Part shown: piece after piece, positions 1-64,000 of the stretch | How positions within the stretch are numbered: the first letter of the stretch is position 1 | How the letters are laid out: every line of letters starts with the position of its first letter | Assembly: GCA_021774625.1 (NCBI GenBank) | Contig: JAJFIV010000023.1 | Span: forward strand, 1 to 64,000 | Source of the DNA: Alphaproteobacteria bacterium | Lineage (GTDB): Bacteria > Pseudomonadota > Alphaproteobacteria > Sphingomonadales > JAKSBY01 | DNA length: 64,000 nucleotides | Reading direction: 5' to 3' | Program-made: the position numbers and the translations under genes | The notes under the pieces: generated by a model | Database searches by the model: none | What the model saw: the letters and a program-made list of their open reading frames with translations, nothing else | What the model was told of the DNA's origin: nothing

Positions 1-1
1 A

Positions 2-25
2 GGGTTCCGGGGACGGTATACTTAT
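2..25. repeat. Left 24-bp inverted repeat of the RAYT element
   Basis: These 24 bases are an exact reverse complement of 735-758, so the transposase gene at 64-738 sits between perfect inverted repeats. The arm contains the palindromic core GTATAC. Its inner 15 bases (10-24) recur identically at 58463-58477. REP palindromes flanking a RAYT gene are the expected arrangement. The element may extend left of the window. Confidence 0.85.
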
Positions 26-63
26 TTATTGTGATTGGTCATATTTTTCAGTAATATAGCATT

Positions 64-738
64 ATGGCACGTCTGGCACGCCTTGTGGTTCCGCACCATC
101 CGCATCACATTACCCAGCGCGGCAATCGTCGGCAGGAAGTGTTTTTCTCTGCCGGAGATTACCGGACCTATCTTGATTTGATGGCAAAATCATGCGCCAA
201 AGCGGGCTGTGAGGTCTGGGCTTATTGCCTGATGCCGAACCATATTCACCTGATTCTGGCGCCGCGCGATGAGGACGGGTTGCGGGCTGCGCTCGGTGAA
301 GCGCACCGCCGTTATACCCGCCATGTCAATTTCCGCGAGGGCTGGTGCGGCCATCTGTGGCAGGGGCGTTTTGCATCCTTCCCGATGGATGAGGATTATC
401 TGCTGGCCGCGGCACGGTATGTGGAACTGAATCCGGTGCGGGCCGGACTGGTGAAAAGGCCGGAGGACTGGAAATACTCATCAACGCGGGCACATCTGGC
501 GGAGGAGGATGACGCGCTGGTGCAGGTGAAGCCGCTGCTGGACAGGGTGGGAGACTGGCAGGAATTTCTGGCGGGTGGATTGGATCAGGCGGCGCGGGAT
601 GCCATTCAGTCCAGCGAACGCACCGGTCGCCCGCTTGGCGGGGCGGATTTTCTGGACAAGCTTGAGAGCCTGACCGGTCGCCAGCTCAAGAAACGGAAGC
701 CCGGTCCGAGAAGGCGTAGGGCTGTGGAAGGAAGATAA
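64..738 (+). CDS. REP-associated tyrosine transposase (RAYT, Y1_Tnp family)
   Basis: Single-strand DNA transposase of the IS200-like HUH superfamily. RAYTs are domesticated relatives that recognise and are thought to spread REP palindromes. The N-terminus has the family HITQRGNRRQ signature (residues 15-24), the HUH metal-binding pair lies in MPNHIHLI (H60, H62), and YVELNPVRAG (119-128) is the conserved segment near the catalytic tyrosine. At 224 residues with a basic tail (KKRKPGPRRRR) it is full length for the family. The stop codon lies inside the right inverted repeat, so gene and repeat form one unit. Whether it still mobilises anything cannot be told from sequence. Confidence 0.9.
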   Translation: MARLARLVVPHHPHHITQRGNRRQEVFFSAGDYRTYLDLMAKSCAKAGCEVWAYCLMPNHIHLILAPRDEDGLRAALGEAHRRYTRHVNFREGWCGHLWQGRFASFPMDEDYLLAAARYVELNPVRAGLVKRPEDWKYSSTRAHLAEEDDALVQVKPLLDRVGDWQEFLAGGLDQAARDAIQSSERTGRPLGGADFLDKLESLTGRQLKKRKPGPRRRRAVEGR

Positions 739-758
739 GTATACCGTCCCCGGAACCC
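735..758. repeat. Right 24-bp inverted repeat of the RAYT element
   Basis: Exact reverse complement of 2-25. It overlaps the last four bases of the transposase gene, including its TAA stop, so the reading frame ends in the repeat. Confidence 0.85.
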
Positions 759-820
759 GTCCTCGGAACCGCGTCCCCGGAACCGGGCCGGAACTCCGGG
801 CCGTCCCCGGAACTCCGGGC
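745..820. repeat. Degenerate REP satellites (GTCCCCGGAAC units)
   Basis: The right repeat continues into imperfect iterations of GTCCCCGGAACC and CCCCGGAACTCCGGG. A 14-base piece, CCCCGGAACTCCGG (805-818), is repeated exactly at 58510-58523. This looks like a decayed cluster of REP units. There is no coding potential here. Confidence 0.65.
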
Positions 821-943
821 TTCAATTTTACTTTTTGGTAAAATTAGAGTAGATTACCGCTATCAGCGAGTCATTCTTAACAAGGGGGGCTGATGCCGGT
901 CAGTCAGGGAAATCGGCGACCATAATCCGCGCAGACGCGGCGG

Positions 944-958
944 CCCCTATATAAGGGG
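944..958 (+). promoter_or_regulatory. Small hairpin covering the mddA Shine-Dalgarno
   Basis: CCCCT (944-948) and AGGGG (954-958) can pair across an ATATA loop. The AGGGG arm is also the only good ribosome-binding sequence, eight bases before the ATG at 966. A folded leader would hide it. The stem is short, so any regulatory role is inference. Confidence 0.35.
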
Positions 959-965
959 AAAAGAC

Positions 966-1724
966 ATGGGGAGACTCATTATATTTTTATATGGCGTGGT
1001 CAGCTACGTCATATTCTTTATCACATTTTTGTATCTTATCGCCTTTGTCGGTAATTTCAGCGATTTGCCCCTGGTGGGCCAGTATGTCACCAAAACCATC
1101 GATTCCGGGGTGCCCGGACCGGTCGGGCAGGCGCTGCTGATCAATGTGGGTTTGCTGGCGCTGTTCGGCGTTACCCATACCATCATGGCGCGGCCCTGGT
1201 TTAAGAAACACTGGACCCGGATCGTACCGAAGTCCGCCGAGCGCAGCACCTATGTGCTGGTGTCCAGCCTGGTGTTGATTCTGCTGTTTCGGGAATGGCG
1301 GCCGATCACGGACACGGTCTGGTCGGTGAGCGATCCGGCCTGGGCCACGGTGCTCACCGTTCTTTATCTCGGCGGTTATGGTCTGGTACTGATCTCGACC
1401 TTTCTGATCAATCATTTTGAACTGTTTGGGCTGAGTCAGGTTCTGGCCAATTTGCAAAAAAAGCCGGTGCCGTCGCATAAATTCGTCTCGCCGTTGCTCT
1501 ATAAAGTCATCCGGCATCCTTTGTATGCGGGATGGATCATCGCCTTTTGGGCAACGCCGGAAATGTCGGCGGGACATCTGCTGTTTGCAATTATATTGAC
1601 CGCGCAGATCCTGATTTCCATTCCCTATGAGGAAGCGGATATCGAAGGATATCTTGGCGAGCCGTACCGCGCTTACAAAAACCGGGTGCCGATGCTGATT
1701 CCCTTTCTGAAATCGAAGAAATGA
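966..1724 (+). CDS. mddA: Methanethiol S-methyltransferase (MddA-type, NnrU/ICMT-like)
   Basis: Predicted integral-membrane SAM-dependent enzyme that methylates methanethiol to dimethyl sulfide. The 252-residue protein has about five hydrophobic segments. Near the C-terminus is the ICMT/PEMT-type signature RHPLYAGW (183-190), followed by the EEADIEGYLGEPY...YKNRVPMLIP pattern (222-246). The N-terminal pattern (FLYGVVSYVIFFITFLY) and the IDSG and MARPWFK..WTRIVPKS..ERSTYVL blocks match my memory of MddA from Pseudomonas. The start has an AGGGG ribosome site. It appears monocistronic. The alternative is an uncharacterised isoprenylcysteine methyltransferase-like protein; MddA is the better match. 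Confidence 0.72.
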   Translation: MGRLIIFLYGVVSYVIFFITFLYLIAFVGNFSDLPLVGQYVTKTIDSGVPGPVGQALLINVGLLALFGVTHTIMARPWFKKHWTRIVPKSAERSTYVLVSSLVLILLFREWRPITDTVWSVSDPAWATVLTVLYLGGYGLVLISTFLINHFELFGLSQVLANLQKKPVPSHKFVSPLLYKVIRHPLYAGWIIAFWATPEMSAGHLLFAIILTAQILISIPYEEADIEGYLGEPYRAYKNRVPMLIPFLKSKK

Positions 1725-1834
1725 GACACGGGCTTTTGTCGTCAGCGGCGGTTAATTTAAAGGCAACAATATCCACGGACGGAACCGTCAGCATTCCACC
1801 CGCGGGCTTTGCCTGGTTATTACCTCTTGCAGAT

Positions 1835-1853
1835 ATATATCATTATGATATAT
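1835..1853. promoter_or_regulatory. 19-bp perfect palindrome, putative operator
   Basis: ATATATCAT-T-ATGATATAT is perfectly symmetric around base 1844 and ends 27 bases before the DUF2807 start codon at 1881. Its size and position suit a dimeric repressor (ArsR, PadR or similar). No candidate regulator gene is adjacent. Confidence 0.45.
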
Positions 1854-1880
1854 TAATTCAAACAGCGAGGAGAAAAGACT

Positions 1881-2528
1881 ATGAACGGAAAAAACAAATC
1901 AGCTTTGCGTGCCGGATCAGCAGTTTTGGCGGTGTGTTTCTTGAGTCTGTCTTTTGCGCCCGGCGCACGGGCACAGGAAGAGCTTGATCTTGACAGCTTC
2001 ACCGAAATCGAGGCCGGGTACGGGGCCGAGGTTAATGTGACCGTGGGCGGCGCGCAGAAGGTTGTGGTCGAGGGCTATGACCGGGAGCGGTTTCTGATTG
2101 ACGTGAAGGGCGATACACTGGTCATCAAGGCCAGGAAACGATTCAATTGGAAGTCCGGCGACGACAATTTAAAACTCACTGTCACCATGGCCGCTCTTGA
2201 CAGCATTGAGGTTTCGACAGGCGCTTCCATTGAAGCCGAGGGCATTGATTCCGAGGAGTTCGAGGCGGAAATTTCAACGGGCGGCTATGCCTCCCTCAAA
2301 GGCCGTTGCGGTTCGCTTGAGATTGAAGCCTCCACCGGCTCCAGCGCCGACGCCCGCGCGCTGGAATGCGAAAATGTCAAGGCGGAAGCCTCCACCGGCG
2401 CGACCATGGACGTTTTTGCCTCAAAATCCATCCGCGCCTCCGCGAGCCTCGGCGGCAATATCGATGTTCACGGCAACCCCGAACAGCGCCGCGCCTCCAC
2501 CTCCTTCGGCGGAAATGTGGATTATTGA
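1881..2528 (+). CDS. Exported DUF2807 (GIN domain) protein
   Basis: 215 residues with a clear Sec signal peptide (about residues 1-31, cleavage after ARA). The rest is a DUF2807-type beta-helical domain with repeating short strands such as SIEVSTGASIEAEGI and LEIEASTGSSADARAL. Such proteins are envelope or surface proteins of unknown biochemical role, once labelled putative autotransporter adhesin heads. There is no autotransporter barrel here. The start is supported by GAGGAGAAAAG upstream. A strong palindrome at 1835-1853 suggests repressor control. It seems to be a single-gene unit. Confidence 0.8.
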   Translation: MNGKNKSALRAGSAVLAVCFLSLSFAPGARAQEELDLDSFTEIEAGYGAEVNVTVGGAQKVVVEGYDRERFLIDVKGDTLVIKARKRFNWKSGDDNLKLTVTMAALDSIEVSTGASIEAEGIDSEEFEAEISTGGYASLKGRCGSLEIEASTGSSADARALECENVKAEASTGATMDVFASKSIRASASLGGNIDVHGNPEQRRASTSFGGNVDY

Positions 2529-2675
2529 CCCTGGATTAGGCGGCTTCTATTTGACTCCCCCCTGCCTGGCCCCTGATAGAACAGTGGTACCCGCCGGCTA
2601 GAATCCATGCTGCGTTGATTGCTCTGCAATATTGTGCAAGAAAACGGTATTACAACATTGAGGGGAGAGCGAAAT

Positions 2676-3017
2676 ATGCAGCAACAGATTTATCATCTTC
2701 GTTTCGGGCAATTAAGAGCCGGCGCTTTGTTCAAGCTGGGTCTGGTCTGCAATCTTGCAATCTGGCTTATCATCGGTTTGCTCTTAGGTTTGGCCGGCTT
2801 GGCTGGCTATAATGTGGTTTCGCTGGGCGGCGAGAATGTTTACGGGGTTGCTGCGCTCATTACCGCCATTGTCCTTGCGGGAGTCTTTTCTGGAATCGGC
2901 ACGGTTATGTTTGTGCTCGGCGGTCTGCTTGTTCGCTTATTCGGTAAATCTTTGCTTCTGCCGGTGAATGATTATGGTATTGGCGAAGAATCAAAGACAG
3001 CGGAGGTTTTCAATTAA
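2676..3017 (+). CDS. Small membrane protein, function unknown
   Basis: 113 residues with two long hydrophobic stretches (about 24-50 and 58-85), so probably a two- or three-pass inner-membrane protein. It has a polar N-terminus and an acidic tail (GIGEESKTAEVFN). The frame is open upstream to 2619, but the start at 2676 is chosen because GAGGGGAGAG lies at proper spacing before it. I do not recognise a named family with certainty. It sits between an exported DUF2807 protein and a PEP-CTERM remnant, neither of which explains it. Confidence 0.65.
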   Translation: MQQQIYHLRFGQLRAGALFKLGLVCNLAIWLIIGLLLGLAGLAGYNVVSLGGENVYGVAALITAIVLAGVFSGIGTVMFVLGGLLVRLFGKSLLLPVNDYGIGEESKTAEVFN

Positions 3018-3040
3018 TGTCTTGGACGTCAAACAGCTGA

Positions 3041-3244
3041 GCTGGCCGGTCTCATTCCGCTCATGGCACGGGCAATGGCGAAGGCACTTTCCTGGCCTGT
3101 GCTAACGCAACCGGGTCCAGCCCGTCGGGGCTGTTCGTCAACATCACGGACGCCTTCACGCATGACGTGCCGGAGCCTGCCGGTCTGGCGCTCTTCGGTC
3201 TGGGCCTTGCCGGATTTGGCGTCGCGCGCCGCCGCCGCAAGTAA
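3041..3244 (+). pseudogene. Severed C-terminus of a PEP-CTERM sorted protein
   Basis: The frame ending at the TAA 3242-3244 encodes a textbook PEP-CTERM tail: a VPEPAG motif, a hydrophobic LALFGLGLAGFGVA segment, and the basic end RRRRK. Just before it lies a typical extracellular-domain remnant (GLFVNITDAFTHDV). An in-frame stop at 3038-3040 closes the frame upstream and no start codon with a ribosome site precedes the tail. It is therefore the leftover 3' end of a deleted or frameshifted gene. PEP-CTERM proteins are processed by exosortase and linked to exopolysaccharide export, so the genome probably encodes, or once encoded, that machinery. Confidence 0.75.
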
Positions 3245-3264
3245 CAGCTATTTACTATAACAAG

Positions 3265-3294
3265 AAAGCGGCGCTCATTGAGGGCCGCTTTTTT
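3265..3294 (+). terminator. Rho-independent terminator of the PEP-CTERM remnant
   Basis: AAAGCGGC (3265-3272) pairs with GCCGCTTT (3284-3291), followed by a run of T. It lies 20 bases after the stop of the PEP-CTERM remnant, so the 3' end of the original gene survives with its terminator. Confidence 0.8.
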
Positions 3295-3320
3295 CATCCT
3301 GCCAGTCCCGTATGTCCGGA

Positions 3321-3725
3321 TTATCCGCAATTCGTCAGGTTGGTTTTGATCGTCCCGATCAGTTCGCCATTCCTGTCATAATAAAAATGCAGCAGGCTGA
3401 TGCCGGCATTCCGGAACGCCGCCATGGTTTCGCCAACACAATAGCTCTGAATGATAACCGGGGCGATCCCATCCAGTAAAACCTGCGGATCAGGAAACTG
3501 ATCGTAGGTGAAATTGATCAGCGTATTGAAATAAAGGACTTCATTATGCCCGCCTTCGACCCGCTCCAGCCGGGTCTCCTCATCAATCATATAGGGAAGT
3601 TCCATGGGCATTTGCCGAAGTCCAGCCTTCAGGTCGCCCAAGGACAGGGTTTGGGCCAATGACGGCGTGAACCATAATCCTGTTGCGCACAGGATAAGTC
3701 CAATTGCATAGATGGGATATTTCAT
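3321..3725 (-). CDS. Small exported protein, function unknown
   Basis: 134 residues with an N-terminal signal peptide (about residues 1-25, ending SLAQ). The mature part carries two cysteines (in QSYCVGE and LTNCG) that could form a disulfide. I recognise no family. The open frame extends 21 codons upstream, but the ATG at 3725 has a GGAGG ribosome site and begins the signal peptide, so it is preferred. It is probably periplasmic and transcribed alone, convergent to the terminator at 3265-3294. Confidence 0.6.
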   Translation of the reverse strand: MKYPIYAIGLILCATGLWFTPSLAQTLSLGDLKAGLRQMPMELPYMIDEETRLERVEGGHNEVLYFNTLINFTYDQFPDPQVLLDGIAPVIIQSYCVGETMAAFRNAGISLLHFYYDRNGELIGTIKTNLTNCG

Positions 3726-3933
3726 GGCATGGCCTCCAGCGGGTTGCATCGCCTGCAAATCTGTGCGGCAAAATAGTCCGGGTATCAAGTCTCAACAAGG
3801 ATTAAGCCGCTTAAAGTCTTTCCGCTCAAATGGTTCAAACCCCGGATGGCGTTTGTTTGTTGGCCTGCTTTCCTATCCGCCTGGCGTCGATAGAATATCC
3901 ATTGCGGTTATAACGTCCGGTGCTCCCAAAAAT

Positions 3934-4428
3934 TTAAAGAGCCGCAGTTTCGTATTCTGCCTGGCTTTTGAGTATATTTTCCGAGGCGCGTAAATTTTTT
4001 CGTATCAACATATCATTGGGGGCATATCGAAGGGCAGTTTTAAAAGTGTGTACGGCTTCCTGATAGCGGCCCAGATTGAAATACGCGATACCAAGGTTGT
4101 TACGGGCTTCCCACCGATTGCGGTCAATTTCAACAGCGCGGTTACATTCTTCTATTGCCGCCTCGTGATCACGAATTAAATTCAGCGCCGCGCAGTAATT
4201 GTTATGTGCGCCATAGCTTTCCACGCTGGCGACACCTTTGCTGAAAGCATGGCGGAAAAGTTTTATTGCTTCCGCCCCGTTTCCATCCCTCAGAGCCTGA
4301 TTGGCCTCGCTTAGCGCTTTGGTGGGGGCAAGTAAAATATTGACGCCGCCGGGCGTAACCGAGGCCATGGCGAGCAAACTTGCGAAAAACGCAGGCATCA
4401 AACAAGAAACTTTAATCAGCCGTCTCAT
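3934..4428 (-). CDS. Exported TPR-repeat protein
   Basis: 164 residues with a signal-peptide-like start and about three tetratricopeptide repeats, for example WEARNNLGIAYFNLGRYQEA followed by ALRYAPND. TPR units are protein-interaction scaffolds; the partner is unknown. The start at 4428 follows GGAGG on the minus strand; an in-frame upstream ATG at 4494 has no such site. A similar small TPR protein lies at 17852-18370, so the two paralogs bracket the phenylacetate cluster in the same orientation. Confidence 0.75.
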   Translation of the reverse strand: MRRLIKVSCLMPAFFASLLAMASVTPGGVNILLAPTKALSEANQALRDGNGAEAIKLFRHAFSKGVASVESYGAHNNYCAALNLIRDHEAAIEECNRAVEIDRNRWEARNNLGIAYFNLGRYQEAVHTFKTALRYAPNDMLIRKNLRASENILKSQAEYETAAL

Positions 4429-4558
4429 TGTAATAATCCTCCATATTTTATCTATAGAATGGCATATTATATCACAAACAGGCGGAGCGCACAATTAGCC
4501 GGGGGGGGATAACCTGGATTTTCCAGTCGCGGGAACAGTGACAGGGAGGAGTTGGGGA

Positions 4559-5836
4559 TCATTTTTTCCGAAAGTCGAAAACCCGCTTTGCCTTGCCTTG
4601 CGACCGCTCGATGGCGAGGGGTTCGGCGATGTCGATTTTGGCGGAGACGCCGATCAGGGATTTGATGTCACGTCCGAGGCCGGCGGCGCAGGCCGTTAAA
4701 TCGGCCTCACCGGCACGCCGTTCCACCACTACGGTCAGTTCATCCAGCGCGCCTTCGCGGCGGATTTCCAGGCAATAATGCGGGGCAAGGCGGGGGTCTT
4801 TGCAGATCAGCTCCTCGATCTGGCTCGGGAAGACATTGACGCCGCGGATGATCATCATATCGTCGGTGCGCCCGCGGATACGGTCCATGCGGCGCATGGT
4901 GCGGGCGGTGCCGGGCTTAAGCCGGGTTAGGTCGCGGGTGCGGTAGCGGATGACCGGCATGGCTTCCTTGGTCAGCGTCGTGAAAACCAGTTCGCCTTCC
5001 GCGCCGTCGGGTAAAACCTCGCCGGTCCCGGGGTCGATGATTTCCGGATAAAAATGATCCTCCCAGATATGCGGGCCGTCCTTGGTCTCAATGCATTCGT
5101 TGGCGACTCCGGGGCCGATCACCTCCGAGAGGCCATAAATATCCACCGCATCCATATCGAAACGCGACTCAATCTCGCGGCGCATCTCGTTGGTCCAGGG
5201 TTCCGCGCCATGGATGCCGATCCGCAGCGAGGACTGGCAGGGATCAAGCCCCTGCCGTTCAAACTCGTCGGCGATGGCGAGCAGGTAGGAGGGCGTTACC
5301 ATAATGATATCGGGCTTGAAATCCTGGATGAGCTGGACCTGGCGTTCCGTTGCGCCGCCTGACACGGGGATCACGGTGCAGCCGAGTTTTTCCGCCCCGT
5401 AATGCGCGCCGAGCCCGCCGGTAAAAAGCCCGTAGCCATAGGCCACATGGACCATATCGCCGGACCGGCCGCCGGAGGCATGGATTGAACGGGCGACCAT
5501 ATCGGCCCAGACATCGATATCCTTCCGCGTATAGCCAACGACCGTGGGTTTGCCCGTGGTACCCGAGGACGCATGGACCCGCACCACCTGATCGCGCGGC
5601 ACCGCAAACAGGCCGAACGGGTAGTTGGCGCGCAGGTCATCCTTGGCCGTGAAGGGAAAAACCCGAAGATCCGAAAGATCGTTCAGGTCATCAGGATGCA
5701 CACCATTGGCATCGAAGGTTTTTTTATAGTGGGGGATATTCTTGTAGGCATGTGCGAGAGACCATTTGAGCCGTTCAAGCTGAAGCGCCGCAATCTCGTC
5801 GCGGCTCGCTGTTTCTATGGCATGCAGGCCGGCCAT
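4559..5836 (-). CDS. paaK: Phenylacetate-CoA ligase PaaK
   Basis: Activates phenylacetate with ATP and CoA to phenylacetyl-CoA, the entry step of the aerobic hybrid pathway. The 425-residue cytosolic protein is full length. It has the adenylate-forming P-loop HASSGTTGKPTVVGYT (88-103), the YGLSEVIGPGV motif typical of PaaK, and the C-terminal RGRTDDMMIIRGVNVFPSQIE hinge region. The ATG at 5836 shares one base with the paaJ stop (TAATG), so translation is probably coupled. It is the last gene of the leftward paaH-paaJ-paaK unit. No terminator is obvious after it. Confidence 0.95.
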   Translation of the reverse strand: MAGLHAIETASRDEIAALQLERLKWSLAHAYKNIPHYKKTFDANGVHPDDLNDLSDLRVFPFTAKDDLRANYPFGLFAVPRDQVVRVHASSGTTGKPTVVGYTRKDIDVWADMVARSIHASGGRSGDMVHVAYGYGLFTGGLGAHYGAEKLGCTVIPVSGGATERQVQLIQDFKPDIIMVTPSYLLAIADEFERQGLDPCQSSLRIGIHGAEPWTNEMRREIESRFDMDAVDIYGLSEVIGPGVANECIETKDGPHIWEDHFYPEIIDPGTGEVLPDGAEGELVFTTLTKEAMPVIRYRTRDLTRLKPGTARTMRRMDRIRGRTDDMMIIRGVNVFPSQIEELICKDPRLAPHYCLEIRREGALDELTVVVERRAGEADLTACAAGLGRDIKSLIGVSAKIDIAEPLAIERSQGKAKRVFDFRKK

Positions 5837-7047
5837 TATACCTTTTCGAGGATGGTGGCGATACCCTGGCCGACGCCGATGCACATGGTGCAAAGCGCAT
5901 AGCGCGCGCCGTCCCGGCGCTGCAGTTCTTCGGTCGCTGTCAGCAAAAGCCGCGCTCCGCTCATGCCCAGCGGGTGGCCGAGCGCGATGGCGCCGCCATT
6001 GGGATTCACCTGCGCCGCGTCGTCCGCAAGGCCGAGTTTGCGCATCACCGCAAGTCCCTGCGAGGCGAAAGCCTCATTCAGTTCGATTACATCCATGTCA
6101 CCGATGGTGAGCCCGGCGCGGGCGAGCGCTTTTTCGCTGGCGGGCCAGGGACCGATGCCCATGATCCGCGGGTCAACTCCGGCGGTGGCCGTGGTGACCA
6201 GCCGCGCACGGGGCGTGAGGCCATGTTTCTTTGCGGCGTCTTCGGAGGCGACCAGCATGGCCGCCGCGCCATCATTGACGCCTGACGCATTACCGGCAGT
6301 GATAGTGCCGCCGTCGCGAAAGGGAGTGCCGAGTTTGGCCAGGTCCGCCATTGTCGTTCCCGGCCGGGGATGTTCGTCGCGCTCCACAAGGATCGGATCG
6401 CCCTTTCTTTGCGGGATCGTCACTGGCGTGATTTCGGCTGCCAGACGGCCGTTTTCCATCGCAATCGCGGTCCGCTCCTGCGACCGCACCGCGAAAGCGT
6501 CCTGATCCTCGCGGCTGACGGTGAAATTCTCCGCCACATTTTCCGCGGTTTCGGGCATGCTGTCGATGCCATAGCGGTCTTTCAGAATTTTGTTCACAAA
6601 CCGCCAGCCGATGGTGGTGTCATACATTTCCGCATTACGGGAGAAGGCCGTGGCCGCTTTACCCATCACAAAGGGTGCCCGGGACATGCTTTCCGCCCCG
6701 CCGGCAATCATCAGTTCCCCGTCGCCCGCCTTGATGGCGCGGGCGGCCATGGCGGCGGCATCCATGCCGGAGCCGCAGAGCCGGTTGATGGTCGTTCCGG
6801 GCACGGCAACCGGCAGACCGGCCAGCAGGACCGCCATCCTCGCCACATTGCGGTTATCCTCGCCGGCCTGATTGGCGTTGCCAAGAATGACATCGTCCAC
6901 CGCTTCCCAGTCCACCCGCGGGTTGCGGTCCTTCAGCGCCTTCAGCGGGATGGCGGCAAGGTCATCGGCGCGCACGGCCGACAGCGCCCCGCCGTAACGG
7001 CCGATGGGGGTGCGGATGGCGTCACAGATAAAGGCGTCTTTCATCAT
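5836..7047 (-). CDS. paaJ: 3-oxoadipyl-CoA/3-oxo-5,6-dehydrosuberyl-CoA thiolase
   Basis: Thiolase that cleaves the 3-oxo intermediates of phenylacetate breakdown, releasing acetyl-CoA and finally succinyl-CoA. At 403 residues it has the nucleophilic cysteine in LCGSGMDA (C91), the GGAIALGHPLGMSGA motif (H358) and the second catalytic cysteine in CTMCIGVGQG (C389). The family is shared with PcaF of the beta-ketoadipate pathway; the paa neighbours favour PaaJ. It starts four bases after the paaH stop and overlaps paaK by one base. Confidence 0.92.
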   Translation of the reverse strand: MMKDAFICDAIRTPIGRYGGALSAVRADDLAAIPLKALKDRNPRVDWEAVDDVILGNANQAGEDNRNVARMAVLLAGLPVAVPGTTINRLCGSGMDAAAMAARAIKAGDGELMIAGGAESMSRAPFVMGKAATAFSRNAEMYDTTIGWRFVNKILKDRYGIDSMPETAENVAENFTVSREDQDAFAVRSQERTAIAMENGRLAAEITPVTIPQRKGDPILVERDEHPRPGTTMADLAKLGTPFRDGGTITAGNASGVNDGAAAMLVASEDAAKKHGLTPRARLVTTATAGVDPRIMGIGPWPASEKALARAGLTIGDMDVIELNEAFASQGLAVMRKLGLADDAAQVNPNGGAIALGHPLGMSGARLLLTATEELQRRDGARYALCTMCIGVGQGIATILEKV

Positions 7048-7051
7048 GTTC

Positions 7052-8491
7052 TTAGTCCCTTAGATTTTTACCGGCAGCAACCCGGCGGCGGATATATTGC
7101 GACGGCAGATAGCGGTTGTCGCCGGTGATATCCGCAATGTTGTTAAGAGCCGTCAGAATGCGGGGAAGCCCGATCTCATCGGCCCATTCCAGCGGGCCTT
7201 TCGGATAATTCACACCATATTTCATCGCCTGATCAATGCTTGCGGGATCACTGACCCCGTCGCGAACCGCATCGGCGGCGGTATTGGCCAGCATGGCAAT
7301 GGTCCTGAGGGCGATCATGCCGGGGTGATCATCAATCCGCAGCACCTTTTTGCCCATTGCCTGAAAATATCCGACCGCTTCGGTGATTTGTTTTTCCGAG
7401 GCCTGATCGCAGGGGGCAATGGCGATGGTCCCGGTGGCCGCATAATCGCTGGCATAATCGAACAGGATGGTGATCCTGTCCTCCTGCTCCGTGCGTTCCG
7501 TCGCCATCCGGCCATCGGTCCGGGCGAGACAGACATCGCCAAGGTCGGTGATGCCTGCAGGCTGAAAGTCCGGTCCGGATATCTTATCCTCCGCAGGCGC
7601 GAATACCGGGTCGGGATCGGCTCCGCCTTCACCGTAAAATCCGCTGCCGGATTTTCGGCCCAGCCGTCCGGCGGCGACATATTCCTCCTGAATAAGCGAT
7701 GGGCGGAAGCGCACGGTATGAAAATAGGCGTTATAGACGGAACGGGAAACGGCGGCATTGATGTCCTGGCCAACCAGATCAACCAGTTCAAACGGCCCCA
7801 TCCGGAAACCGGCGCAGGTTTTCAGGATATGGTCAATGGCCGCGATGCCCGCCGCGCCTTCCCGCAGGGCCTGAAAGGCTTCGGAATAATAGGGCCGGGC
7901 CACCCGGTTGACGATAAAGCCGGGTACGGATTTGGCGTAAACAGCGATTTTGCCCCAGTTTTTCGCCGTCGCATAAACGGTTTCCGCCACCGCCGGTTCG
8001 GTCTGCAGGCCGGACACCACCTCCACAAGCTTCATGATCTGGGCCGGGTTGAAAAAATGCATGCCAACCAGTTTGCCGGGGCGTTCCAGAGCTTCGCCGA
8101 TCGCCGTGATGGAAAGTGAGGAGGTGTTGGTGGCCAGAATGGCATCCGCCGTCACAATGCCTTCCAGTTCCTGAAAGACGGATTGTTTGATTTTCAGGTC
8201 TTCAATGATGGCTTCAATGACCAGTTTGGCCGGGGCCATGTCGGAAAGGTTTGCAACGGGTTTGATCCGGCCGATAATGGCGGCCCGCTCCTCACCGGTG
8301 ATTTTTCCCCTGCCTGCCAGTTTGGCAAGGCCGGCATCCAGCCGTTCGATGGCGTTTACAACGGCATCCCCCTTGGCATCGTACAATAGCACCGGATGAC
8401 CGGCGGCGGCAGCCACCTGCGCGATGCCTGCGCCCATGCTGCCCGCGCCGATCACGGCAACGCTGTCGGTTGATTTCACGGCCTCGGTCAC
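7052..8491 (-). CDS. paaH: 3-hydroxyadipyl-CoA dehydrogenase PaaH
   Basis: NAD-dependent 3-hydroxyacyl-CoA dehydrogenase that converts 3-hydroxyadipyl-CoA to 3-oxoadipyl-CoA. The Rossmann loop is GAGSMG (15-20). The catalytic His/Glu pair lies in HFFNPAQIMKLVEVV (H145, E157). The 479-residue length and a second C-terminal HAD domain (ending in the FxYG-like VNYPKGPLEWADEIG) fit the long PaaH type. The start codon is GTG, supported by AGGAG six bases upstream. It is divergent from paaN, with only 46 bases between the two start codons. Confidence 0.93.
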   Translation of the reverse strand: MTEAVKSTDSVAVIGAGSMGAGIAQVAAAAGHPVLLYDAKGDAVVNAIERLDAGLAKLAGRGKITGEERAAIIGRIKPVANLSDMAPAKLVIEAIIEDLKIKQSVFQELEGIVTADAILATNTSSLSITAIGEALERPGKLVGMHFFNPAQIMKLVEVVSGLQTEPAVAETVYATAKNWGKIAVYAKSVPGFIVNRVARPYYSEAFQALREGAAGIAAIDHILKTCAGFRMGPFELVDLVGQDINAAVSRSVYNAYFHTVRFRPSLIQEEYVAAGRLGRKSGSGFYGEGGADPDPVFAPAEDKISGPDFQPAGITDLGDVCLARTDGRMATERTEQEDRITILFDYASDYAATGTIAIAPCDQASEKQITEAVGYFQAMGKKVLRIDDHPGMIALRTIAMLANTAADAVRDGVSDPASIDQAMKYGVNYPKGPLEWADEIGLPRILTALNNIADITGDNRYLPSQYIRRRVAAGKNLRD

Positions 8492-8537
8492 TTATGTCTC
8501 CTTTTCATCATTCTCACACACATATCGGGAAGACGCC

Positions 8538-10202
8538 ATGGTAAGTAATTTCTTTGACGCCCACTTGCAAGTCCTGGAAAAAGCGGTGGATGCCTGCCAC
8601 ACCCGGGAATTCTGGACGCCTTATCCCGAGATCCCCTCGCGTAAGATTTATGGTGAAAGCGCCGCAGCGGATGGCGAGGCCGCCTTCAAGGCAAGGCTTG
8701 GCAGGGCATCCCGGCTGAAACTTCCGGGCAGCGGCGGAACCGTAGGGACGGAATTTTCCCCTTACGGTTTCCCGCTCGATATCAAATATCCGAAACCGGA
8801 TATCGAAAATGTGATCGCGGCGTCCAAAGCGGCGGGCCGGACATGGAAACGGGCGCCGGTCCGGGATAGGGCGGGGGTTTGTCTCGAAGCGCTCAATCGG
8901 CTGAACCGCATGAGTTTCGAGATCGGTTTTGCCACCATGCACACCACCGGGCAGGCCTTTGTCATGGCCTTTCAGGCGGGTGGGCCGCATGCGCAGGACC
9001 GGGGGCTGGAAGCGCTGGCAATCGCCTATCAGCAAATGACCCGCACCAGCGCCACTGCCATTTGGGAGAAGCCGCAAGGCAAACACGACCCCATCCGCAT
9101 GGAAAAACATTATTATGTGGCGCCGCGCGGCATCGGCCTGGTGATCGGCTGCGCGACTTTCCCGACCTGGAACAGTTATCCGGCGATTTTTGCCGATCTT
9201 GCCACCGGAAATACGGTGATTGTGAAACCCCACCCAAACGGTATTCTGCCTCTGGCGATCACTGTTGAGGTTTTTCAGGCTGTTTTGAAAGAAGCGGGCT
9301 TTGACCCCAATACGATTATGCTGGCAGCGGATGAGGCTGACCATCCCATTGCGAAAGACCTGGCCATGCGTCCGGAAATCACCCTGATCGATTTCACGGG
9401 CAGTTCGGAATTCGGCGTCTGGCTGGAGGACAATGCCCGCCATGCCCGGGTCTATACCGAAAAGGCCGGCACCAACTGTATAGTGATTGACAGCACGGAT
9501 GATTTCAAAGGGCTGATGCGCAATCTTGCCTTTTCCCTGTCGCTCTATTCCGGTCAGATGTGCACCACACCGCAGAATATCTTTGTACCGCGCGGCGGCA
9601 TCGAGACGGATGAAGGGCATAAAAGCTTTGATGAGGTTGCGGCGGCTCTGGGCGGGGCGATTGAGAAACTGCTGTCTGATCCTGCCCGCGCGACCGATAT
9701 ATTGGGAGCCATCACCAATCCGGCCTCGATCGAACGCCTCACTAATATGGCCGCGACCGGTGATGTGGTGCTGGCATCAAAGCGGTTCAATCATCCGGCC
9801 TTTGCCGAAGCCCGCTGCCATACGCCCTTGCTGCTGAAAAGTGAAGCCGCCGAGCGGGATCAGTTTGCGCAGGAATGTTTCGGCCCCATCAGTTTTGTCA
9901 TTGCAGCGGCTGATACGGTGCAAAGCCTTGATCTGGTGCGCGGCCTGGTCCGCGAAAAGGGCGCCATCATACTGGGCATTTATTCGACTGATCAGAATGT
10001 ATTGAAGAACGCTGAGGACGTTGCGCTGGATGTCGGCGTTGCCCTGTCGGTCAATCTGACCGGCGGTATTTTTGTCAATCAGGCGGCGGCCTTCAGCGAT
10101 TTTCACGTCACCGGCGCCAATCCGGCGGGGAACGCCTGTTTCACCGACGCAGCCTTTGTGGCGGACCGCTTCCGCACGGTGCAGGTGCGCGCCCATGTCT
10201 AA
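8538..10202 (+). CDS. paaN: Phenylacetate degradation protein PaaN (aldehyde dehydrogenase type)
   Basis: 554 residues of the PaaN2-type aldehyde dehydrogenase family. The NAD-binding and catalytic region includes IVKPHPN (228-234), TEKAGTN with the general-base Glu (E308) and the nucleophile Cys in SGQMCTT (C342). The family is tied to phenylacetate clusters and is presumed to oxidise a ring-opened CoA semialdehyde. A full PaaZ is also encoded at 15786-17813, so the roles may overlap or PaaN may take another aldehyde. The frame is open upstream to 8424, inside paaH; the ATG at 8538 has a GGGAAG ribosome site and the normal family N-terminus. Confidence 0.88.
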   Translation: MVSNFFDAHLQVLEKAVDACHTREFWTPYPEIPSRKIYGESAAADGEAAFKARLGRASRLKLPGSGGTVGTEFSPYGFPLDIKYPKPDIENVIAASKAAGRTWKRAPVRDRAGVCLEALNRLNRMSFEIGFATMHTTGQAFVMAFQAGGPHAQDRGLEALAIAYQQMTRTSATAIWEKPQGKHDPIRMEKHYYVAPRGIGLVIGCATFPTWNSYPAIFADLATGNTVIVKPHPNGILPLAITVEVFQAVLKEAGFDPNTIMLAADEADHPIAKDLAMRPEITLIDFTGSSEFGVWLEDNARHARVYTEKAGTNCIVIDSTDDFKGLMRNLAFSLSLYSGQMCTTPQNIFVPRGGIETDEGHKSFDEVAAALGGAIEKLLSDPARATDILGAITNPASIERLTNMAATGDVVLASKRFNHPAFAEARCHTPLLLKSEAAERDQFAQECFGPISFVIAAADTVQSLDLVRGLVREKGAIILGIYSTDQNVLKNAEDVALDVGVALSVNLTGGIFVNQAAAFSDFHVTGANPAGNACFTDAAFVADRFRTVQVRAHV

Positions 10203-10647
10203 AATGTCTAATATGGACCGGGTTTATCTTGCGCAATTTCTCGCCGGTGAAAAACCTGCCGGCTATCCGTCGCCAATTGCGGAACTTTTAAAGGCAGAGC
10301 TGGTTTCCTGTGATGCGGCTGCCGGGACGGTGACCGTTGCCTATGTGGTGGACGAGCGGTTCCTGAATGGCGCGGGCGTCATTTTTGGCGGCATCATCAC
10401 CTCTATGCTGGATTTCGCCATAGCGCTGGCCGGGCTTTCCAAAGTGGGTCTTGAAGACAGCGTTGCGGTCGTGGAATTGAATAGCCGGTTTTTTAAACCG
10501 GTCATGCCGGGCCACTATACGGCAACAGCCAATGTGGAAAAAATGGGCGGTAAAATCGGCTTTATGCTGGCGGTATTGAACGGCCCCGATGGTCAGGACT
10601 ACGCCAGGGCAAGCGCCGTTATTGCCATTCAGCGGCGGAAGCGCTAG
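10195..10647 (+). CDS. paaI: Phenylacetyl-CoA-type thioesterase PaaI
   Basis: Hotdog-fold acyl-CoA thioesterase of about 150 residues. In paa clusters it hydrolyses stalled hydroxylated phenylacetyl-CoA intermediates and frees CoA. The core hotdog helix is seen in GAGVIFGGIITSMLDFAIALA, followed by the strand VAVVELNSRFFKPV. The start overlaps the paaN stop by eight bases; in-frame ATGs at 10204 and 10213 are possible alternatives. The overlap indicates coupling to paaN. Confidence 0.82.
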   Translation: MSKMSNMDRVYLAQFLAGEKPAGYPSPIAELLKAELVSCDAAAGTVTVAYVVDERFLNGAGVIFGGIITSMLDFAIALAGLSKVGLEDSVAVVELNSRFFKPVMPGHYTATANVEKMGGKIGFMLAVLNGPDGQDYARASAVIAIQRRKR

Positions 10648-10676
10648 ATTGCCCGCTGCTGCGAGAGAGGGATAAT

Positions 10677-11519
10677 ATGAGTGGACCGGTCGCATCCTGG
10701 AACGTGATCGCCAATCGGCATGATTTGCTGGCGGCGCGCATATCCGCCTATCATTTCGACCCGCATCTGCATGACACCTACACCATCGTTCTGATGCGGA
10801 CCGGTGAGGCGCGTTTCGACATTCGCGGTAAAGCCCATGTGGCGCGCCCCGGCGATGTCTTTATCATCCAGCCATACGAGGTTCATCGCGGCGGCAACCG
10901 GGACGATATGATCCATTATGATGTTTTGTATCCGTCGTCAAAACTGATGGCCGATGCCGCTGGCGTGCAATATCTGGAAGGACAATTTCCCCGCTTCGGC
11001 GATGCTGTTTTCCGCCGTTCGGCGGCATCTGATCATCTCGCCGCGACCATCGAATCCTATTTCTCGGACGATCCGGCAAAGCGCTCAACGGTTAATATGG
11101 AAAATTCCCTGCGGAATATTTTCCGCAACCGGGCAAATGCCGCCATGCTCGATCCGTTTCCGGCAAAGCTCGGTGGCGCCATACACTGCGCCTGTGAGAT
11201 GATGCAGGATCATTTTAACCATCCGGTGGAGCTGGGGAAGCTGGCAAGGGAGGTGGGGTTCAGCCGCTATCACTTTATCCGCGCTTTCAGTAAGGCGACG
11301 GGGATCGCGCCCAATGTTTTCCTGCGCCAGGTCCGGCTTTCCGAAGCAAAAAATCTTATCCGCAGGGGCATGGAATTGGCGGAAGTTGCCATCCGCGCCG
11401 GATTTTCCGATCAGGCGCATCTGACCCGGGAATTCAAAAAGGTCTTCGGTATTACACCAGGTGTGTTTGCCCGCGGAATGGCGTACGAAAGACCGGTTAC
11501 AAGCAGTCATATTCATTGA
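10677..11519 (+). CDS. AraC-family transcriptional regulator
   Basis: 280 residues: an N-terminal cupin sensor domain (about 20-100, with HDTYTIVLMRTGEARF and RPGDVFIIQPYEVHRGG) and a C-terminal double helix-turn-helix (about 180-275, with LAREVGFSRYHFIRAFSKAT and IRAGFSDQAHLTREFKKVFG). It is 29 bases after paaI and in the same direction as the 2-oxoacid dehydrogenase genes. No PaaX or PaaR repressor is seen in the window, so this protein is the most likely local regulator, by position only. The effector is unknown. Confidence 0.88.
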   Translation: MSGPVASWNVIANRHDLLAARISAYHFDPHLHDTYTIVLMRTGEARFDIRGKAHVARPGDVFIIQPYEVHRGGNRDDMIHYDVLYPSSKLMADAAGVQYLEGQFPRFGDAVFRRSAASDHLAATIESYFSDDPAKRSTVNMENSLRNIFRNRANAAMLDPFPAKLGGAIHCACEMMQDHFNHPVELGKLAREVGFSRYHFIRAFSKATGIAPNVFLRQVRLSEAKNLIRRGMELAEVAIRAGFSDQAHLTREFKKVFGITPGVFARGMAYERPVTSSHIH

Positions 11520-11573
11520 TTGCCACCTGCGCGGCAACAATCTTCAAGACTTTGTAACTTTGCATCGGTAAGA

Positions 11574-11588
11574 GTTTTATCGTAAAAC
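11574..11588. promoter_or_regulatory. Palindrome upstream of the E1 gene
   Basis: GTTTTA-TCG-TAAAAC is a 6-bp perfect dyad between the araC-family gene and the E1 gene, 27 bases before the E1 start. It may be an operator or a weak attenuator. AT-rich pairing makes a strong terminator unlikely. Confidence 0.3.
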
Positions 11589-11615
11589 CGCGTCATCACA
11601 GAGGCCATTGTTATC

Positions 11616-13724
11616 ATGCAAGTCAGCAAAAAGAAAAGCCAGGCCGCGGGGCGTAACAGCCCGCATCCGGATTATGACTGGAAGAGGGTTGCCCATGCGC
11701 TGCACCTGTCCCGGGCGCTGGATGAAATGGAAGAAACCCGCCTGGTTCCGGAAAAAAAGGTGCTGTACCAGTTTTCCGCCCGCGGTCATGATCTGGCGCA
11801 GATTCTGCTCGGCAATTGCCTGACGGACAGGAATGACGGCGCGGGCGGGTATTACCGGTCCCGGCCCCTGCTGCTGGCGCTCGGAGTTGATCCCGCCATT
11901 GCGCTGGAGGCCTCGATGGCGCGGGACGGCGGGTATAGCGACGGACGCGATATTGGCGCGGTCTTCAATTATGCCAATCTGGACGGTCCCTCGGCGATTC
12001 CCATGTGTGGCGGCGTGGGCGCGCAATATACGCCCACCGTCGGCTGGGCGCAGGCCATTACCTATCGCCGCAAGATTCTGAAAGACAAGGCGTTTGATAA
12101 ATCCCTGGCGGTGGTGCTGGGCGGCGATGCATCGGTTGCGACCAATGGCTTTTGGGCGGCCCTGACGATCGCGACCACACTGAAACTGCCGGTCCTGTTT
12201 TATATAGAAGACAATGGCTATGGCATTTCCACGCCCGGCCATTTCCAGACGCCGGGGTCCAACATCGCCGCCAATCTGGCCAGCTTCAAAAATCTGAAAA
12301 TTTATGATGGAGACGGGACGGAACCCCGGGAAGCCTCGGATCTGATCAAACAGGCCACGGATTATGTGCGGAGCGACCAGGGTCCGGCGCTGCTGCGCCT
12401 GGCCGTACCGCGCCTCAGCGGCCATTCCGCCCAAGACACCCAGGCCTATAAGTCGGAAGAACGGGTTAAGGAAGAATGGAGCCGCGATCCTCTGCCCCGC
12501 CTGAAGGATTATCTGGTCCCTGCGCTTTTGAATGAAGAAGAGTGGCGGGAAATCGAGAGGAAGGCCAGGGATCAGGCGGAGGATGCGCTGCAACGCGCTC
12601 TAAAAACGGGGGATCCCGATACATCCACCATCACCAAATTCGTCTTTTCGGAGAATGATGAGACCGGTGAGCCGGTGCTGCAAATCAAAGGCGGGCTCTG
12701 GGCGGAAGAGCATGAGTTTCCGGCCTCGAATGAAACGCCGAACCCCGAAGGCAACCGGATCAATATGGTGACGGCGATCCGTAAAACCCTGGACCGCGAA
12801 CTGGAAACCAACCCCAAAGTGCTGGTGTTCGGCGAGGATGTCGGTCCCAAGGGCGGCGTTCATGCAGTGACCATGGGCCTGCAGGACAAGCATGGCGAGG
12901 ACCGGGTCTTCGACACTTCGCTGTCCGAGGAAGGCATTATCGGCCGTGCGGTCGGAATGGCATTGGCGGGTCTGATGCCGGTGCCGGAAATCCAGTTTCG
13001 GAAATATGCCGATCCCGCCACGGAACAGCTGAATGACTGCGGCACCATGCGCTGGCGCACCGGCAACCGCTTCGCCGCCCCCATCGTGGTGCGTATTCCG
13101 GGCGGCTTTTTCAAATGCGGCGATCCCTGGCACAGCCAGACCGGCGAAGTGCAATGGCTGCATAATATCGGCTGGAAACTGGCCATGCCCTCTAATGCGG
13201 AAGATGCGGTGGGCCTGCTGCGGTCCGCCATGCGCGGCAATGATCCGGTGATCTTTTTCGAACACCGCAATATGCTGGATGCGGCCTCGGCCCGGCGTCC
13301 CTATCCCGGTGATGATTATGTGCTGCCCTTTGGCAAGGCGCGGACCGTGACCGAGGGAACGGATATCACCGTGGTTGCCTGGGGCGCCATGGTCGAGCGG
13401 TGTGAAGAAGCGGCAAAAGGCAGTCCGCACAGCGTGGAAGTGATTGATCTGCGCACGCTGTCCCCATGGGACCGGGATTGTGTTTTGAAATCGGTGGCAA
13501 GGACCCATCGCTGCCTGATCGTTCATGAAGATAATATCACCGCCGGATTTGGAGCGGAAATTGCTGCAACCTTAGTATCCGAGGTTTTTCTGGAACTTGA
13601 TGCGCCGGTGGAAAGGCTGACCATGCCGGATGTGCCGAGCCCGCACAGCCCGGTCCTGCTCAATGCCGTGGTGCCCGGTGTGCAGGAAATTTCCGATAAA
13701 ATTGCAGAGATGGTGGCGTTCTGA
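11616..13724 (+). CDS. Fused 2-oxoacid dehydrogenase E1 (alpha-beta)
   Basis: Thiamine-diphosphate-dependent decarboxylating subunit of a 2-oxoacid dehydrogenase complex, with alpha and beta parts in one 702-residue chain. The alpha part (about 20-345) has the ThDP motif starting GGDASVATNGFW (169-180) and ending EDNGYGIS (198-205). The beta part begins near NRINMVTAIRKTLD (about 383) and has FGEDVG and the IPGGFFKCGDPWHSQ region. The fusion resembles branched-chain 2-oxoacid dehydrogenases. E2 follows two bases later; no E3 gene is nearby, so a shared lipoamide dehydrogenase is needed. The substrate is not determined by sequence; phenylpyruvate or a branched 2-oxoacid are candidates given the paa context. 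Confidence 0.88.
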   Translation: MQVSKKKSQAAGRNSPHPDYDWKRVAHALHLSRALDEMEETRLVPEKKVLYQFSARGHDLAQILLGNCLTDRNDGAGGYYRSRPLLLALGVDPAIALEASMARDGGYSDGRDIGAVFNYANLDGPSAIPMCGGVGAQYTPTVGWAQAITYRRKILKDKAFDKSLAVVLGGDASVATNGFWAALTIATTLKLPVLFYIEDNGYGISTPGHFQTPGSNIAANLASFKNLKIYDGDGTEPREASDLIKQATDYVRSDQGPALLRLAVPRLSGHSAQDTQAYKSEERVKEEWSRDPLPRLKDYLVPALLNEEEWREIERKARDQAEDALQRALKTGDPDTSTITKFVFSENDETGEPVLQIKGGLWAEEHEFPASNETPNPEGNRINMVTAIRKTLDRELETNPKVLVFGEDVGPKGGVHAVTMGLQDKHGEDRVFDTSLSEEGIIGRAVGMALAGLMPVPEIQFRKYADPATEQLNDCGTMRWRTGNRFAAPIVVRIPGGFFKCGDPWHSQTGEVQWLHNIGWKLAMPSNAEDAVGLLRSAMRGNDPVIFFEHRNMLDAASARRPYPGDDYVLPFGKARTVTEGTDITVVAWGAMVERCEEAAKGSPHSVEVIDLRTLSPWDRDCVLKSVARTHRCLIVHEDNITAGFGAEIAATLVSEVFLELDAPVERLTMPDVPSPHSPVLLNAVVPGVQEISDKIAEMVAF

Positions 13725-13726
13725 TT

Positions 13727-14944
13727 ATGACGGATATGATTGATATTGCGGCGCCGGCCGATCAGCAGGAAGGAACTTTTTCCGTCCTGAAAAACTGGCT
13801 GAAAAATCCTGGCGACAGGGTTTCAAAGCACGAGCCCGTGGCCGAACTGGAAACCGACAAGGTCGTGCTTGAAGTTTCCGCTCCTGCCGACGGCGTCATG
13901 GGGGAATATCTGAAGGAACTGGAAGCGGAAGTGGAGCCGGGCGAGGTGATTGCCCGCCTGCGCACCGGTGAAGCCGCCACGGCTTCCGCAAAGGACGGCC
14001 CGGTGGTGGAGACGCCGAAACAAACTGCCCCCAAACAGCGAAAAATGATTGCTGATCCGGAACGCCGCCTCAGTCCGGCGGTGCGCAAGCTGATCAAGGA
14101 ACATCGCGTTGATCCGTCTTCTATTTCAGGCTCCGGCCGGGGAGGGCGGATCACCCGTCAGGACGTGGTGGATTTTGTGGATTCGGGTGGCCTGCCCGCG
14201 AAGCCCGCTGCGGCCAAACCCGATGTTCCAAAACCGCCCTCCGGCCCGATTCCAGGCAAAATGGTCGAGGTCACGACGATGCGCAAGAAAATCGCCGAGC
14301 ATATGGCCATGAGCGTTGCGACAGCGCCCCATGTGACCGCGGTGTTCGAAATGGATCTGTCCGCGATCATCGCCCATCGGAAAGCCAGCAAACAGGCTTT
14401 TGCCGATCAGGGTATCAATCTGACCTTCACCGCCTATTTCGTGGCGGCTTCGGCCAAAGCCCTGCAAACGGTGCCGCAGGTCAACAGCCGCTACCATGGC
14501 GATCATCTGGAGCTTTATACGGATTGTAATATCGGCGTCGGCACGGCTCTGGGAGATGAAGGCCTGATCGTGCCGGTGATCCACAAAGCGCAGGGCCTGA
14601 CTCTGATGGACATTGCCGCCCGCCTGCAGGATGCCACGGAACGGGCGCGGGACGGCAGGCTGCGGCCGGCCGATGTTCAGGGCGGAACCTTTTCCATTTC
14701 CAACCACGGGGTCAGCGGATCGCTGGTTGCATCGCCGATTATTATCAATCAACCGCAATCGGCGATTTTGGGCATCGGCAAAATGGAAAAGCGTGTGGTC
14801 GTCGAAGAGGTGGCCGGCCGCGACGTGATTGCCATCAAACCGATGGCGTTCGTCACGCTGACCATCGACCACCGGGTGCTTGACGGCCATCAGACCAATG
14901 CGTTTTTGACCAAATTTGTGGATGTGATCCAAAACTGGGCGTAG
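13727..14944 (+). CDS. 2-oxoacid dehydrogenase E2 (dihydrolipoamide acyltransferase)
   Basis: 405-residue acyltransferase core of the complex. It has one lipoyl domain (1-78, lipoylated lysine in ETDKVVLEV, K45), an alanine/proline linker, a peripheral-subunit-binding domain (about 111-150, SPAVRKLIKEHRVDPSSI) and a C-terminal catalytic domain ending with DHRVLDG (H382, D386). The order is normal for E2. It begins two bases after the E1 stop, so the two are co-translated. The acyl product would be an acyl-CoA feeding the neighbouring CoA pathway. Confidence 0.92.
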   Translation: MTDMIDIAAPADQQEGTFSVLKNWLKNPGDRVSKHEPVAELETDKVVLEVSAPADGVMGEYLKELEAEVEPGEVIARLRTGEAATASAKDGPVVETPKQTAPKQRKMIADPERRLSPAVRKLIKEHRVDPSSISGSGRGGRITRQDVVDFVDSGGLPAKPAAAKPDVPKPPSGPIPGKMVEVTTMRKKIAEHMAMSVATAPHVTAVFEMDLSAIIAHRKASKQAFADQGINLTFTAYFVAASAKALQTVPQVNSRYHGDHLELYTDCNIGVGTALGDEGLIVPVIHKAQGLTLMDIAARLQDATERARDGRLRPADVQGGTFSISNHGVSGSLVASPIIINQPQSAILGIGKMEKRVVVEEVAGRDVIAIKPMAFVTLTIDHRVLDGHQTNAFLTKFVDVIQNWA

Positions 14945-14977
14945 GATAGTCCTTCGGCCCGAAAGCGGAGATGAGCC

Positions 14978-15769
14978 ATGGAACTGAACAACGTCCTGTT
15001 TGAAGTTACCGACCGGGTGGCGAGGGTTACGCTCAACAGGCCGGAAAAGCTCAACAGTTTCAATGAGGGAATGCACCGGGAACTGCAGCAGGTGATGGAC
15101 GCCATCCTGGCGGACGATACGGTGCGGGTGCTTCTGTTAACCGGCTCGGGCAGGGGCTTTTGCGCCGGTCAGGACCTGGATGACCGCAAAGTGCTGCCCG
15201 GCGAAGCGCCGGTCGATCTCGGTTATACGCTGGAAAACTATTATAATCCGCTGATAAGGACGCTCTCCACCATCGAAATGCCGGTGATCTGCGCCGTCAA
15301 TGGCGTTGCCGCCGGGGCGGGCGCCAATATTGCCCTGGCGTGCGATATTGTTATTGCCGCCCGCAGCGCCAAATTCATCCAGGCATTTTGCAAACTCGGC
15401 CTGGTGCCGGATTCCGGCGGGACCTATATCCTGCCACGGCTGATCGGCCGGGCGCGCGCAACCGCTATATCGCTTCTGGGAACGCCGGTCACGGCGGAGC
15501 AGGCGCTGGAATGGGGGTTGATCTGGGATGTGGTCGATGATGATAAACTGCCGGAAGAGGCGGACGCTATTGCCGGGCATTTTTCCACGCAGCCGACAAA
15601 AGGGCTGGCCTATATCAAAAAGGCGCTGCGCGCTTCCTTCGATAATTCCCTTGATCAGCAACTGGATCTGGAGCGGGATTACCAGCGGGCAGCAGGCCTG
15701 ACCGATGATTACCGGGAGGGAGTGGCCGCCTTCCTCGAAAAACGCCAGCCGAAATTTACCGGAAAGTAA
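14978..15769 (+). CDS. paaG: 1,2-epoxyphenylacetyl-CoA isomerase PaaG
   Basis: Crotonase-fold enzyme that converts ring 1,2-epoxyphenylacetyl-CoA to oxepin-CoA and later shifts a double bond. The 263-residue chain has the oxyanion-hole segments SGRGFCAGQDL (57-67) and NGVAAGAGANIAL (108-120). It carries the PaaG-type aspartate in LVPDSGGT (D145) rather than the hydratase glutamate pair. It follows E2 by 33 bases and precedes paaZ by 16. The ring epoxidase that makes its substrate is not in the window. Confidence 0.93.
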   Translation: MELNNVLFEVTDRVARVTLNRPEKLNSFNEGMHRELQQVMDAILADDTVRVLLLTGSGRGFCAGQDLDDRKVLPGEAPVDLGYTLENYYNPLIRTLSTIEMPVICAVNGVAAGAGANIALACDIVIAARSAKFIQAFCKLGLVPDSGGTYILPRLIGRARATAISLLGTPVTAEQALEWGLIWDVVDDDKLPEEADAIAGHFSTQPTKGLAYIKKALRASFDNSLDQQLDLERDYQRAAGLTDDYREGVAAFLEKRQPKFTGK

Positions 15770-15785
15770 CATATAAGGGACTGTC

Positions 15786-17813
15786 ATGCAGTTAGCCAAT
15801 TTCGCCGAAGGAAAATGGATCCAAAGCAATGAGGGCGCACGGGAGCTCAGGAGCGCCATCACCGGGGATGTGATCGCCACCGCTTCCACCTCCGGGCTCG
15901 ATTTCAAGATGATGCTGGATTATGGCCGCCGCGTCGGCGGGCCGAACCTGCGCCGCATAACCTTCCACGAGCGCGCCCATATGCTGAAGGCGCTCGCCAA
16001 ATATCTGATGGAACGCAAGGACGCGCTTTACGAACTTTCCTATGAGACCGGCGCCACCAAAAAAGACAGCTGGATCGATATTGATGGCGGGATTTCGACC
16101 GTGTTCGTTTTTTCCTCCAAAGGACGGCGGGAATTGCCTGACGATCAGGTCTATATCGACGGCACGGTCGAACAGATTTCGCGCACCGGCACCTTTCTCG
16201 GCCAACATGTCTGCACTTCGCTGCAGGGCTGCGCCATCCATATCAATGCCTTCAATTTCCCGGTCTGGGGAATGCTGGAAAAGCTGGCGCCGACGTTGCT
16301 GGCAGGCGTTCCGGCCATTGTCAAACCGGCTTCCAGCACATCCTATCTGACCGAAGCCGTGTTTAAACTGATGGTGGAATCGGGGATTTTACCCGACGGG
16401 ACAATCCAGCTGATCTGCGGTTCGGTCGGCGATCTGCTGGATCACGTCACCTGTCAGGATGTGATTTCCTTCACCGGCTCCGCCACGACGGCGCAGAAAC
16501 TGAACCAGCATCCGGCAGTGGTGAAAAACGCCACCCGCTTTATCGCCGAGACGGATTCGCTGAACAGTTCCATCCTTGGCCCCGATGCCGCGCCCGGCAG
16601 CCCGGAATTCGACCTGTTCGTCAAAGAAGTGGTTCGCGAAATGACGATCAAGGCGGGCCAGAAATGCACCGCCATTCGCCGCGCTATCGTGCCGGCGGAT
16701 TACACCGGCGATGTGATCGACGCCCTGAAGGCCCGGCTCGCCAAAATCACTATTGGCAATCCGCGGGATGAAAGCGTTCGCATGGGCGCGCTGGCCAGCC
16801 AGGGCCAGCGCCGGGACGTAAAGGAAAAAATCGAGGAACTGGCCGGCGAGAATGAAATCGTCTTCGGCGATCTCGCCGCATTCGATGTGGTGGGCGCCGA
16901 CAGGGACAAGGGCGCCTTCCTGCCGCCTGTGCTGTTCCATTGCGACAATCCCTATGACAAGACCATGGCGCACCATGTGGAGCCGTTCGGCCCGGTTTCC
17001 ACCGTCATGCCCTATAAGGATTTCGATGCGGCCCTGCAGATCGCCAATATGGGTGAGGGCAGTCTGGTGGCCTCGCTCTTTACCCATGACGGCGACGTGG
17101 CGCGCCGGGCCGTACTCGGGGCCGGGGCTTATCATGGCCGCATGATGATTCTGGACCGCACATCCGCCGCCGAAAGCACCGGCCATGGATCACCGCTGCC
17201 GCATCTGGTGCATGGCGGGCCGGGCCGCGCCGGCGGTGGCGAGGAAATGGGCGGCATTCGCGGTGTCATGCATTATATGCAGCGCACCGCCATTCAGGGT
17301 TCGCCCAATGTGCTGACAAGCGTCACCAAAAAGTGGGTCAAAGGCGCAACAGAAATCAAAGGCCCCGAACACCCCTTCCGCCGCTATTTTGAAGATCTGG
17401 AAATCGGCGAAACCCTGATCAGCGCCGAACGGGAAGTCACCCTTGAAGATGTCGAGAAATTCGCCGAATTCACCGGCGACAAATTTTATGCCCATATGAT
17501 CGAGGAGGCCGCCGCCGCCAACCCGTTCTTCGATGGCCGCGTCGCGCACGGTTATCTGGTGTTATCCTTTGCCGCCGGCCTGTTTGTCGAACCCGATCCC
17601 GGCCCCGTGCTCGCCAATTACGGCCTCGATAATCTCCGTTTCATGCAGCCTACCTATCCCGGCGACACCATGAAAGTCCGCCTGACCGTCAAGCAGAAAA
17701 CACCCAGAAACGAGGAATATGGCGAGGTCCGCTGGGACGTCGAGGTCACCAATCAGGATGGCGAGACCGCCGCCGCCTATGATCTGCTGACCATGAATGC
17801 GATGCAGGGCTAA
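15786..17813 (+). CDS. paaZ: Bifunctional oxepin-CoA hydrolase / semialdehyde dehydrogenase PaaZ
   Basis: Opens the oxepin-CoA ring with its C-terminal hydratase and oxidises the resulting semialdehyde with its N-terminal aldehyde dehydrogenase. The 675-residue fusion has the dehydrogenase Glu in IAETDSLN (E255) and Cys in GQKCTAIRR (C294). The C-terminal MaoC domain (about 530-675) includes FTGDKFYAHMIEEAA and GRVAHGYLVLSFAAGL. Both halves look intact. It is the last gene of the rightward unit; a weak GCCGGA/TCCGGC dyad at 17814-17840 follows but lacks a T run. Confidence 0.95.
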   Translation: MQLANFAEGKWIQSNEGARELRSAITGDVIATASTSGLDFKMMLDYGRRVGGPNLRRITFHERAHMLKALAKYLMERKDALYELSYETGATKKDSWIDIDGGISTVFVFSSKGRRELPDDQVYIDGTVEQISRTGTFLGQHVCTSLQGCAIHINAFNFPVWGMLEKLAPTLLAGVPAIVKPASSTSYLTEAVFKLMVESGILPDGTIQLICGSVGDLLDHVTCQDVISFTGSATTAQKLNQHPAVVKNATRFIAETDSLNSSILGPDAAPGSPEFDLFVKEVVREMTIKAGQKCTAIRRAIVPADYTGDVIDALKARLAKITIGNPRDESVRMGALASQGQRRDVKEKIEELAGENEIVFGDLAAFDVVGADRDKGAFLPPVLFHCDNPYDKTMAHHVEPFGPVSTVMPYKDFDAALQIANMGEGSLVASLFTHDGDVARRAVLGAGAYHGRMMILDRTSAAESTGHGSPLPHLVHGGPGRAGGGEEMGGIRGVMHYMQRTAIQGSPNVLTSVTKKWVKGATEIKGPEHPFRRYFEDLEIGETLISAEREVTLEDVEKFAEFTGDKFYAHMIEEAAAANPFFDGRVAHGYLVLSFAAGLFVEPDPGPVLANYGLDNLRFMQPTYPGDTMKVRLTVKQKTPRNEEYGEVRWDVEVTNQDGETAAAYDLLTMNAMQG

Positions 17814-17851
17814 GCCGGACTGCTGGAATCCCGATCCGGCAATCTTCCCAC

Positions 17852-18370
17852 CTATGAATTGCGTACGCGGCCCTCGGCCAATGTAATGTTGTAACGGATA
17901 ACTTCCGAGTCAGGCGCGAGTGTGAGCGCCTTCCGGTAATCTTCCAGCGCTTCCGCGTAGTGCCCGGCCATAAATTTTATGGTCCCGCGGCTGTTTATGG
18001 CCTGCCAGCGGTTTGGGATCAGGGCAATGGCCTTGTCACATATCGTCATGGCTAGATCACGTTCGCCATTTGCGGAATGCGCAATACAGAGCGCGTTGAG
18101 GCCGGCATAGCGGTATTCGGCCGGCAGGTTTGGTTTATCCAGGAAAGTTTCCGCTACGTCTATGGCGTCTATGGCATTTCCATTGTTCAAAAGACCTCGG
18201 ATTTCCCCAATTTCCCCAGGTTCCTGCAACCACATAGTGGTCACCGGAAAGCTGTTGGCATTGATCCGGCTTTGCGCCGAAGCCGCCTGGCTCAGGGCAA
18301 AGAGGCCCACGCCGGCGGTTGCCACCATCAAAATCGTTTTTGCCGCTAAAGAAAGAAAAGGCTGCATCAT
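17852..18370 (-). CDS. Exported TPR-repeat protein
   Basis: 172 residues with a signal peptide (about 1-32, ending ASAQ) and roughly three TPR units, including WQAINSRGTIKFMAGHYAEA and ALTLAPDSEV. The repeats align well by eye with the TPR protein at 3934-4428 (NRWQAINSRGT versus NRWEARNNLGI). Function unknown; probably a periplasmic scaffold. Two adjacent ATGs (18368-18370 and 18365-18367) share one AGGA ribosome site. It converges on paaZ with 38 bases between. Confidence 0.75.
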   Translation of the reverse strand: MMQPFLSLAAKTILMVATAGVGLFALSQAASAQSRINANSFPVTTMWLQEPGEIGEIRGLLNNGNAIDAIDVAETFLDKPNLPAEYRYAGLNALCIAHSANGERDLAMTICDKAIALIPNRWQAINSRGTIKFMAGHYAEALEDYRKALTLAPDSEVIRYNITLAEGRVRNS

Positions 18371-18461
18371 GGTGGAATCCTTTACCGATTATATCGTTTT
18401 TATGAGTCTCAATAATTATATATTACCATTATCCCATGAAATTGGCAAAATTTGATTAGGG

Positions 18462-18505
18462 GGCTGACATAGACAGCTGAGAAAGGTTATTTATGTCAGC
18501 CTTTT
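18462..18505 (+). terminator. Orphan terminator-like hairpin on the plus strand
   Basis: GGCTGACATA (18462-18471) pairs perfectly with TATGTCAGCC (18492-18501) and is followed by TTTT. No plus-strand gene ends here: paaZ stops 650 bases upstream and both neighbours read leftward. It could end an unannotated small RNA starting after 18371, or be a bidirectional structure. Confidence 0.5.
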
Positions 18506-18510
18506 AAATG

Positions 18511-18534
18511 AAAGGGGCGGAGAGCCGCCGCTTT
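18511..18534 (-). terminator. Terminator of the porin gene
   Basis: On the minus strand AAAGCGGCGG pairs with CCGCCCCTTT around a CTCT loop, with one mismatch, starting 24 bases after the porin stop codon. A short T-containing tail follows. It is a plausible intrinsic terminator. Confidence 0.5.
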
Positions 18535-18557
18535 CCGTGTTAGGTTCCGTGCGTGTC

Positions 18558-19880
18558 TTACCAGTCAACCTGAGCCCTAAGGCCGAGAACATCGGCGGTG
18601 AAGCTTGAGCCGGGGGCCGGATTTACCGGACCGCCCGTAATCTTCACATTGCTGTAATTCGCAAGAAAGCGGACATAATCCATGGGGATCCAGGTCATGC
18701 CGACCAGGATGGCGCGCTGTTTGCCGCCAAAGACGCCGGCACCGCTGTCATTCAGTTCCACCTGGTCCCAGCGGGTCGCGATCTGGAAAGCGCCCAAGCC
18801 GCCATTGCCAACCGGGTTTTTAACCTTGGTCCGGTCAAAAGTGCCGCCTTTATAGCCGCGGCTTTCCCCGGTCAGAAACCAGCCGCCTTCCACATACCAG
18901 CCGGAAAAACCAGCCTTGCCGTCAAGGCCCGCTGCAACCGGCATTGTCAGGTTCGATTTGAGATAGGACCATTCGCCGGCCACATGCAAAGGTCCGAGAA
19001 TGCCGGCCCCTTCGAGGCCAAAGTTGATATCCTTATCCACCCCTTGATCCCGCAGGTCGGCATTGATGAACCGGGTATCGGTGGTGTGAATCTGCGGCCG
19101 CTGGCGATAGCGGGCCGGGGCGGCGCCCTCGGTTCTCAGTTGAAAGGATCCGCCAAGATGGAGCTGCGCCTCTCCGGCTTTGGGGCTGACGGTGCCGCGG
19201 CCAGCTAAAAGAATACCGGCGGCTTCGTCGTCGCCCGAAAATCCGCCGTCAGAATAGATGCCGAGATCGAATGTCCATTCATCGCCGCCGGTTGATGCCG
19301 TCACGCCAGCCTCGCGGGTGAAATCAAAGGCGTCGGTAAAGGCCGCCCGCTCCATAAATGTCGTGAAACGGGAGCTGGTCTGTTCTTCCAGGGAAACATG
19401 AGTTTTGTGATTACCGATCAGCAGACTGACCGGGTCGGCCTTCCACTGCACATAGGCATCGGTAACATTCACGTCGCCATCGGCGAAATCTGCTTCAAAT
19501 TTATATTTGAAGTCGGAAATTTCACCTTCAACACCGAGTTGCGCCCGGCGGAATTCGGTGGTGGTTCCCAATCCCGGATCACCAAGCCGGTCACCTTCTG
19601 AAACATGACCGAAATCCGTCTGCACGCGGCCGCGGAGTTTGAAGTTCTTAAAGCCAAGGCCGCTGAAACGTGGCGCACCTTTCGCTTCGACTTTCAGATC
19701 ATCCGCTGACTTTTCCGGTTCTTCGGATTTCTCCTGCAACAGCTTTTCCAGCTTCATATTCAGTTCGTCGATCTGCGCCTGCAAATCCTGCACCGACTGG
19801 GCCGCGGCCGTTCCCGGCAGCATCACGGCAATCAGTGCTGCGCCACCCAAGAAAGCCGTTAGACGTTTCCCTTTGGACAT
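18558..19880 (-). CDS. Phosphate-selective porin (OprO/OprP family)
   Basis: Outer-membrane barrel for anion or phosphate uptake. The 440-residue protein has a signal peptide (about 1-28), then a short heptad helix typical of OprP-like porins (VQDLQAQIDELNMKLEKLLQ), then a beta-barrel rich in alternating aromatic/polar strands. It ends in a terminal aromatic residue (RAQVDW) as expected for Bam-assembled barrels. An upstream TTG at 19889 lacks spacing to the AAGGA ribosome site; the ATG at 19880 fits better. A three-repeat Pho box lies about 110 bases upstream, which supports PhoB control and a phosphate role. Confidence 0.85.
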   Translation of the reverse strand: MSKGKRLTAFLGGAALIAVMLPGTAAAQSVQDLQAQIDELNMKLEKLLQEKSEEPEKSADDLKVEAKGAPRFSGLGFKNFKLRGRVQTDFGHVSEGDRLGDPGLGTTTEFRRAQLGVEGEISDFKYKFEADFADGDVNVTDAYVQWKADPVSLLIGNHKTHVSLEEQTSSRFTTFMERAAFTDAFDFTREAGVTASTGGDEWTFDLGIYSDGGFSGDDEAAGILLAGRGTVSPKAGEAQLHLGGSFQLRTEGAAPARYRQRPQIHTTDTRFINADLRDQGVDKDINFGLEGAGILGPLHVAGEWSYLKSNLTMPVAAGLDGKAGFSGWYVEGGWFLTGESRGYKGGTFDRTKVKNPVGNGGLGAFQIATRWDQVELNDSGAGVFGGKQRAILVGMTWIPMDYVRFLANYSNVKITGGPVNPAPGSSFTADVLGLRAQVDW

Positions 19881-19988
19881 AATGTTCAATCCTTTTCTGC
19901 TCTATTTGGTTTCAGGGAGCGGCCTCAATCCGGGTCGCCGCACCCCTCTTTTACGCCGGCGGTTTTACCTCCGCCAAGTGAATGAAAC

Positions 19989-20017
19989 ATGACATAAGCA
20001 TGACAGTTTTATTACAG
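19989..20017 (-). promoter_or_regulatory. Pho box (PhoB-binding site) for the porin
   Basis: Read on the minus strand: CTGTAAT, four bases, CTGTCAT, four bases, ATGTCAT. These are three direct heptamers at the 11-base period that defines PhoB sites (consensus CTGTCAT). It sits 109 bases before the porin start and points toward it. Low phosphate induction is the predicted outcome. Confidence 0.8.
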
Positions 20018-20142
20018 TCCTCATCGGCGGCTATTTGCCGTGCTGCCAAGAAACTCTCCTGCCCGGTTTGAATCCAGTTGATGGTTATCCTGCCCGTCGC
20101 GCCTGCAGACGGTTTTGTCAGCCTCAGCGGGCCGGTAACATT

Positions 20143-20589
20143 TTACGCGGTCTCCAGATAGGCGAAGGTGCCTTGCGCCGCCGCGCAGAGTTTTTCCCGG
20201 CCGTCTTTGACGATATAGAGATCAGAACGGCAAACACAGAGCATACGGCCGGGCTTGATGGCATAGGACCTGGCAATCAGCAGATCGCCCGCAGCCGGCC
20301 GCAGCATATTGATTTTGAATTCGGCCGCCAGCACCTCGACACCCTTGGGCGCCAGGCTATAAGCGGCAAGACCCGCCCCATTATCGGCCAGCGTAGCCAT
20401 CACGCCGCCATTGAAAAAGCCGTCCTGCTGGCTGAGGTCCCGGCGGTAGGAAACACGCAGCTCGGTGCGGCCCGGCCCTATTTCCGCCAGTTCAACCCCC
20501 ATAAAGGAGGAAAGAAAAGCCATGTCGTCAAAAACCTGACGGGTTTTCTCAGCATAATCCGGGTTCGGCGCGTCAAAATTCTCTTGCAT
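20143..20589 (-). CDS. PaaI/YiiD-like hotdog thioesterase
   Basis: 148-residue single-domain hotdog protein, probably a cytosolic acyl-CoA thioesterase. The family core is SQQDGFFNGGVMATLADNGAG followed by EVLAAEFKINMLRP. It is distinct from the paaI at 10195. Its ATG directly abuts the TGA of the HTTM-DCC gene (TGAATG), so the two are translated together; the acyl substrate is unknown. Confidence 0.8.
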   Translation of the reverse strand: MQENFDAPNPDYAEKTRQVFDDMAFLSSFMGVELAEIGPGRTELRVSYRRDLSQQDGFFNGGVMATLADNGAGLAAYSLAPKGVEVLAAEFKINMLRPAAGDLLIARSYAIKPGRMLCVCRSDLYIVKDGREKLCAAAQGTFAYLETA

Positions 20590-22356
20590 TCAATAACACC
20601 GCCAGCTGACCAGCCGCCTTTGCGTGAGATCATTGCCCTGATAATCCGGCAGGGTGCGTTCCTGATAATAATAGATGAAGAAACTTTTCAGCCGGTCGTC
20701 ACCTTCCCTGTCCCTGTTCCAACTGCGGCAAAGGTAACGGGCATAGCCCGCACGGTAGGACTGATATTGCTCCCGCGGCAGGCGGCTGAGATATTTCCGC
20801 CAGCGATAGGTCTTGTAGCTGTCGACAACATAACGCGGTTTTTCAAGCGACGGGGCGGTTTCCGCCGCGTTATAAACATCGACCGGGGTGCCGTTCCCGA
20901 GCCAGCCGGGAATGACATACCAGCCATCGATAAAAGTCGGCCTGGGCGCAAACATGTTCCAGCGCTGATCCAGATTGGTCAGTCTGGAAAAACCTGCCAG
21001 CGGGGTGGGCATTTTATAGGTTACCCCCGGCAGGGTCATCAGGTTCATGACCAGGACAAAAAGGGTCAGCACAGAAACTGCCAGATTGGTCACCGGCCGG
21101 GCTTCCACCCGGAATGACCGGTAAGGAAGCCAGAAAGCGGTGAGCCGGCCAAGTCGTTCGCGGTTTCCGCCGATTACGGAATAGAGCCGGTTACCGAGCC
21201 ATCGCAGCGGCTTTATCGCCATAAACCAGCCCAAAGGCTTGAATATTGGCGATTGCGCAAGACAGAAAATAACCGCATCCCAGTGCGTATGGCGATTGCC
21301 CGCATGATCGGTGACGACCCAGCTGTTTTCCCGTTCCAGCAACGCGCCGATTTCAGGATCGGACGCCTGTGCGGGCAGAATTCTGACTTCCGGCGCCAGA
21401 AAAAAAGTGCGGATCAGAAGACAGGTCTTGCGGCAGAATTTGCACCTCTCGTCATAATAGAGCGTGATCCCCGTGCGGGCCGGGGTTTTCATCCTTTCCC
21501 CGATCCTGTTCCAAAGCCAGGTCGGGGTGAAGGCAAGCAGCGACAGGATGCTGATAAACGGAAACAGCCCGATGACAAGGGTCAGAAGAAATCCGACATG
21601 CATCAGGATCAGCAAGGTCATGCCCAAAAGCCGCACCGTCACATGATAGAGTGGAAAAAACATCAGAAGCGGCGCAATCAGCTCTAGCCCCCAGACATAA
21701 TAAGTCAGTCCTTTGAGCAGAAGAGGATAGTCCCGCAGCATATGGCCGACAGGGGTCGCAAAACTGTCCAGATGGAGCGCATAATAAACCGCCGTGCCAT
21801 CCGGAATCCATTGCGGCGCGTCCTTCAGGAGCGCCCCGATGACATAGACATAAATCGCCTGCAAAAGCAGGGCGGCGGTGGCGGCGGAAAAATAGCGGTT
21901 GTCTTCACGCCGGGGCTCCGGATTGAGCGCCGCATCGACGGAAAAACGGGCGCCAAGCGGTAAAAACATAGCCCAGAACGCCAAAACGGCGATCAGCATA
22001 TCGCCCGCCTGAATGATGCTCAGATTCCGGTTTATCATGGAAATCAGCAGCAGCCAGCAGACCGCCATGACAAGCCGGGTCCGGTAGCCAAGGATCAGCG
22101 CGACGGCGAACAGTCCGTTCATCAGGAACAGCGCCGCCTGAATCCATGCCGCGCCCGATAGCATATGAAGCGAGAGACGCCAGCCGTGCATATTGGCTAT
22201 GGCGTCGGCCCGCGGGAAAACACCGGCATCGGAATAAAGCGCCCCGATGTCCCCGGTTTTCCATATCAGATCGGCAAGAATCAACACGCCAAGCCCAATG
22301 CGGAACAACGCGAGGGTGCGAAGGTCGATCCCGAATATGTGCTTAAAAGGTGTCAT
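20590..22356 (-). CDS. HTTM-domain membrane protein fused to a DCC thiol-oxidoreductase domain
   Basis: 588 residues. The N-terminal half (about 1-285) is a multi-pass HTTM domain, related to vitamin K-dependent gamma-carboxylase, seen in LALFRIGLGVLILADL and YSDAGVFPR. At about 295-405 comes a DUF393/DCC domain (LYYDERCKFCRKTC), a thioredoxin-like redox module. The C-terminal region (430-588) has one more hydrophobic segment and an aromatic-rich domain (NLDQRWNMFAPRP). Bacterial HTTM proteins have no settled function; fusion to DCC suggests redox chemistry at the membrane. It is translationally coupled to the thioesterase downstream. Confidence 0.82.
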   Translation of the reverse strand: MTPFKHIFGIDLRTLALFRIGLGVLILADLIWKTGDIGALYSDAGVFPRADAIANMHGWRLSLHMLSGAAWIQAALFLMNGLFAVALILGYRTRLVMAVCWLLLISMINRNLSIIQAGDMLIAVLAFWAMFLPLGARFSVDAALNPEPRREDNRYFSAATAALLLQAIYVYVIGALLKDAPQWIPDGTAVYYALHLDSFATPVGHMLRDYPLLLKGLTYYVWGLELIAPLLMFFPLYHVTVRLLGMTLLILMHVGFLLTLVIGLFPFISILSLLAFTPTWLWNRIGERMKTPARTGITLYYDERCKFCRKTCLLIRTFFLAPEVRILPAQASDPEIGALLERENSWVVTDHAGNRHTHWDAVIFCLAQSPIFKPLGWFMAIKPLRWLGNRLYSVIGGNRERLGRLTAFWLPYRSFRVEARPVTNLAVSVLTLFVLVMNLMTLPGVTYKMPTPLAGFSRLTNLDQRWNMFAPRPTFIDGWYVIPGWLGNGTPVDVYNAAETAPSLEKPRYVVDSYKTYRWRKYLSRLPREQYQSYRAGYARYLCRSWNRDREGDDRLKSFFIYYYQERTLPDYQGNDLTQRRLVSWRCY

Positions 22357-22497
22357 GGTTCCCCTGTTTTGCCCCGCCGTTGAGTTTATTTATCATCAGA
22401 CAGTATAGCCATCCATATTTAGCAATTCCTTTCCAGCTTGATTAAATCGCCCGCCCTGATTACCGTCAAGTGCCTCACAACAGCAGGAAAAATAATC

Positions 22498-23451
22498 ATG
22501 ATGCGTATCCTTATCCTCCTTTTCGGTGCGTTCGCCTTAATCTCAACTCCTTTATCGGCCGCGGAATTTCGTTTTGCAGCACCCGAAACCGCGCAGAAAA
22601 TCCTGACGGCGGAGGATGTCTATCTCGCCAATCTCAGCCCGGCGGAAATTTCCATCCGCCTGAATGATCCTGACACCATTGCGCTTAATGCCTTGAAAGA
22701 GACATACAGGAAGGGTGTGATGGTCTGGAGCGACGCCGAACGGCGAAAACTCAACGACGTGCTTGCCAAGAACCGGGAAAAACTGGAAAAGCTTGCTCCC
22801 CTGCTGCCGGAAACCGTTTATTTCATCAAGGTCAGCGCCAAAGTGGAAGGCGGGCTGCCCCATACCCGGGCCAATGCCATCGTTTATCCAATCGGCAGCC
22901 TGTCCGCTCCCGCTGCGCAATTTGAATCCCTGTTTTTCCACGAATTGTTTCATGTCCTGTCCCGCCAGCAGCATGACCGTCATGACAGCCTGTTTGCCCT
23001 GATCGGCTTTGCCCCCTGCAGCTTCGAAGAACCGGCAAGCCTTTTGCCCCGGCGCCTCTCCAACCCGGATGCGCCGACTTATAACCATTACATCCCGGTG
23101 ACGATCGCCGGCGCTGACTCAGCCGTTATTCCCTATCTTTATACGAGCCGGGAACGCTTTGACCCGGAACTTGAGGGCGGCTTTCCCGGTCATTTCGGCT
23201 TCGGCCTTTTGGAAGTGAAGGTCACGGGAGACACCTGCAGCACCGCTTATCAGGACAATGGCGAGCCCAATCTCCTCAACCCTGACCAGACGGCCGGTTT
23301 TTTTGAGGCGATCGGGCGCAACACCGGCTATATCATCCACCCGGAAGAGACCCTGGCCGATAATTTCGCTTATCTCATGACCGGCCGGCAGGACCTGCCA
23401 AATCCGGAAATCCCCGCCAGACTTGCCGCGTGGCTGGGCATCAATGACTGA
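22498..23451 (+). CDS. Putative exported zinc metallopeptidase (HExxH)
   Basis: 317 residues with a signal peptide (about 1-22). FFHELFHVLS near residue 150 gives the HExxH zinc site. HPEETLADNFAYLM near residue 285 can supply the third glutamate ligand about 130 residues later. I do not know a named family with exactly this layout, so peptidase activity is inferred from the motif. Two cysteines flank the zinc region. The start at 22498 has AGGAAA upstream; the frame is open to 22438 without a ribosome site. It is divergent from the HTTM gene. Confidence 0.6.
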   Translation: MMRILILLFGAFALISTPLSAAEFRFAAPETAQKILTAEDVYLANLSPAEISIRLNDPDTIALNALKETYRKGVMVWSDAERRKLNDVLAKNREKLEKLAPLLPETVYFIKVSAKVEGGLPHTRANAIVYPIGSLSAPAAQFESLFFHELFHVLSRQQHDRHDSLFALIGFAPCSFEEPASLLPRRLSNPDAPTYNHYIPVTIAGADSAVIPYLYTSRERFDPELEGGFPGHFGFGLLEVKVTGDTCSTAYQDNGEPNLLNPDQTAGFFEAIGRNTGYIIHPEETLADNFAYLMTGRQDLPNPEIPARLAAWLGIND

Positions 23452-23513
23452 CGCCGCCATTTAGAGCCTTTCCGGGTCAAATGCTCCAACTGCTTCAGCT
23501 GAAACCGGTAAGG

Positions 23514-25571
23514 TTACCGGCTTTCGCGCCACCAGGCGAGCGCCGCCAGGGTCGCCAGGACCAGAAAGGAAAGAAATCCGGGGAAAAGCGATGTTTCCTG
23601 GATGCTGATGGTGCGGCTGGCGCCGCGCCGTTCCAGTCCGATCCAGCTTCTGCCGGATGATGTCGCGTCCTCGCGCACCCGGCGGATATCCGGCATACCG
23701 TCTTCCAGCCAGTGGATACTGCCGCCGGTCTTGCTCACCAACTCTTCGATCCGCTCTTCCGTCGGGATGATGGTGGAAAATTCCCGGCTGTTAAGCGTTC
23801 CCGCGCCAACGTATATTTCGTGTGCACTGTCATTCACCTGATAAAGACCCGGCCGGTCAACCGTGATGCGGGCGGTGGAGGAACCGGGGCTTTCGGGGGT
23901 GAGAATAATGTCCTGCGTTTCGCCGTCCGGCCCGGTGAGGCTGACACGGTGCTCCTGATCCAGAAGACTGCGGCGCTCGATGGTCAGGGTGAGACCGTCT
24001 GCCGCTGCTTTCAGCGCTTCTTCCTCCAGATCCGGTTCCTTCATCAGCCAGTGAGCGAGGCGGCGCAGCAATTCCTGATGCGGCCCGCCGCCCTCAACAT
24101 CGCGCGCCCACAGCCATATCTGATCGGATAAAAGCTGCGCGACCCGGCCTGCGCCGACATGGGACAGGACCAGAAGCGGCGCATCATCCGGTCCCCGCAT
24201 CAGAATATCGCCTTCCTTGACGTCAGCATTGACCATACGAAACCAGCGGCCCCATTCGGGTGAAGCGGAGGCCGTAAGTCCCGCGGTGACCGGGTGACGT
24301 TTGCCGGCCTCCGTCAGTTCAGGACGGAACCCTTCTTCGATCAGACGGCCAATAGGGGAGGCGGGCAGCACCCGCGCCAGGGGGGTTAAATACAGGCTCA
24401 CCGGCATGACAAATTCCGGCCCTGTCGCCACCAGGATGGCGCCGCCGTCCTCCACATAATCCGCAAGATTTTGCAGATATCGAAGATCCAGCACGCCGCG
24501 CAATGTATAGCGGTCAAAAATCACCAGATCGAATTCATTCAATTGCTCGTCGAACAGCCGGTCCGTCGGGAACGGGATCAGGGACAGCTGGTTGACCGGC
24601 GTCGAATCCTGACTGGTCGGCAGACGCAGAATGGTAAAATGCACCAGATCCACCGCCGGGTCTGATTTCAGGGCGGTCCGCCACACCCTTTCCCCGGGAT
24701 GAGGCTCGCCGGAAATCAGCAGGACCCTCAGCCGATCCCGCACCGCATTCAGATTGAGAATCGCCCGGTTATTCTGCAGGGCCACCTCGCCGTCCAGCGG
24801 CTCAATCCCGATATCGACCAGAATGTTGCCCCGGTGATCCGGCGTAATGGCGATGGGCCAGCTGCGGCCAATACGGACATCTTCATCCAGAACCAGGCGG
24901 CCATCCTGGCGGACGGTCAGTCTTGCACGGTCACGGCTCGCCGCGCCCGGCTGATCCTCGACCCGGACAATCACACTGACCGGCCGGTCCACCAGGGCAT
25001 ATTCCGGGGAGCGTTCGACGATCAGACGGCGGTCCCGCATCGCCTTGTCGCCGGTCATCAGGGCATGAACGGGGGCATCCGGTCCGCCGGTTCCCAAAGC
25101 CGCCGGGTTGTCGTGAATATTACCGTCGGTGACCAGAATAATGCCGGCCAGCCGGTCCTTTGGAATATCAGTCAGGCTCGCCGCAAGCGGGCCGTATATC
25201 CGGGTTTCCGTGGCATTGGCGCCGCCGCGGCTGGTGCGGACCATCCGGACATCAAGGGTGGGATCCCCGGCCTCCAGTTTCCGGACGGCGTCTTCCGCCT
25301 GCAGAATCTGCTGCCGTCTTTCGCCGATATCCTGACTTGGGCTGTCATCCACAATCACCAGCGCAGTGTCGGTGAGCCCTTCCTGTTCTTCTGAGATCAG
25401 CTGCGGATTCAGGAGAATAATGAGGGCGGCTGCAAGAAAGCCGGCGCGGTAAAAAATTCCGCGCGCGCCCATCAGCCAGCCATAAAGCGCGGCGGCAAAC
25501 GCAAATCCTCCGAGGGTAACAATGGTCCAAAGCGACACCATCGGGGCGAGATTAATCCCAGTCCAGTCCAT
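23514..25571 (-). CDS. Membrane protein with vWA-like and GATase1-like regions (moxR operon)
   Basis: 685 residues, with hydrophobic helices at the N-terminus (about 15-60) and one at the C-terminus (about 662-680). Between them are a von Willebrand A-like segment (ALVIVDDSPSQDIG, LAGIILVTDGNIHD) and a glutamine-amidotransferase-like fold (LVIFDRYTL, GAILVATGPEF) without an evident catalytic triad. Large proteins of this design regularly end moxR-DUF58-BatA operons in alphaproteobacteria. The role is unknown, presumably envelope complex assembly. It starts two bases after the upstream gene ends. Confidence 0.75.
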   Translation of the reverse strand: MDWTGINLAPMVSLWTIVTLGGFAFAAALYGWLMGARGIFYRAGFLAAALIILLNPQLISEEQEGLTDTALVIVDDSPSQDIGERRQQILQAEDAVRKLEAGDPTLDVRMVRTSRGGANATETRIYGPLAASLTDIPKDRLAGIILVTDGNIHDNPAALGTGGPDAPVHALMTGDKAMRDRRLIVERSPEYALVDRPVSVIVRVEDQPGAASRDRARLTVRQDGRLVLDEDVRIGRSWPIAITPDHRGNILVDIGIEPLDGEVALQNNRAILNLNAVRDRLRVLLISGEPHPGERVWRTALKSDPAVDLVHFTILRLPTSQDSTPVNQLSLIPFPTDRLFDEQLNEFDLVIFDRYTLRGVLDLRYLQNLADYVEDGGAILVATGPEFVMPVSLYLTPLARVLPASPIGRLIEEGFRPELTEAGKRHPVTAGLTASASPEWGRWFRMVNADVKEGDILMRGPDDAPLLVLSHVGAGRVAQLLSDQIWLWARDVEGGGPHQELLRRLAHWLMKEPDLEEEALKAAADGLTLTIERRSLLDQEHRVSLTGPDGETQDIILTPESPGSSTARITVDRPGLYQVNDSAHEIYVGAGTLNSREFSTIIPTEERIEELVSKTGGSIHWLEDGMPDIRRVREDATSSGRSWIGLERRGASRTISIQETSLFPGFLSFLVLATLAALAWWRESR

Positions 25572-25573
25572 CC

Positions 25574-28348
25574 CTATTCCCCCAGTCTTCTGAGAATTTC
25601 CGGGAGATGAAGCTGGTCCGCCTTATAGGTCCCGGTCAGGGCATACATCACCAGATTGACGCCGAAACGATAGGCATATTCCCGCTGACGGTTACCTCCG
25701 GCGAGCGACGGCACCAGAGGGATGCCGTTCTGATCCGCGGCCCAGGCCGACGCCCAGTCGTGGGAGCCGATCAAAAGGCCGCTGACCTGCCCGTCGTCAC
25801 CGGTGGAGGCTTCCTCGACCCATAGCGGCCGGCCGGAGATGCGTCCCGGGAACTGATCCAGCAGATAAAAAGATTTTCCCAGGACGTGGTCGCGGTCAGC
25901 GGGCACCAGCGGCGGCGCGTCAAGTCCCTGTAAAAGCCGCCTGAGCGCCTCTTCCGACTGCGGGTTGGACAGGCCCAGCGTCAGACCTGCCGGATCACCG
26001 ATGCCGGTATCGAACAATACCATGCCGCCGGTGCGCAGGTAACGGTTCAGCGCGGCCAGAGTTTCGGGCGAGAGCGGTTCTGCATTGGAGGGCACCGGCC
26101 AGTAAATCAACGGAAACAGATTGAGCGTGTCGCTTTCGGGATTGACGCCAACCGGCGGGCCGAGATTGACGGCGGTTCTGAAACGCAAAATAAAACCGAG
26201 CGTGGTCAGGCCCGCTTCGCTCATACGGTCGGTAACGGGATTGCCGGTCAAAACATAGGCAATCCGCGTTTCCCGGGTTACATCCAGAGCAAATTCATCA
26301 TTCACCTGCTGGGCGAAGGTCTGGTCATTGGCGCTGAACAGGATCAGAAAGGCAAGGGCGGCAGTCGGGATTTTGGCGGCGAATCGCGGGCGGGCCATCA
26401 ATCCCCTGATGAACAGGCTCGCCATCACATCGACAATCGCCAGGATGACGGCAATCAGCAGAAAGGGCGGCTTGAGATCGATTTCCGCCGCTGACTGCCA
26501 GCCGCGGCGCAGCGCTGCGACGCCATCCTCATCAAAGTCCTTCAGGGTGAAATTCCCGTCGATTGGGCCAACGGAAGATGCCAGGTTGAGTGCAAGGGGT
26601 GAGCCCGCGTCACCATAAAGCCCCGGCGGCGCCATTGGTCCGGCAGCCATCTCCTCAAATCTCAGCGACGGAATCGCTGTAATATTGTCATAGGCGTCAC
26701 GCAGTGCGCCGCGGCCATCCAGGCTCTGATAAGGGGCCAGTAATCGCGACCGGCTGTCGGTCAGGGCCAGATCGGCCGAACGGGCAAACGGGAAGATTCG
26801 TTGCAGCATTTCAACAAACAGACCGGAGACAGCGAGATTGGACCAGTCCGTATTGCCAGTGGTGTGAAACAGGATCAGCCAGCCTTCGCCGTCCCGGGCG
26901 GCGGTTACAATAGGCGTGCCATCCTGCAGCCGCGCCCAGGCCTTTTCAGCCAGATCAGGCACCGGAGCAGCAAGAATCTGCCGCTCAACCACCACGTCAT
27001 CGGGGATGGAAAGTCCTGCAAAGGGACTTGCATCGGGCATGGGACCCAGTCTTTGCGGCTCTTCCCAGGACAGGGCTCCGCCAAAGGACCGGTCGCCCAG
27101 CCGCAGCCGCACCGGCACCAGGCTGTCCGTGCCGGAGGCCATGCGCGGCCCGGCGAAGCGGACCAGTATCCCGCCGCTTCTAACCCAATCACCAACGGAC
27201 TGTTCCACCGGCGGCGATAACTGCCCGACATCCGCCAGCATCAGGATGGAAACGCCTGATCCGATCAGATCGTCCGGCTGGCCTTCCCTGAGGTCGGAAA
27301 AGGGTTCAACGGCGCGTTTTAAAAAATAGCGCGCCGAACGAAGCGGCTGCACACCGGTCTCGCCTTCGCCCTCCAGAAGACCGATACTGGGGCGGCTGGA
27401 ACGGGAATCGATTAATATAACGGCCCCTGCGCTGTGTTCCTCGGCAATTTCAATGCGGGCAACGGCATTGCGGATTTCACCGGGCAGGGAAAAGCGGGCG
27501 CGGGCGGCATCCGACCCCGCTTCAAAACGCGCAGGGATTTCGCCAAGCCGCCTGCCATCGGCAGCCAGCGCCCTGATCGTCACCGTCTGCTCATAGGGCC
27601 GCGCCGGGCGGCGGATGGTGATCAGAAAATCGAGACCGGATTGTTCCACCGGCAACAGGACAAGCGGGTGTTTCGTGTTTGCATCGCTGCGAATATCAAC
27701 ATCGCCCAGCATTGCCAAAACCTGATGGAAAGCGGTTACCCCTACGTGTGCAATACCGTCCGACAGCCAGATGACCGGGCCGCCATCGATGTCGGCGCCG
27801 TTCGCGCGCCGGGCCGTCATTTCATAGTCCGGGGAATAGGGGAGGGGGCCAAGGCCCTCCAGGTTGTCTTTCACTTTATCGGCGGAGAGAGGGTCCGGCA
27901 GCCGGTTTTGTTGCGTATCAGCAAGCCCGCCGGCCGGTGCGGCCGTCGGCAGCAGGATCACCGGCCGGTCTTCGCGTTGCGCTTTTTCAAGCAGGGTTTT
28001 AAGGGTGCTGATCCGGTCGGGCCAGCGGCTTGCCGCTTCCCAGCCGTTATCCACCACTATCATCACCGGCCCGGTGCCGGCAAAACGACCTTCCGGATTC
28101 AAAAGCGGTTCGGCGAGCGCCAGAATGATCAGGGCGGCGAGCAGTAAGCGCAGAATAAGAATCCACAAAGGGGTCTTGATTGGCGGCGGTTCGGTCTCGC
28201 CGATATTTTTCAAGAGCGCCAGCGGCGGAAAGCGAAAACGTTTCGGCACCGGCGGCAGGGCGCGGATCAGCAACCAGATGGCGGGCAGACTGATCAATGC
28301 GGTCAGCAGAAAGGGATTGGCGAAGGCAATGGCACCGAGATTCAGCAC
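25574..28348 (-). CDS. BatA-N-terminal / DUF4159 membrane protein
   Basis: 924 residues. The N-terminus has the BatA-type paired helices (FANPFLLTALISLPAIWLLIR, then RFPPLALLKN) and a vWA-like segment (GPVMIVVDNGWEA). The C-terminal 230 residues form a DUF4159 domain (TRETRIAYVLTG, NLFPLIYWPVPSN, GGMVLFDTG) after another membrane helix near 650. Proteins of this architecture are co-encoded with MoxR ATPases and DUF58 proteins and were linked to aerotolerance in Bacteroides. It overlaps the DUF58 gene by seven bases. Confidence 0.82.
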   Translation of the reverse strand: MLNLGAIAFANPFLLTALISLPAIWLLIRALPPVPKRFRFPPLALLKNIGETEPPPIKTPLWILILRLLLAALIILALAEPLLNPEGRFAGTGPVMIVVDNGWEAASRWPDRISTLKTLLEKAQREDRPVILLPTAAPAGGLADTQQNRLPDPLSADKVKDNLEGLGPLPYSPDYEMTARRANGADIDGGPVIWLSDGIAHVGVTAFHQVLAMLGDVDIRSDANTKHPLVLLPVEQSGLDFLITIRRPARPYEQTVTIRALAADGRRLGEIPARFEAGSDAARARFSLPGEIRNAVARIEIAEEHSAGAVILIDSRSSRPSIGLLEGEGETGVQPLRSARYFLKRAVEPFSDLREGQPDDLIGSGVSILMLADVGQLSPPVEQSVGDWVRSGGILVRFAGPRMASGTDSLVPVRLRLGDRSFGGALSWEEPQRLGPMPDASPFAGLSIPDDVVVERQILAAPVPDLAEKAWARLQDGTPIVTAARDGEGWLILFHTTGNTDWSNLAVSGLFVEMLQRIFPFARSADLALTDSRSRLLAPYQSLDGRGALRDAYDNITAIPSLRFEEMAAGPMAPPGLYGDAGSPLALNLASSVGPIDGNFTLKDFDEDGVAALRRGWQSAAEIDLKPPFLLIAVILAIVDVMASLFIRGLMARPRFAAKIPTAALAFLILFSANDQTFAQQVNDEFALDVTRETRIAYVLTGNPVTDRMSEAGLTTLGFILRFRTAVNLGPPVGVNPESDTLNLFPLIYWPVPSNAEPLSPETLAALNRYLRTGGMVLFDTGIGDPAGLTLGLSNPQSEEALRRLLQGLDAPPLVPADRDHVLGKSFYLLDQFPGRISGRPLWVEEASTGDDGQVSGLLIGSHDWASAWAADQNGIPLVPSLAGGNRQREYAYRFGVNLVMYALTGTYKADQLHLPEILRRLGE

Positions 28349-29283
28349 GCGTGGCCTTTCCTGTCACCCCTCTCCGCCATCGTGGCCATCAGGGCCAGAA
28401 GCGCCGTATGCGGCTGGCGGTCGGTGCGATGGGTGGTGAAGGTCCAGCCGGCTTCCCGTGTGATGCGGCCGAGCGTTTCCTGCCAGGCCTTCATCCGGGT
28501 GCGGTATGTGCTGCGGGCATCTTCCGCCCGGCCAATCAGGAGATCGCTTTTATCTTCCACCCCTTCGAGCCTTACCCGGCCCTTGAAGGGGAAATCCTCC
28601 TCTGCCGGATCCAGCACCTGCACCAGGTGCCCCTCTACGCCATTGGCAACAAAGGGGGCGAGGCTTTTGACAATGGTTTCCTCATCGCTGAGGAAATCAC
28701 CGATCAGCACCAGATGGGAATGCCGTGACGGCGGTGCGGACGCTGGAAAGGCCGGCGTGTCTTCGAAGCGCCGCAAGGTCAGGGAATCCATCAGACGGCG
28801 CACACCGAACCGGCCCGCCGCCGCCCGCCCCTGGCTGCCAAGATGGGCGACGCGCTCACCGCCCGCCGTTAATTGAATAGCCGCCGCCAGCGCCAGCACA
28901 ATGGCGCGGTCAATCTTTTCCGGAATATCCGTTTCCGATCTGAAGTGCATCGATTTGGACGTGTCGCACCAGAACCAGACATTCTGCGCGGTTTCCCATT
29001 CATTCTGACGGACAAAAAGCTGATCGGTGCGGCCCGAGCGCCGCCAGTCGATATCAGAGGAGCCGTCACCGGGCTGATAGGGGCGAAACTGCCAGAAACT
29101 GTCACCGGATCCGGATTTTCGCCGGCCATGAACGCCACGATTGACGGAAAGCGCGAACCGTTCCGCTTCGGCGGCAAAGGGCGGCAGATTGCGGGCGGCC
29201 AGTTCCGCCTCCCGCCATAAAATTTCCATTGGGGTGGTTTCAAGGCCAAGGTCGGCCGGTTTTTTGCGTAAATTCAGGATCAT
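28342..29283 (-). CDS. DUF58 domain protein
   Basis: 313-residue cytosolic partner of MoxR ATPases. The family motif is clear: GRRKSGSGDSFWQFRPYQPGDGSSDIDWRR is preserved (about 54-83), followed by a degenerate vWA fold with WFWCDTSKSMHF. DUF58 proteins are thought to be chaperoned or remodelled by MoxR. The gene lies 31 bases after moxR and overlaps the BatA-like gene, so all four genes form one operon. Confidence 0.88.
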   Translation of the reverse strand: MILNLRKKPADLGLETTPMEILWREAELAARNLPPFAAEAERFALSVNRGVHGRRKSGSGDSFWQFRPYQPGDGSSDIDWRRSGRTDQLFVRQNEWETAQNVWFWCDTSKSMHFRSETDIPEKIDRAIVLALAAAIQLTAGGERVAHLGSQGRAAAGRFGVRRLMDSLTLRRFEDTPAFPASAPPSRHSHLVLIGDFLSDEETIVKSLAPFVANGVEGHLVQVLDPAEEDFPFKGRVRLEGVEDKSDLLIGRAEDARSTYRTRMKAWQETLGRITREAGWTFTTHRTDRQPHTALLALMATMAERGDRKGHAC

Positions 29284-29314
29284 GGCCTCTCCTGCCGGAG
29301 CCGTGCCGTATGGT

Positions 29315-30331
29315 TCATAGGGTTTCGCACAGTTTGGCGACCATCAGGTCAACCGTTGCCCCGTCCGCCCGGGCAGCAAAACTCAGCGCCATGCGATGAC
29401 GCAGGATCGGCGGCGCCAGGGCAATCACATCATCGACGGATGGCGACAGCCTGCCATCCAGTAAAGCCCGGGCGCGGCTTGCCAGCATCAGGGCCTGCGC
29501 GGCGCGCGGCCCGGGACCCCAGACAATATCGCTGCCGGCATCGGCGGGCCGGGCGCTTCTGACCAGTTTCAAAATGGCGTCCACTACTTTTTCGCCGACC
29601 GGAATTTGCCGCACCAGTTTTTGCGCCGCGATGAGCTGATGGCCGTCCATCACCTGATCGGCGACGGCGGCATCAATACCGGTGGTCTCAATCAGGATTT
29701 GCCGCTCATCCGCTTCTTCGGGATAGTCCACATTGACCTGCATGAAAAACCGGTCAAGCTGTGCTTCCGGCAGCGGATAAGTGCCTTCCTGTTCAATCGG
29801 ATTTTGCGTGGCAAGAACATGAAACGGGGCGGGCAGGGGATACCGCTCGCCCGCCGCGGTCACCGCATGTTCCTGCATCGCCTGCAGCAGCGCAGACTGC
29901 GTGCGGGGGCTGGCCCGGTTGATTTCATCCGCCATCAGCAATTGGCAGAAAACAGGGCCCTTGATGAAACGAAAGGCGCGTTTGCCCCTGTCGTCTTCTT
30001 CCAGAACTTCGCTGCCCAGAATGTCGGACGGCAGCAGGTCAGGGGTGAACTGAACCCGCTTGTCATCAAGGCCCAGAACCGTTCCCAGGGTTTCCACCAG
30101 CATGGTTTTTGCAAGTCCGGGCACACCGACCAGAAGCGCATGCCCGCCGGCGAGAAGGGTGATCAGCACCTGATCGACCACATCCTTCTGGCCGAAGACA
30201 ATTTTGCCGATCTCGCTTCGTACCTTGGTGATGGTTTCGCTGGTTGTTTCTGCCTGCACGACAATATCCGCATCGGCGGAAGTCTTGCTATCGATGGCGG
30301 TGGGCTGCACCGCTTTATTTAAATGATCCAT
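29315..30331 (-). CDS. moxR: MoxR-family AAA+ ATPase
   Basis: 338-residue AAA+ ATPase, first gene of a four-gene leftward operon. Walker A is in GVPGLAKTM, Walker B in LLMADEINRASPRTQ, and sensor 1 in VLATQNPIEQEGTYPLPEAQLDRF. MoxR proteins act as chaperones that mature vWA-containing complexes, which fits the vWA-like proteins encoded downstream. The client is unknown. The 147-base gap to the divergent DUF1285 gene should hold both promoters. Confidence 0.92.
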   Translation of the reverse strand: MDHLNKAVQPTAIDSKTSADADIVVQAETTSETITKVRSEIGKIVFGQKDVVDQVLITLLAGGHALLVGVPGLAKTMLVETLGTVLGLDDKRVQFTPDLLPSDILGSEVLEEDDRGKRAFRFIKGPVFCQLLMADEINRASPRTQSALLQAMQEHAVTAAGERYPLPAPFHVLATQNPIEQEGTYPLPEAQLDRFFMQVNVDYPEEADERQILIETTGIDAAVADQVMDGHQLIAAQKLVRQIPVGEKVVDAILKLVRSARPADAGSDIVWGPGPRAAQALMLASRARALLDGRLSPSVDDVIALAPPILRHRMALSFAARADGATVDLMVAKLCETL

Positions 30332-30478
30332 AAACGCACTCGAAACCGTTTGTTATTTCAATGTTAACTCAGTCTTTGGCCAAATAAAGGCGGAAAAGCA
30401 CCTGTCATCCGGTCCAATGATTCACTATATAAACAGAAAAGCGTTACGGACAGGAAAACACGACCTATTTTCGGCGAA

Positions 30479-31063
30479 ATGACCCAAAAAAACGATCAAA
30501 TAAGCGCGAGCCCCGACCAGTCTTTCCGGCTGGACGATATCGTCAGGCGCATAAAAGGTCAAAAATATCCGCCGGTGCATTTGTGGAACCCGCCATTTTG
30601 CGGCGATATTGATATGCGGATCGCCCGCGACGGCACCTGGTTTTATATGGGAACGCCCATTGGCCGGAAGGAAATGGTGAAACTGTTCGCCAGCATCCTG
30701 CGCCGCGACGACGATGGCCGGACCTATCTGGTCACCCCCGTGGAAAAGGTCGGCATCCAGGTGGAGGATGCGCCACTGGTGGCGGTGGAATTGATGCGAT
30801 CCGGTCAAGGGCAGGGTGAGACACTCAGTTTTCGCACCAATGTCGATGATCTGGTGATGGCCGGACCGGACCATGCGATCCGGGTGGAGATTGACGCGCA
30901 AACCGGTGAGCCAGCGCCTTATATTCATGTGCGCGCGAACCTGGAAGCCCTGATCAACCGCCCAGTCTTTTATGAACTGGCGGCCCTGGCGGTGGAGAAA
31001 GACGGGCAGCATGGCGTCTGGTCCGGCGGCGAATTTTATAGTCTGGGACAGGTGGGTCGATGA
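30479..31063 (+). CDS. DUF1285 protein
   Basis: 194 residues with the family pattern PPVHLWNPPFCGDIDMRIARDGTWFYMGTPI near the N-terminus, followed by beta-rich segments. The structure class is a small two-domain cytosolic protein of unknown role. It is the first gene of a rightward unit; its stop overlaps the Nudix gene start by four bases (ATGA), which is the usual alphaproteobacterial neighbourhood. Confidence 0.85.
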   Translation: MTQKNDQISASPDQSFRLDDIVRRIKGQKYPPVHLWNPPFCGDIDMRIARDGTWFYMGTPIGRKEMVKLFASILRRDDDGRTYLVTPVEKVGIQVEDAPLVAVELMRSGQGQGETLSFRTNVDDLVMAGPDHAIRVEIDAQTGEPAPYIHVRANLEALINRPVFYELAALAVEKDGQHGVWSGGEFYSLGQVGR

Positions 31064-31665
31064 GGAAACGCATTCTGGAGCGCCTGCAGCGATCAATCAC
31101 ACCGTTATTGACGGGAGATCTTGACCTCAATCCGGAAATGAAATCCGACCCGCAGGTTATTCTCAAACGCCGGGAAGCCGCGGTTCTGGTCCCGGTGATC
31201 GAGCGGGAGGAGCCGACCGTCCTGTTTACCGAACGCACCCATACGCTGCGCTATCATGCCGGACAGATCAGCTTTCCCGGCGGCCGCTGTGATGAGACGG
31301 ATGACAGTGCCGTAGCAACAGCTTTGCGCGAAACCGAGGAAGAGGTCGGGCTCACCCGGGATCGGGTCGAAATTGCCGGCAGACTTGATGATTATCACAC
31401 TTCCACCGGATTTCTGGTCACCCCGGTTGTGGGTTTTATCCCGCCCGATCACAGTCTGATATTAAACGCCAATGAGGTCGCCCGGACGTTCGAAGCACCG
31501 CTTTCCTTTTTGCTGGACCCGGCCAATCGCATCAAGGAAAGTCGCGAATGGCATGGCAAAAGACGGTATTATTATGCTATCCCTTATGGCGAATTTTATA
31601 TCTGGGGGGCGACCGCTGGCATACTGGTCAATCTGGCCCACCGGCTGTATATGGAAGAGAACTGA
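31060..31665 (+). CDS. nudL: CoA pyrophosphatase (Nudix hydrolase)
   Basis: 201-residue Nudix enzyme predicted to hydrolyse CoA to phosphopantetheine and adenosine phosphate. It has the NudL-type lead-in LRYHAGQISFPGG and the Nudix box with RETEEEVGL. The length is normal. It is coupled by ATGA overlap to DUF1285 and followed three bases later by a DUF6111 gene. NudL versus a related ADP-ribose hydrolase cannot be settled, but the LRxHAGQxxFPGG motif favours CoA. Confidence 0.88.
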   Translation: MRKRILERLQRSITPLLTGDLDLNPEMKSDPQVILKRREAAVLVPVIEREEPTVLFTERTHTLRYHAGQISFPGGRCDETDDSAVATALRETEEEVGLTRDRVEIAGRLDDYHTSTGFLVTPVVGFIPPDHSLILNANEVARTFEAPLSFLLDPANRIKESREWHGKRRYYYAIPYGEFYIWGATAGILVNLAHRLYMEEN

Positions 31666-31668
31666 TTT

Positions 31669-31980
31669 ATGAGCGCATTACTGATCCGTCTCTTGCTGCT
31701 GTTGCTGCCCTTTCTGCTGTTTTTCCTCTGGCTCAGGCTGATGAAAAACAAAAAGCAGGCCGATGGTACGCTGGACCCGCAGACAGAGCGCAAGATCCGG
31801 GTGATTTCCATTGTCGGGCTGATCGCCTTTGTCGCCGGGATGGCCTATATTATCTTCACGGTCGATGAGAGCACCCGCGATAAAATCTATGTGCCGCCCC
31901 ATACGGTGGACGGCAAGGTCGTGCCGGGGCATTTTGAAGAGAAGCCGGAAGAAAATTCTGAAAACGTTAAAAAAAACTGA
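31669..31980 (+). CDS. DUF6111 small membrane protein
   Basis: 103 residues with two transmembrane helices (about 4-24 and 43-64) and a charged C-terminal tail. It matches, by size and position between a Nudix gene and the CCA-adding enzyme, the alphaproteobacterial DUF6111 family. Function unknown. It follows nudL by three bases and overlaps the beginning of the cca frame. Confidence 0.7.
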   Translation: MSALLIRLLLLLLPFLLFFLWLRLMKNKKQADGTLDPQTERKIRVISIVGLIAFVAGMAYIIFTVDESTRDKIYVPPHTVDGKVVPGHFEEKPEENSENVKKN

Positions 31981-33121
31981 CTGGCTGTTTGCCCCTGCGA
32001 CCCGGGCGATGATCAATGCGCTAGGTCCGGACCATGTGCGCTTTGTCGGTGGCGCGGTGCGGGACAGCCTTCTGGGCCGCCCCGTCGCGGATATCGATAT
32101 CGCGACCATTCTGCCGCCCGCTGACGTGATCAAACGGGCCGAAGCCGGGGGCCTGAAGGCCATTCCCACCGGTTTGCGGCACGGTACGGTAACGGTGATT
32201 GCCAAGGGTAAGCCGTTCGAGGTCACTACCTTGCGCCGCGATATCAAAACCGACGGCCGCCATGCCGAAGTCGCCTTTCATGACGACTGGGACGCGGACG
32301 CCGCCCGGCGCGATTTCACCATCAATGCGATTTACGCCGATGCCGATGGGGAATTATTCGACCCGGAAGGCGGTGCGGCGGACCTGGCGGCCGGCCGGGT
32401 GCGTTTCATCGGCGATGCCGGGGCGCGGATCGCAGAGGATGCGCTGCGCATCCTCCGTTTCTTCCGCTTTCACGCTTATTATGGGAGAGGCGCATTGGAC
32501 CCGGCTGGTCTCAACGCCTGCCGGGAGACCGTTGAGAAGCTGGATATTCTCTCCATTGAGCGCGTGCGCGATGAACTGCTGAAAATCCTCGGCGCCGATG
32601 ACCCCTTGCCGGTTCTGGAAGTCATGGCGGATAGCGGTGTCCTGGATAAGATTCTGCCGGGGTTTCAGGCTTTCGGGGTGCTGGCCGGTTTGATTGAAAC
32701 AGAAAACAAAACAGGTGATAAATCCGCGCAGCGGCGGCTCTTTACCCTGCTGCCAACCGATCAGGTGAAGGCGCATGCCGACCGCCTGAAACTCTCCAAC
32801 GCAGAAAAAAAACGCCTGATCGCGATGACCGATGGTCCGCTGACAGGCGACTGGCGCGAAACGGTTTACCGGACGGGCAAACAGGCGGTTATTGACCGCA
32901 TTATCCTCTATTCTCCGGTGACGGACTTAAACGCGCTGCGCGGCATTATTATATGGCCCGTCCCGAAACTGCCGGTGACCGGTGAGGATTTGTTGGCGTC
33001 CGGTATCAGCGAGGGGCCGGAAATGGGGAAAATGCTCCACGAACTGGAAGATATCTGGATTGCTTCCGGTTTTGTCCTGACGCGCGATAGGCTACTGGCA
33101 AAGATCGGGCGCAAAAGCTGA
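31934..33121 (+). CDS. cca: CCA tRNA nucleotidyltransferase
   Basis: Adds or repairs the CCA end of tRNAs. The class II head domain motif is RFVGGAVRDSLLGRPVADIDIAT, with the GLRHGTVTV and RRDFTINAIYAD motifs and the RIAEDALRILRFFRF template region. About 395 residues. No ATG lies near the family N-terminus: TTG at 31934, ATT at 31955 or CTG at 31958 are the only nearby options, the last preceded by GGAAG. The annotated start is therefore uncertain. All options overlap the DUF6111 gene. Confidence 0.9.
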   Translation: MKRSRKKILKTLKKTDWLFAPATRAMINALGPDHVRFVGGAVRDSLLGRPVADIDIATILPPADVIKRAEAGGLKAIPTGLRHGTVTVIAKGKPFEVTTLRRDIKTDGRHAEVAFHDDWDADAARRDFTINAIYADADGELFDPEGGAADLAAGRVRFIGDAGARIAEDALRILRFFRFHAYYGRGALDPAGLNACRETVEKLDILSIERVRDELLKILGADDPLPVLEVMADSGVLDKILPGFQAFGVLAGLIETENKTGDKSAQRRLFTLLPTDQVKAHADRLKLSNAEKKRLIAMTDGPLTGDWRETVYRTGKQAVIDRIILYSPVTDLNALRGIIIWPVPKLPVTGEDLLASGISEGPEMGKMLHELEDIWIASGFVLTRDRLLAKIGRKS

Positions 33122-33282
33122 TACAGGTTTCGGCCCGTTATTTTTTACCCCCCGGTGAAAAATCAAAACGGGTTTGAACCCCCTCGGTATCAACGGGCGC
33201 CGGGAATGCAACATTGCGGCCGTCTGTATTTTCAGAGTATATTGCCATTATCGGATGGACTTGAAAATTAAGGGACGGCTGG

Positions 33283-34398
33283 ATGCGCGGCATAAATAAA
33301 CTCACACTGGTTCTTGTATTGGGGATGATTCTGTTTGTGCATCCCAACGCATGGCCACAGGAAACGCTGACATTCGAGGAAGCGTATAAATTATATAACG
33401 AGCAGGCCGAAAAAGGGGATTTCGCCGCGGCGCTGCCCTATGCGAAACGCGCCTATGAGACCGGCACGGTGATATATGGGTCTGAAAGCGCCAATACCGG
33501 TGCCCTTGCCTATAATTACGGATTGTCGGCACTGAATGCCGGTGTGCTGGATGTGGCGGATCTCCGCCTTCTGGAAAGCCTGATCATTTTTGAAAAAAAC
33601 TATGGCACCAGAAGTCTCGGGCTGCTTGACCCGCTGATGGAACTCGCGCGTCTGAAAGAGCTGCAAAATAACCGGTCGGCGGCGGTTACCTTCCTGCAAA
33701 GAGCAAGCCTGCTGCTGAATGATCAGGCGGAAGACGAAAAGATTTTTCTTGCCGAAGTGAATATGCGCCTTGGCAATCTTTTACTTATCGGTCCTGAATT
33801 CGGCACCAACCGTATCCAGCAGGCCATTTACTATTTCAATAAATCCGACCAGATTTACAGCGAGGTTCTCGGCGACGATTCCCATGAAGCGGGTTTTGCC
33901 CGGTTTACCCTGGCAAAAGCGCATACCGCCAGAAAGGACAATGCCGGTGCCGAGAACTATTTTTTAAAGGCCCTGGATGCCTGGGAAAATAATTCAAAAA
34001 CCGATCCCGCCCTGCGCATAGAGGCGCATCGGTATCTTGTCGGTCTTTTTGAAGGGAAAGGAGAAGACGGAAAGGCGACGGACCATTCCATAGCGGCGGG
34101 CTTGTTGCTCAACAGGGCGACGGTTGACGGGTCGGCCCCGCTCTACAGCGTCAATCCCGACTATCCGACGGCGGCGTTATATTCCCGGGCCGAAGGCGAA
34201 TTTTCTGTTGAATTTACCGTTTCCGAGGAAGGCCGGGTTCTCTCCCCCCGTGTCCTGACTGCGGACGCGCCGCAGGCTTTCGCCGACGCTGTTATGGCGG
34301 CAATTGTAAAATTCCGCTATGCCCCCGCCGTGCGGAACGGCAAGCTCGTGGCGACGGATAATGTAAAGTATAATTTTATCTTTGACCTTGATCGTTAG
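33283..34398 (+). CDS. Exported TPR protein with a TonB C-terminal domain
   Basis: 371 residues. A signal peptide (about 1-26) is followed by TPR-like helices (27-265, with alternating tyrosine/alanine pairs such as PYAKRAYETG). A TonB_C-like domain fills the last 90 residues (NPDYPTAALYSRAEGEFSVEFTVSEEGRV, then FRYAPAVRNGK). There is no transmembrane anchor after the signal, so it is periplasmic and not a classical TonB. Such TPR-TonB_C proteins are common in Kordiimonas-like bacteria with no assigned role. Transcribed alone. Confidence 0.78.
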   Translation: MRGINKLTLVLVLGMILFVHPNAWPQETLTFEEAYKLYNEQAEKGDFAAALPYAKRAYETGTVIYGSESANTGALAYNYGLSALNAGVLDVADLRLLESLIIFEKNYGTRSLGLLDPLMELARLKELQNNRSAAVTFLQRASLLLNDQAEDEKIFLAEVNMRLGNLLLIGPEFGTNRIQQAIYYFNKSDQIYSEVLGDDSHEAGFARFTLAKAHTARKDNAGAENYFLKALDAWENNSKTDPALRIEAHRYLVGLFEGKGEDGKATDHSIAAGLLLNRATVDGSAPLYSVNPDYPTAALYSRAEGEFSVEFTVSEEGRVLSPRVLTADAPQAFADAVMAAIVKFRYAPAVRNGKLVATDNVKYNFIFDLDR

Positions 34399-34413
34399 CC
34401 TGAATTTTCAGCG

Positions 34414-35271
34414 CTAACCCCATTTCACCTCGGGCGGGAGGGACATGAAGATGGCGTCTATGTTGCCGCCGGTCTTCAGGCCAAACAGGGTGCCGCGGTC
34501 GTAGATCAGGTTAAATTCCACATAGCGGCTGCGTTTGTGGAGGAGGGCGTCGCGCTCCTCCGCGGTCCAGCCCTTATCCATGTGGCGGCGGATGAGGGCG
34601 GGGTAAATGTCGCGGAAGGCCTGGCCGACATCTTTCGTGAAAACGAAATCCGCATCCCAGTCCTTTTCCAGATTGTCATAGAAAATACCGCCGACGCCGC
34701 GCGGCTCGTTGCGATGTTTGATGTAGAAATACTCGTCGCACCATTTTTTGAATTTTGGATAATAGACGGGGTCGTGCCTGTCGCAGGCCTGCTTGAAAGC
34801 ATCGTGAAAGTCTGCCGTGTCCCGGTCATCCGGAAAGGTCGGGGTCAGATCGCCGCCGCCGCCGAACCAGCCTTTGGTGGTGACGATAAAACGGGTATTC
34901 ATATGGGCGGCGGGCACATGCGGCGAATGGGGATGCGCCACCAGTGAAATGCCAGACGCCCAGAAGCGGGGGTCTTCCGCCGCCCCGGGAATATTCTTGG
35001 CGAATTCGGGCTTGAAGGTGCCGAAGACCGTGGAGACATTGACGCCGACTTTTTCAAACAGCCGGCCTTTCATGACCGACATCACGCCGCCGCCGCCGGG
35101 ACTGCCGTCCTCGTTTTTACGGTCCCAGGCCGTGCGTTCAAAGCGTCCGGCGGGTTGATCTTTGAACGGCCCGGCATAGTCATCTTCAAGCGTCTCATAG
35201 GATGCGCAAATCTGATCGCGCAGTTCCTCAAACCAGGCTTTTGCCGTTTGCTTTTTCTGATCCATGCTCAT
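34414..35271 (-). CDS. hemF: Oxygen-dependent coproporphyrinogen III oxidase
   Basis: Converts coproporphyrinogen III to protoporphyrinogen IX with oxygen in haem synthesis. The 285-residue protein has the family blocks [51 protein letters not shown] and [10 protein letters not shown]. An in-frame ATG at 35265 is an alternative start. It overlaps trmL by four bases. Haem supply fits the adjacent cytochrome bc1 operon, though transcription is divergent. Confidence 0.97.
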
Positions 35272-35723
35272 TTTGCTTCCCTCGTCTGTCTCAGCGCTTC
35301 GCCCAGAACCATCGCCGCGGACATTGCCACATTCAGCGACCGGAGACCGGGCTGCATCGGAATCACAATCCGCTCATCCGCCGCCTTGTGCACCTCGTCC
35401 GGCACACCTGCGCTTTCCTGGCCCACCAGCAGGATATCGTCCTTGAGATAGGTCAAATCCAGATAGGATTGTTCCGCCTTGGTGGTCAGCAGGATCAATC
35501 GTCGTCCCTGATCCCGCCGGAATGCCTCAAAATCCTTCCAGCTGTTATGGTGGCCGATTTTCACATGCTCCAGGTAATCCATACCGGCCCGGCGCAGCGC
35601 GTGTTCGGAGAACGGAAATCCGCAGGGCTCGATAATGTCAACCGCAACGCCGAGACAGGCCCCAAGCCGCAGCATTGTGCCTGTATTGGGCGGAATGTCC
35701 GGTTGATAAAGGGCAAGGCGCAT
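35268..35723 (-). CDS. trmL: tRNA (cytidine(34)-2'-O)-methyltransferase
   Basis: 151-residue SPOUT methyltransferase that methylates the wobble base of tRNA-Leu. The trefoil-knot motifs are present: [19 protein letters not shown] at the start, [14 protein letters not shown] and [20 protein letters not shown] at the knot. Short single-domain length is typical of TrmL. Its stop overlaps the hemF start by four bases. Confidence 0.93.
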
Positions 35724-35843
35724 ACAGTCTTTTTACAGACCTTGCGGGCCTTCGCAACAAATAACCCGTTGCATCTTTTTTCCGGCCCGGTTAAACCATC
35801 GAAAGTCTTGGGGGCATGAATTTTAGATAAGTTTTAATGAGTA

Positions 35844-35879
35844 AATGCGATGGTGCGGCGTGTGACCCTGTGTCGCATT
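35844..35879. promoter_or_regulatory. Inverted repeat in the petA upstream region
   Basis: AATGCGA (35844-35850) and TCGCATT (35873-35879) are inverted arms in the 244-base gap between trmL and petA. It may be a regulator site for the bc1 operon. No protein can be named and no promoter box stands out. Confidence 0.25.
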
Positions 35880-35967
35880 AAGGGATTGGGCAAGGGGACT
35901 AGAATAGCCCGGCGTTACGGTAAGATGATATCAGGCGGTATCCCCGCCTTCGATGAAGGACAGGCCA

Positions 35968-36501
35968 ATGGCAAGCAGCGATCACACAATGGATGAACAG
36001 GACGGCGCCACCCGGCGCGATTTCCTTTATGTCGCAAGTGCGGGCATGGGCGCGGTTGCAGTCGGCGCTGCCGTATGGCCATTGGTGCAGCAGATGAATC
36101 CTTCCGCCGATGTGCTGGCGCTTTCAACCACCGAAGTGGATATATCTTCCATACAGGTCGGCCAGAGTGTCACGGTGCTGTGGCGCGGCAAGCCGGTTTT
36201 TATCCGGCGGCGGACCGGGAAGGAAATAGAGGAAGCGCGTCAGGTCGATGTGTCTGCCCTTCGCGATCCGCAGACCGACGCGGAACGGGTGCAAACTCCG
36301 GAATGGCTGATCATGGTCGGGGTCTGCACCCATCTCGGCTGTGTGCCGCTCGGGCAGGCCGGCGATTTTGACGGCTGGTTCTGCCCCTGTCACGGATCGC
36401 ACTATGATACGTCCGGCCGCATCCGCAAGGGCCCGGCGCCAAAAAATCTGCTGGTGCCCCAATATGTCTTTAAAACCGACACAAAAATTCTGATTGGATA
36501 G
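35968..36501 (+). CDS. petA: Ubiquinol-cytochrome c reductase Rieske iron-sulfur subunit
   Basis: Carries the 2Fe-2S cluster that passes electrons from ubiquinol to cytochrome c1. The 177-residue protein has a Tat-type N-terminus ([14 protein letters not shown]) that also forms its membrane anchor. Cluster ligands lie in CTHLGC (C120, H122) and CPCHGSH (C139, H142), with the disulfide cysteines C125 and C141. The ATG at 35968 has AAGGACA before it; the upstream ATG at 35953 does not. First gene of petABC. Confidence 0.95.
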
Positions 36502-36512
36502 GAGCCGGTCTT

Positions 36513-37808
36513 ATGGCGACGTCAACCTTCGAACCGAAAAACCGCCTTGTCCGCTGGGTCGACCAGCAACTGCCGATTTTCTCCCTGCTGCATGGGTCAT
36601 TGGGCCCCGGTTACCCGGCCCCGAAAAATCTTAATTATTTCTGGAATTTCGGCTCATTGGCCGGACTTTGCCTGGTGGTGCAGCTTGTCACCGGCATTGT
36701 GCTCGCCATGCATTATCAGCCGTCAACGGCGGAAGCGTTCGGTTCGACCGAACATATCATGCGCGATGTGAATTACGGCTGGCTGATGCGTTATGTTCAT
36801 GCCAACGGCGGCTCCATGTTCTTTATTGTGGTCTTTATCCATATTTTCCGCGGGCTCTATTATGGCTCCTACAAGGCCCCACGGGAAATGCTGTGGATGC
36901 TGGGCGTCGTGATTCTGCTGCTGATGATGGCCACGGCCTTTATGGGCTATGTGCTGCCGTGGGGGCAGATGAGTTTCTGGGGGGCGACAGTGATTACCAA
37001 CCTGTTCAGCGCTATTCCGCTGGTGGGTGAGGATATCGTAACATTGCTGTGGGGCGGCTTTGCAGTGGATAATCCCACGCTCAACCGCTTTTTCAGCCTG
37101 CATTATCTGCTGCCCTTCGTGATTGTCGGCGTGGTGATCCTGCATGTCTGGGCGCTGCATATCCCGGGCTCCAACAATCCGCTGGGCATTGATGTCAAAA
37201 GCCCGCAGGATACAGTTCCGTTCCATCCCTATTACACGGCGAAGGATTTGTTCGGGATCGGTGTTTTCATATTGATTTTTGCCTTCTTTGTTTTTTACGC
37301 CCCCAATATGCTGGGGCATCCGGACAATTATATTCCGGCCAATCCCCTGGTGACGCCGCCGCATATCGTCCCGGAATGGTACTTCCTGCCCTTCTATGCC
37401 ATCCTCCGCGCTTTCGTTACGGATATCGGGCCGATCACCGCCAAGCTGCAGGGTGTGATTGCCATGTTTGCCTCCATTCTGGTGCTGTTTATTCTGCCCT
37501 GGCTGGATGGCTCGAAAGTCCGCGCCGCCACCTTCCGGCCGGTTTACCGCTTCCTGTTCGTCATCCTGGTGGTTGACTGCTTTGTCCTAGGCTGGGTCGG
37601 CGCCAATACGCCGGACCGGGTTCTGATCGATTTGGGGGATTCTACATTCGATATGCTGCATCTGGGGCAGATCGGCACGGCCTGGTACTTCCTGCATTTC
37701 CTGGTTCTGGTGCCCGTTATCAGCCGCCGGGAGAAAACCAAACCCTTGCCTGAAAGCATAGCCAATCCGGTCATCAGACCGGATGCGCATGCGGTTCCAG
37801 CGGAGTAG
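36513..37808 (+). CDS. petB: Cytochrome b subunit of the bc1 complex
   Basis: 431-residue integral membrane subunit holding both b haems and the quinone sites. Eight transmembrane helices are expected and visible. Hallmarks include the haem-ligand helices ([19 protein letters not shown] and [19 protein letters not shown]), the quinol-site PEWY (in [19 protein letters not shown]) and [19 protein letters not shown]. It is 11 bases after petA and 4 before petC. Confidence 0.97.
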
Positions 37809-37812
37809 GCCG

Positions 37813-38589
37813 ATGAAAATAATCAAAGCCATAAAAACAGCCTTTGCCGCAACCATTCTTCTCGGAACGGGTTCTGTCCTTGCCGCCGAAGGGGAAGTGG
37901 AGCTGAAACATCAGGACTGGTCCTTTAACGGCGCTTTCGGCACCTATGACCGGGCCGCCATGCAGCGGGGCTTTCAGGTTTACAAGGAAGTCTGCGCCGC
38001 CTGCCACGGCCTGAAATATATCGCCTTTCGTAACCTGATGGAAATCGGCTTTTCCGAAGCGGAAGCCAAAGCCATTGCCGCCGAATATACCGTTCCCGGC
38101 GCTCCGGATGAATTTGGCGATCCGACGGAAAGAGCGGCGGGTTTATCCGATTATATGCCATCGCCTTTCGCCAATGAACAGGCGGCCAAGGCATCGAACA
38201 ATGGCGCAATACCGCCGGATCTGTCACTGGTTGCCAAAGCCCGCGAGGGCGGTCCTGACTATCTCTATTCCCTGCTGACCGGTTATGAGGATCCGCCGGA
38301 GGATTTTGAACTGGGCGATGGCCTCAATTATAATGCTGTTTTCCCCGGCCATCAGATCGCCATGCCCCAGCCGCTGTTCGATGATTTCGTGACCTATGCC
38401 AACGGCCCCGAAGCCAGCGTTGATCAGATGGCCAAGGATGTTTCCCACTTTCTGATGTGGGCGGCGGAACCCAAGCTGGAAGCCCGCCATCAGATGGGTT
38501 TCAAGGTCATGGCTTTCATGCTGGTGCTTACCATCCTGCTCTATCTGATCAACCGCAAGGTTTGGGCAAACGTGAAGAAAAAACACTGA
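37813..38589 (+). CDS. petC: Cytochrome c1
   Basis: 258-residue haem protein of the bc1 complex. A signal peptide (about 1-25), the haem c site CAACH (C61, C64, H65) and a C-terminal membrane anchor (about 232-252, VMAFMLVLTILLYL) are all present. The ATG at 37813 has GGAGTAGG before it and starts the signal peptide. A clear terminator follows at 38612-38638. Confidence 0.96.
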   Translation: MKIIKAIKTAFAATILLGTGSVLAAEGEVELKHQDWSFNGAFGTYDRAAMQRGFQVYKEVCAACHGLKYIAFRNLMEIGFSEAEAKAIAAEYTVPGAPDEFGDPTERAAGLSDYMPSPFANEQAAKASNNGAIPPDLSLVAKAREGGPDYLYSLLTGYEDPPEDFELGDGLNYNAVFPGHQIAMPQPLFDDFVTYANGPEASVDQMAKDVSHFLMWAAEPKLEARHQMGFKVMAFMLVLTILLYLINRKVWANVKKKH

Positions 38590-38611
38590 TATTTTCTCGG
38601 ATAAAGTTTTA

Positions 38612-38638
38612 AAAGGGCTGCCAAAGGGTGGCCCTTTT
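38612..38638 (+). terminator. Terminator of the petABC operon
   Basis: AAAGGGCTGCC pairs with GGTGGCCCTTT (G-U pair included) just after petC and is followed by T residues. It separates petABC from mtnP. Confidence 0.75.
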
Positions 38639-38676
38639 TGTTAGGGTCCGTGCACGATTAACTGAGTGGGACGCTT

Positions 38677-39549
38677 ATGCTGGGGATTATCGGCGGCAGT
38701 GGGCTTTATGACCTGCCCGGCCTGAAAGAGGGCCGGTGGCAGGCTGTAACCTCCGCCTTCGGCATTCTGTCCGATCAGGTTTTTCGCGGCAATCTGGACG
38801 GTGCGGAAATAGCCTTCTTGCCGCGCCACGGCCGGGGGCATGTGCTCTCGCCCGGCGGCATCAATTACCGCGCCAATATTGACGGACTGAAACGGCTCGG
38901 AGTGACGGATATTCTTTCGCTTAGCGCCTGCGGCTCCTTTCGTGAGGACCTTTCGCCCGGCACTTTCGTTGTGGTCGATCAGTTTATCGACTGCACTGTC
39001 GGGCGCGAAAGCAGTTTTTTCGGCAACGGGCTGGTTGCTCATGTCTCGATGGCTGATCCCGCCTGCGCCCGGCTTGGGGAATCGGTTTTTCAGGCGGCGA
39101 ACGAACTGGGCCTCAAGGCGCAGAAAGGCGGCACTTACATCGCCATGCAAGGGCCGCAATTCTCGAGCCGCGCGGAATCCGAACTTTACCGAAGCCGGCG
39201 GGCGGATGTCATCGGCATGACCAATATGCCGGAAGCAAAACTCGCCCGGGAAGCGGAAATCTGTTATCAGACCATCGCCATGGTCACGGATTATGATTGC
39301 TGGCATGATGGCCATGATGCGGTCGCCGTGGCCGACGTGATCCGGGTGCTGGGCGGCAATGCGGACAATGCCAGGGCGCTGGTGGCAAAAGTTGCGCCCC
39401 GGTTGAAGGCTCATCCACCCGCGTGCCCGGAAGGCTGCGATCACGCCCTGGGCCATGCAATCATCACGGACCGGTCCCATTGGGATGAAAAACTGGCCGT
39501 CAACCTTGAGGCGATCCTCGCCCGTTATCAATCAGATCAGGGACAATAA
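38677..39549 (+). CDS. mtnP: S-methyl-5'-thioadenosine phosphorylase
   Basis: Phosphorolyses methylthioadenosine, a polyamine by-product, to adenine and methylthioribose-1-phosphate. The 290-residue protein has the nucleoside phosphorylase start LGIIGGSGLYDLPGL, phosphate-binding LPRHGRGH, and the MTAP-type block GMTNMPEAKLAREAEICY with MVTDYDCWH. Followed three bases later by apt, which salvages the adenine product. Confidence 0.94.
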   Translation: MLGIIGGSGLYDLPGLKEGRWQAVTSAFGILSDQVFRGNLDGAEIAFLPRHGRGHVLSPGGINYRANIDGLKRLGVTDILSLSACGSFREDLSPGTFVVVDQFIDCTVGRESSFFGNGLVAHVSMADPACARLGESVFQAANELGLKAQKGGTYIAMQGPQFSSRAESELYRSRRADVIGMTNMPEAKLAREAEICYQTIAMVTDYDCWHDGHDAVAVADVIRVLGGNADNARALVAKVAPRLKAHPPACPEGCDHALGHAIITDRSHWDEKLAVNLEAILARYQSDQGQ

Positions 39550-39552
39550 TCT

Positions 39553-40086
39553 ATGTCAGAGTGGTTTACTTCACGCATCCGCACCATTCCAAACTTTCCA
39601 AAAGCCGGAATCATGTTCCGGGATATCACCACCCTGCTGGCCGATGCCCGGGGCTTTCGCAAGTCCGTTGACGAACTGGTGCAGCGCTATGTGGGGGTGG
39701 AAATCAATAAAGTGGCCGGGATCGAATCCCGCGGCTTCATTCTCGGCGGCGCTGTCGCCCACCAACTGGCCACCGGCTTTATTCCCATCAGGAAGCCCGG
39801 CAAGCTGCCGCATACGACAATCGGTGAGGATTATAAGCTGGAATATGGCACGGACCGGCTGGAACTGCATGAAGACGCCATCGCATCAGGCGATCTGGTG
39901 CTTTTGGTGGATGATCTGATTGCGACGGGTGGAACGGCCGAAGCAGCGGTGAAGCTGATTCGCGCCGCGGGCGGCACGGTTGCCGCCGCCTGTTTTGTCA
40001 TTGATTTGCCTGATCTTGGCGGCTCGCGGCGGCTCCGCGATATGGGGGTTGAGGTGATTACATTGTGCGAATTTGCGGGAGCATAG
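39553..40086 (+). CDS. apt: Adenine phosphoribosyltransferase
   Basis: Salvages adenine to AMP with PRPP. The 177-residue enzyme has the PRPP-binding motif [17 protein letters not shown] and the adenine-site [15 protein letters not shown]. It is in operon with mtnP, giving a direct MTA-adenine-AMP route. It converges with a lipoprotein gene six bases beyond its stop. Confidence 0.97.
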
Positions 40087-40092
40087 GGCGCG

Positions 40093-40515
40093 TCAGCCGC
40101 GGCTTGCTGCGAGCCGCTTCCCGGCCCGGTCCAGCACAGCACGGACATCCTGGAACGTTGTGGCCGAATCATTATTAAAATCCAGCAGACGGCGGTCGAA
40201 ATTTTTCCCTGTCACATCCTTGATGGCGCCCCGCACTTCCGTCAGGGCGGGGCGGCGAAGTTCAAAATCTCCCGCCACATCCCGGGATGCCTGCATCAGG
40301 GCGCAGAAGAGACTCCATTTTTCCGCATTTTGCGGACAGGTCTGCTCACCATTTCTGTCCCATCTGGCTTCCGTCGCCAGCAATTCCTTGGTCCGCGCCA
40401 GAATGGCAAAATCCTGTTCAAGGAATCTGGCGAAATAAGGGTCCACACCCTGCTCGGAAACGCAGGATGCCAAAAGCAATGAGACAATGCCGATCATCAG
40501 AAATTTACGGACCAT
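40093..40515 (-). CDS. Putative lipoprotein, function unknown
   Basis: 140 residues starting with a lipoprotein signal peptide whose lipobox is LLAS-C. The rest is a charged, probably helical periplasmic domain with three more cysteines or cysteine-adjacent motifs (QTCPQNAEKWSLFCAL). No family recognised. A GTG at 40530 is an alternative start; neither has a strong ribosome site. It is downstream of the DUF3179 gene by 43 bases and may be co-transcribed. Confidence 0.65.
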   Translation of the reverse strand: MVRKFLMIGIVSLLLASCVSEQGVDPYFARFLEQDFAILARTKELLATEARWDRNGEQTCPQNAEKWSLFCALMQASRDVAGDFELRRPALTEVRGAIKDVTGKNFDRRLLDFNNDSATTFQDVRAVLDRAGKRLAASRG

Positions 40516-40558
40516 GGCCCGTAAATACACCAGTTATGCGCCAATCGCAAATATGCCG

Positions 40559-41536
<978 letters not shown>

Positions 41537-41596
41537 ATCCGCTACTTGCGGCTTTCGAACCATCAAGGCAAATCACGCCGGCTCAAGGTTTTGTTA

Positions 41597-42055
41597 TTAC
41601 GGGCGCCGTCTCTCGAAAAAACCTGCGGCCTTCATGGTCATGACGGCTTCATTCCGCTGGTTGATCGTTGTATAAGAGGTGCGGACCAGACCTCGGTCCG
41701 GTTTCGATTTGGAAGGCCGCGCTTCATCGACCCGGACATGGACCGCGAGGGTATCGCCGGGCCGCACGGGAACCAGCCAGCGCAGCTCATCCACGCCCGG
41801 CGATCCCATACTGGCAGTCTGCTCCAGGAAATGATCGACAATCATCCGCATGCTGAGGCTGGCCGTATGCCATCCGGAAGCGATCAATCCGCCAAAATGA
41901 GAGAATTTGGCCGCCTCCGGATCAATATGGAAATATTGTGGATCATAGCATTCGGCGAATTCGAGAATTTCAACTTCGGTGATGGTGTGGCCGCCAAACC
42001 GCCGTTCCTCGCCTTCCCGGATGTCCTCGAAAAAGATGGTGGGTGAATGCGGCAT
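41597..42055 (-). CDS. MaoC-like dehydratase
   Basis: 152-residue hotdog hydratase-like enzyme, likely acting on an enoyl-CoA. It has the family lead FFEDIREGEERRFGGHTIT, the active-site region YDPQYFHIDPEAA and the ASGWHTASLSMRM block. It lies eight bases after ychF in the same direction, a frequent alphaproteobacterial order. The substrate is unknown. Confidence 0.88.
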   Translation of the reverse strand: MPHSPTIFFEDIREGEERRFGGHTITEVEILEFAECYDPQYFHIDPEAAKFSHFGGLIASGWHTASLSMRMIVDHFLEQTASMGSPGVDELRWLVPVRPGDTLAVHVRVDEARPSKSKPDRGLVRTSYTTINQRNEAVMTMKAAGFFERRRP

Positions 42056-42063
42056 GAAAATTC

Positions 42064-43167
42064 CTAATTGGCGAAACGGAACAGCATAATATCACCATCC
42101 TGAACCACATAGTCCTTGCCTTCAAGCCGCATTTTCCCGGCATCCTTTGCTCCCTGCTCGCCGCCACAGGAGACATAGTCTCCATAGGATGTCGTTTCCG
42201 CCCGGATGAAGCCCTTTTCAAAATCCGTATGGATGGCTCCTGCCGCCTTCGGTGCTTTCGCGCCTTTGCGCAAAGTCCAGGCGCGGGCTTCCTTCGGGCC
42301 GACGGTAAAAAAGGTGATCAGGTCTAATAATCCATATCCGGCGCGGATCAGGCGGGCAAGGCCGGTTTCCTCCAGCCCGAGATCATCAAGAAACAGCGCG
42401 CGCTCATGCGGATCGTCCAGTTGGGTGATTTCCGCTTCGACGGCGGCGGAAATGACGATTTGTCCGGCCCCTTCGGCGTCGGCGCGGGTTTTTACCTTGT
42501 CGGATAGGGCATTCCCCGTGGCCGCCGCCCCTTCATCCACATTACAGACATAAAGCACCGGCTTGGCGGTCAGCAGTTGCAGGTCTTTCAGGATACGCTT
42601 TTCTTCGTCTGTGCTGATTTCCGTGAAGCGGGCGGGCCTGCCGTCACTTAAAGTGGCAATCGCCCGCTCGATGACCGGCCGGGCGGCCTTGGCTTCCTTA
42701 TCATTGCCGCGGGCTTTTTTGATGACGTTATGCAGGCGCTTTTCAAGACTTTCCATATCCGCCAGCATCAGCTCCGTCTCGACAGTCTCCGCATCACTGA
42801 TGGGATCGATGGCGCCGTCCACATGGGTGATATCGTCATCTTCGAAACATCGCAGCACATGGATGATGGCGTCAACCTCACGGATATTGGCGAGAAACTG
42901 GTTTCCGAGCCCTTCGCCCTTTGACGCCCCGCGGACCAGCCCGGCGATATCAACGAAGGACAACTGAGTTTCGATCACTTTGGCGGATTTTGCCAAGGCT
43001 GCAATTTTATCGAGCCGCGGGTCCGGCACCGGCACCTGGCCGACATTGGGCTCAATCGTGCAGAAGGGATAGTTTTCCGCCGCCGCTGCCGCCGTCTCCG
43101 TCAGGGCGTTAAAAAGTGTGGATTTTCCCACATTGGGAAGCCCGACGATACCGCAGCGAAACCCCAT
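42064..43167 (-). CDS. ychF: Redox-regulated ATPase YchF
   Basis: Obg-family P-loop ATPase (OLA1 ortholog) that associates with ribosomes and stress responses. The 367-residue protein begins GFRCGIVGLPNVGKST (Walker A) and has the DIAGLVRGAS G3 region and the C-terminal TGS-like domain (DLITFFTVGPKEARAW). The open frame extends upstream to 43272, but the ATG at 43167 gives the canonical N-terminus. Part of prs-rplY-pth-ychF. Confidence 0.97.
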   Translation of the reverse strand: MGFRCGIVGLPNVGKSTLFNALTETAAAAAENYPFCTIEPNVGQVPVPDPRLDKIAALAKSAKVIETQLSFVDIAGLVRGASKGEGLGNQFLANIREVDAIIHVLRCFEDDDITHVDGAIDPISDAETVETELMLADMESLEKRLHNVIKKARGNDKEAKAARPVIERAIATLSDGRPARFTEISTDEEKRILKDLQLLTAKPVLYVCNVDEGAAATGNALSDKVKTRADAEGAGQIVISAAVEAEITQLDDPHERALFLDDLGLEETGLARLIRAGYGLLDLITFFTVGPKEARAWTLRKGAKAPKAAGAIHTDFEKGFIRAETTSYGDYVSCGGEQGAKDAGKMRLEGKDYVVQDGDIMLFRFAN

Positions 43168-43172
43168 ATCTT

Positions 43173-43778
43173 TTAATCCTGTTGCGTGTTTTTGCCGGCT
43201 GCAGACTTTGGCGGCGGCAGGCGCAAAGAGACCGCCGTCATAAAGCGTTCCGGTTCTTTTTGCGCCAGCCATCCGGCTTCTTTGGCGGCCGCCTCTATCA
43301 GCGGGTCAAGCCAGTCATGTTCGGCTTTTGAAAAATCATTCAAAACATAGGCGGTGACGGCGTCCTTGCTGCCGGGGTGGCCGATCCCCATGCGGACCCG
43401 ATGAAAGTCAGGCCCCATATGGGCGGCGATGCTGCGCAACCCGTTATGGCCGGCGACCCCGCCGCCGGTTTTTACTCTGATTTTGCCGGGCGCCAGATCC
43501 AGCTCATCGTGAAAGACGAAAATGTCACTGACATCCAGCTTGTAAAACTGCGCCGCTTCCCGCACCGCGCGGCCTGATTCATTCATAAATGTTTCGGGCT
43601 TGAGGATTAAAACCTTTCCGCCGTCAACCAGCCCCTCGGCGGCGAGACCCTGAAAGCGTTTGCGTTCCGGGGAGAAATTAAATTCCGAACGGATAGCGTC
43701 CACTGCCATGAAACCGATATTATGCCGGTGGTTGGCATATCGGGGTCCGGGATTTCCCAGTCCGACAAACAGCATCAT
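43173..43778 (-). CDS. pth: Peptidyl-tRNA hydrolase
   Basis: Releases peptides from prematurely dropped peptidyl-tRNA. 201 residues with the active-site motifs VGLGNPGPRYANHRHNIGF, FMNESG, VFHDELDLAPGK and GGGVAGHNGLRSI. Adjacent ATGs at 43778 and 43775 are equivalent. It follows rplY by 84 bases and precedes ychF by 5. Confidence 0.96.
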   Translation of the reverse strand: MMLFVGLGNPGPRYANHRHNIGFMAVDAIRSEFNFSPERKRFQGLAAEGLVDGGKVLILKPETFMNESGRAVREAAQFYKLDVSDIFVFHDELDLAPGKIRVKTGGGVAGHNGLRSIAAHMGPDFHRVRMGIGHPGSKDAVTAYVLNDFSKAEHDWLDPLIEAAAKEAGWLAQKEPERFMTAVSLRLPPPKSAAGKNTQQD

Positions 43779-43862
43779 GGCGGGGCGCTCCCATGGATTC
43801 TGGTACAGTGGACAAAGCCATACACCGCAAAACCGGGCAGGTGAAGCGGGACGAAAAAGCGA

Positions 43863-44528
43863 TTATTCTTTTTCGTCTTCCTCTTCTTCGCCTTCCGCTG
43901 CTTCTGCCTCGGCTTCTTCTGCTTCTGCGGCTTCTGCGGCTTCCTCTTCTTCCGTCTTCATGACGGTCGGCGGAGCGATGGTGGCGATGGTGAAGTCACG
44001 ATCCTGAACCGTCGGCACAACGCCTTCCGGCAATTCGACCGCGCTGATATGCACGCTATCATGAATATCGAGGCCATCCAGGCTGATGGTGAAGGATTCG
44101 GGAATTCCGTCGGCCGGACATTCGCATTCGATCTCATGGCGGACGATGTTAAGAACACCACCGCGCTTAAGGCCCGGGCTGTCTTCTTCATCGATAAAAT
44201 GCACCGGCACTTCGATAACCACTTTCGTGCCTTTGCCGAGCCGCAGAAAATCAACATGCAGCGGCCGGTCAGTCACCGGGTGAACCTGAATATCACGGGG
44301 AAGAACCCGCTGCTTGGCGCTGCCAAGCTTGATATCGAAAATCGTGTTCAGGAATGTCCCGCGGTGGAAGAGCTTTATCAGCTCGTTTCCGGCGAGAGTG
44401 ATCAGTTCCGGGGATTTTTTTTCGCCATATATAACGGCGGGAACCCGGCCTTCACGGCGGGCCTTGCGGGCGGATCCCTTTCCTGCCCGCTCACGCGGCT
44501 CAGCCGCGATATTTTTAATATCTGCCAT
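43863..44528 (-). CDS. rplY: 50S ribosomal protein L25 (CTC type)
   Basis: 5S rRNA-binding ribosomal protein of the long CTC form. The L25 domain (1-95) has AAEPRERAGKGSARKARREG and VPAVIYGEKK. The beta domain (96-190) is followed by a 30-residue tail of almost only Glu and Ala (188-221), unusually acidic but seen in some alphaproteobacterial CTC proteins. Downstream of prs with a 161-base gap. Confidence 0.95.
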   Translation of the reverse strand: MADIKNIAAEPRERAGKGSARKARREGRVPAVIYGEKKSPELITLAGNELIKLFHRGTFLNTIFDIKLGSAKQRVLPRDIQVHPVTDRPLHVDFLRLGKGTKVVIEVPVHFIDEEDSPGLKRGGVLNIVRHEIECECPADGIPESFTISLDGLDIHDSVHISAVELPEGVVPTVQDRDFTIATIAPPTVMKTEEEEAAEAAEAEEAEAEAAEGEEEEDEKE

Positions 44529-44689
44529 TTTAGTCTCCGTTTCGATTAAGCGGTACGCGACCCTCGCGCAACGCCGGACCGCCTCCAGGGATGCCGGTCC
44601 GATTTGGAAGCGCCGCTTTTAACGCGGGCTTGCCAAAAACTCAATGAATATATTTGTCCAATGGACACACCTGGCCTTCCGGGCAAAAT

Positions 44690-45622
44690 TTAGTCGAACA
44701 GACTGGAGACCGACGATTCCTGGGCAATCCGCCGGATGGCTTCGCCGATCAGCGGCGCGATACTGAGAACCCGGATTTTGTCGGAGACCCGGACCGCTTC
44801 GGTCGCCATGATGCTGTCTGTGATCACCAGCGATTCCATCTTCGAGGCGCCAACCCGGGCAACCGCCCCGCCGGACAACACGCCGTGCACCACATAGGCG
44901 GAGACGGAGGAGGCGCCGGACGCGATCAACGCATCGGCGGCGTTACAAAGGGTTCCGGCGGAATCGACGATGTCATCGACCAGAATACAGTGATAGCCTT
45001 CCACATCACCAATGATATTCATCACTTCCGATTCGCCGGGTTGTTCGCGGCGTTTATCGATGATGGCCAGCGGGGCATCGACCCGTTTCGCATAGGCCCG
45101 CGCCCGGACCACGCCACCGACATCCGGCGAGACAATCATTAATTTGCTGTCGGGTAAATTTTCCTTCAGATCCCGGGTCATCACCGGCGCGCCGAACAGA
45201 TTATCCGTCGGGATATCAAAAAAGCCCTGAATTTGCCCGGCATGAAGGTCCATGGTGAGTACCCTATCGGCCCCGGCCTTGGTGATCAGATTGGCGACCA
45301 GTTTGGCGGAAATCGGTGTACGCGGCCCCGGTTTCCGGTCCTGCCGGGCATAACCGTAATAAGGGACCACCGCCGTAATCCGGCGGGCCGAAGCGCGGCG
45401 CAGCGCATCGACGCAGATCAGCAGCTCCATCAGATTGTCATTGGCCGGATAGCTGGTGGATTGCACCAGAAAGACATCTTCGCCGCGGACATTTTCGTGG
45501 ATTTCCACAAAAATTTCCTGATCGGAAAAGCGGCGGACGCTGGCTTTGGTCAAAGGTAAATTGAGATAGGTGGCGATCGCTTCGGCAAGCGGCTTGTTGC
45601 TGTTTCCGGCCAGAATCTTCAT
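44690..45622 (-). CDS. prs: Ribose-phosphate pyrophosphokinase
   Basis: Makes PRPP from ribose-5-phosphate and ATP. The 310-residue enzyme has SFVE-like substrate region [14 protein letters not shown], the pyrophosphate loop [13 protein letters not shown] and the PRPP loop [20 protein letters not shown]. It supplies the apt reaction encoded 5 kb away. The window order prs-rplY-pth-ychF is conserved in the class. Confidence 0.97.
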
Positions 45623-45739
45623 TCCGGTATGTCCCTCATTGATGTGGCGATCGCCGGTTTCCCCCGCCGGCCATTTTTTATTTTATCGACCGGGCGGGCT
45701 CTAGTTAACAACTGACCGGGCGGCTGTAAACCATCTTGT

Positions 45740-46510
45740 TCAGGAAAGCGCGATAGCGGATATCTGGCGCCCGAAATCCGGCTCGGATTGGTGGGTCGAA
45801 CGGCGGTAACTATAGAAACGGTCTTCGTTTTTATAGGTGTCCAGACCAAGCCGTTCGACAGCGGACAGTCCTGCGGCCAGCAGTCTGTCTTCCGCGAAGG
45901 CGGTCAAATCAAACAGGAAATGGTTGGGCCGCCTCGATTCGGTGAAAAAAACTGCAAAACGGTCATCCCGGTCCAGATAAATATCATAAAGGTCAGGCCC
46001 CACTTCGTAAGACTGTTGCGCAATACAGGGGCCGATGGCGGCAACGATATTTTCGCGGGCGGCGCCCAGCGTTTTCATCGCTGTAACGGTATTTTGCAAT
46101 ATGCCGTCAATTGCGCCTTTCCAGCCGGCATGGGCGGCTCCGATCACCTGCGCCTCGGTGTCCGCAAACAGCACCGGAACACAATCCGCGGTCAGGATGC
46201 CGAGCGCAATGCCCCTGCGGCAGGTCACCATGGCATCCGCCCTGGGAGTGGCCGCGCGGTCAAAAATATCCTCGACGGTCACCACATCGGCGCTGTGAAC
46301 CTGATAAACGATACAGAGATTTTCGACGCCCGGGAGTGAAGCCAGAACCCGTTTGCGGTTTTCTGTGACGGCTTCCGGGTCATCCGCCGATCCGAAACCG
46401 CAATTAAGCTGCGCATAAATTCCTTCGGAAACACCGCCGGCCCGCGTGAAAAATCCGTGACTGAGGCCGGGTTGTCCGGAAAGAATTTTGGCTTTTAGCA
46501 GCGTCGTCAT
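45740..46510 (-). CDS. pgeF: Peptidoglycan editing factor PgeF (YfiH/LACC1 family)
   Basis: 256 residues with the family zinc/copper-site motifs CIVYQVHSADV, ADCVPVLFAD, GAAHAGWKG and GPCIAQQSYEVG. Members were called polyphenol oxidases, and are now known as purine nucleoside phosphorylases or peptidoglycan editing factors. It overlaps midA by four bases in the lgt-midA-pgeF unit. Confidence 0.92.
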   Translation of the reverse strand: MTTLLKAKILSGQPGLSHGFFTRAGGVSEGIYAQLNCGFGSADDPEAVTENRKRVLASLPGVENLCIVYQVHSADVVTVEDIFDRAATPRADAMVTCRRGIALGILTADCVPVLFADTEAQVIGAAHAGWKGAIDGILQNTVTAMKTLGAARENIVAAIGPCIAQQSYEVGPDLYDIYLDRDDRFAVFFTESRRPNHFLFDLTAFAEDRLLAAGLSAVERLGLDTYKNEDRFYSYRRSTHQSEPDFGRQISAIALS

Positions 46511-47562
46511 AAGGAAAATCCGGAGGGTGCCGCGGCCTTGGCCGGAAGAATTGCCATCGCCTTAAACAAATGGCCCATCTGATCCGCCGCCGTCAAGCGC
46601 TGCAGCGCGGCGCTGATATTGCTTTGCTGGTCGGCGGCGGCGTTGCGGGCCAGGGCTGCGGCCCGCGCGCCGATGCCGCAGGCAAGAAGGAAATCGCCCT
46701 GATACACAGGGCCATACACCGCTGTACCGGCCTTTTGGGCCACGGATTTCAAGGCGGAAAAATTGACATGGGCGGTGAGATCCGCATCCCCTGTAATGTC
46801 GAGAATATCCCGGAACTGATGATTTTTTAGCGCCTGCAGGCTGTCGCCATGGCCCGCTTGCGCATAACCGTAATCAATCAGCAGAGCCGCGCCGCCATGT
46901 GAGGCGATCCGCTCCGCAATTGTCCGGATGATGGCTTGCGCTGCGGGGCAGGTTTCAATGATTGCGCCCCGCGGCACACAATCCGGCAATCTATCAGACG
47001 GTTCCGCAGGGCCAAGATGCCAGGCAAGCTTCCCGTCCTTTTCACCGATCCGTCTTTCCTGAAAGCCGTCATCGCCCCTCACAAACTGGTGAATGGGCAG
47101 GGCATCGAAAAATTCATTGGCGATCAGAAACAGGGGGCCGTCCGGCACGCCGTCCAGACTGTCATGCCAGGTGGCGGTCAGCCTTTTTTTCTGATGATTG
47201 CGCAAAAAGGGACTGGTTTCCACGAGATGGAGATCAACGGCCTCTGCGAGGCCCGGCAGGCATTTCATCGCCCTCATCGCATCCTGCATCAATGTGCCGC
47301 GTCCGGGTCCCAGTTCTACCAGGCGCAGCGGGGCGGGGGCACCCTGCCGCTGCCAGCAATCGGCGATCCAGAGGCCGAGAATCTCCCCAAACATCTGGCT
47401 GATTTCCGGGGCGGTGATGAAATCCCCGTTGGCGCCGAAAGGGTCCTGCTTCATGTAATAGCCATGTTCGGGATGACCCAGCGCTTCCGCCATATAGCGG
47501 GCGACGGTGAGCGGGCCTTCGGTGCGAATTACGCCGATCAGGTGCTTTTGCAGCGCATTCAT
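46507..47562 (-). CDS. SAM-dependent methyltransferase MidA (NDUFAF7 family)
   Basis: 351 residues. The SAM motif is RLVELGPGRGTLMQDAMRA and the N-terminus has the family block VARYMAEALGHPEHGYYMKQDPFGANGDFITAPEISQMFGE. The mitochondrial ortholog NDUFAF7 methylates an arginine of complex I; the bacterial role is less sure. It overlaps lgt upstream and pgeF downstream by four bases each. Confidence 0.9.
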   Translation of the reverse strand: MNALQKHLIGVIRTEGPLTVARYMAEALGHPEHGYYMKQDPFGANGDFITAPEISQMFGEILGLWIADCWQRQGAPAPLRLVELGPGRGTLMQDAMRAMKCLPGLAEAVDLHLVETSPFLRNHQKKRLTATWHDSLDGVPDGPLFLIANEFFDALPIHQFVRGDDGFQERRIGEKDGKLAWHLGPAEPSDRLPDCVPRGAIIETCPAAQAIIRTIAERIASHGGAALLIDYGYAQAGHGDSLQALKNHQFRDILDITGDADLTAHVNFSALKSVAQKAGTAVYGPVYQGDFLLACGIGARAAALARNAAADQQSNISAALQRLTAADQMGHLFKAMAILPAKAAAPSGFSL

Positions 47563-48389
47563 GCCGGTTTCTTTTTGGCGCTCCTGCCTCTGAGGCTCCA
47601 GACTATCAGGAACAGTCCGGCCAGCAGCATGGGCAGCGACAGAATCTGTCCCATGGTGGTGAAGCCCCAGATTTCCTGCAGATGGGCGTCGGGTTCCCGG
47701 AAAAATTCAACAAAGATGCGGGAAGCGCCATAGCCGGTCAGAAACACCCCGGTCAAAAGGCCGGGATAGGCCCTCGCATTGGTGCGGTAGACAAGCGCCC
47801 AGAGAATGAGGAATAGCAGCAGGCCTTCGAGACCGGCCTCATAAAGCTGACTCGGATGCCGCGCCATCGGGCCGCCATCGGGGAAAACCATGGCCCAGGG
47901 CACATCGGTGGGCCGCCCGAACAGCTCGCCATTGATAAAATTGGCGAGCCGGCCGAGAAAAAGGCCGACGGGCGCCACGCAGGCGATCAGATCGGAAACC
48001 CGCCAGAGGTCGAGCTTTTTCCGCCTTGTATAGAGAATCACTGCGACCGCGACACCAAGAAAACCGCCATGGAAGGACATGCCGCCGTCCCACAGCCGGA
48101 AAATATCCATCGGGCTTTCAAGATAACGCTCCAGATTATAGAATAACACATAACCGAGCCGCCCGCCGAGAATAACGCCGCCGGTCGCCCAGAGCAGAAA
48201 ATCATCGGCATGCTGACGCGCCATCGGGGCATTCTTATGCTGGATTAGCTTGGTGACATACCACCAGCCAAGGAACAGCCCGGCGATATAGGCAAGCGAA
48301 TACCAGCGGATCACCAGCGGGCCGATCTCGATCAGGACCGGATCAATATTCGGATAGGGCAGGGTGCCGAGCATCATCAGTTCAAGCAT
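47559..48389 (-). CDS. lgt: Prolipoprotein diacylglyceryl transferase
   Basis: Inner-membrane enzyme that adds diacylglycerol to the lipobox cysteine. The 276-residue protein has about seven membrane helices and the signature GRLANFINGELFGRPTDVPW, with HPSQLYEAGLEGL. It heads a unit with midA and pgeF. Its products would include the lipoproteins encoded at 40093 and 56814. Confidence 0.97.
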   Translation of the reverse strand: MLELMMLGTLPYPNIDPVLIEIGPLVIRWYSLAYIAGLFLGWWYVTKLIQHKNAPMARQHADDFLLWATGGVILGGRLGYVLFYNLERYLESPMDIFRLWDGGMSFHGGFLGVAVAVILYTRRKKLDLWRVSDLIACVAPVGLFLGRLANFINGELFGRPTDVPWAMVFPDGGPMARHPSQLYEAGLEGLLLFLILWALVYRTNARAYPGLLTGVFLTGYGASRIFVEFFREPDAHLQEIWGFTTMGQILSLPMLLAGLFLIVWSLRGRSAKKKPA

Positions 48390-48495
48390 GGAAAGGTCTG
48401 CCTCCGGTCAGTTACTGCAGATAAATTCTTTGCATCAAAGCGCGCAAACAACATATAGAGAAGAGATAAAGCTTCGCCAAGCAAAAGGACAGGCC

Positions 48496-48798
48496 ATGCA
48501 GACCGATAACAAACTGATCGACGATTTTTCCAGGCTGGCATCAAGCGCCGTCGGCGCCCTGCATGGTCTGCGCGGTGAAATTGAAGCGGCGGTCCGGGCG
48601 CGGATCGAACGCAAGCTCGGCGATCTTGATCTGGTCAGCCGGGACGAGTTCGAAACCGTTAAGGCCATGGCCGCCAAAGCGCGCGAAGAAAATGAAATAT
48701 TGCAGGAACGGATTGCGGCTCTCGAAGCTAAAATGACCAGACCCGCTTCCGGCAAACGCTCGGCCCCGGCAAAAAAGCGCGCCGGCCCCAGGAAATAA
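48496..48798 (+). CDS. ubiK: Ubiquinone biosynthesis accessory factor UbiK (BMFP)
   Basis: 100 residues forming a long helical coiled-coil (NEILQERIAALEAKM) with a basic lysine-rich tail, as expected for the UbiK/YqiC membrane-fusogenic family that supports ubiquinone assembly. The ATG at 48496 has AAGGAC ahead of it; the longer open frame has no such site. Divergent from lgt. Confidence 0.85.
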   Translation: MQTDNKLIDDFSRLASSAVGALHGLRGEIEAAVRARIERKLGDLDLVSRDEFETVKAMAAKAREENEILQERIAALEAKMTRPASGKRSAPAKKRAGPRK

Positions 48799-48816
48799 CC
48801 CCCGGACAGACTTATC

Positions 48817-48835
48817 CACAACAAATTGTGTTTTT
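48817..48835 (+). terminator. Weak terminator after ubiK
   Basis: CACAA and TTGTG (48817-48821, 48826-48830) pair around CAAA and are followed by five T. The stem is short and AT-rich. It overlaps a single DnaA-box-like TTATCCACA (48812-48820). Confidence 0.4.
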
Positions 48836-48954
48836 CTCCATATCCCGGCTTGCACGGGCCCGACGATGATGGCAGTCTATATTTAGTGTTTCGAAGCGGC
48901 TTTGTGTCTATCTGTAGGGTATGATGAGGACCGCGAGGTGGGAGAATCCCAACA

Positions 48955-49464
48955 ATGAAAATGGCCTATTCCAGCGATCTCGGCAGTATGATGCTCAACC
49001 CGCTGGACGTTCTGGAACAGATGGTTGCGGCCAATGACTGGCCCTATGAGCGGTTCGGCGATGAGGAAATCACCACCGCTGTCACGGGTTCCTGGTGCGA
49101 ATATCACCTGCGTTTTTACTGGCGGGAGGAAGGCCAGGTGCTGCAGGTGGCGGCGACCTTTGATTTTCGCATTCCCGACAATAAAAAATCCGAAATTTAC
49201 GAAACGCTTGCCCGCATCAATGAACGGCTGTGGATCGGTCATTTCGAACTCTGGTCCGATCAGGGGTCGCTGATGTACCGCCATGCGGTTCTGGTGGATG
49301 AGGAAACCGGCGGCATCAGCGAACGTCACTGCGAAACGCTGGTTGAAAATTCCATCGCCGAATGCGAACGCTTCTATCCTGTATTCCAGTTTGTCATCTG
49401 GGCCGGGAAAAGCCCGGTCGACGCCATTGAAGCCGCGCTGCTGGAAACCGTCGGCGAGGCATAG
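48955..49464 (+). CDS. YbjN domain protein
   Basis: 169-residue YbjN-family protein, a type III secretion chaperone-like fold of uncertain role in stress and motility regulation. The pattern WCEYHLRFYWREEGQVLQV and ERLWIGHFELWSDQGSLMYRH is characteristic of alphaproteobacterial members. It lies eight bases before proC, with which it is regularly paired. A second ATG at 48961 is possible. Confidence 0.88.
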   Translation: MKMAYSSDLGSMMLNPLDVLEQMVAANDWPYERFGDEEITTAVTGSWCEYHLRFYWREEGQVLQVAATFDFRIPDNKKSEIYETLARINERLWIGHFELWSDQGSLMYRHAVLVDEETGGISERHCETLVENSIAECERFYPVFQFVIWAGKSPVDAIEAALLETVGEA

Positions 49465-49472
49465 GGCCGCTT

Positions 49473-50339
49473 ATGTCACTCACCGCGCTTACACCCGATA
49501 CGCCGCTGCTGTTGATCGGCTGTACACCCGATACGCCGCTGCTGTTGATCGGCTGCGGCAAAATGGGCGGTGCCATGCTGAAGGGTTGGCTCCTGGCGGG
49601 TCTGGCCGGAGAAGCGGTCTGGATTGTGGAGCCCAATAATCAGGGACAGATACCAGATGTGGTGCCCGCAGCCCAAATTGCCGATGATGGCGCAAAACTG
49701 CCGGATGATCTGAAGCCGCGACTGATTGTGATTGCGGTCAAGCCGCAAATGATGGGTGACGCTCTGCCGCATATAGCGCGGCTGGGGGGTGATGGGACAG
49801 CGGTTCTTTCCATCGCCGCCGGTGTGCGTTCGGCCAGATTTCAGGAAGTTTTTGGCGCGGAGACCGTCATCATTCGCGCCATGCCCAATACACCCGCCGC
49901 CATAGGCAAGGGAATTTCCGCTATTGTGAAAAACGACCGGGCCGATGCGCCGCTCCGTGATCTCTGTGAAGCCCTGATGCGGGCCTGCGGCGATGTCATC
50001 TGGGTCGGGTCGGAAGACGATCTCGACTATGTCACCGGCGTTTCGGGCTCCGGGCCCGCCTATGTTTTTCATATGGTGGAAGCAATGGCAAAAGCCGGGG
50101 AGGCGGCAGGCCTGCCGGCGGACACCGCTATGAAACTTGCGCGCGCCACCATAATCGGGGCCGGCGCTCTGCTGGAACAGACCGGCGAAGACGCCGCCAC
50201 ACTCCGCAAAAATGTCACCAGCCCCCATGGCACCACCCAGGCGGCGCTGGAGGTTCTGATGCCCGAGCAGGCGTTGACAGACCTGATGACCAGAACAGTC
50301 CAGGCCGCGGTGAAACGCTCGAAAGAACTGTCCGGTTAA
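49473..50339 (+). CDS. proC: Pyrroline-5-carboxylate reductase
   Basis: Last step of proline synthesis, reducing pyrroline-5-carboxylate with NAD(P)H. The 288-residue enzyme has the dinucleotide motif GCGKMGGAM (about 27-35), RAMPNTPAAIGKG and the C-terminal signature SGSGPAYVFHMVEAMAKAGEAAGL. Its N-terminus is odd: TPDTPLLLIGC is repeated twice in tandem because of a 33-bp duplication (49491-49556), which doubles the first beta strand of the Rossmann fold. The rest looks intact. Confidence 0.94.
   Translation: MSLTALTPDTPLLLIGCTPDTPLLLIGCGKMGGAMLKGWLLAGLAGEAVWIVEPNNQGQIPDVVPAAQIADDGAKLPDDLKPRLIVIAVKPQMMGDALPHIARLGGDGTAVLSIAAGVRSARFQEVFGAETVIIRAMPNTPAAIGKGISAIVKNDRADAPLRDLCEALMRACGDVIWVGSEDDLDYVTGVSGSGPAYVFHMVEAMAKAGEAAGLPADTAMKLARATIIGAGALLEQTGEDAATLRKNVTSPHGTTQAALEVLMPEQALTDLMTRTVQAAVKRSKELSG
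49491..49556 (+). repeat. 33-bp in-frame tandem duplication inside proC
   Basis: 49491-49523 and 49524-49556 are identical except for the last base (T versus C). Both copies encode TPDTPLLLIGC. The near identity at the DNA level suggests a recent slippage or duplication event. Frame is kept. Confidence 0.95.
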
Positions 50340-50370
50340 AGTCTTTTGGCCTTCCGCAGGCCTGCCATTC

Positions 50371-50482
50371 CCGTCCTTCGATACACCCTCGCTCCGCTCG
50401 GGCATTCAGGACGAACGGATTTGGTTGAGATTATAGCCCCGCCGTTCGGGCTGAGTGAGCCGAAGGCTTGTATCGAAGCCCG
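50371..50482. repeat. Dispersed inverted-repeat element
   Basis: CTTCGATACA (50377-50386) is the inverse of TGTATCGAAG (50469-50478), and CGAACGG (50412-50418) is the inverse of CCGTTCG. Units beginning CGTCCTTCGA and ending AGGACGAACGG are a widespread alphaproteobacterial repeat type. It fills the gap between proC and the convergent AhpD-like gene and may fold into a large stem. Confidence 0.65.
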
Positions 50483-50520
50483 GCCCCCGGTCTTTTTGAC
50501 GGCCGGAGAAAAGGCGAAAA

Positions 50521-51126
50521 TCATCCATGGCTCCAGTTATCGGGGTCATCGGAATCCCCCGGCGAGAGGCCGAGAATATCGCCGTCGGTATTGACACCGA
50601 GACCAAGGACGGTGCGGTTGGCATAGGCAAAATAGGCAGCAACCTGATTGATTTCGAGAATTTCCCCATCGGGAATCCCGGCATCCCTTAAGGCGGCTAT
50701 ATCGCTCTCCGCCATGTCAGCGGACGTACGGGTCAGTTTTTTTGCATATTGCAGCGCGGCCAGTTCGCGTCCGGAAAAAACGTCTTCCGGCTTATCCCCG
50801 GTCAGGGCGGCAAAGACTTTGTCGGACCGCGCGTCGTCCTTCAGCAGCCGCTTCAACCCATGAAAATGATGGTTGACGCAATAGGCGCAACCGTTGAGCG
50901 CGCTGACATAGACCCCAAGCACTTCAAGATACCATTTAGGCAGTTTGTTACGTGCATGATGCAGCACGCCTTTATAAAGCGCCATATGACCTTCAAGGCT
51001 GTGCGGGCGCAGGCTGTGGGCCGTCAGGATATTGTCCACATTACCGTCCGGCCCGCTGACGCGGCTATAAATCAATTTTAATTTTCCCTCAGCCTCTGCG
51101 AACGGGATGGTTTTGATCCAGGTCAT
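50521..51126 (-). CDS. AhpD/carboxymuconolactone-decarboxylase-like peroxidase-related protein
   Basis: 201 residues of the uncharacterised peroxidase-related AhpD group. The core motif is NGCAYCVNHHFHGL with the redox CxxC-HH arrangement, followed by helical repeats. Probably a peroxide or radical detoxifying enzyme. The ATG at 51126 has GGAGAA upstream; the frame is open to 51207. It follows the GST gene by 84 bases on the same strand. Confidence 0.85.
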   Translation of the reverse strand: MTWIKTIPFAEAEGKLKLIYSRVSGPDGNVDNILTAHSLRPHSLEGHMALYKGVLHHARNKLPKWYLEVLGVYVSALNGCAYCVNHHFHGLKRLLKDDARSDKVFAALTGDKPEDVFSGRELAALQYAKKLTRTSADMAESDIAALRDAGIPDGEILEINQVAAYFAYANRTVLGLGVNTDGDILGLSPGDSDDPDNWSHG

Positions 51127-51210
51127 AAATTCTCCGTTTTGTGTGAAAGCGGCATTACCGGACCGCCATCCGGCCAAGCTGCCCATAAGACGAAATAAAC
51201 TTAGCAAAGA

Positions 51211-51915
51211 TCAGCCCGGAAGGAAATAACGCTCTTGCATGCGTTTGCTGTGGGCGACCAGATTGGGCAATCCCGCCGTATAAGCCTTCAACGGGCTTTC
51301 CAACGGCGGTGTGATAATATTGGCGATGGCCGCATAAACAACAGCGTCAATCAACGCCGGCCTGTCTCCCATCATAAAGGGCGCATCGCCCAGATAATCG
51401 GCAAGGGCCCTCATATCCCGCTTGCCAAAATCATAGATTTCTTCCGCCGTGTGCCGACCGATACCATGGCCGTCAAGGGCTTTGGCGACGGATTTTCGTG
51501 CGATACCGGTGATCAACGGCCGGACCGGAAAAGGAATGCTGCCGAAGAAAAGTGATTTCAATGCCGGCCAGTTTGCATCATCCATCCAGCGGCTGTAAAC
51601 GATCACCCAATAGAGATGTTCTTCGATCATCACCTGCAGAGCCAGCGCGGCCGCCCGTTCCTTGGCGCTCAGACCGTCATCAAGATCGATTTTGTGTTTG
51701 TCCTGCAGATAGCGGATAATCAGCGTTGAATCCCCCATACACACATCGCCGTCTTCGATATAGGGGCCTTTCCCCTTCGGGGCTTGTGACGGATTGGTGA
51801 AATTGACCGTCTCATAGGGCAGTTCCGCCATTTTCAGGAAGCATTCCAGCTTCATGCAGGGCGGGCTGAGATTGGGCAGGCCATAGGCGCTCGGGAACTG
51901 ATAAAGTTTGATCAT
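51211..51915 (-). CDS. Glutathione S-transferase family protein (metaxin-like)
   Basis: 234 residues. The thioredoxin-like N-terminus (IKLYQFPSAYGLPNLSPPCMKLE) and the helical C-terminal domain with DRPALIDAVVYAAIANI resemble Fax/metaxin-type GSTs. Substrate unknown. It is divergent from the WYL regulator and lies upstream of the AhpD-like gene, so the pair is a likely regulator target. Confidence 0.82.
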   Translation of the reverse strand: MIKLYQFPSAYGLPNLSPPCMKLECFLKMAELPYETVNFTNPSQAPKGKGPYIEDGDVCMGDSTLIIRYLQDKHKIDLDDGLSAKERAAALALQVMIEEHLYWVIVYSRWMDDANWPALKSLFFGSIPFPVRPLITGIARKSVAKALDGHGIGRHTAEEIYDFGKRDMRALADYLGDAPFMMGDRPALIDAVVYAAIANIITPPLESPLKAYTAGLPNLVAHSKRMQERYFLPG

Positions 51916-51969
51916 GATAAGGCTTCCTCCATTTTATTATTCATACAGCTTATAATAGGATGCTCCTGA

Positions 51970-51991
51970 CAACCTGCTGACAGCAGGGTTG
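51970..51991. promoter_or_regulatory. Inverted repeat between GST and WYL regulator genes
   Basis: CAACCTGCT and AGCAGGGTTG form a dyad with one bulged G and a three-base centre, in the 108-base divergent gap. The position suits an operator of the WYL regulator controlling both directions. A short T run follows, so a structural role is also possible. Confidence 0.4.
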
Positions 51992-52023
51992 TTTTATGCT
52001 AAAGATTAAAAAGGAGAGGCAGG

Positions 52024-52833
52024 ATGCGTCGCGCTGAACGATTATTCGAAATTATTGAACTTCTGCGCCGGGCGCGGCGGCCGGTCACCGCCTATTATCT
52101 GTCGGAAGAACTGGAAGTTTCCATCCGCACCATTTACCGCGACATGGCGGCTTTGCAGGCGCAGCGCGTACCCATCGCCGGGGAAGCGGGGATCGGCTAT
52201 ATTCTGCGCAGCGGCTATGACCTGCCGCCTTTGATGTTCAATGAAGATGAGATTGAAGCCATGGCGGCGGGTATCCGTATCATCCAGACCTGGGCGGACC
52301 CGGACCTTGCCCGCGCAGCCCGGCGGGCTTTCGGCAAGATCGCGACGGTCATCCCCGATCATTTAAAGCCGTCGGTTCTCAGTCTGACGGTCGTGGCGCC
52401 GCCGCAGAATGTTCAGACACCGGTCGCCATCGATCTTGCAAAATTACGGGAAAGCATCCGCGGCCGGCGGAAAATCAGCATGCAATACAGGAAGGAATCC
52501 GGCGAAGAATCTAAACGGGTGGTCTGGCCGCAAAGCCTTGCGTTTTATGGTCCGGTCTGGCTGCTGTTCGGCTGGTGTGAACTCCGGTCGGATTTTCGGG
52601 TTTTTCGGGCGGACCGCATCCAGAGCGTTATTTTCCTTGATGAGGAATATGAAGAAATCGAAGGCCAGGGTCTGATCGACTATATCAAATGCTATGGCGG
52701 TGAACTGGATGATATGGGTGTTTTCGTGCGCCGGTCATCAATGGCGGCTAGGCGAAAACCGGAAAGCCTGCCACCCGCTCAACAAACCAGAAAAGACCGA
52801 GACTGCCGAGCGCGTACAACAGCGCAGGCCTAG
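52024..52833 (+). CDS. YafY-type HTH/WYL transcriptional regulator
   Basis: 269 residues. A DeoR/HTH_11-like winged helix at 3-60 (FEIIELLRRARRPVTAYYLSEEL, SIRTIYRDMAAL) is followed by a WYL ligand domain (about 145-215, ISMQYRK, PQSLAFYGPVWLLFGWCELR, FRVFRADRI). The sensor region may bind a nucleotide or small ligand. The last 30 residues are basic, low-complexity and overlap the convergent HupE gene by 86 bases, so the C-terminal end may be a read-through extension. Confidence 0.88.
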   Translation: MRRAERLFEIIELLRRARRPVTAYYLSEELEVSIRTIYRDMAALQAQRVPIAGEAGIGYILRSGYDLPPLMFNEDEIEAMAAGIRIIQTWADPDLARAARRAFGKIATVIPDHLKPSVLSLTVVAPPQNVQTPVAIDLAKLRESIRGRRKISMQYRKESGEESKRVVWPQSLAFYGPVWLLFGWCELRSDFRVFRADRIQSVIFLDEEYEEIEGQGLIDYIKCYGGELDDMGVFVRRSSMAARRKPESLPPAQQTRKDRDCRARTTAQA

Positions 52834-53752
52834 CCTGTAATTGCGGCACGGTTTTTTTAAGCAGGAAAAGCAGCGCGATCAGCGCGGCGACAAAGGCGAT
52901 CTGCCCCGCTTCCACCCCCAGATTAAAAAACAGCAGTCCGGTAATCCGTTCGCCGGTCCCGATGCCAAGGGCTGTCAGCACACTGGCGAAGCCGAGACCA
53001 TGCAGCAGGCCAAACAGGCCGACAATCAGGGCGCTGCGCCTGCCGGGCCGGTTGCCTTTGCCCAATAGCGCTTCCCGCGCCATGAAAGCGATGGAAAGCG
53101 CAATGATGGCTTCCACCGGAGGTGAGGGAATATTGATGAAGCCCAAAAATGACAGCGCCAGCGACAGGGAATGCCCGGCCGTAAAGGCGGTAACCAGCAC
53201 CAGAAGCCGCCAGCCGGTGATCAGAAATACCAGACAGGCAACAAAAGCCAGATGATCCCAGCCGATCAGAATATGTTCAAAACCCAGAAAACCGTAGCGT
53301 CCGGCGGTCTCCCCCCAGGAAAGCTCCTGCGGGCTTTCCAGTTGACCAAGCGGGATGATCACCCCGCCCTCTGCCCCGGCATGGAAGGCGCCGTCCATGG
53401 CATCCTGACCCAAAAGGGTCACAAAGGCACCTTCACTGCCGATGGGAATGGCCAGCGTGTCACTATCAGCGAATGGCTCGCTGCAGGTAAGATGAAAGTC
53501 GATGCGCCTGAGCGTTGTGGCGGTCCGGACAGCCTCACACTGTTCCGGCCAGACTGCATTCAGCGGCAAGGGCAGAATGAGCGGACGTTCGATGCGGATG
53601 AAATAACTGTTTTCGCCCAGCGGCTCGACGGCAATGCGCAGAATATCCTGGTCATGGGCGGCGGCGGGGAAGGAGAGCAGCGCGAGAAAGCCCAGGCATG
53701 CGGCAAGGGGGAAACGGGCGCGGAGCATCCCCTTACTCGACAACAATTTCAT
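52748..53752 (-). CDS. HupE/UreJ-family metal permease-like protein
   Basis: 334 residues. A signal-like N-terminus (cleavage near SFPAAAH) is followed by a periplasmic beta domain of about 110 residues. A six-helix membrane domain then carries HILIGWDHLAF and FTAGHSLSLALSFLG, the His/Asp motifs of HupE/UreJ proteins that move nickel or cobalt. Last gene of the operon with the PPIase and the exported ureohydrolase; it overlaps the PPIase by 20 bases. A start at 53728 is possible. Confidence 0.85.
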   Translation of the reverse strand: MKLLSSKGMLRARFPLAACLGFLALLSFPAAAHDQDILRIAVEPLGENSYFIRIERPLILPLPLNAVWPEQCEAVRTATTLRRIDFHLTCSEPFADSDTLAIPIGSEGAFVTLLGQDAMDGAFHAGAEGGVIIPLGQLESPQELSWGETAGRYGFLGFEHILIGWDHLAFVACLVFLITGWRLLVLVTAFTAGHSLSLALSFLGFINIPSPPVEAIIALSIAFMAREALLGKGNRPGRRSALIVGLFGLLHGLGFASVLTALGIGTGERITGLLFFNLGVEAGQIAFVAALIALLFLLKKTVPQLQARPALLYALGSLGLFWFVERVAGFPVFA

Positions 53753-54515
53753 ATCCCTGTTTCAGTTCTTCAATCCGCGCATTCAGGCTTTCTTCGCGCC
53801 TTGCCGCTTCCCAGTCTTGTTTGATCAGATGACTGACTTCCGCATAGGTCATCAGGCGGGACGGCAGGTGTCTGGTCACCCGCACATAATGGGTGCCGCG
53901 CTTTGACAGATGAGGCCCGGACCACTCGCCTTCGGGCAGGGCGAAAAGGGTTTCAACAAAATCGGCGCCCAGCATTCCGGCCAGAACTTCCCGGTCATAA
54001 AGCTTCAATTGCGGGCCGAGCCAGAACCGCTCGCCAAGGGTCGAAAAATCCTCCATTTCAAGGATTTTCTCCAGGAGATTATCATCGTCCGGTGGTTCCG
54101 CGAAAAAGACATGATCGAAACTGATCTTCGGATCGGTTACATAGAGATCCGTGTGGGTCTGATAAAACTGTTTCAGTAGCTCTTCCGCCGGCTCCCCCGG
54201 CTCTTCCGACAGGAAAAAGCGCATTTTTTCCACCAGCTGGGTGCGGGCAACGGCGTCCAGGGCATGGAGGTTGCGCTTTGCCGCTTCCTGGATCAGGATT
54301 TCATCGCGGATATAGGCCTCGATCAGAGCCTTCTTTTCGGCTTCATCCAGAGCGCGGCCCCTGAGCGCTTCCTGGTTCGCCACAATCCGGCTTTCCAGTT
54401 CAGCATCCATCTGGATGATCGGTTTTTCTGACTCTGTCACTGCCGCATAGAGGGCAAAGGTTAACCCGCCGGCCAGAATGAAGATAAAAAAAGGATCGCG
54501 CAGTATTTTACTCAT
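53733..54515 (-). CDS. Parvulin-like peptidyl-prolyl isomerase, membrane anchored
   Basis: 260 residues. One N-terminal anchor helix (about 7-26) is followed by a SurA_N-like helical chaperone region (RGRALDEAEKKALIEAYIRDEILIQEA) and a rotamase-like domain (about 130-225, ISFDHVFFAE, FWLGPQLKLY, GEWSGPHLSKRGTHYVRV). It is likely a periplasmic folding helper. It overlaps the ureohydrolase gene by eight bases and HupE by 20, so it probably serves those products. Confidence 0.83.
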   Translation of the reverse strand: MSKILRDPFFIFILAGGLTFALYAAVTESEKPIIQMDAELESRIVANQEALRGRALDEAEKKALIEAYIRDEILIQEAAKRNLHALDAVARTQLVEKMRFFLSEEPGEPAEELLKQFYQTHTDLYVTDPKISFDHVFFAEPPDDDNLLEKILEMEDFSTLGERFWLGPQLKLYDREVLAGMLGADFVETLFALPEGEWSGPHLSKRGTHYVRVTRHLPSRLMTYAEVSHLIKQDWEAARREESLNARIEELKQGYEIVVE

Positions 54516-55941
54516 CTACCCCATGATCGACCGTTAACGGGCTCAGATAATGGCGGTCGGTCAGCCCTTCCTTGCGCATGGCGATTCCGGTCAGACATTC
54601 CCGCAAAATCCGGTCCGCATTTAACGCAGTCGTATAGCCGGGGTCAACCAGGGGATTCACTTCCACAAGTTCAAAGCCCACCACCTGTTTTTCGGCGCAG
54701 AGCTGACGTACCAGCGGGAACGCTTCGCGGGTCGTCAGGCCGCCCGGCTCCGGCGTACCGGTGCCCGGCGCAAAGGCCGGATCCAGCACATCGATATCGA
54801 AAGAAATATAGATATAGTCCGGGCCGTCCAGCGCTTCCTCCATCACCCGTTTCATGGTGGCGTCCCAGCCGTTTTTCTCGATCTCGACCGCAGTGTGGTA
54901 GCGAAAGCCGTTTTCCCGCATCCATTTAAAGCCGCTTTCGCCGGGCCAGTAACCGCGCAGGCCCACCTGAATGAAGTTCTTGCCGGGCACAAAGCCTTCC
55001 TTGACCAGCCGGTAGACCGGCATGCCGTGGGTCAAGAGATGGCCGGAAGCGCCTTTGCCGGCGTCATAATGGGCATCGAAATGCACGATGCCGACCTTGC
55101 CCTTGCCGTAAACATCAACAACGCCCGCCGCATCGGGATACATCAGCGAATGATCGCCGCCGACAATCATCGGGATGGTCCCGGTTTCCGCCACTTCCCG
55201 GACCATTTCGCGGATGTGGGCAAGGCTGCGTTCGGTGCTCATGTTATCGACGGCGATGTCACCATAATCGACCATATTCAGCACATTGAACGGAGAAACA
55301 AGCGTATGCATGTTGGGGAGCCTCACCATGCCCCAGCCGCCGTAAACACCACCGGTGCGCACCGCCCGCGGGGCATAGCCGGCGCCCCGCATGCCGGAGC
55401 CCATATCCAGCGGAATTCCCATAATCGCCACATCCACCTTGCCGGCGACCAGATCCTCCGGCGTGATCGCGACGGGCAGCTTGAAAAAGGTCGGGATGCC
55501 TTCCTGTTCGCTGCCGCCCATATAGCGCTGTACATTGATCGGGCCGGGATCCCGCGGGGTCGAGAAAGCGGCGGGGCGGCGCACCTTCCAGCCGTTAAAA
55601 CCGGGGGCATCGGTATTCATCGGAATACTGGCCTCATCGCGGTCCGTATCAAACATCCGCTCCCTGGCGACCTGCATCATGCCGTCAATATAAGCCTCGA
55701 TTTCCGCCGGGCTTTTCGCCTCCAGAATGGCGTAAAACTGTTCCGGCGTCGCCGCCACCATAGAGTGACTGACCGTGTAGAGAAACTCGACTTTTTCCGA
55801 GGGCAGCCCCTGAATTTTTTCCACCAGCGCCGGCGGCAGATCATTGCGCTGCTCCTCGTCCTCAGACTCCTGCGCAATGGCGGTTCCGGCCAGCAGTAAA
55901 GCCAGCGCGAGGCCGCCTAAAACTTTAAGCGTACGGTTCAT
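54508..55941 (-). CDS. Exported agmatinase-like ureohydrolase
   Basis: 477 residues, longer than a normal 300-residue agmatinase. A signal peptide (about 1-23, ending AIAQ) and a 110-residue N-terminal domain precede the catalytic core. All six metal ligands are kept: IVGGDHSLMYP, VHFDAHYDAG and SFDIDVLDPAFAPGTG. Members hydrolyse guanidino compounds to urea. Export to the periplasm is unusual for the family. The operon with a PPIase and a HupE-like permease hints at nickel or another imported metal. Substrate unknown; agmatine, guanidinobutyrate and guanidine-like compounds are candidates. Confidence 0.85.
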   Translation of the reverse strand: MNRTLKVLGGLALALLLAGTAIAQESEDEEQRNDLPPALVEKIQGLPSEKVEFLYTVSHSMVAATPEQFYAILEAKSPAEIEAYIDGMMQVARERMFDTDRDEASIPMNTDAPGFNGWKVRRPAAFSTPRDPGPINVQRYMGGSEQEGIPTFFKLPVAITPEDLVAGKVDVAIMGIPLDMGSGMRGAGYAPRAVRTGGVYGGWGMVRLPNMHTLVSPFNVLNMVDYGDIAVDNMSTERSLAHIREMVREVAETGTIPMIVGGDHSLMYPDAAGVVDVYGKGKVGIVHFDAHYDAGKGASGHLLTHGMPVYRLVKEGFVPGKNFIQVGLRGYWPGESGFKWMRENGFRYHTAVEIEKNGWDATMKRVMEEALDGPDYIYISFDIDVLDPAFAPGTGTPEPGGLTTREAFPLVRQLCAEKQVVGFELVEVNPLVDPGYTTALNADRILRECLTGIAMRKEGLTDRHYLSPLTVDHGVDE

Positions 55942-56304
55942 TGTGCGTCCCTTTTTTCACCCCGAACAGATAGGATGGACGGAAATGCTACGCCTGTTAT
56001 CAGGCCGCTTCAAGGTGAAAAGCCGGGACAGGGACCAGGGGACCCCAAAACCCCCGTAAATTATTTCCCCTTCCCCGGGCGCAAAACACAAGAGAATACA
56101 ACCGCTTGACAAGTCATCAAGGGGCCCGCCCGCTGGTTTTTTCCGGACGGTTTCAAGGCCCCCTTTCCGGACGGTTTTTGACCCCCGCCCAAAACGCGAA
56201 ACCGAGCCGCGCCCGGCCCCGACTGAAGTCACAATATAGCAAAAACCCGGCATTTTTTCAATAATATTAATATAGAATATTCTAATCTAGAAATTAGTAA
56301 GGCA
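55942..56304. other. Intergenic region, no gene seen
   Basis: GC-rich, C-run-rich sequence upstream of the exported ureohydrolase, then an abrupt AT-rich end. It contains a 14-base direct repeat TTTCCGGACGGTTT at 56140-56153 and 56164-56177 (24-base period) and near 56276-56285 the palindrome AGAATATTCT, which recurs at 58544-58553. The ureohydrolase promoter is presumably in its left part. Confidence 0.5.
56140..56177. repeat. Direct repeat of TTTCCGGACGGTTT
   Basis: Two identical 14-base copies at a 24-base period, each with the palindrome TCCGGA. It lies about 200 bases upstream of the ureohydrolase start and could be a pair of binding sites or repeat debris. Confidence 0.55.
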
Positions 56305-56493
56305 TTGGAGAGCCTCACCGGTGCGGCCATTCCCGCATGGCTGATGCGCATTGACTATGGCGAGGGCAATTACACGCTGTTCTGGCTGGAAAAAGCCACC
56401 GGCCAGCTGATGAAAATGGAAGAACGCTTCGGCGTTCAGATGCGCGTGAAGGTACGGCCTGGTGTGGCGGGTGGTCTCGCGGCGGCCGAATAG
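56305..56493 (+). pseudogene. Possible gene remnant (62-codon open frame)
   Basis: Opens with TTG and encodes AWLMRIDYGEGNYTLFWLEK and a tail with KMEERFGVQMRV. The composition looks protein-like, like the end of a periplasmic beta-sandwich protein, but no start with a ribosome site is seen. I cannot name a family. It is flanked by repeats on both sides. Confidence 0.3.
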
Positions 56494-56540
56494 GGGACGT
56501 GGAACGAAGATGGGACAAGGACACTCCGCACCCCTCCGTC

Positions 56541-56610
56541 ATTCCCGCGCAAGCGGGAATCCATGTCTCAAACACCGGGGAGGATGAAGCATGGATTCCC
56601 GTTTTCTCGG
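56541..56610. repeat. ATTCCC-type palindromic repeat (dRS3-like)
   Basis: ATTCCC-GCGCAAGC-GGGAAT (56541-56560) is the widely spread 20-base palindrome. CGGGAATCCATG (56554-56565) is inverted at 56590-56601 (CATGGATTCCCG), making a larger compound stem. Translated, it gives the familiar spurious WIPACAGMT string. It is repeat DNA between a gene remnant and the cytochrome-like lipoprotein. Confidence 0.75.
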
Positions 56611-56813
56611 GGATGGCTGTAGGAGGGATGTTGCATTCGGGGGCATAAGGGGTGCAAAATGGGGGCGTTTCGGTGCAATGCGGGTGCATTTCGGGCACGG
56701 AATACTCCGGCTGGTGATTGATCCAGATCATTCCATGGGGCCGCAAATGATGCTGTCATACATGCAGAATGAGTCTACGGCCCCGTTCCAGTTTTTACAG
56801 CGAAGGATGTCGA

Positions 56814-57242
56814 ATGAAGCATGTATCCGTATTTGCATTAATTTTACTGCCTTTATTCCTGACGGCCTGCAGCAAGAATGAGGGCGCCTTTCCCCATGCC
56901 ACCAATCCCCCGCCCTTCGACTATGCCGACGGAGAGGAATTGCGCTCCCGCATGCACCAGCTTGCTTATGCCCTGCAAAGGCTCGACCGGGCGCTTGCGG
57001 ATGACGATGATGAGGGCGGACCGGACCGGCAATCCATCGTCGGCAACCTGCGCGATATTGAACGCATCGCGGAAAGCCTGCAAACCGGTGACCTCAGCGC
57101 CCGCCATCCGTTCCTGCTGGACGGTATGGACCGGTTCCTGGCCGATGTGAACCGGGCCCGGCGGGATGCCGCGCGGGACCGCTATTACATGGCCGGCCGC
57201 ATCACCGGTGCCTGCATCAGTTGCCACATCGCGAATTACTAA
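56814..57242 (+). CDS. Cytochrome c'-like lipoprotein
   Basis: 142 residues. A lipoprotein signal ends LTA-C (C19). The mature part is a predicted four-helix region and ends with a haem c motif CISCH (C134, C137, H138) right at the C-terminus, as in cytochromes c'. Such proteins bind NO or shuttle electrons in the periplasm. The ATG at 56814 has AAGGATG before it. It is monocistronic, beside the boundary where the AT-rich segment begins. Confidence 0.78.
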   Translation: MKHVSVFALILLPLFLTACSKNEGAFPHATNPPPFDYADGEELRSRMHQLAYALQRLDRALADDDDEGGPDRQSIVGNLRDIERIAESLQTGDLSARHPFLLDGMDRFLADVNRARRDAARDRYYMAGRITGACISCHIANY

Positions 57243-57609
57243 GGCCGCGGACCAGTCGCCAGATTGGGGGGAAGTGGGGGGATTTTGCGGTTATTGTGGG
57301 GAAAGACGGGCCAAGCCTCGCCCGTAAGATCGCCTGATCATATGTCCCCTTTCCAATGTCCCTCATATCCCGGTACGCGCGATTATAAATGGTGTTTCGT
57401 ATTAAACAATTTTTGGTAATATAAGTTTTTGGAAAAAGATATCTCTGGTTTTTCTGAAAATCAAATAAGGTCTTGTTCCTAAAGAGATAAAGTGCGATAT
57501 TTTCTCGAGCCTGCCGTAGTCTATAGTGTGCTGAAGACTAAATTTACTTAGGGGAAAAATTCACGCTGAAATAGTATAATAGTAGAGTCTTCTCTATGTA
57601 ATTTGTGTT
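57243..57609. other. Intergenic region spanning the base-composition break
   Basis: The first 140 bases are GC-rich with G runs. From about 57385 the sequence turns strongly AT-rich and stays so through most of the next four genes. A TATAAT lies at 57576-57581, 28 bases before the ATG at 57610, but no convincing -35 box is at the right spacing. No RNA gene or reading frame was recognised. Confidence 0.5.
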
Positions 57610-58500
57610 ATGCTTGCTAAGCATATGGATGGTTACTTAGATATATATCATAATATTTTTGAAGGCTTCGAAACTAGGCATTTTGACTCTCGCGGAATTA
57701 CAAGAGAAGCAGCGCGCCGACTATACGAAGAGCTGAAGAATTATTACAGGACATATTCTCTGCCCGATAAATCTCCTGGAGAGCATTGGCCACATGTTGG
57801 GGAGACAATTTATCCACTTCGAATGGCAGCTATTTTTCAGGATATGGGGCATGCCAAAAGAGCAGAAAAAGCAAAATCATTAGAAGACAGTTATTATCTT
57901 CCTCAAATATACCGAGCATTATTATTTGCACATGGTGTTGTCCTTTGGGATCCTGTGTTTAGAGCATTAGAATTATCTTTTAGTAATTCACCATTTGCGC
58001 AGCTAAGTTTTGAACACCTGAGGCAAGATAGAATTATGACTGTCCAGGATTTGGCGCCTGATATTAGGAATGGGTTGGTGAGATTTACACCATTCGAAGA
58101 CATTACTTACCTGGGGTTCAAGCTGATAGGGGATATTGATGAAAGAGAAAATGATCCTGAGAGAATATCGGCCCGTTTTTGTGAAGGGCTTCAGACATTA
58201 AGAGAAACAGCGGGTAATTCCGCTGGAGATATTTTCCCTTATGCGCAATATTATGCTGGTTGGGTGAGATATCGAGTAAACAGCGGTCTGAAATTCGATC
58301 TTTTTTCCCCTTTCTGTGAGGATTTTAATGGGCTTAGTTACTTCCTAAAGAAACAAGGTCTTTCCAGCCTAGAAGATCGAGACACTACATTAGCTCAGCT
58401 ATCCACGGGTATAGACTTAGATGTTGCGCAAAGTTGCAGTATAAGAGATTTGGCCAGTTTGAGGGACGGTATACTTAATTCCCCGGGGAATTCCAATTAG
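57610..58500 (+). CDS. Orphan protein in AT-rich island, function unknown
   Basis: 296 residues, soluble, mostly helical, with no signal peptide or membrane helix. I recognise no domain. Notable blocks are HWPHVGETIYPLRMAAIF and PYAQYYAGWVRYRVNSG. Codon and base use is AT-rich, unlike the housekeeping genes. The last 12 residues (RDGILNSPGNSN) and the stop are encoded by a REP element that begins at 58463, so the original C-terminus was replaced or extended. No Shine-Dalgarno stands out before the ATG. It may be a truncated gene. Confidence 0.6.
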   Translation: MLAKHMDGYLDIYHNIFEGFETRHFDSRGITREAARRLYEELKNYYRTYSLPDKSPGEHWPHVGETIYPLRMAAIFQDMGHAKRAEKAKSLEDSYYLPQIYRALLFAHGVVLWDPVFRALELSFSNSPFAQLSFEHLRQDRIMTVQDLAPDIRNGLVRFTPFEDITYLGFKLIGDIDERENDPERISARFCEGLQTLRETAGNSAGDIFPYAQYYAGWVRYRVNSGLKFDLFSPFCEDFNGLSYFLKKQGLSSLEDRDTTLAQLSTGIDLDVAQSCSIRDLASLRDGILNSPGNSN

Positions 58501-58528
58501 GTATACTCCCCCCGGAACTCCGGAACTC
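58463..58528. repeat. REP element related to the window-start RAYT repeats
   Basis: GGGACGGTATACTTA (58463-58477) is identical to bases 10-24 of the left RAYT repeat, and CCCCGGAACTCCGG (58510-58523) to 805-818. Between them is the perfect palindrome AATTCCCC-GGGGAATT (58477-58492), and the outer GTATAC arms can pair to make a longer hairpin. It is a non-autonomous REP/BIME copy probably spread by the RAYT. Confidence 0.75.
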
Positions 58529-58564
58529 GTATTAATCTCTGATAGAATATTCTAAGTTAATAAT

Positions 58565-58579
58565 AAGAGGCAGCCTCTT
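58565..58579. promoter_or_regulatory. AAGAGGC-A-GCCTCTT palindrome
   Basis: A perfect 7-bp dyad in the 258-base gap before the methyltransferase-kinase operon. It may be an operator or a short terminator-like stem for the preceding gene; there is no T run. The rest of the gap (58529-58758) shows no gene. Confidence 0.35.
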
Positions 58580-58758
58580 CAATGCAACCGGCCTCGTTAT
58601 ATCATCCGGAGAATGATTCTGCTTCAATTACGCTAAGCCGCCGCACGCCGGATGCCAGGATCCCGCAACAAATTAACCCTGCATGAAAGTTTTTTATTTA
58701 TTGGAAAATGGCTTAATGTAGTTTGGGCTTATGCCACTAGAAAATTTGAGGGAAGAGT

Positions 58759-59484
58759 ATGGACTATACAAAAAGCCATTTGGATAAGGGGGGGGATTAC
58801 GATTCAAACTTACAAAACGAACCGCTCAGCGCATATATGACCCGGATGGAAACCAGGATTTTAGACAAAATTATCCCGCGCTACTTTCCCGCAGGCATTG
58901 ATCGATATCTGGATTTCGCCTGTGGCACAGGAAGAATAACAAATATTATCTCTAAATTCGCTCAAAAATCATATGGCGTTGACGTTTCGGAAAGTATGCA
59001 GTCGCAGGCGAAAATCAGATGTCCAGAGGTTGAGTTTGTTCTGCAGAATATCATAGAAAATCCATTGGAAGTTGAGCCGTTGAGCATGATCTCATCATTC
59101 CGCTTTTTTGGAAATGCTGATGATGGGCTAAGGCACAAGGTATTGAAAACACTGAATTCCCTTTTGGTGAATGACGGGCTGCTAATTATCAATAATCATC
59201 GGAATCCTGGTAGTGTTTATAACCGTTTGCGGCGCCTTGACGGCCAGAATATTGACCTTGATCTGACATACGGAAAGTTAAAAGAAATGCTGAAGACCCA
59301 TGGTTTTGAACTGGTCAAGGCATACGGAATCGGATTTTGGCTTTTTAGGTCTGCCTGGATGCAGCACCATATTCTGAATTCCGGCTTTGCCAAAATGATA
59401 GAGCCTCTATCGCGGCTCCCTTTTTTGGCGCCTTATTGCGTTGATGTGGTGATCGTGGCTAAAAAGACAAAAGCCAGTGCCTGA
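58759..59484 (+). CDS. Class I SAM-dependent methyltransferase
   Basis: 241 residues with SAM motif I YLDFACGTGRIT (about 49-60) and motif II YGVDVSESM. Later blocks (GLLIINNHRNPGS) fit class I methyltransferases. The C-terminal region ends with a hydrophobic stretch (LSRLPFLAPYCVDVVIVA) that may contact membrane. First gene of a three-gene operon; the ATG at 58759 has a GAGGGAAGAG ribosome site and its stop overlaps the next start (TGATG). The substrate is unknown; partners suggest a lipid- or glycan-linked group. Confidence 0.82.
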   Translation: MDYTKSHLDKGGDYDSNLQNEPLSAYMTRMETRILDKIIPRYFPAGIDRYLDFACGTGRITNIISKFAQKSYGVDVSESMQSQAKIRCPEVEFVLQNIIENPLEVEPLSMISSFRFFGNADDGLRHKVLKTLNSLLVNDGLLIINNHRNPGSVYNRLRRLDGQNIDLDLTYGKLKEMLKTHGFELVKAYGIGFWLFRSAWMQHHILNSGFAKMIEPLSRLPFLAPYCVDVVIVAKKTKASA

Positions 59485-60155
59485 TGGCTCGTTATCTGCA
59501 ATATAGCTTCTTTCACAGATCTTACGATATTTGCGCTCTGGAGATAGCGTTGCCTTATTGCCGGGATATTCAATTCGACGGCAGGCCTGAGTCTCATTGC
59601 ACCTGGCGGCTTACCGCGGATCGGAGCGCCGCGGATTGCAGTTCGGCGCATACGGAGATGTCCGGCGAAAAAACGACATATATCGGGCCGGCAAGTGCTC
59701 TCAGTGAGTTCGCGGAAACTTTTGATGTCATCGTCATTAATGCATCCTATTCCTCTGGCGTTGGTGCCGATGAAAAGTACAGAAGCGTCGATCTGTTAAG
59801 TATTTTTCGTATTTCTAGAGCTTTATTAAAAAAAGAAGGCAGATTATTGCTGCTTTTCGAAGGCAAGTATGGATTTGACTGCCCCGGTATTTCGTCGTTA
59901 TTTTTATATTATAGAAAGTTGGACAAGGCGGGTTTTTCCAAAATAAGACCTTTTATCGTCCGCAATGATTTCAAGTCTGTGAACAGTCTGATCTCTGTTT
60001 CCAGCCCGCCCGCCTCCCAGTATTTCAGGACAATTCAACATAATATTGGGGCTCATAGGAGCTTTCCCGCCCGGGTGGCGGTGAAATTATTATTATGGTC
60101 CGGGTTAATCCGGTTTTTCCAGGAACACTATTTGTTCTGCGCCCACGATGATTGA
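59484..60155 (+). CDS. Methyltransferase-like protein lacking a clear SAM motif
   Basis: 223 residues. The middle (FDVIVINASYSSG, FRISRALLKKEGRLLLLFEGKYG) matches the later half of class I methyltransferases in glycan loci that pair with APH-type kinases. The C-terminal GLIRFFQEHYLFCAHD also resembles their end. No glycine-rich motif I is seen in the first 70 residues, so the protein may be degenerate or non-catalytic. It overlaps the genes on both sides (1 and 8 bases). Confidence 0.65.
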   Translation: MARYLQYSFFHRSYDICALEIALPYCRDIQFDGRPESHCTWRLTADRSAADCSSAHTEMSGEKTTYIGPASALSEFAETFDVIVINASYSSGVGADEKYRSVDLLSIFRISRALLKKEGRLLLLFEGKYGFDCPGISSLFLYYRKLDKAGFSKIRPFIVRNDFKSVNSLISVSSPPASQYFRTIQHNIGAHRSFPARVAVKLLLWSGLIRFFQEHYLFCAHDD

Positions 60156-61014
60156 AAATACTTTAAACCTCTTAAAAATGAAGGGTATGATCGACAGAGC
60201 CGACATCGGTTCCTGCAATATTATTTTGGCACGCAAAACAACTGTCCAGGTATTTGACCGGCACCGGCGTTATATGGTCAAGATTTTTGGAAAGAATGAA
60301 TCCACATCTGAGTTCGATTTTCAAAGAGAAGCCCATGAACTGCTGCAGAGATATGTTGCCGAGCCACTTTTGAGAGTGACAGAAGGCCCTTACACATACT
60401 GCATCTATCGTTATTTAAGCCACTCCACCCTCTCGTTTAACGACCTTGTATCCAATGGTAATAAAAAAATATGTACCGACCTCATGCGCTACTTCGATTC
60501 CATGGACAAAAATGCCCTGATCAGGGATCACTCCTTCAATTCTCCCGAAAATATTCAGGCGATTAATGCTGCAGTATGCCGTATTGCGCCGGAACTTCGC
60601 CTGGAGAATGCTGTTTGCGAGCGGATTGCAGAATTATTATCGAGCCTCCCTGCGGTGAAGCAACATGGGGACTTTACGTTCAATAATTTGTCCAAGGGCG
60701 GGGAAGGGCTAATAATTTTTGATTGGGAGGATTTTGGGAGAGTTAATTACCCCGGGTATGATCTGGCTACGTTGATTTTTTCGTCTTTTAAATTTGATTT
60801 CCAGGAAATCAAATATTTTTTTGAAGGGAAGATTGACTGTAATCTTGGTAAAATAATGCGCCATTTCAATAATATTTATAATATAAATAGCTATGATTTC
60901 TTTACTTTATTCAGATATTATCTTTATGTATTTTTATATATGAAGATTAAATATAATTATGGCGAATATATTAAGGACCGTGTTCTCGATCTATTGCGTC
61001 AAATGCGCTCATGA
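60148..61014 (+). CDS. APH-fold phosphotransferase (kinase)
   Basis: 288 residues of the aminoglycoside-phosphotransferase/choline-kinase fold. The ATP lysine lies in MVKIFGK, the catalytic loop in KQHGDFTFNNLS and the metal aspartate in LIIFDWEDFG. These proteins phosphorylate sugars, lipids or other hydroxyl groups; nothing points to antibiotic resistance. The last 70 residues are very rich in Tyr, Phe, Lys and Asn, matching the AT-rich DNA. It is the end of the operon. Confidence 0.78.
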   Translation: MIENTLNLLKMKGMIDRADIGSCNIILARKTTVQVFDRHRRYMVKIFGKNESTSEFDFQREAHELLQRYVAEPLLRVTEGPYTYCIYRYLSHSTLSFNDLVSNGNKKICTDLMRYFDSMDKNALIRDHSFNSPENIQAINAAVCRIAPELRLENAVCERIAELLSSLPAVKQHGDFTFNNLSKGGEGLIIFDWEDFGRVNYPGYDLATLIFSSFKFDFQEIKYFFEGKIDCNLGKIMRHFNNIYNINSYDFFTLFRYYLYVFLYMKIKYNYGEYIKDRVLDLLRQMRS

Positions 61015-61040
61015 AGTGAGAAAATGAGAAGCGTCCGGGG

Positions 61041-62189
61041 TCAACTCAGCAGGTTAAAGAGCGCAATGCCGATAAAGGTGCCGATGGCGTTGCCGAGGAC
61101 GCCGCAAAGAATAGCCGGCGTGACCAGTTTGTTCCAGCCCCGGGCGGCGGCGATGGGGCCGGCGCTCGTGGAGCCGCCGACATTGGCGTTGGAGGCAATA
61201 ATCAGTTCCGCCAGATCCAGCCTGAACAGTCTGCCGACCGGCAACAGAAAAGCAAGATGGACAATCAGCACCACCAGGGAAAAGGCGGTGATCGGCAGAG
61301 CGGAACCAAACATGGCCCGGACATCCGCCCCGGCGCCGATGGCGATCAGAAACAGGTAGATCAGAAACAAACCGGTCTGCTGCGTTCCCTGCAGCTGGGC
61401 CATCCGCTCCGGAAACGCATTACCCGGAATCAGCGCGAGGATGGTGATGAAAATAATGGCATAGCCGGCCATCTCGAAATATTCCTCCAGCCAGTGACCG
61501 GCGGCGGCTATGGCGGTCGCAAGCCCCAGCGCCAGACAGATGTGCGACAGCCTCAGGGGCGGCCGGGCGAAGGCGGCCGGCGCATCCGTCTGATCATCCC
61601 GCCTTGCCTGCTGGGTGTCATCGATGATGCGGGACGGTATCCAGCGGCGGATCAGCAGAATAGACGGCAGCGCCATCACCGTGATGATATAAAAATTGGT
61701 GGCCAGCGTGTCGGCGGCAATGGCGGTGGACAGAAGACTGGAATTCTGAAAACCTGAAGCCTGGGACACCGCGCCGAAATTCATCGAGCCGCCGATATAG
61801 GTGGCGGCGAAAACGCCGGCCAGTCCCGCACTGTTTTCGCCGAGCGGGATGATGGTGACGCCCACCAGCACCCCCAGCACAATCCCCACGGCGCCGATCA
61901 GGAAGGCCAGCAGCATGGTGCCGGTTTCACGGATGATCTTTTTCAGATTGGCTTCGAACAAGAGAAGCGGAATGGAGACCGGCAGCAGGTAATTGAAAAT
62001 CGTGTCATAGATCGGACCGGTGCGTGGAATAATGCCCGCATTGGACAGAAAAATCGCCGCAAAGATCGCGATCCCGATACCGGAAATATGCCCGCCCAGT
62101 CTGGTATTGCCGGCCCAGATGGAAAAGGCGGCGGTCAGCAGAATAACCGACCACAGCGCCAGCGGTTCCTCCCCCGTGATCAAAGGCAT
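61041..62189 (-). CDS. DUF819 family membrane permease-like protein
   Basis: 382 residues with about ten transmembrane helices. The DUF819/YjcL pattern is present, with LPVSIPLLLFEANLKKIIRETG and the two short conserved motifs GGSMNFGAVSQASGF and NANVGGSTSAGPIAAARGW. The substrate is unknown; the fold resembles CPA-type or malonate-type transporters. GC content is back to the level of the main chromosome, so the AT-rich island ends before it. Convergent with the kinase gene, 26 bases apart. Confidence 0.85.
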   Translation of the reverse strand: MPLITGEEPLALWSVILLTAAFSIWAGNTRLGGHISGIGIAIFAAIFLSNAGIIPRTGPIYDTIFNYLLPVSIPLLLFEANLKKIIRETGTMLLAFLIGAVGIVLGVLVGVTIIPLGENSAGLAGVFAATYIGGSMNFGAVSQASGFQNSSLLSTAIAADTLATNFYIITVMALPSILLIRRWIPSRIIDDTQQARRDDQTDAPAAFARPPLRLSHICLALGLATAIAAAGHWLEEYFEMAGYAIIFITILALIPGNAFPERMAQLQGTQQTGLFLIYLFLIAIGAGADVRAMFGSALPITAFSLVVLIVHLAFLLPVGRLFRLDLAELIIASNANVGGSTSAGPIAAARGWNKLVTPAILCGVLGNAIGTFIGIALFNLLS

Positions 62190-62242
62190 AGATGCCCCCC
62201 CGTTATTATTTTCGGGAAGAGTGCGGCATAATCAATCGGCTG

Positions 62243-64000
62243 TCAATTGGCCCGCAGCCGCGCTGCAATTCCGTTCAACGTCGCGCCAAGCGCGGCCCGC
62301 CGCTTTTTGGTGATGGCGTCTCCGTTCTCCTTATCGAGGTTCGCAGCCAGCTCAGCGAGTTTCTTCGCCAGAGCCCTGTCGCGCCCGCCCTCTTCAAGCT
62401 TTGAAGCCGAGCTGTCCAGCGCAGCGGTCAGGTCCGTGATGGTTACCGGTGACAGCCCGTTGCCGCGCTCAAGCTGATCGATATAGGCGCGGGCGACAAC
62501 GGGCTCGGCCGGCCAGGTCACCGGGAACTGCTGCTGCGGATTGAACCGCTTGCCCTGATCGGCCAGCGCCGCCGCGGCAATCTCGTTTTCGGACAGGTAA
62601 TCGCTCGGCGTCAGCGCCATCACGTCAAGCCCGCGGGCGATCTCGGTGCCGTAGATCCTGCCGCTATACCAGTAGGTCGACCAGTAGCCGCCGAGGATCA
62701 GATGCTCTTCATGGATGGGGCCGCGGTCGAAATAGGCGATTTCCATCGGATTGGCCGAATCGGTGAAATCGATGACCGAGAGCCCGCCCTGATACCAGGC
62801 CTGGGCGAAGATATCGCGGCCGGGAACGGGCACGACGGAGCCGTTATGCGCCACGCAGTTCTCCTGATCGGCCTGCGGCGCCGGCAGTTTGAAGTGGCTT
62901 CTGAACTCAAGCTGACCGTCAACAATGTCGTAAAAAGCATCCGCGCCCCAGGTTTTCGGGTCGGAAGCGCGGCAGCGGGGCCGCCCGCCGCCGCCCCATT
63001 CGTCGGTGAAGAGAACCTTGGTGCCGTCATTGTTAAACGTCGCGGAATGCCAGTAGGCAAAGCCTTTATCGACAACCTCATCGATCCGTTTCGGATTCCG
63101 GGGATCGGAAATGTCGAAGATGATGCCGTTGCCCGAGCACGCGCCGGCGGCAATCCCGGCCGCGGGAAACGCGGTGATGTCGTGGCACTGGTTGGTCTGA
63201 TTGGTTTCCTGCGTATTTTCCCCATGGTCACCGCCTTGCCACAGGCCCGCCAGCCGGCCCGTCTCCGGATCGGCGAAGACAGCGGGGCTGTCGACGATGC
63301 GGGCTTTGGACGGATCGTCGACCGGGATTTCGATGACGTCGATGCGGAACAGCGCGGTTCGGTCGTCACCGGGAATGTTGCCGACGCAGCCTTCCAGCTC
63401 TTTCCCGTCGCGCACCGACGAGGTGCCGGAGTTATAGACGATGATTTTGCCGTCTTCACCGGGACCGGAGACCACCGAATGCGTATGCGAACCGCGGCAG
63501 GTCTGGACCTGGCCCACTTGCACCGGCCGCCTCAGATCGCTGATATCAAAGATGCGAAGGCCGCGGAAACGCTCGGCGCTGACGTCTTCGCTGATGCCCT
63601 GAAGGCCGCAATCAATCCGGCCGCGGGTCTGTTCCACCGACATGATCAGCAGATCGCCGACAATTGAGACGTCGCCCTGCCCGCCCGGGCAAACCACCGA
63701 ACTCAGGAGTTTCGGCACGCCATTGTCCTGCAGCTGGTAGATATTGAAGCCGTGGTAACTGCCGGTCACCATGGTGTCGCCCGAAAATGCCATGTCGGTG
63801 TTGGAAAAGCTGAGAAGCGGCGACCGTTCGCCCCACTCGGTGCCATCATTGCTCTGGCCGTCATCCTCGGACTCGGGCTCGGGAGCCTCGGCCGTTTCTT
63901 TTTTCGGTTTCGCCGGCGGCAGCCCGGCAGGGTTCTTCGGGTCGAAAAACCCGCGCGGCTTGGGCAACGAGGCAATGAGCTCCAGATTCTTCATCGCCTG
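62243..64000 (-). CDS. LVIVD-repeat protein, 5' end beyond window
   Basis: At least 585 residues, still open at the window edge. The first ATG in view (63994) starts with NLELIASLPKPRGFF, the mature-start type seen after a signal peptide in this family, so the true start is probably outside. It has LVIVD-like beta-propeller repeats (LRIFDISDLRRPVQVGQV, IIFDISDPRNPKRIDEV, LSVIDFTDSANPMEIAYF) and a helical C-terminal tail. These are secreted or periplasmic proteins of unknown role, sometimes called choice-of-anchor or YncE-like. Confidence 0.8.
   Translation of the reverse strand, partial: QAMKNLELIASLPKPRGFFDPKNPAGLPPAKPKKETAEAPEPESEDDGQSNDGTEWGERSPLLSFSNTDMAFSGDTMVTGSYHGFNIYQLQDNGVPKLLSSVVCPGGQGDVSIVGDLLIMSVEQTRGRIDCGLQGISEDVSAERFRGLRIFDISDLRRPVQVGQVQTCRGSHTHSVVSGPGEDGKIIVYNSGTSSVRDGKELEGCVGNIPGDDRTALFRIDVIEIPVDDPSKARIVDSPAVFADPETGRLAGLWQGGDHGENTQETNQTNQCHDITAFPAAGIAAGACSGNGIIFDISDPRNPKRIDEVVDKGFAYWHSATFNNDGTKVLFTDEWGGGGRPRCRASDPKTWGADAFYDIVDGQLEFRSHFKLPAPQADQENCVAHNGSVVPVPGRDIFAQAWYQGGLSVIDFTDSANPMEIAYFDRGPIHEEHLILGGYWSTYWYSGRIYGTEIARGLDVMALTPSDYLSENEIAAAALADQGKRFNPQQQFPVTWPAEPVVARAYIDQLERGNGLSPVTITDLTAALDSSASKLEEGGRDRALAKKLAELAANLDKENGDAITKKRRAALGATLNGIAARLRAN

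Follow-up and report, generated by a model that had tools for sequence, protein, structure and literature searches.

A methyltransferase, a methyltransferase-like protein and an APH-fold kinase as a probable split module for exopolysaccharide modification

Three overlapping genes in the 64-kb stretch of DNA analysed here (the window) encode a methyltransferase, a methyltransferase-like protein and an APH-type kinase. There is a reasonable case, somewhat better than even in our judgement, that they form a split glycan kinase-methyltransferase module in which the middle protein is a structural or substrate-binding subunit, and that this module serves in trans an XrtA (exosortase A) locus elsewhere in the genome. 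By analogy with the characterised terminators WbdD and Klebsiella O7 ORF6, from which the predicted chemistry is taken, the trio probably phosphorylates and methylates a sugar polymer of the cell surface, the decoration being either methyl-phosphate or a phosphate and an O-methyl group at separate positions.

The charge and length of bacterial surface polymers, and how they are recognised, are set by phosphate and methyl-phosphate groups; to our knowledge, the enzymes responsible are known for only a few O-antigens. Exosortase-linked exopolysaccharides are found in floc- and biofilm-forming bacteria, and the trio offers three testable genes for their phosphate or methyl decoration.

Gene layout and the low-GC patch

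The trio genes lie on one strand and overlap by 1 base (genes 1 and 2) and 8 bases (genes 2 and 3), as the original prediction had described (Table 1). The island in which it placed them is evident from composition: GC content of the segment is 0.415 against 0.574 ± 0.018 in the 267 other same-size windows of the 64-kb stretch (z = -8.8), and GC3 is 0.44-0.50 in the trio and 0.72-0.77 in the genes on either side. No relative of the middle protein turned up among 120 genomes related to the window's genome, and the kinase profile, at E ≤ 1e-15, found one other genome among the 398 of a phylum sample. Low GC and GC3, the absence of the middle protein from relatives and the rarity of the kinase together support horizontal acquisition, also part of the original prediction, and the segment containing the trio was presumably acquired in this way.

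Table 1. Features of the low-GC patch, and a single-chain relative of the trio
Feature	Position	Strand	Length	Basis
Class I SAM-dependent methyltransferase (gene 1)	58759..59484	+	241 aa	Pfam/NCBIfam, family alignments
Methyltransferase-fold protein without SAM motif I, predicted (gene 2, middle protein)	59484..60155	+	223 aa	Profile, AlphaFold model, motif check
APH/choline-kinase-fold small-molecule kinase (gene 3)	60148..61014	+	288 aa	PF01636, motifs, model
Low-GC segment with trio, presumably transferred	57380..61030	.		GC and composition profile
Orphan ORF in low-GC segment, trio membership uncertain	57610..58500	+	296 aa	GC3, null searches
APH kinase/methyltransferase fusion (Syntrophaceae bacterium)	L070:7170-8738		522 aa	PF01636 at 116-169, methyltransferase models within 318-475

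The orphan ORF in the same patch, which the original prediction had omitted, ends 258 bases 5' of the methyltransferase gene; searches of Pfam, NCBIfam, PHROG and PADLOC gave no match, and no search returned a relative. With a GC3 of 0.33, lower than in the trio genes, it may come from another source. An imperfect 26-base direct repeat (81%; 56272-56297 and 58542-58567), which contains the palindrome TAGAATATTCTA, brackets this ORF and could be the mark of a separate small insertion, or chance. At the two ends of the low-GC patch itself, no convincing direct repeats of an insertion site were seen. A 31-base inverted repeat at 56540-56615, beginning CATTCCCGCGCAAGCGGGAATCCATG, looks like the dispersed REP-type elements of Proteobacteria. 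A promoter scan scored near the shuffle mean.

Beyond the patch, a DUF819 membrane protein (61041-62189) adjoins an LVIVD/FIMAH-like repeat protein (62243-63994; weak matches), both unrelated to the trio. Copies of the DUF819 protein in relatives are 34-42% identical to the window's, which makes these relatives too distant for an empty-site synteny comparison. Phage origin of the trio was considered and set aside, there being no PHROG matches. Single-sequence scans of viral contigs gave no match for the middle protein, the kinase or the orphan ORF; those of plasmids gave none for the middle protein or the kinase, and a scan of genome contigs gave none for the kinase.

Conservation of the gene set

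A search of GTDB genomes with a methyltransferase profile, built from the window protein and three plasmid homologues, gave 171 relatives; 80 of them were retained for analysis. Among the closest 19 loci, 11 show the same gene order on the same strand, methyltransferase first, then middle protein, then kinase (L011, L017, L018, L019, L021-L026 and L028; alpha-, beta- and gammaproteobacterial and related metagenome-assembled genomes). The frames of the middle protein and kinase overlap in all 11 by the start codons chosen, start codons and exact overlaps being approximate since the loci come mostly from metagenome-assembled genomes with ORFs called in this analysis. That the set is kept in other genomes excludes a chance neighbourhood. 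The three proteins diverge in step: their pairwise identities correlate at r = 0.87-0.91 across 12 genomes (Mantel p = 2e-4).

Rearranged versions also occur. The order in L101 (genome G586) is middle protein, APH kinase, methyltransferase and Wzx; in L013 the opposite strand encodes the middle protein and kinase; and in L020 the kinase and the methyltransferase follow a middle-like frame that is shortened (weak match, E 0.003). In L027 the middle protein and an APH motif share a single 576-aa frame that precedes the methyltransferase. The Syntrophaceae fusion of kinase and methyltransferase (Table 1) is, as a single chain, a good candidate for biochemical work. In an Omnitrophota protein (L074:5423-6982), a trio-type methyltransferase is joined to an N-terminal region that weakly matches a P-loop kinase (AAA_33, E = 0.003, below cut-off), possibly an unrelated kinase replacing APH.

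The methyltransferase-APH pair is conserved more widely than the trio. At distant methyltransferase loci, mostly in Planctomycetota, Bacteroidota and other phyla, APH was found in 10/46 immediate upstream ORFs (Fisher p = 4.5e-4) and in 16/48 immediate downstream ORFs (p = 3e-6), against 0/48 ORFs at least 2.5 kb away in the same stretches, with related species counted and not independent. Besides APH, the neighbours commonly include polysaccharide flippases.

Two predicted enzymes and a probable non-catalytic partner

Gene 1 matches Pfam methyltransferase models above cut-off (PF13649, E = 2e-9) and has an intact motif I (LDFACGTGR); the glycine-rich motif is kept in all 12 family members from collinear sets. 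Family alignments further reveal the signatures FRFFGNA and N(N/S)HRNP, and identity to the copies in L011 and L012 is 48-50%. A defence origin, raised by PADLOC matches to mad2, was rejected: only the methyltransferase domain of mad2 was matched, and no other MADS gene gave a match.

The kinase assignment, which like that of the methyltransferase had been made in the original prediction, holds. Gene 3 matches APH (PF01636) at E = 1.6e-8, 35.0 bits against a cut-off of 23.2, and retains both the catalytic loop (HGDFTFNN) and the metal-binding motif (IFDWED). Residues H173, D175, N180, D192, E194 and D195 are nearly invariant in 12 homologues, L028 having HCD. In the predicted model (pLDDT 88) the kinase fold fills the whole 288 aa, and most of its top matches are APH(2'') enzymes, with pneumococcal LicA at rank 23; a PDB sequence and profile search with the kinase returned no solved structure close by sequence.

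The LicA match is one ground for considering a phosphocholine-type pathway, in which choline or ethanolamine would be the substrate of the kinase, the methyltransferase would modify the phosphorylated base, and the decoration would be a phospho-base. Further grounds are a distant APH relative that weakly matches Choline_kinase, and phosphoethanolamine methyltransferases among the fold matches of the middle protein. However, the top kinase matches are mostly APH(2'') enzymes, the methyltransferase-fold matches are generic, and the neighbourhoods examined contained no recognisable LicC or LicD homologue, so that we regard such a pathway as quite unlikely.

The middle protein has no match in Pfam, NCBIfam or PHROGs, and its homologues are 13-21% identical to the window copy. 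A profile from 12 copies matches mostly methyltransferases in the PDB (best E 9e-4). Its AlphaFold model has a mean pLDDT of 66, better from residue 53 onward, and Foldseek relates the model to class-I methyltransferases at a probability of 0.97-1.00 with low TM-scores (0.25-0.35), which are low partly because the first 52 residues are unreliable; the fold call thus rests on the core. On this modelling, the protein is predicted to have a class-I methyltransferase fold.

The absence of the SAM glycine loop (motif I, strand 1) from this protein, noted in the original prediction, extends to 12/12 collinear sets, and is thus a family-wide trait and not decay in the window's genome. A Gemmatimonadota relative in L013 has DVQGGIG at the motif I position, which suggests that the family descended from an active methyltransferase. 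The middle protein is probably a non-catalytic partner, or pseudo-methyltransferase, and motif loss, tight gene coupling and the fused middle-protein/kinase frame lead us to infer a structural or substrate-binding role. In itself, it represents a uniformly motif-I-less methyltransferase-like family for which Pfam and NCBIfam have no model.

High divergence and loss of motif I in the middle protein, along with the absence of adjoining partner genes, could also be expected of decayed, non-functional cargo left from transfer. We judge this very unlikely, because all frames are open, the catalytic motifs of the kinase and methyltransferase are intact, and the loss of motif I is not confined to the window's genome.

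An exopolysaccharide setting

Neighbours of the collinear trios include MOP/Wzx flippases, the exosortase-A-associated O-ligase (TIGR03097), the XrtA amidotransferase (TIGR03108), deacetylases, a sulfotransferase, the XrtA acyl-CoA ligase and hydrolase 2. At least one such exopolysaccharide marker is present in 8/11 collinear loci, L017 lying on a contig of 8 kb. The original prediction was to be abandoned if the trio was not conserved together or its proteins matched an unrelated pathway; instead, the trio is kept across Proteobacteria beside Wzx, O-ligases and XrtA genes.

No glycan genes adjoining the trio are evident within the window. An XrtA/PEP-CTERM exopolysaccharide locus lies on contig C7 of the same genome (G000), at about 50-79 kb (L099, L100), with a chain-length determinant, export protein, O-ligase, ATPase, acyl-CoA ligase and Wzx, as well as a UDP-GlcNAc-2-epimerase-like gene, two GT4-type genes and a deacetylase-like gene; no copy of the trio was seen in it. 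The simplest reading is that the window's trio would act on the C7 polymer in trans, the two being linked by co-occurrence in the genome.

The isolation of the low-GC island from glycan genes, together with the APH fold, would also suit a small transferred island carrying genes that confer antibiotic resistance or tailor natural products. This explanation appears highly improbable, as conserved relatives occupy exopolysaccharide loci and not recognised resistance or biosynthetic clusters, and in sequence the kinase family lies far from resistance APHs.

Proposed mechanism

Under the exopolysaccharide reading that we favour, the APH-fold kinase would phosphorylate a sugar hydroxyl of the lipid-linked exopolysaccharide repeat unit, and the first methyltransferase would methylate that phosphate or a neighbouring hydroxyl. 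The middle protein, having no SAM loop, would join the two as a structural or substrate-binding subunit. After decoration, a Wzx-type flippase would flip the repeat unit, and polymerisation would follow; in the window's genome, the trio would act in trans for the XrtA exopolysaccharide locus. Alternatively, the phosphate and the methyl group could be placed at separate sites, or on a lipid or a small precursor.

The same pair of predicted activities would also fit a WbdD-like terminator, a module that caps the non-reducing end of the polymer with methyl-phosphate and so sets chain length. The AmiN-like kinase domain described for O7, nearer in kind to APH than is the protein-kinase domain of WbdD, speaks for it (PMC11231755). 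Even so, termination is unlikely here: the genes identified around the trio in other genomes include Wzx flippases, O-ligases and XrtA genes, with no ABC exporter recognised among them, the window proteins have neither a coiled coil nor a polymerase fusion, and the C7 locus has its own XrtA chain-length determinant. Since the trio is split, lacks a coiled coil and has relatives beside Wzx, decoration of each repeat unit appears more likely than chain termination. Of the split capping or modification system for a surface glycan or lipid that had been predicted, modification is supported by the exopolysaccharide setting, and a Wzx-type setting favours decoration over capping.

Comparison with known systems

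XrtA exopolysaccharide loci house most relatives of the trio, and one is present elsewhere in the window's genome; the trio differs in that the window's copy lies outside such a locus and that no NCBIfam model names its proteins. We found no paper describing the trio in the open-access literature.

The LicA choline kinase and the APH(2'') aminoglycoside kinases have the kinase fold and catalytic motifs in common with gene 3, but it has no sequence-level match to solved structures, and the neighbouring genes differ.

O7 ORF6 of Klebsiella pneumoniae, compared here through its published description, has an N-terminal methyltransferase-kinase terminator that yields methyl-phosphate in vitro, and the closest structural match of its kinase domain is the aminoglycoside kinase AmiN (PMC11231755). 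As in the trio, a class-I methyltransferase is paired with an aminoglycoside-kinase-type kinase, the O7 substrate being a polysaccharide. According to the same source, O7 ORF6 is, unlike the trio, one polypeptide with CBM, coiled-coil and GT modules in an ABC-transporter pathway, and its kinase domain has no sequence-based annotation, whereas the kinase in the window recognisably belongs to PF01636. The available part of that account describes no pseudo-methyltransferase subunit (PMC11231755), of which the trio has a predicted one.

WbdD of E. coli O9a first places a phosphate on the terminal mannose, and this phosphate is the target of its subsequent methylation step (PMC3482155). Like the trio it combines a kinase with a methyltransferase, which in WbdD act on polysaccharide. 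It differs in its eukaryotic-type protein-kinase domain, in being fused, in its coiled coil and in its ABC-transporter O-antigen; the trio comprises three separate genes and not one coiled-coil polypeptide, and its kinase is of the APH/choline-kinase type. Homology to WbdD was examined and rejected: WbdD is absent from the PDB matches of the gene-1 profile at E ≤ 1e-8 and from those of the kinase profile at E ≤ 0.01. More tentatively, a three-subunit complex may recur in XrtA/Wzx-type loci, in which the pseudo-methyltransferase would link a sugar kinase of the APH fold with an active methyltransferase, methyl-phosphate being placed on each repeat. If this conjecture, to which we give less than even credence, is true, the complex would be a non-terminating, split counterpart of WbdD.
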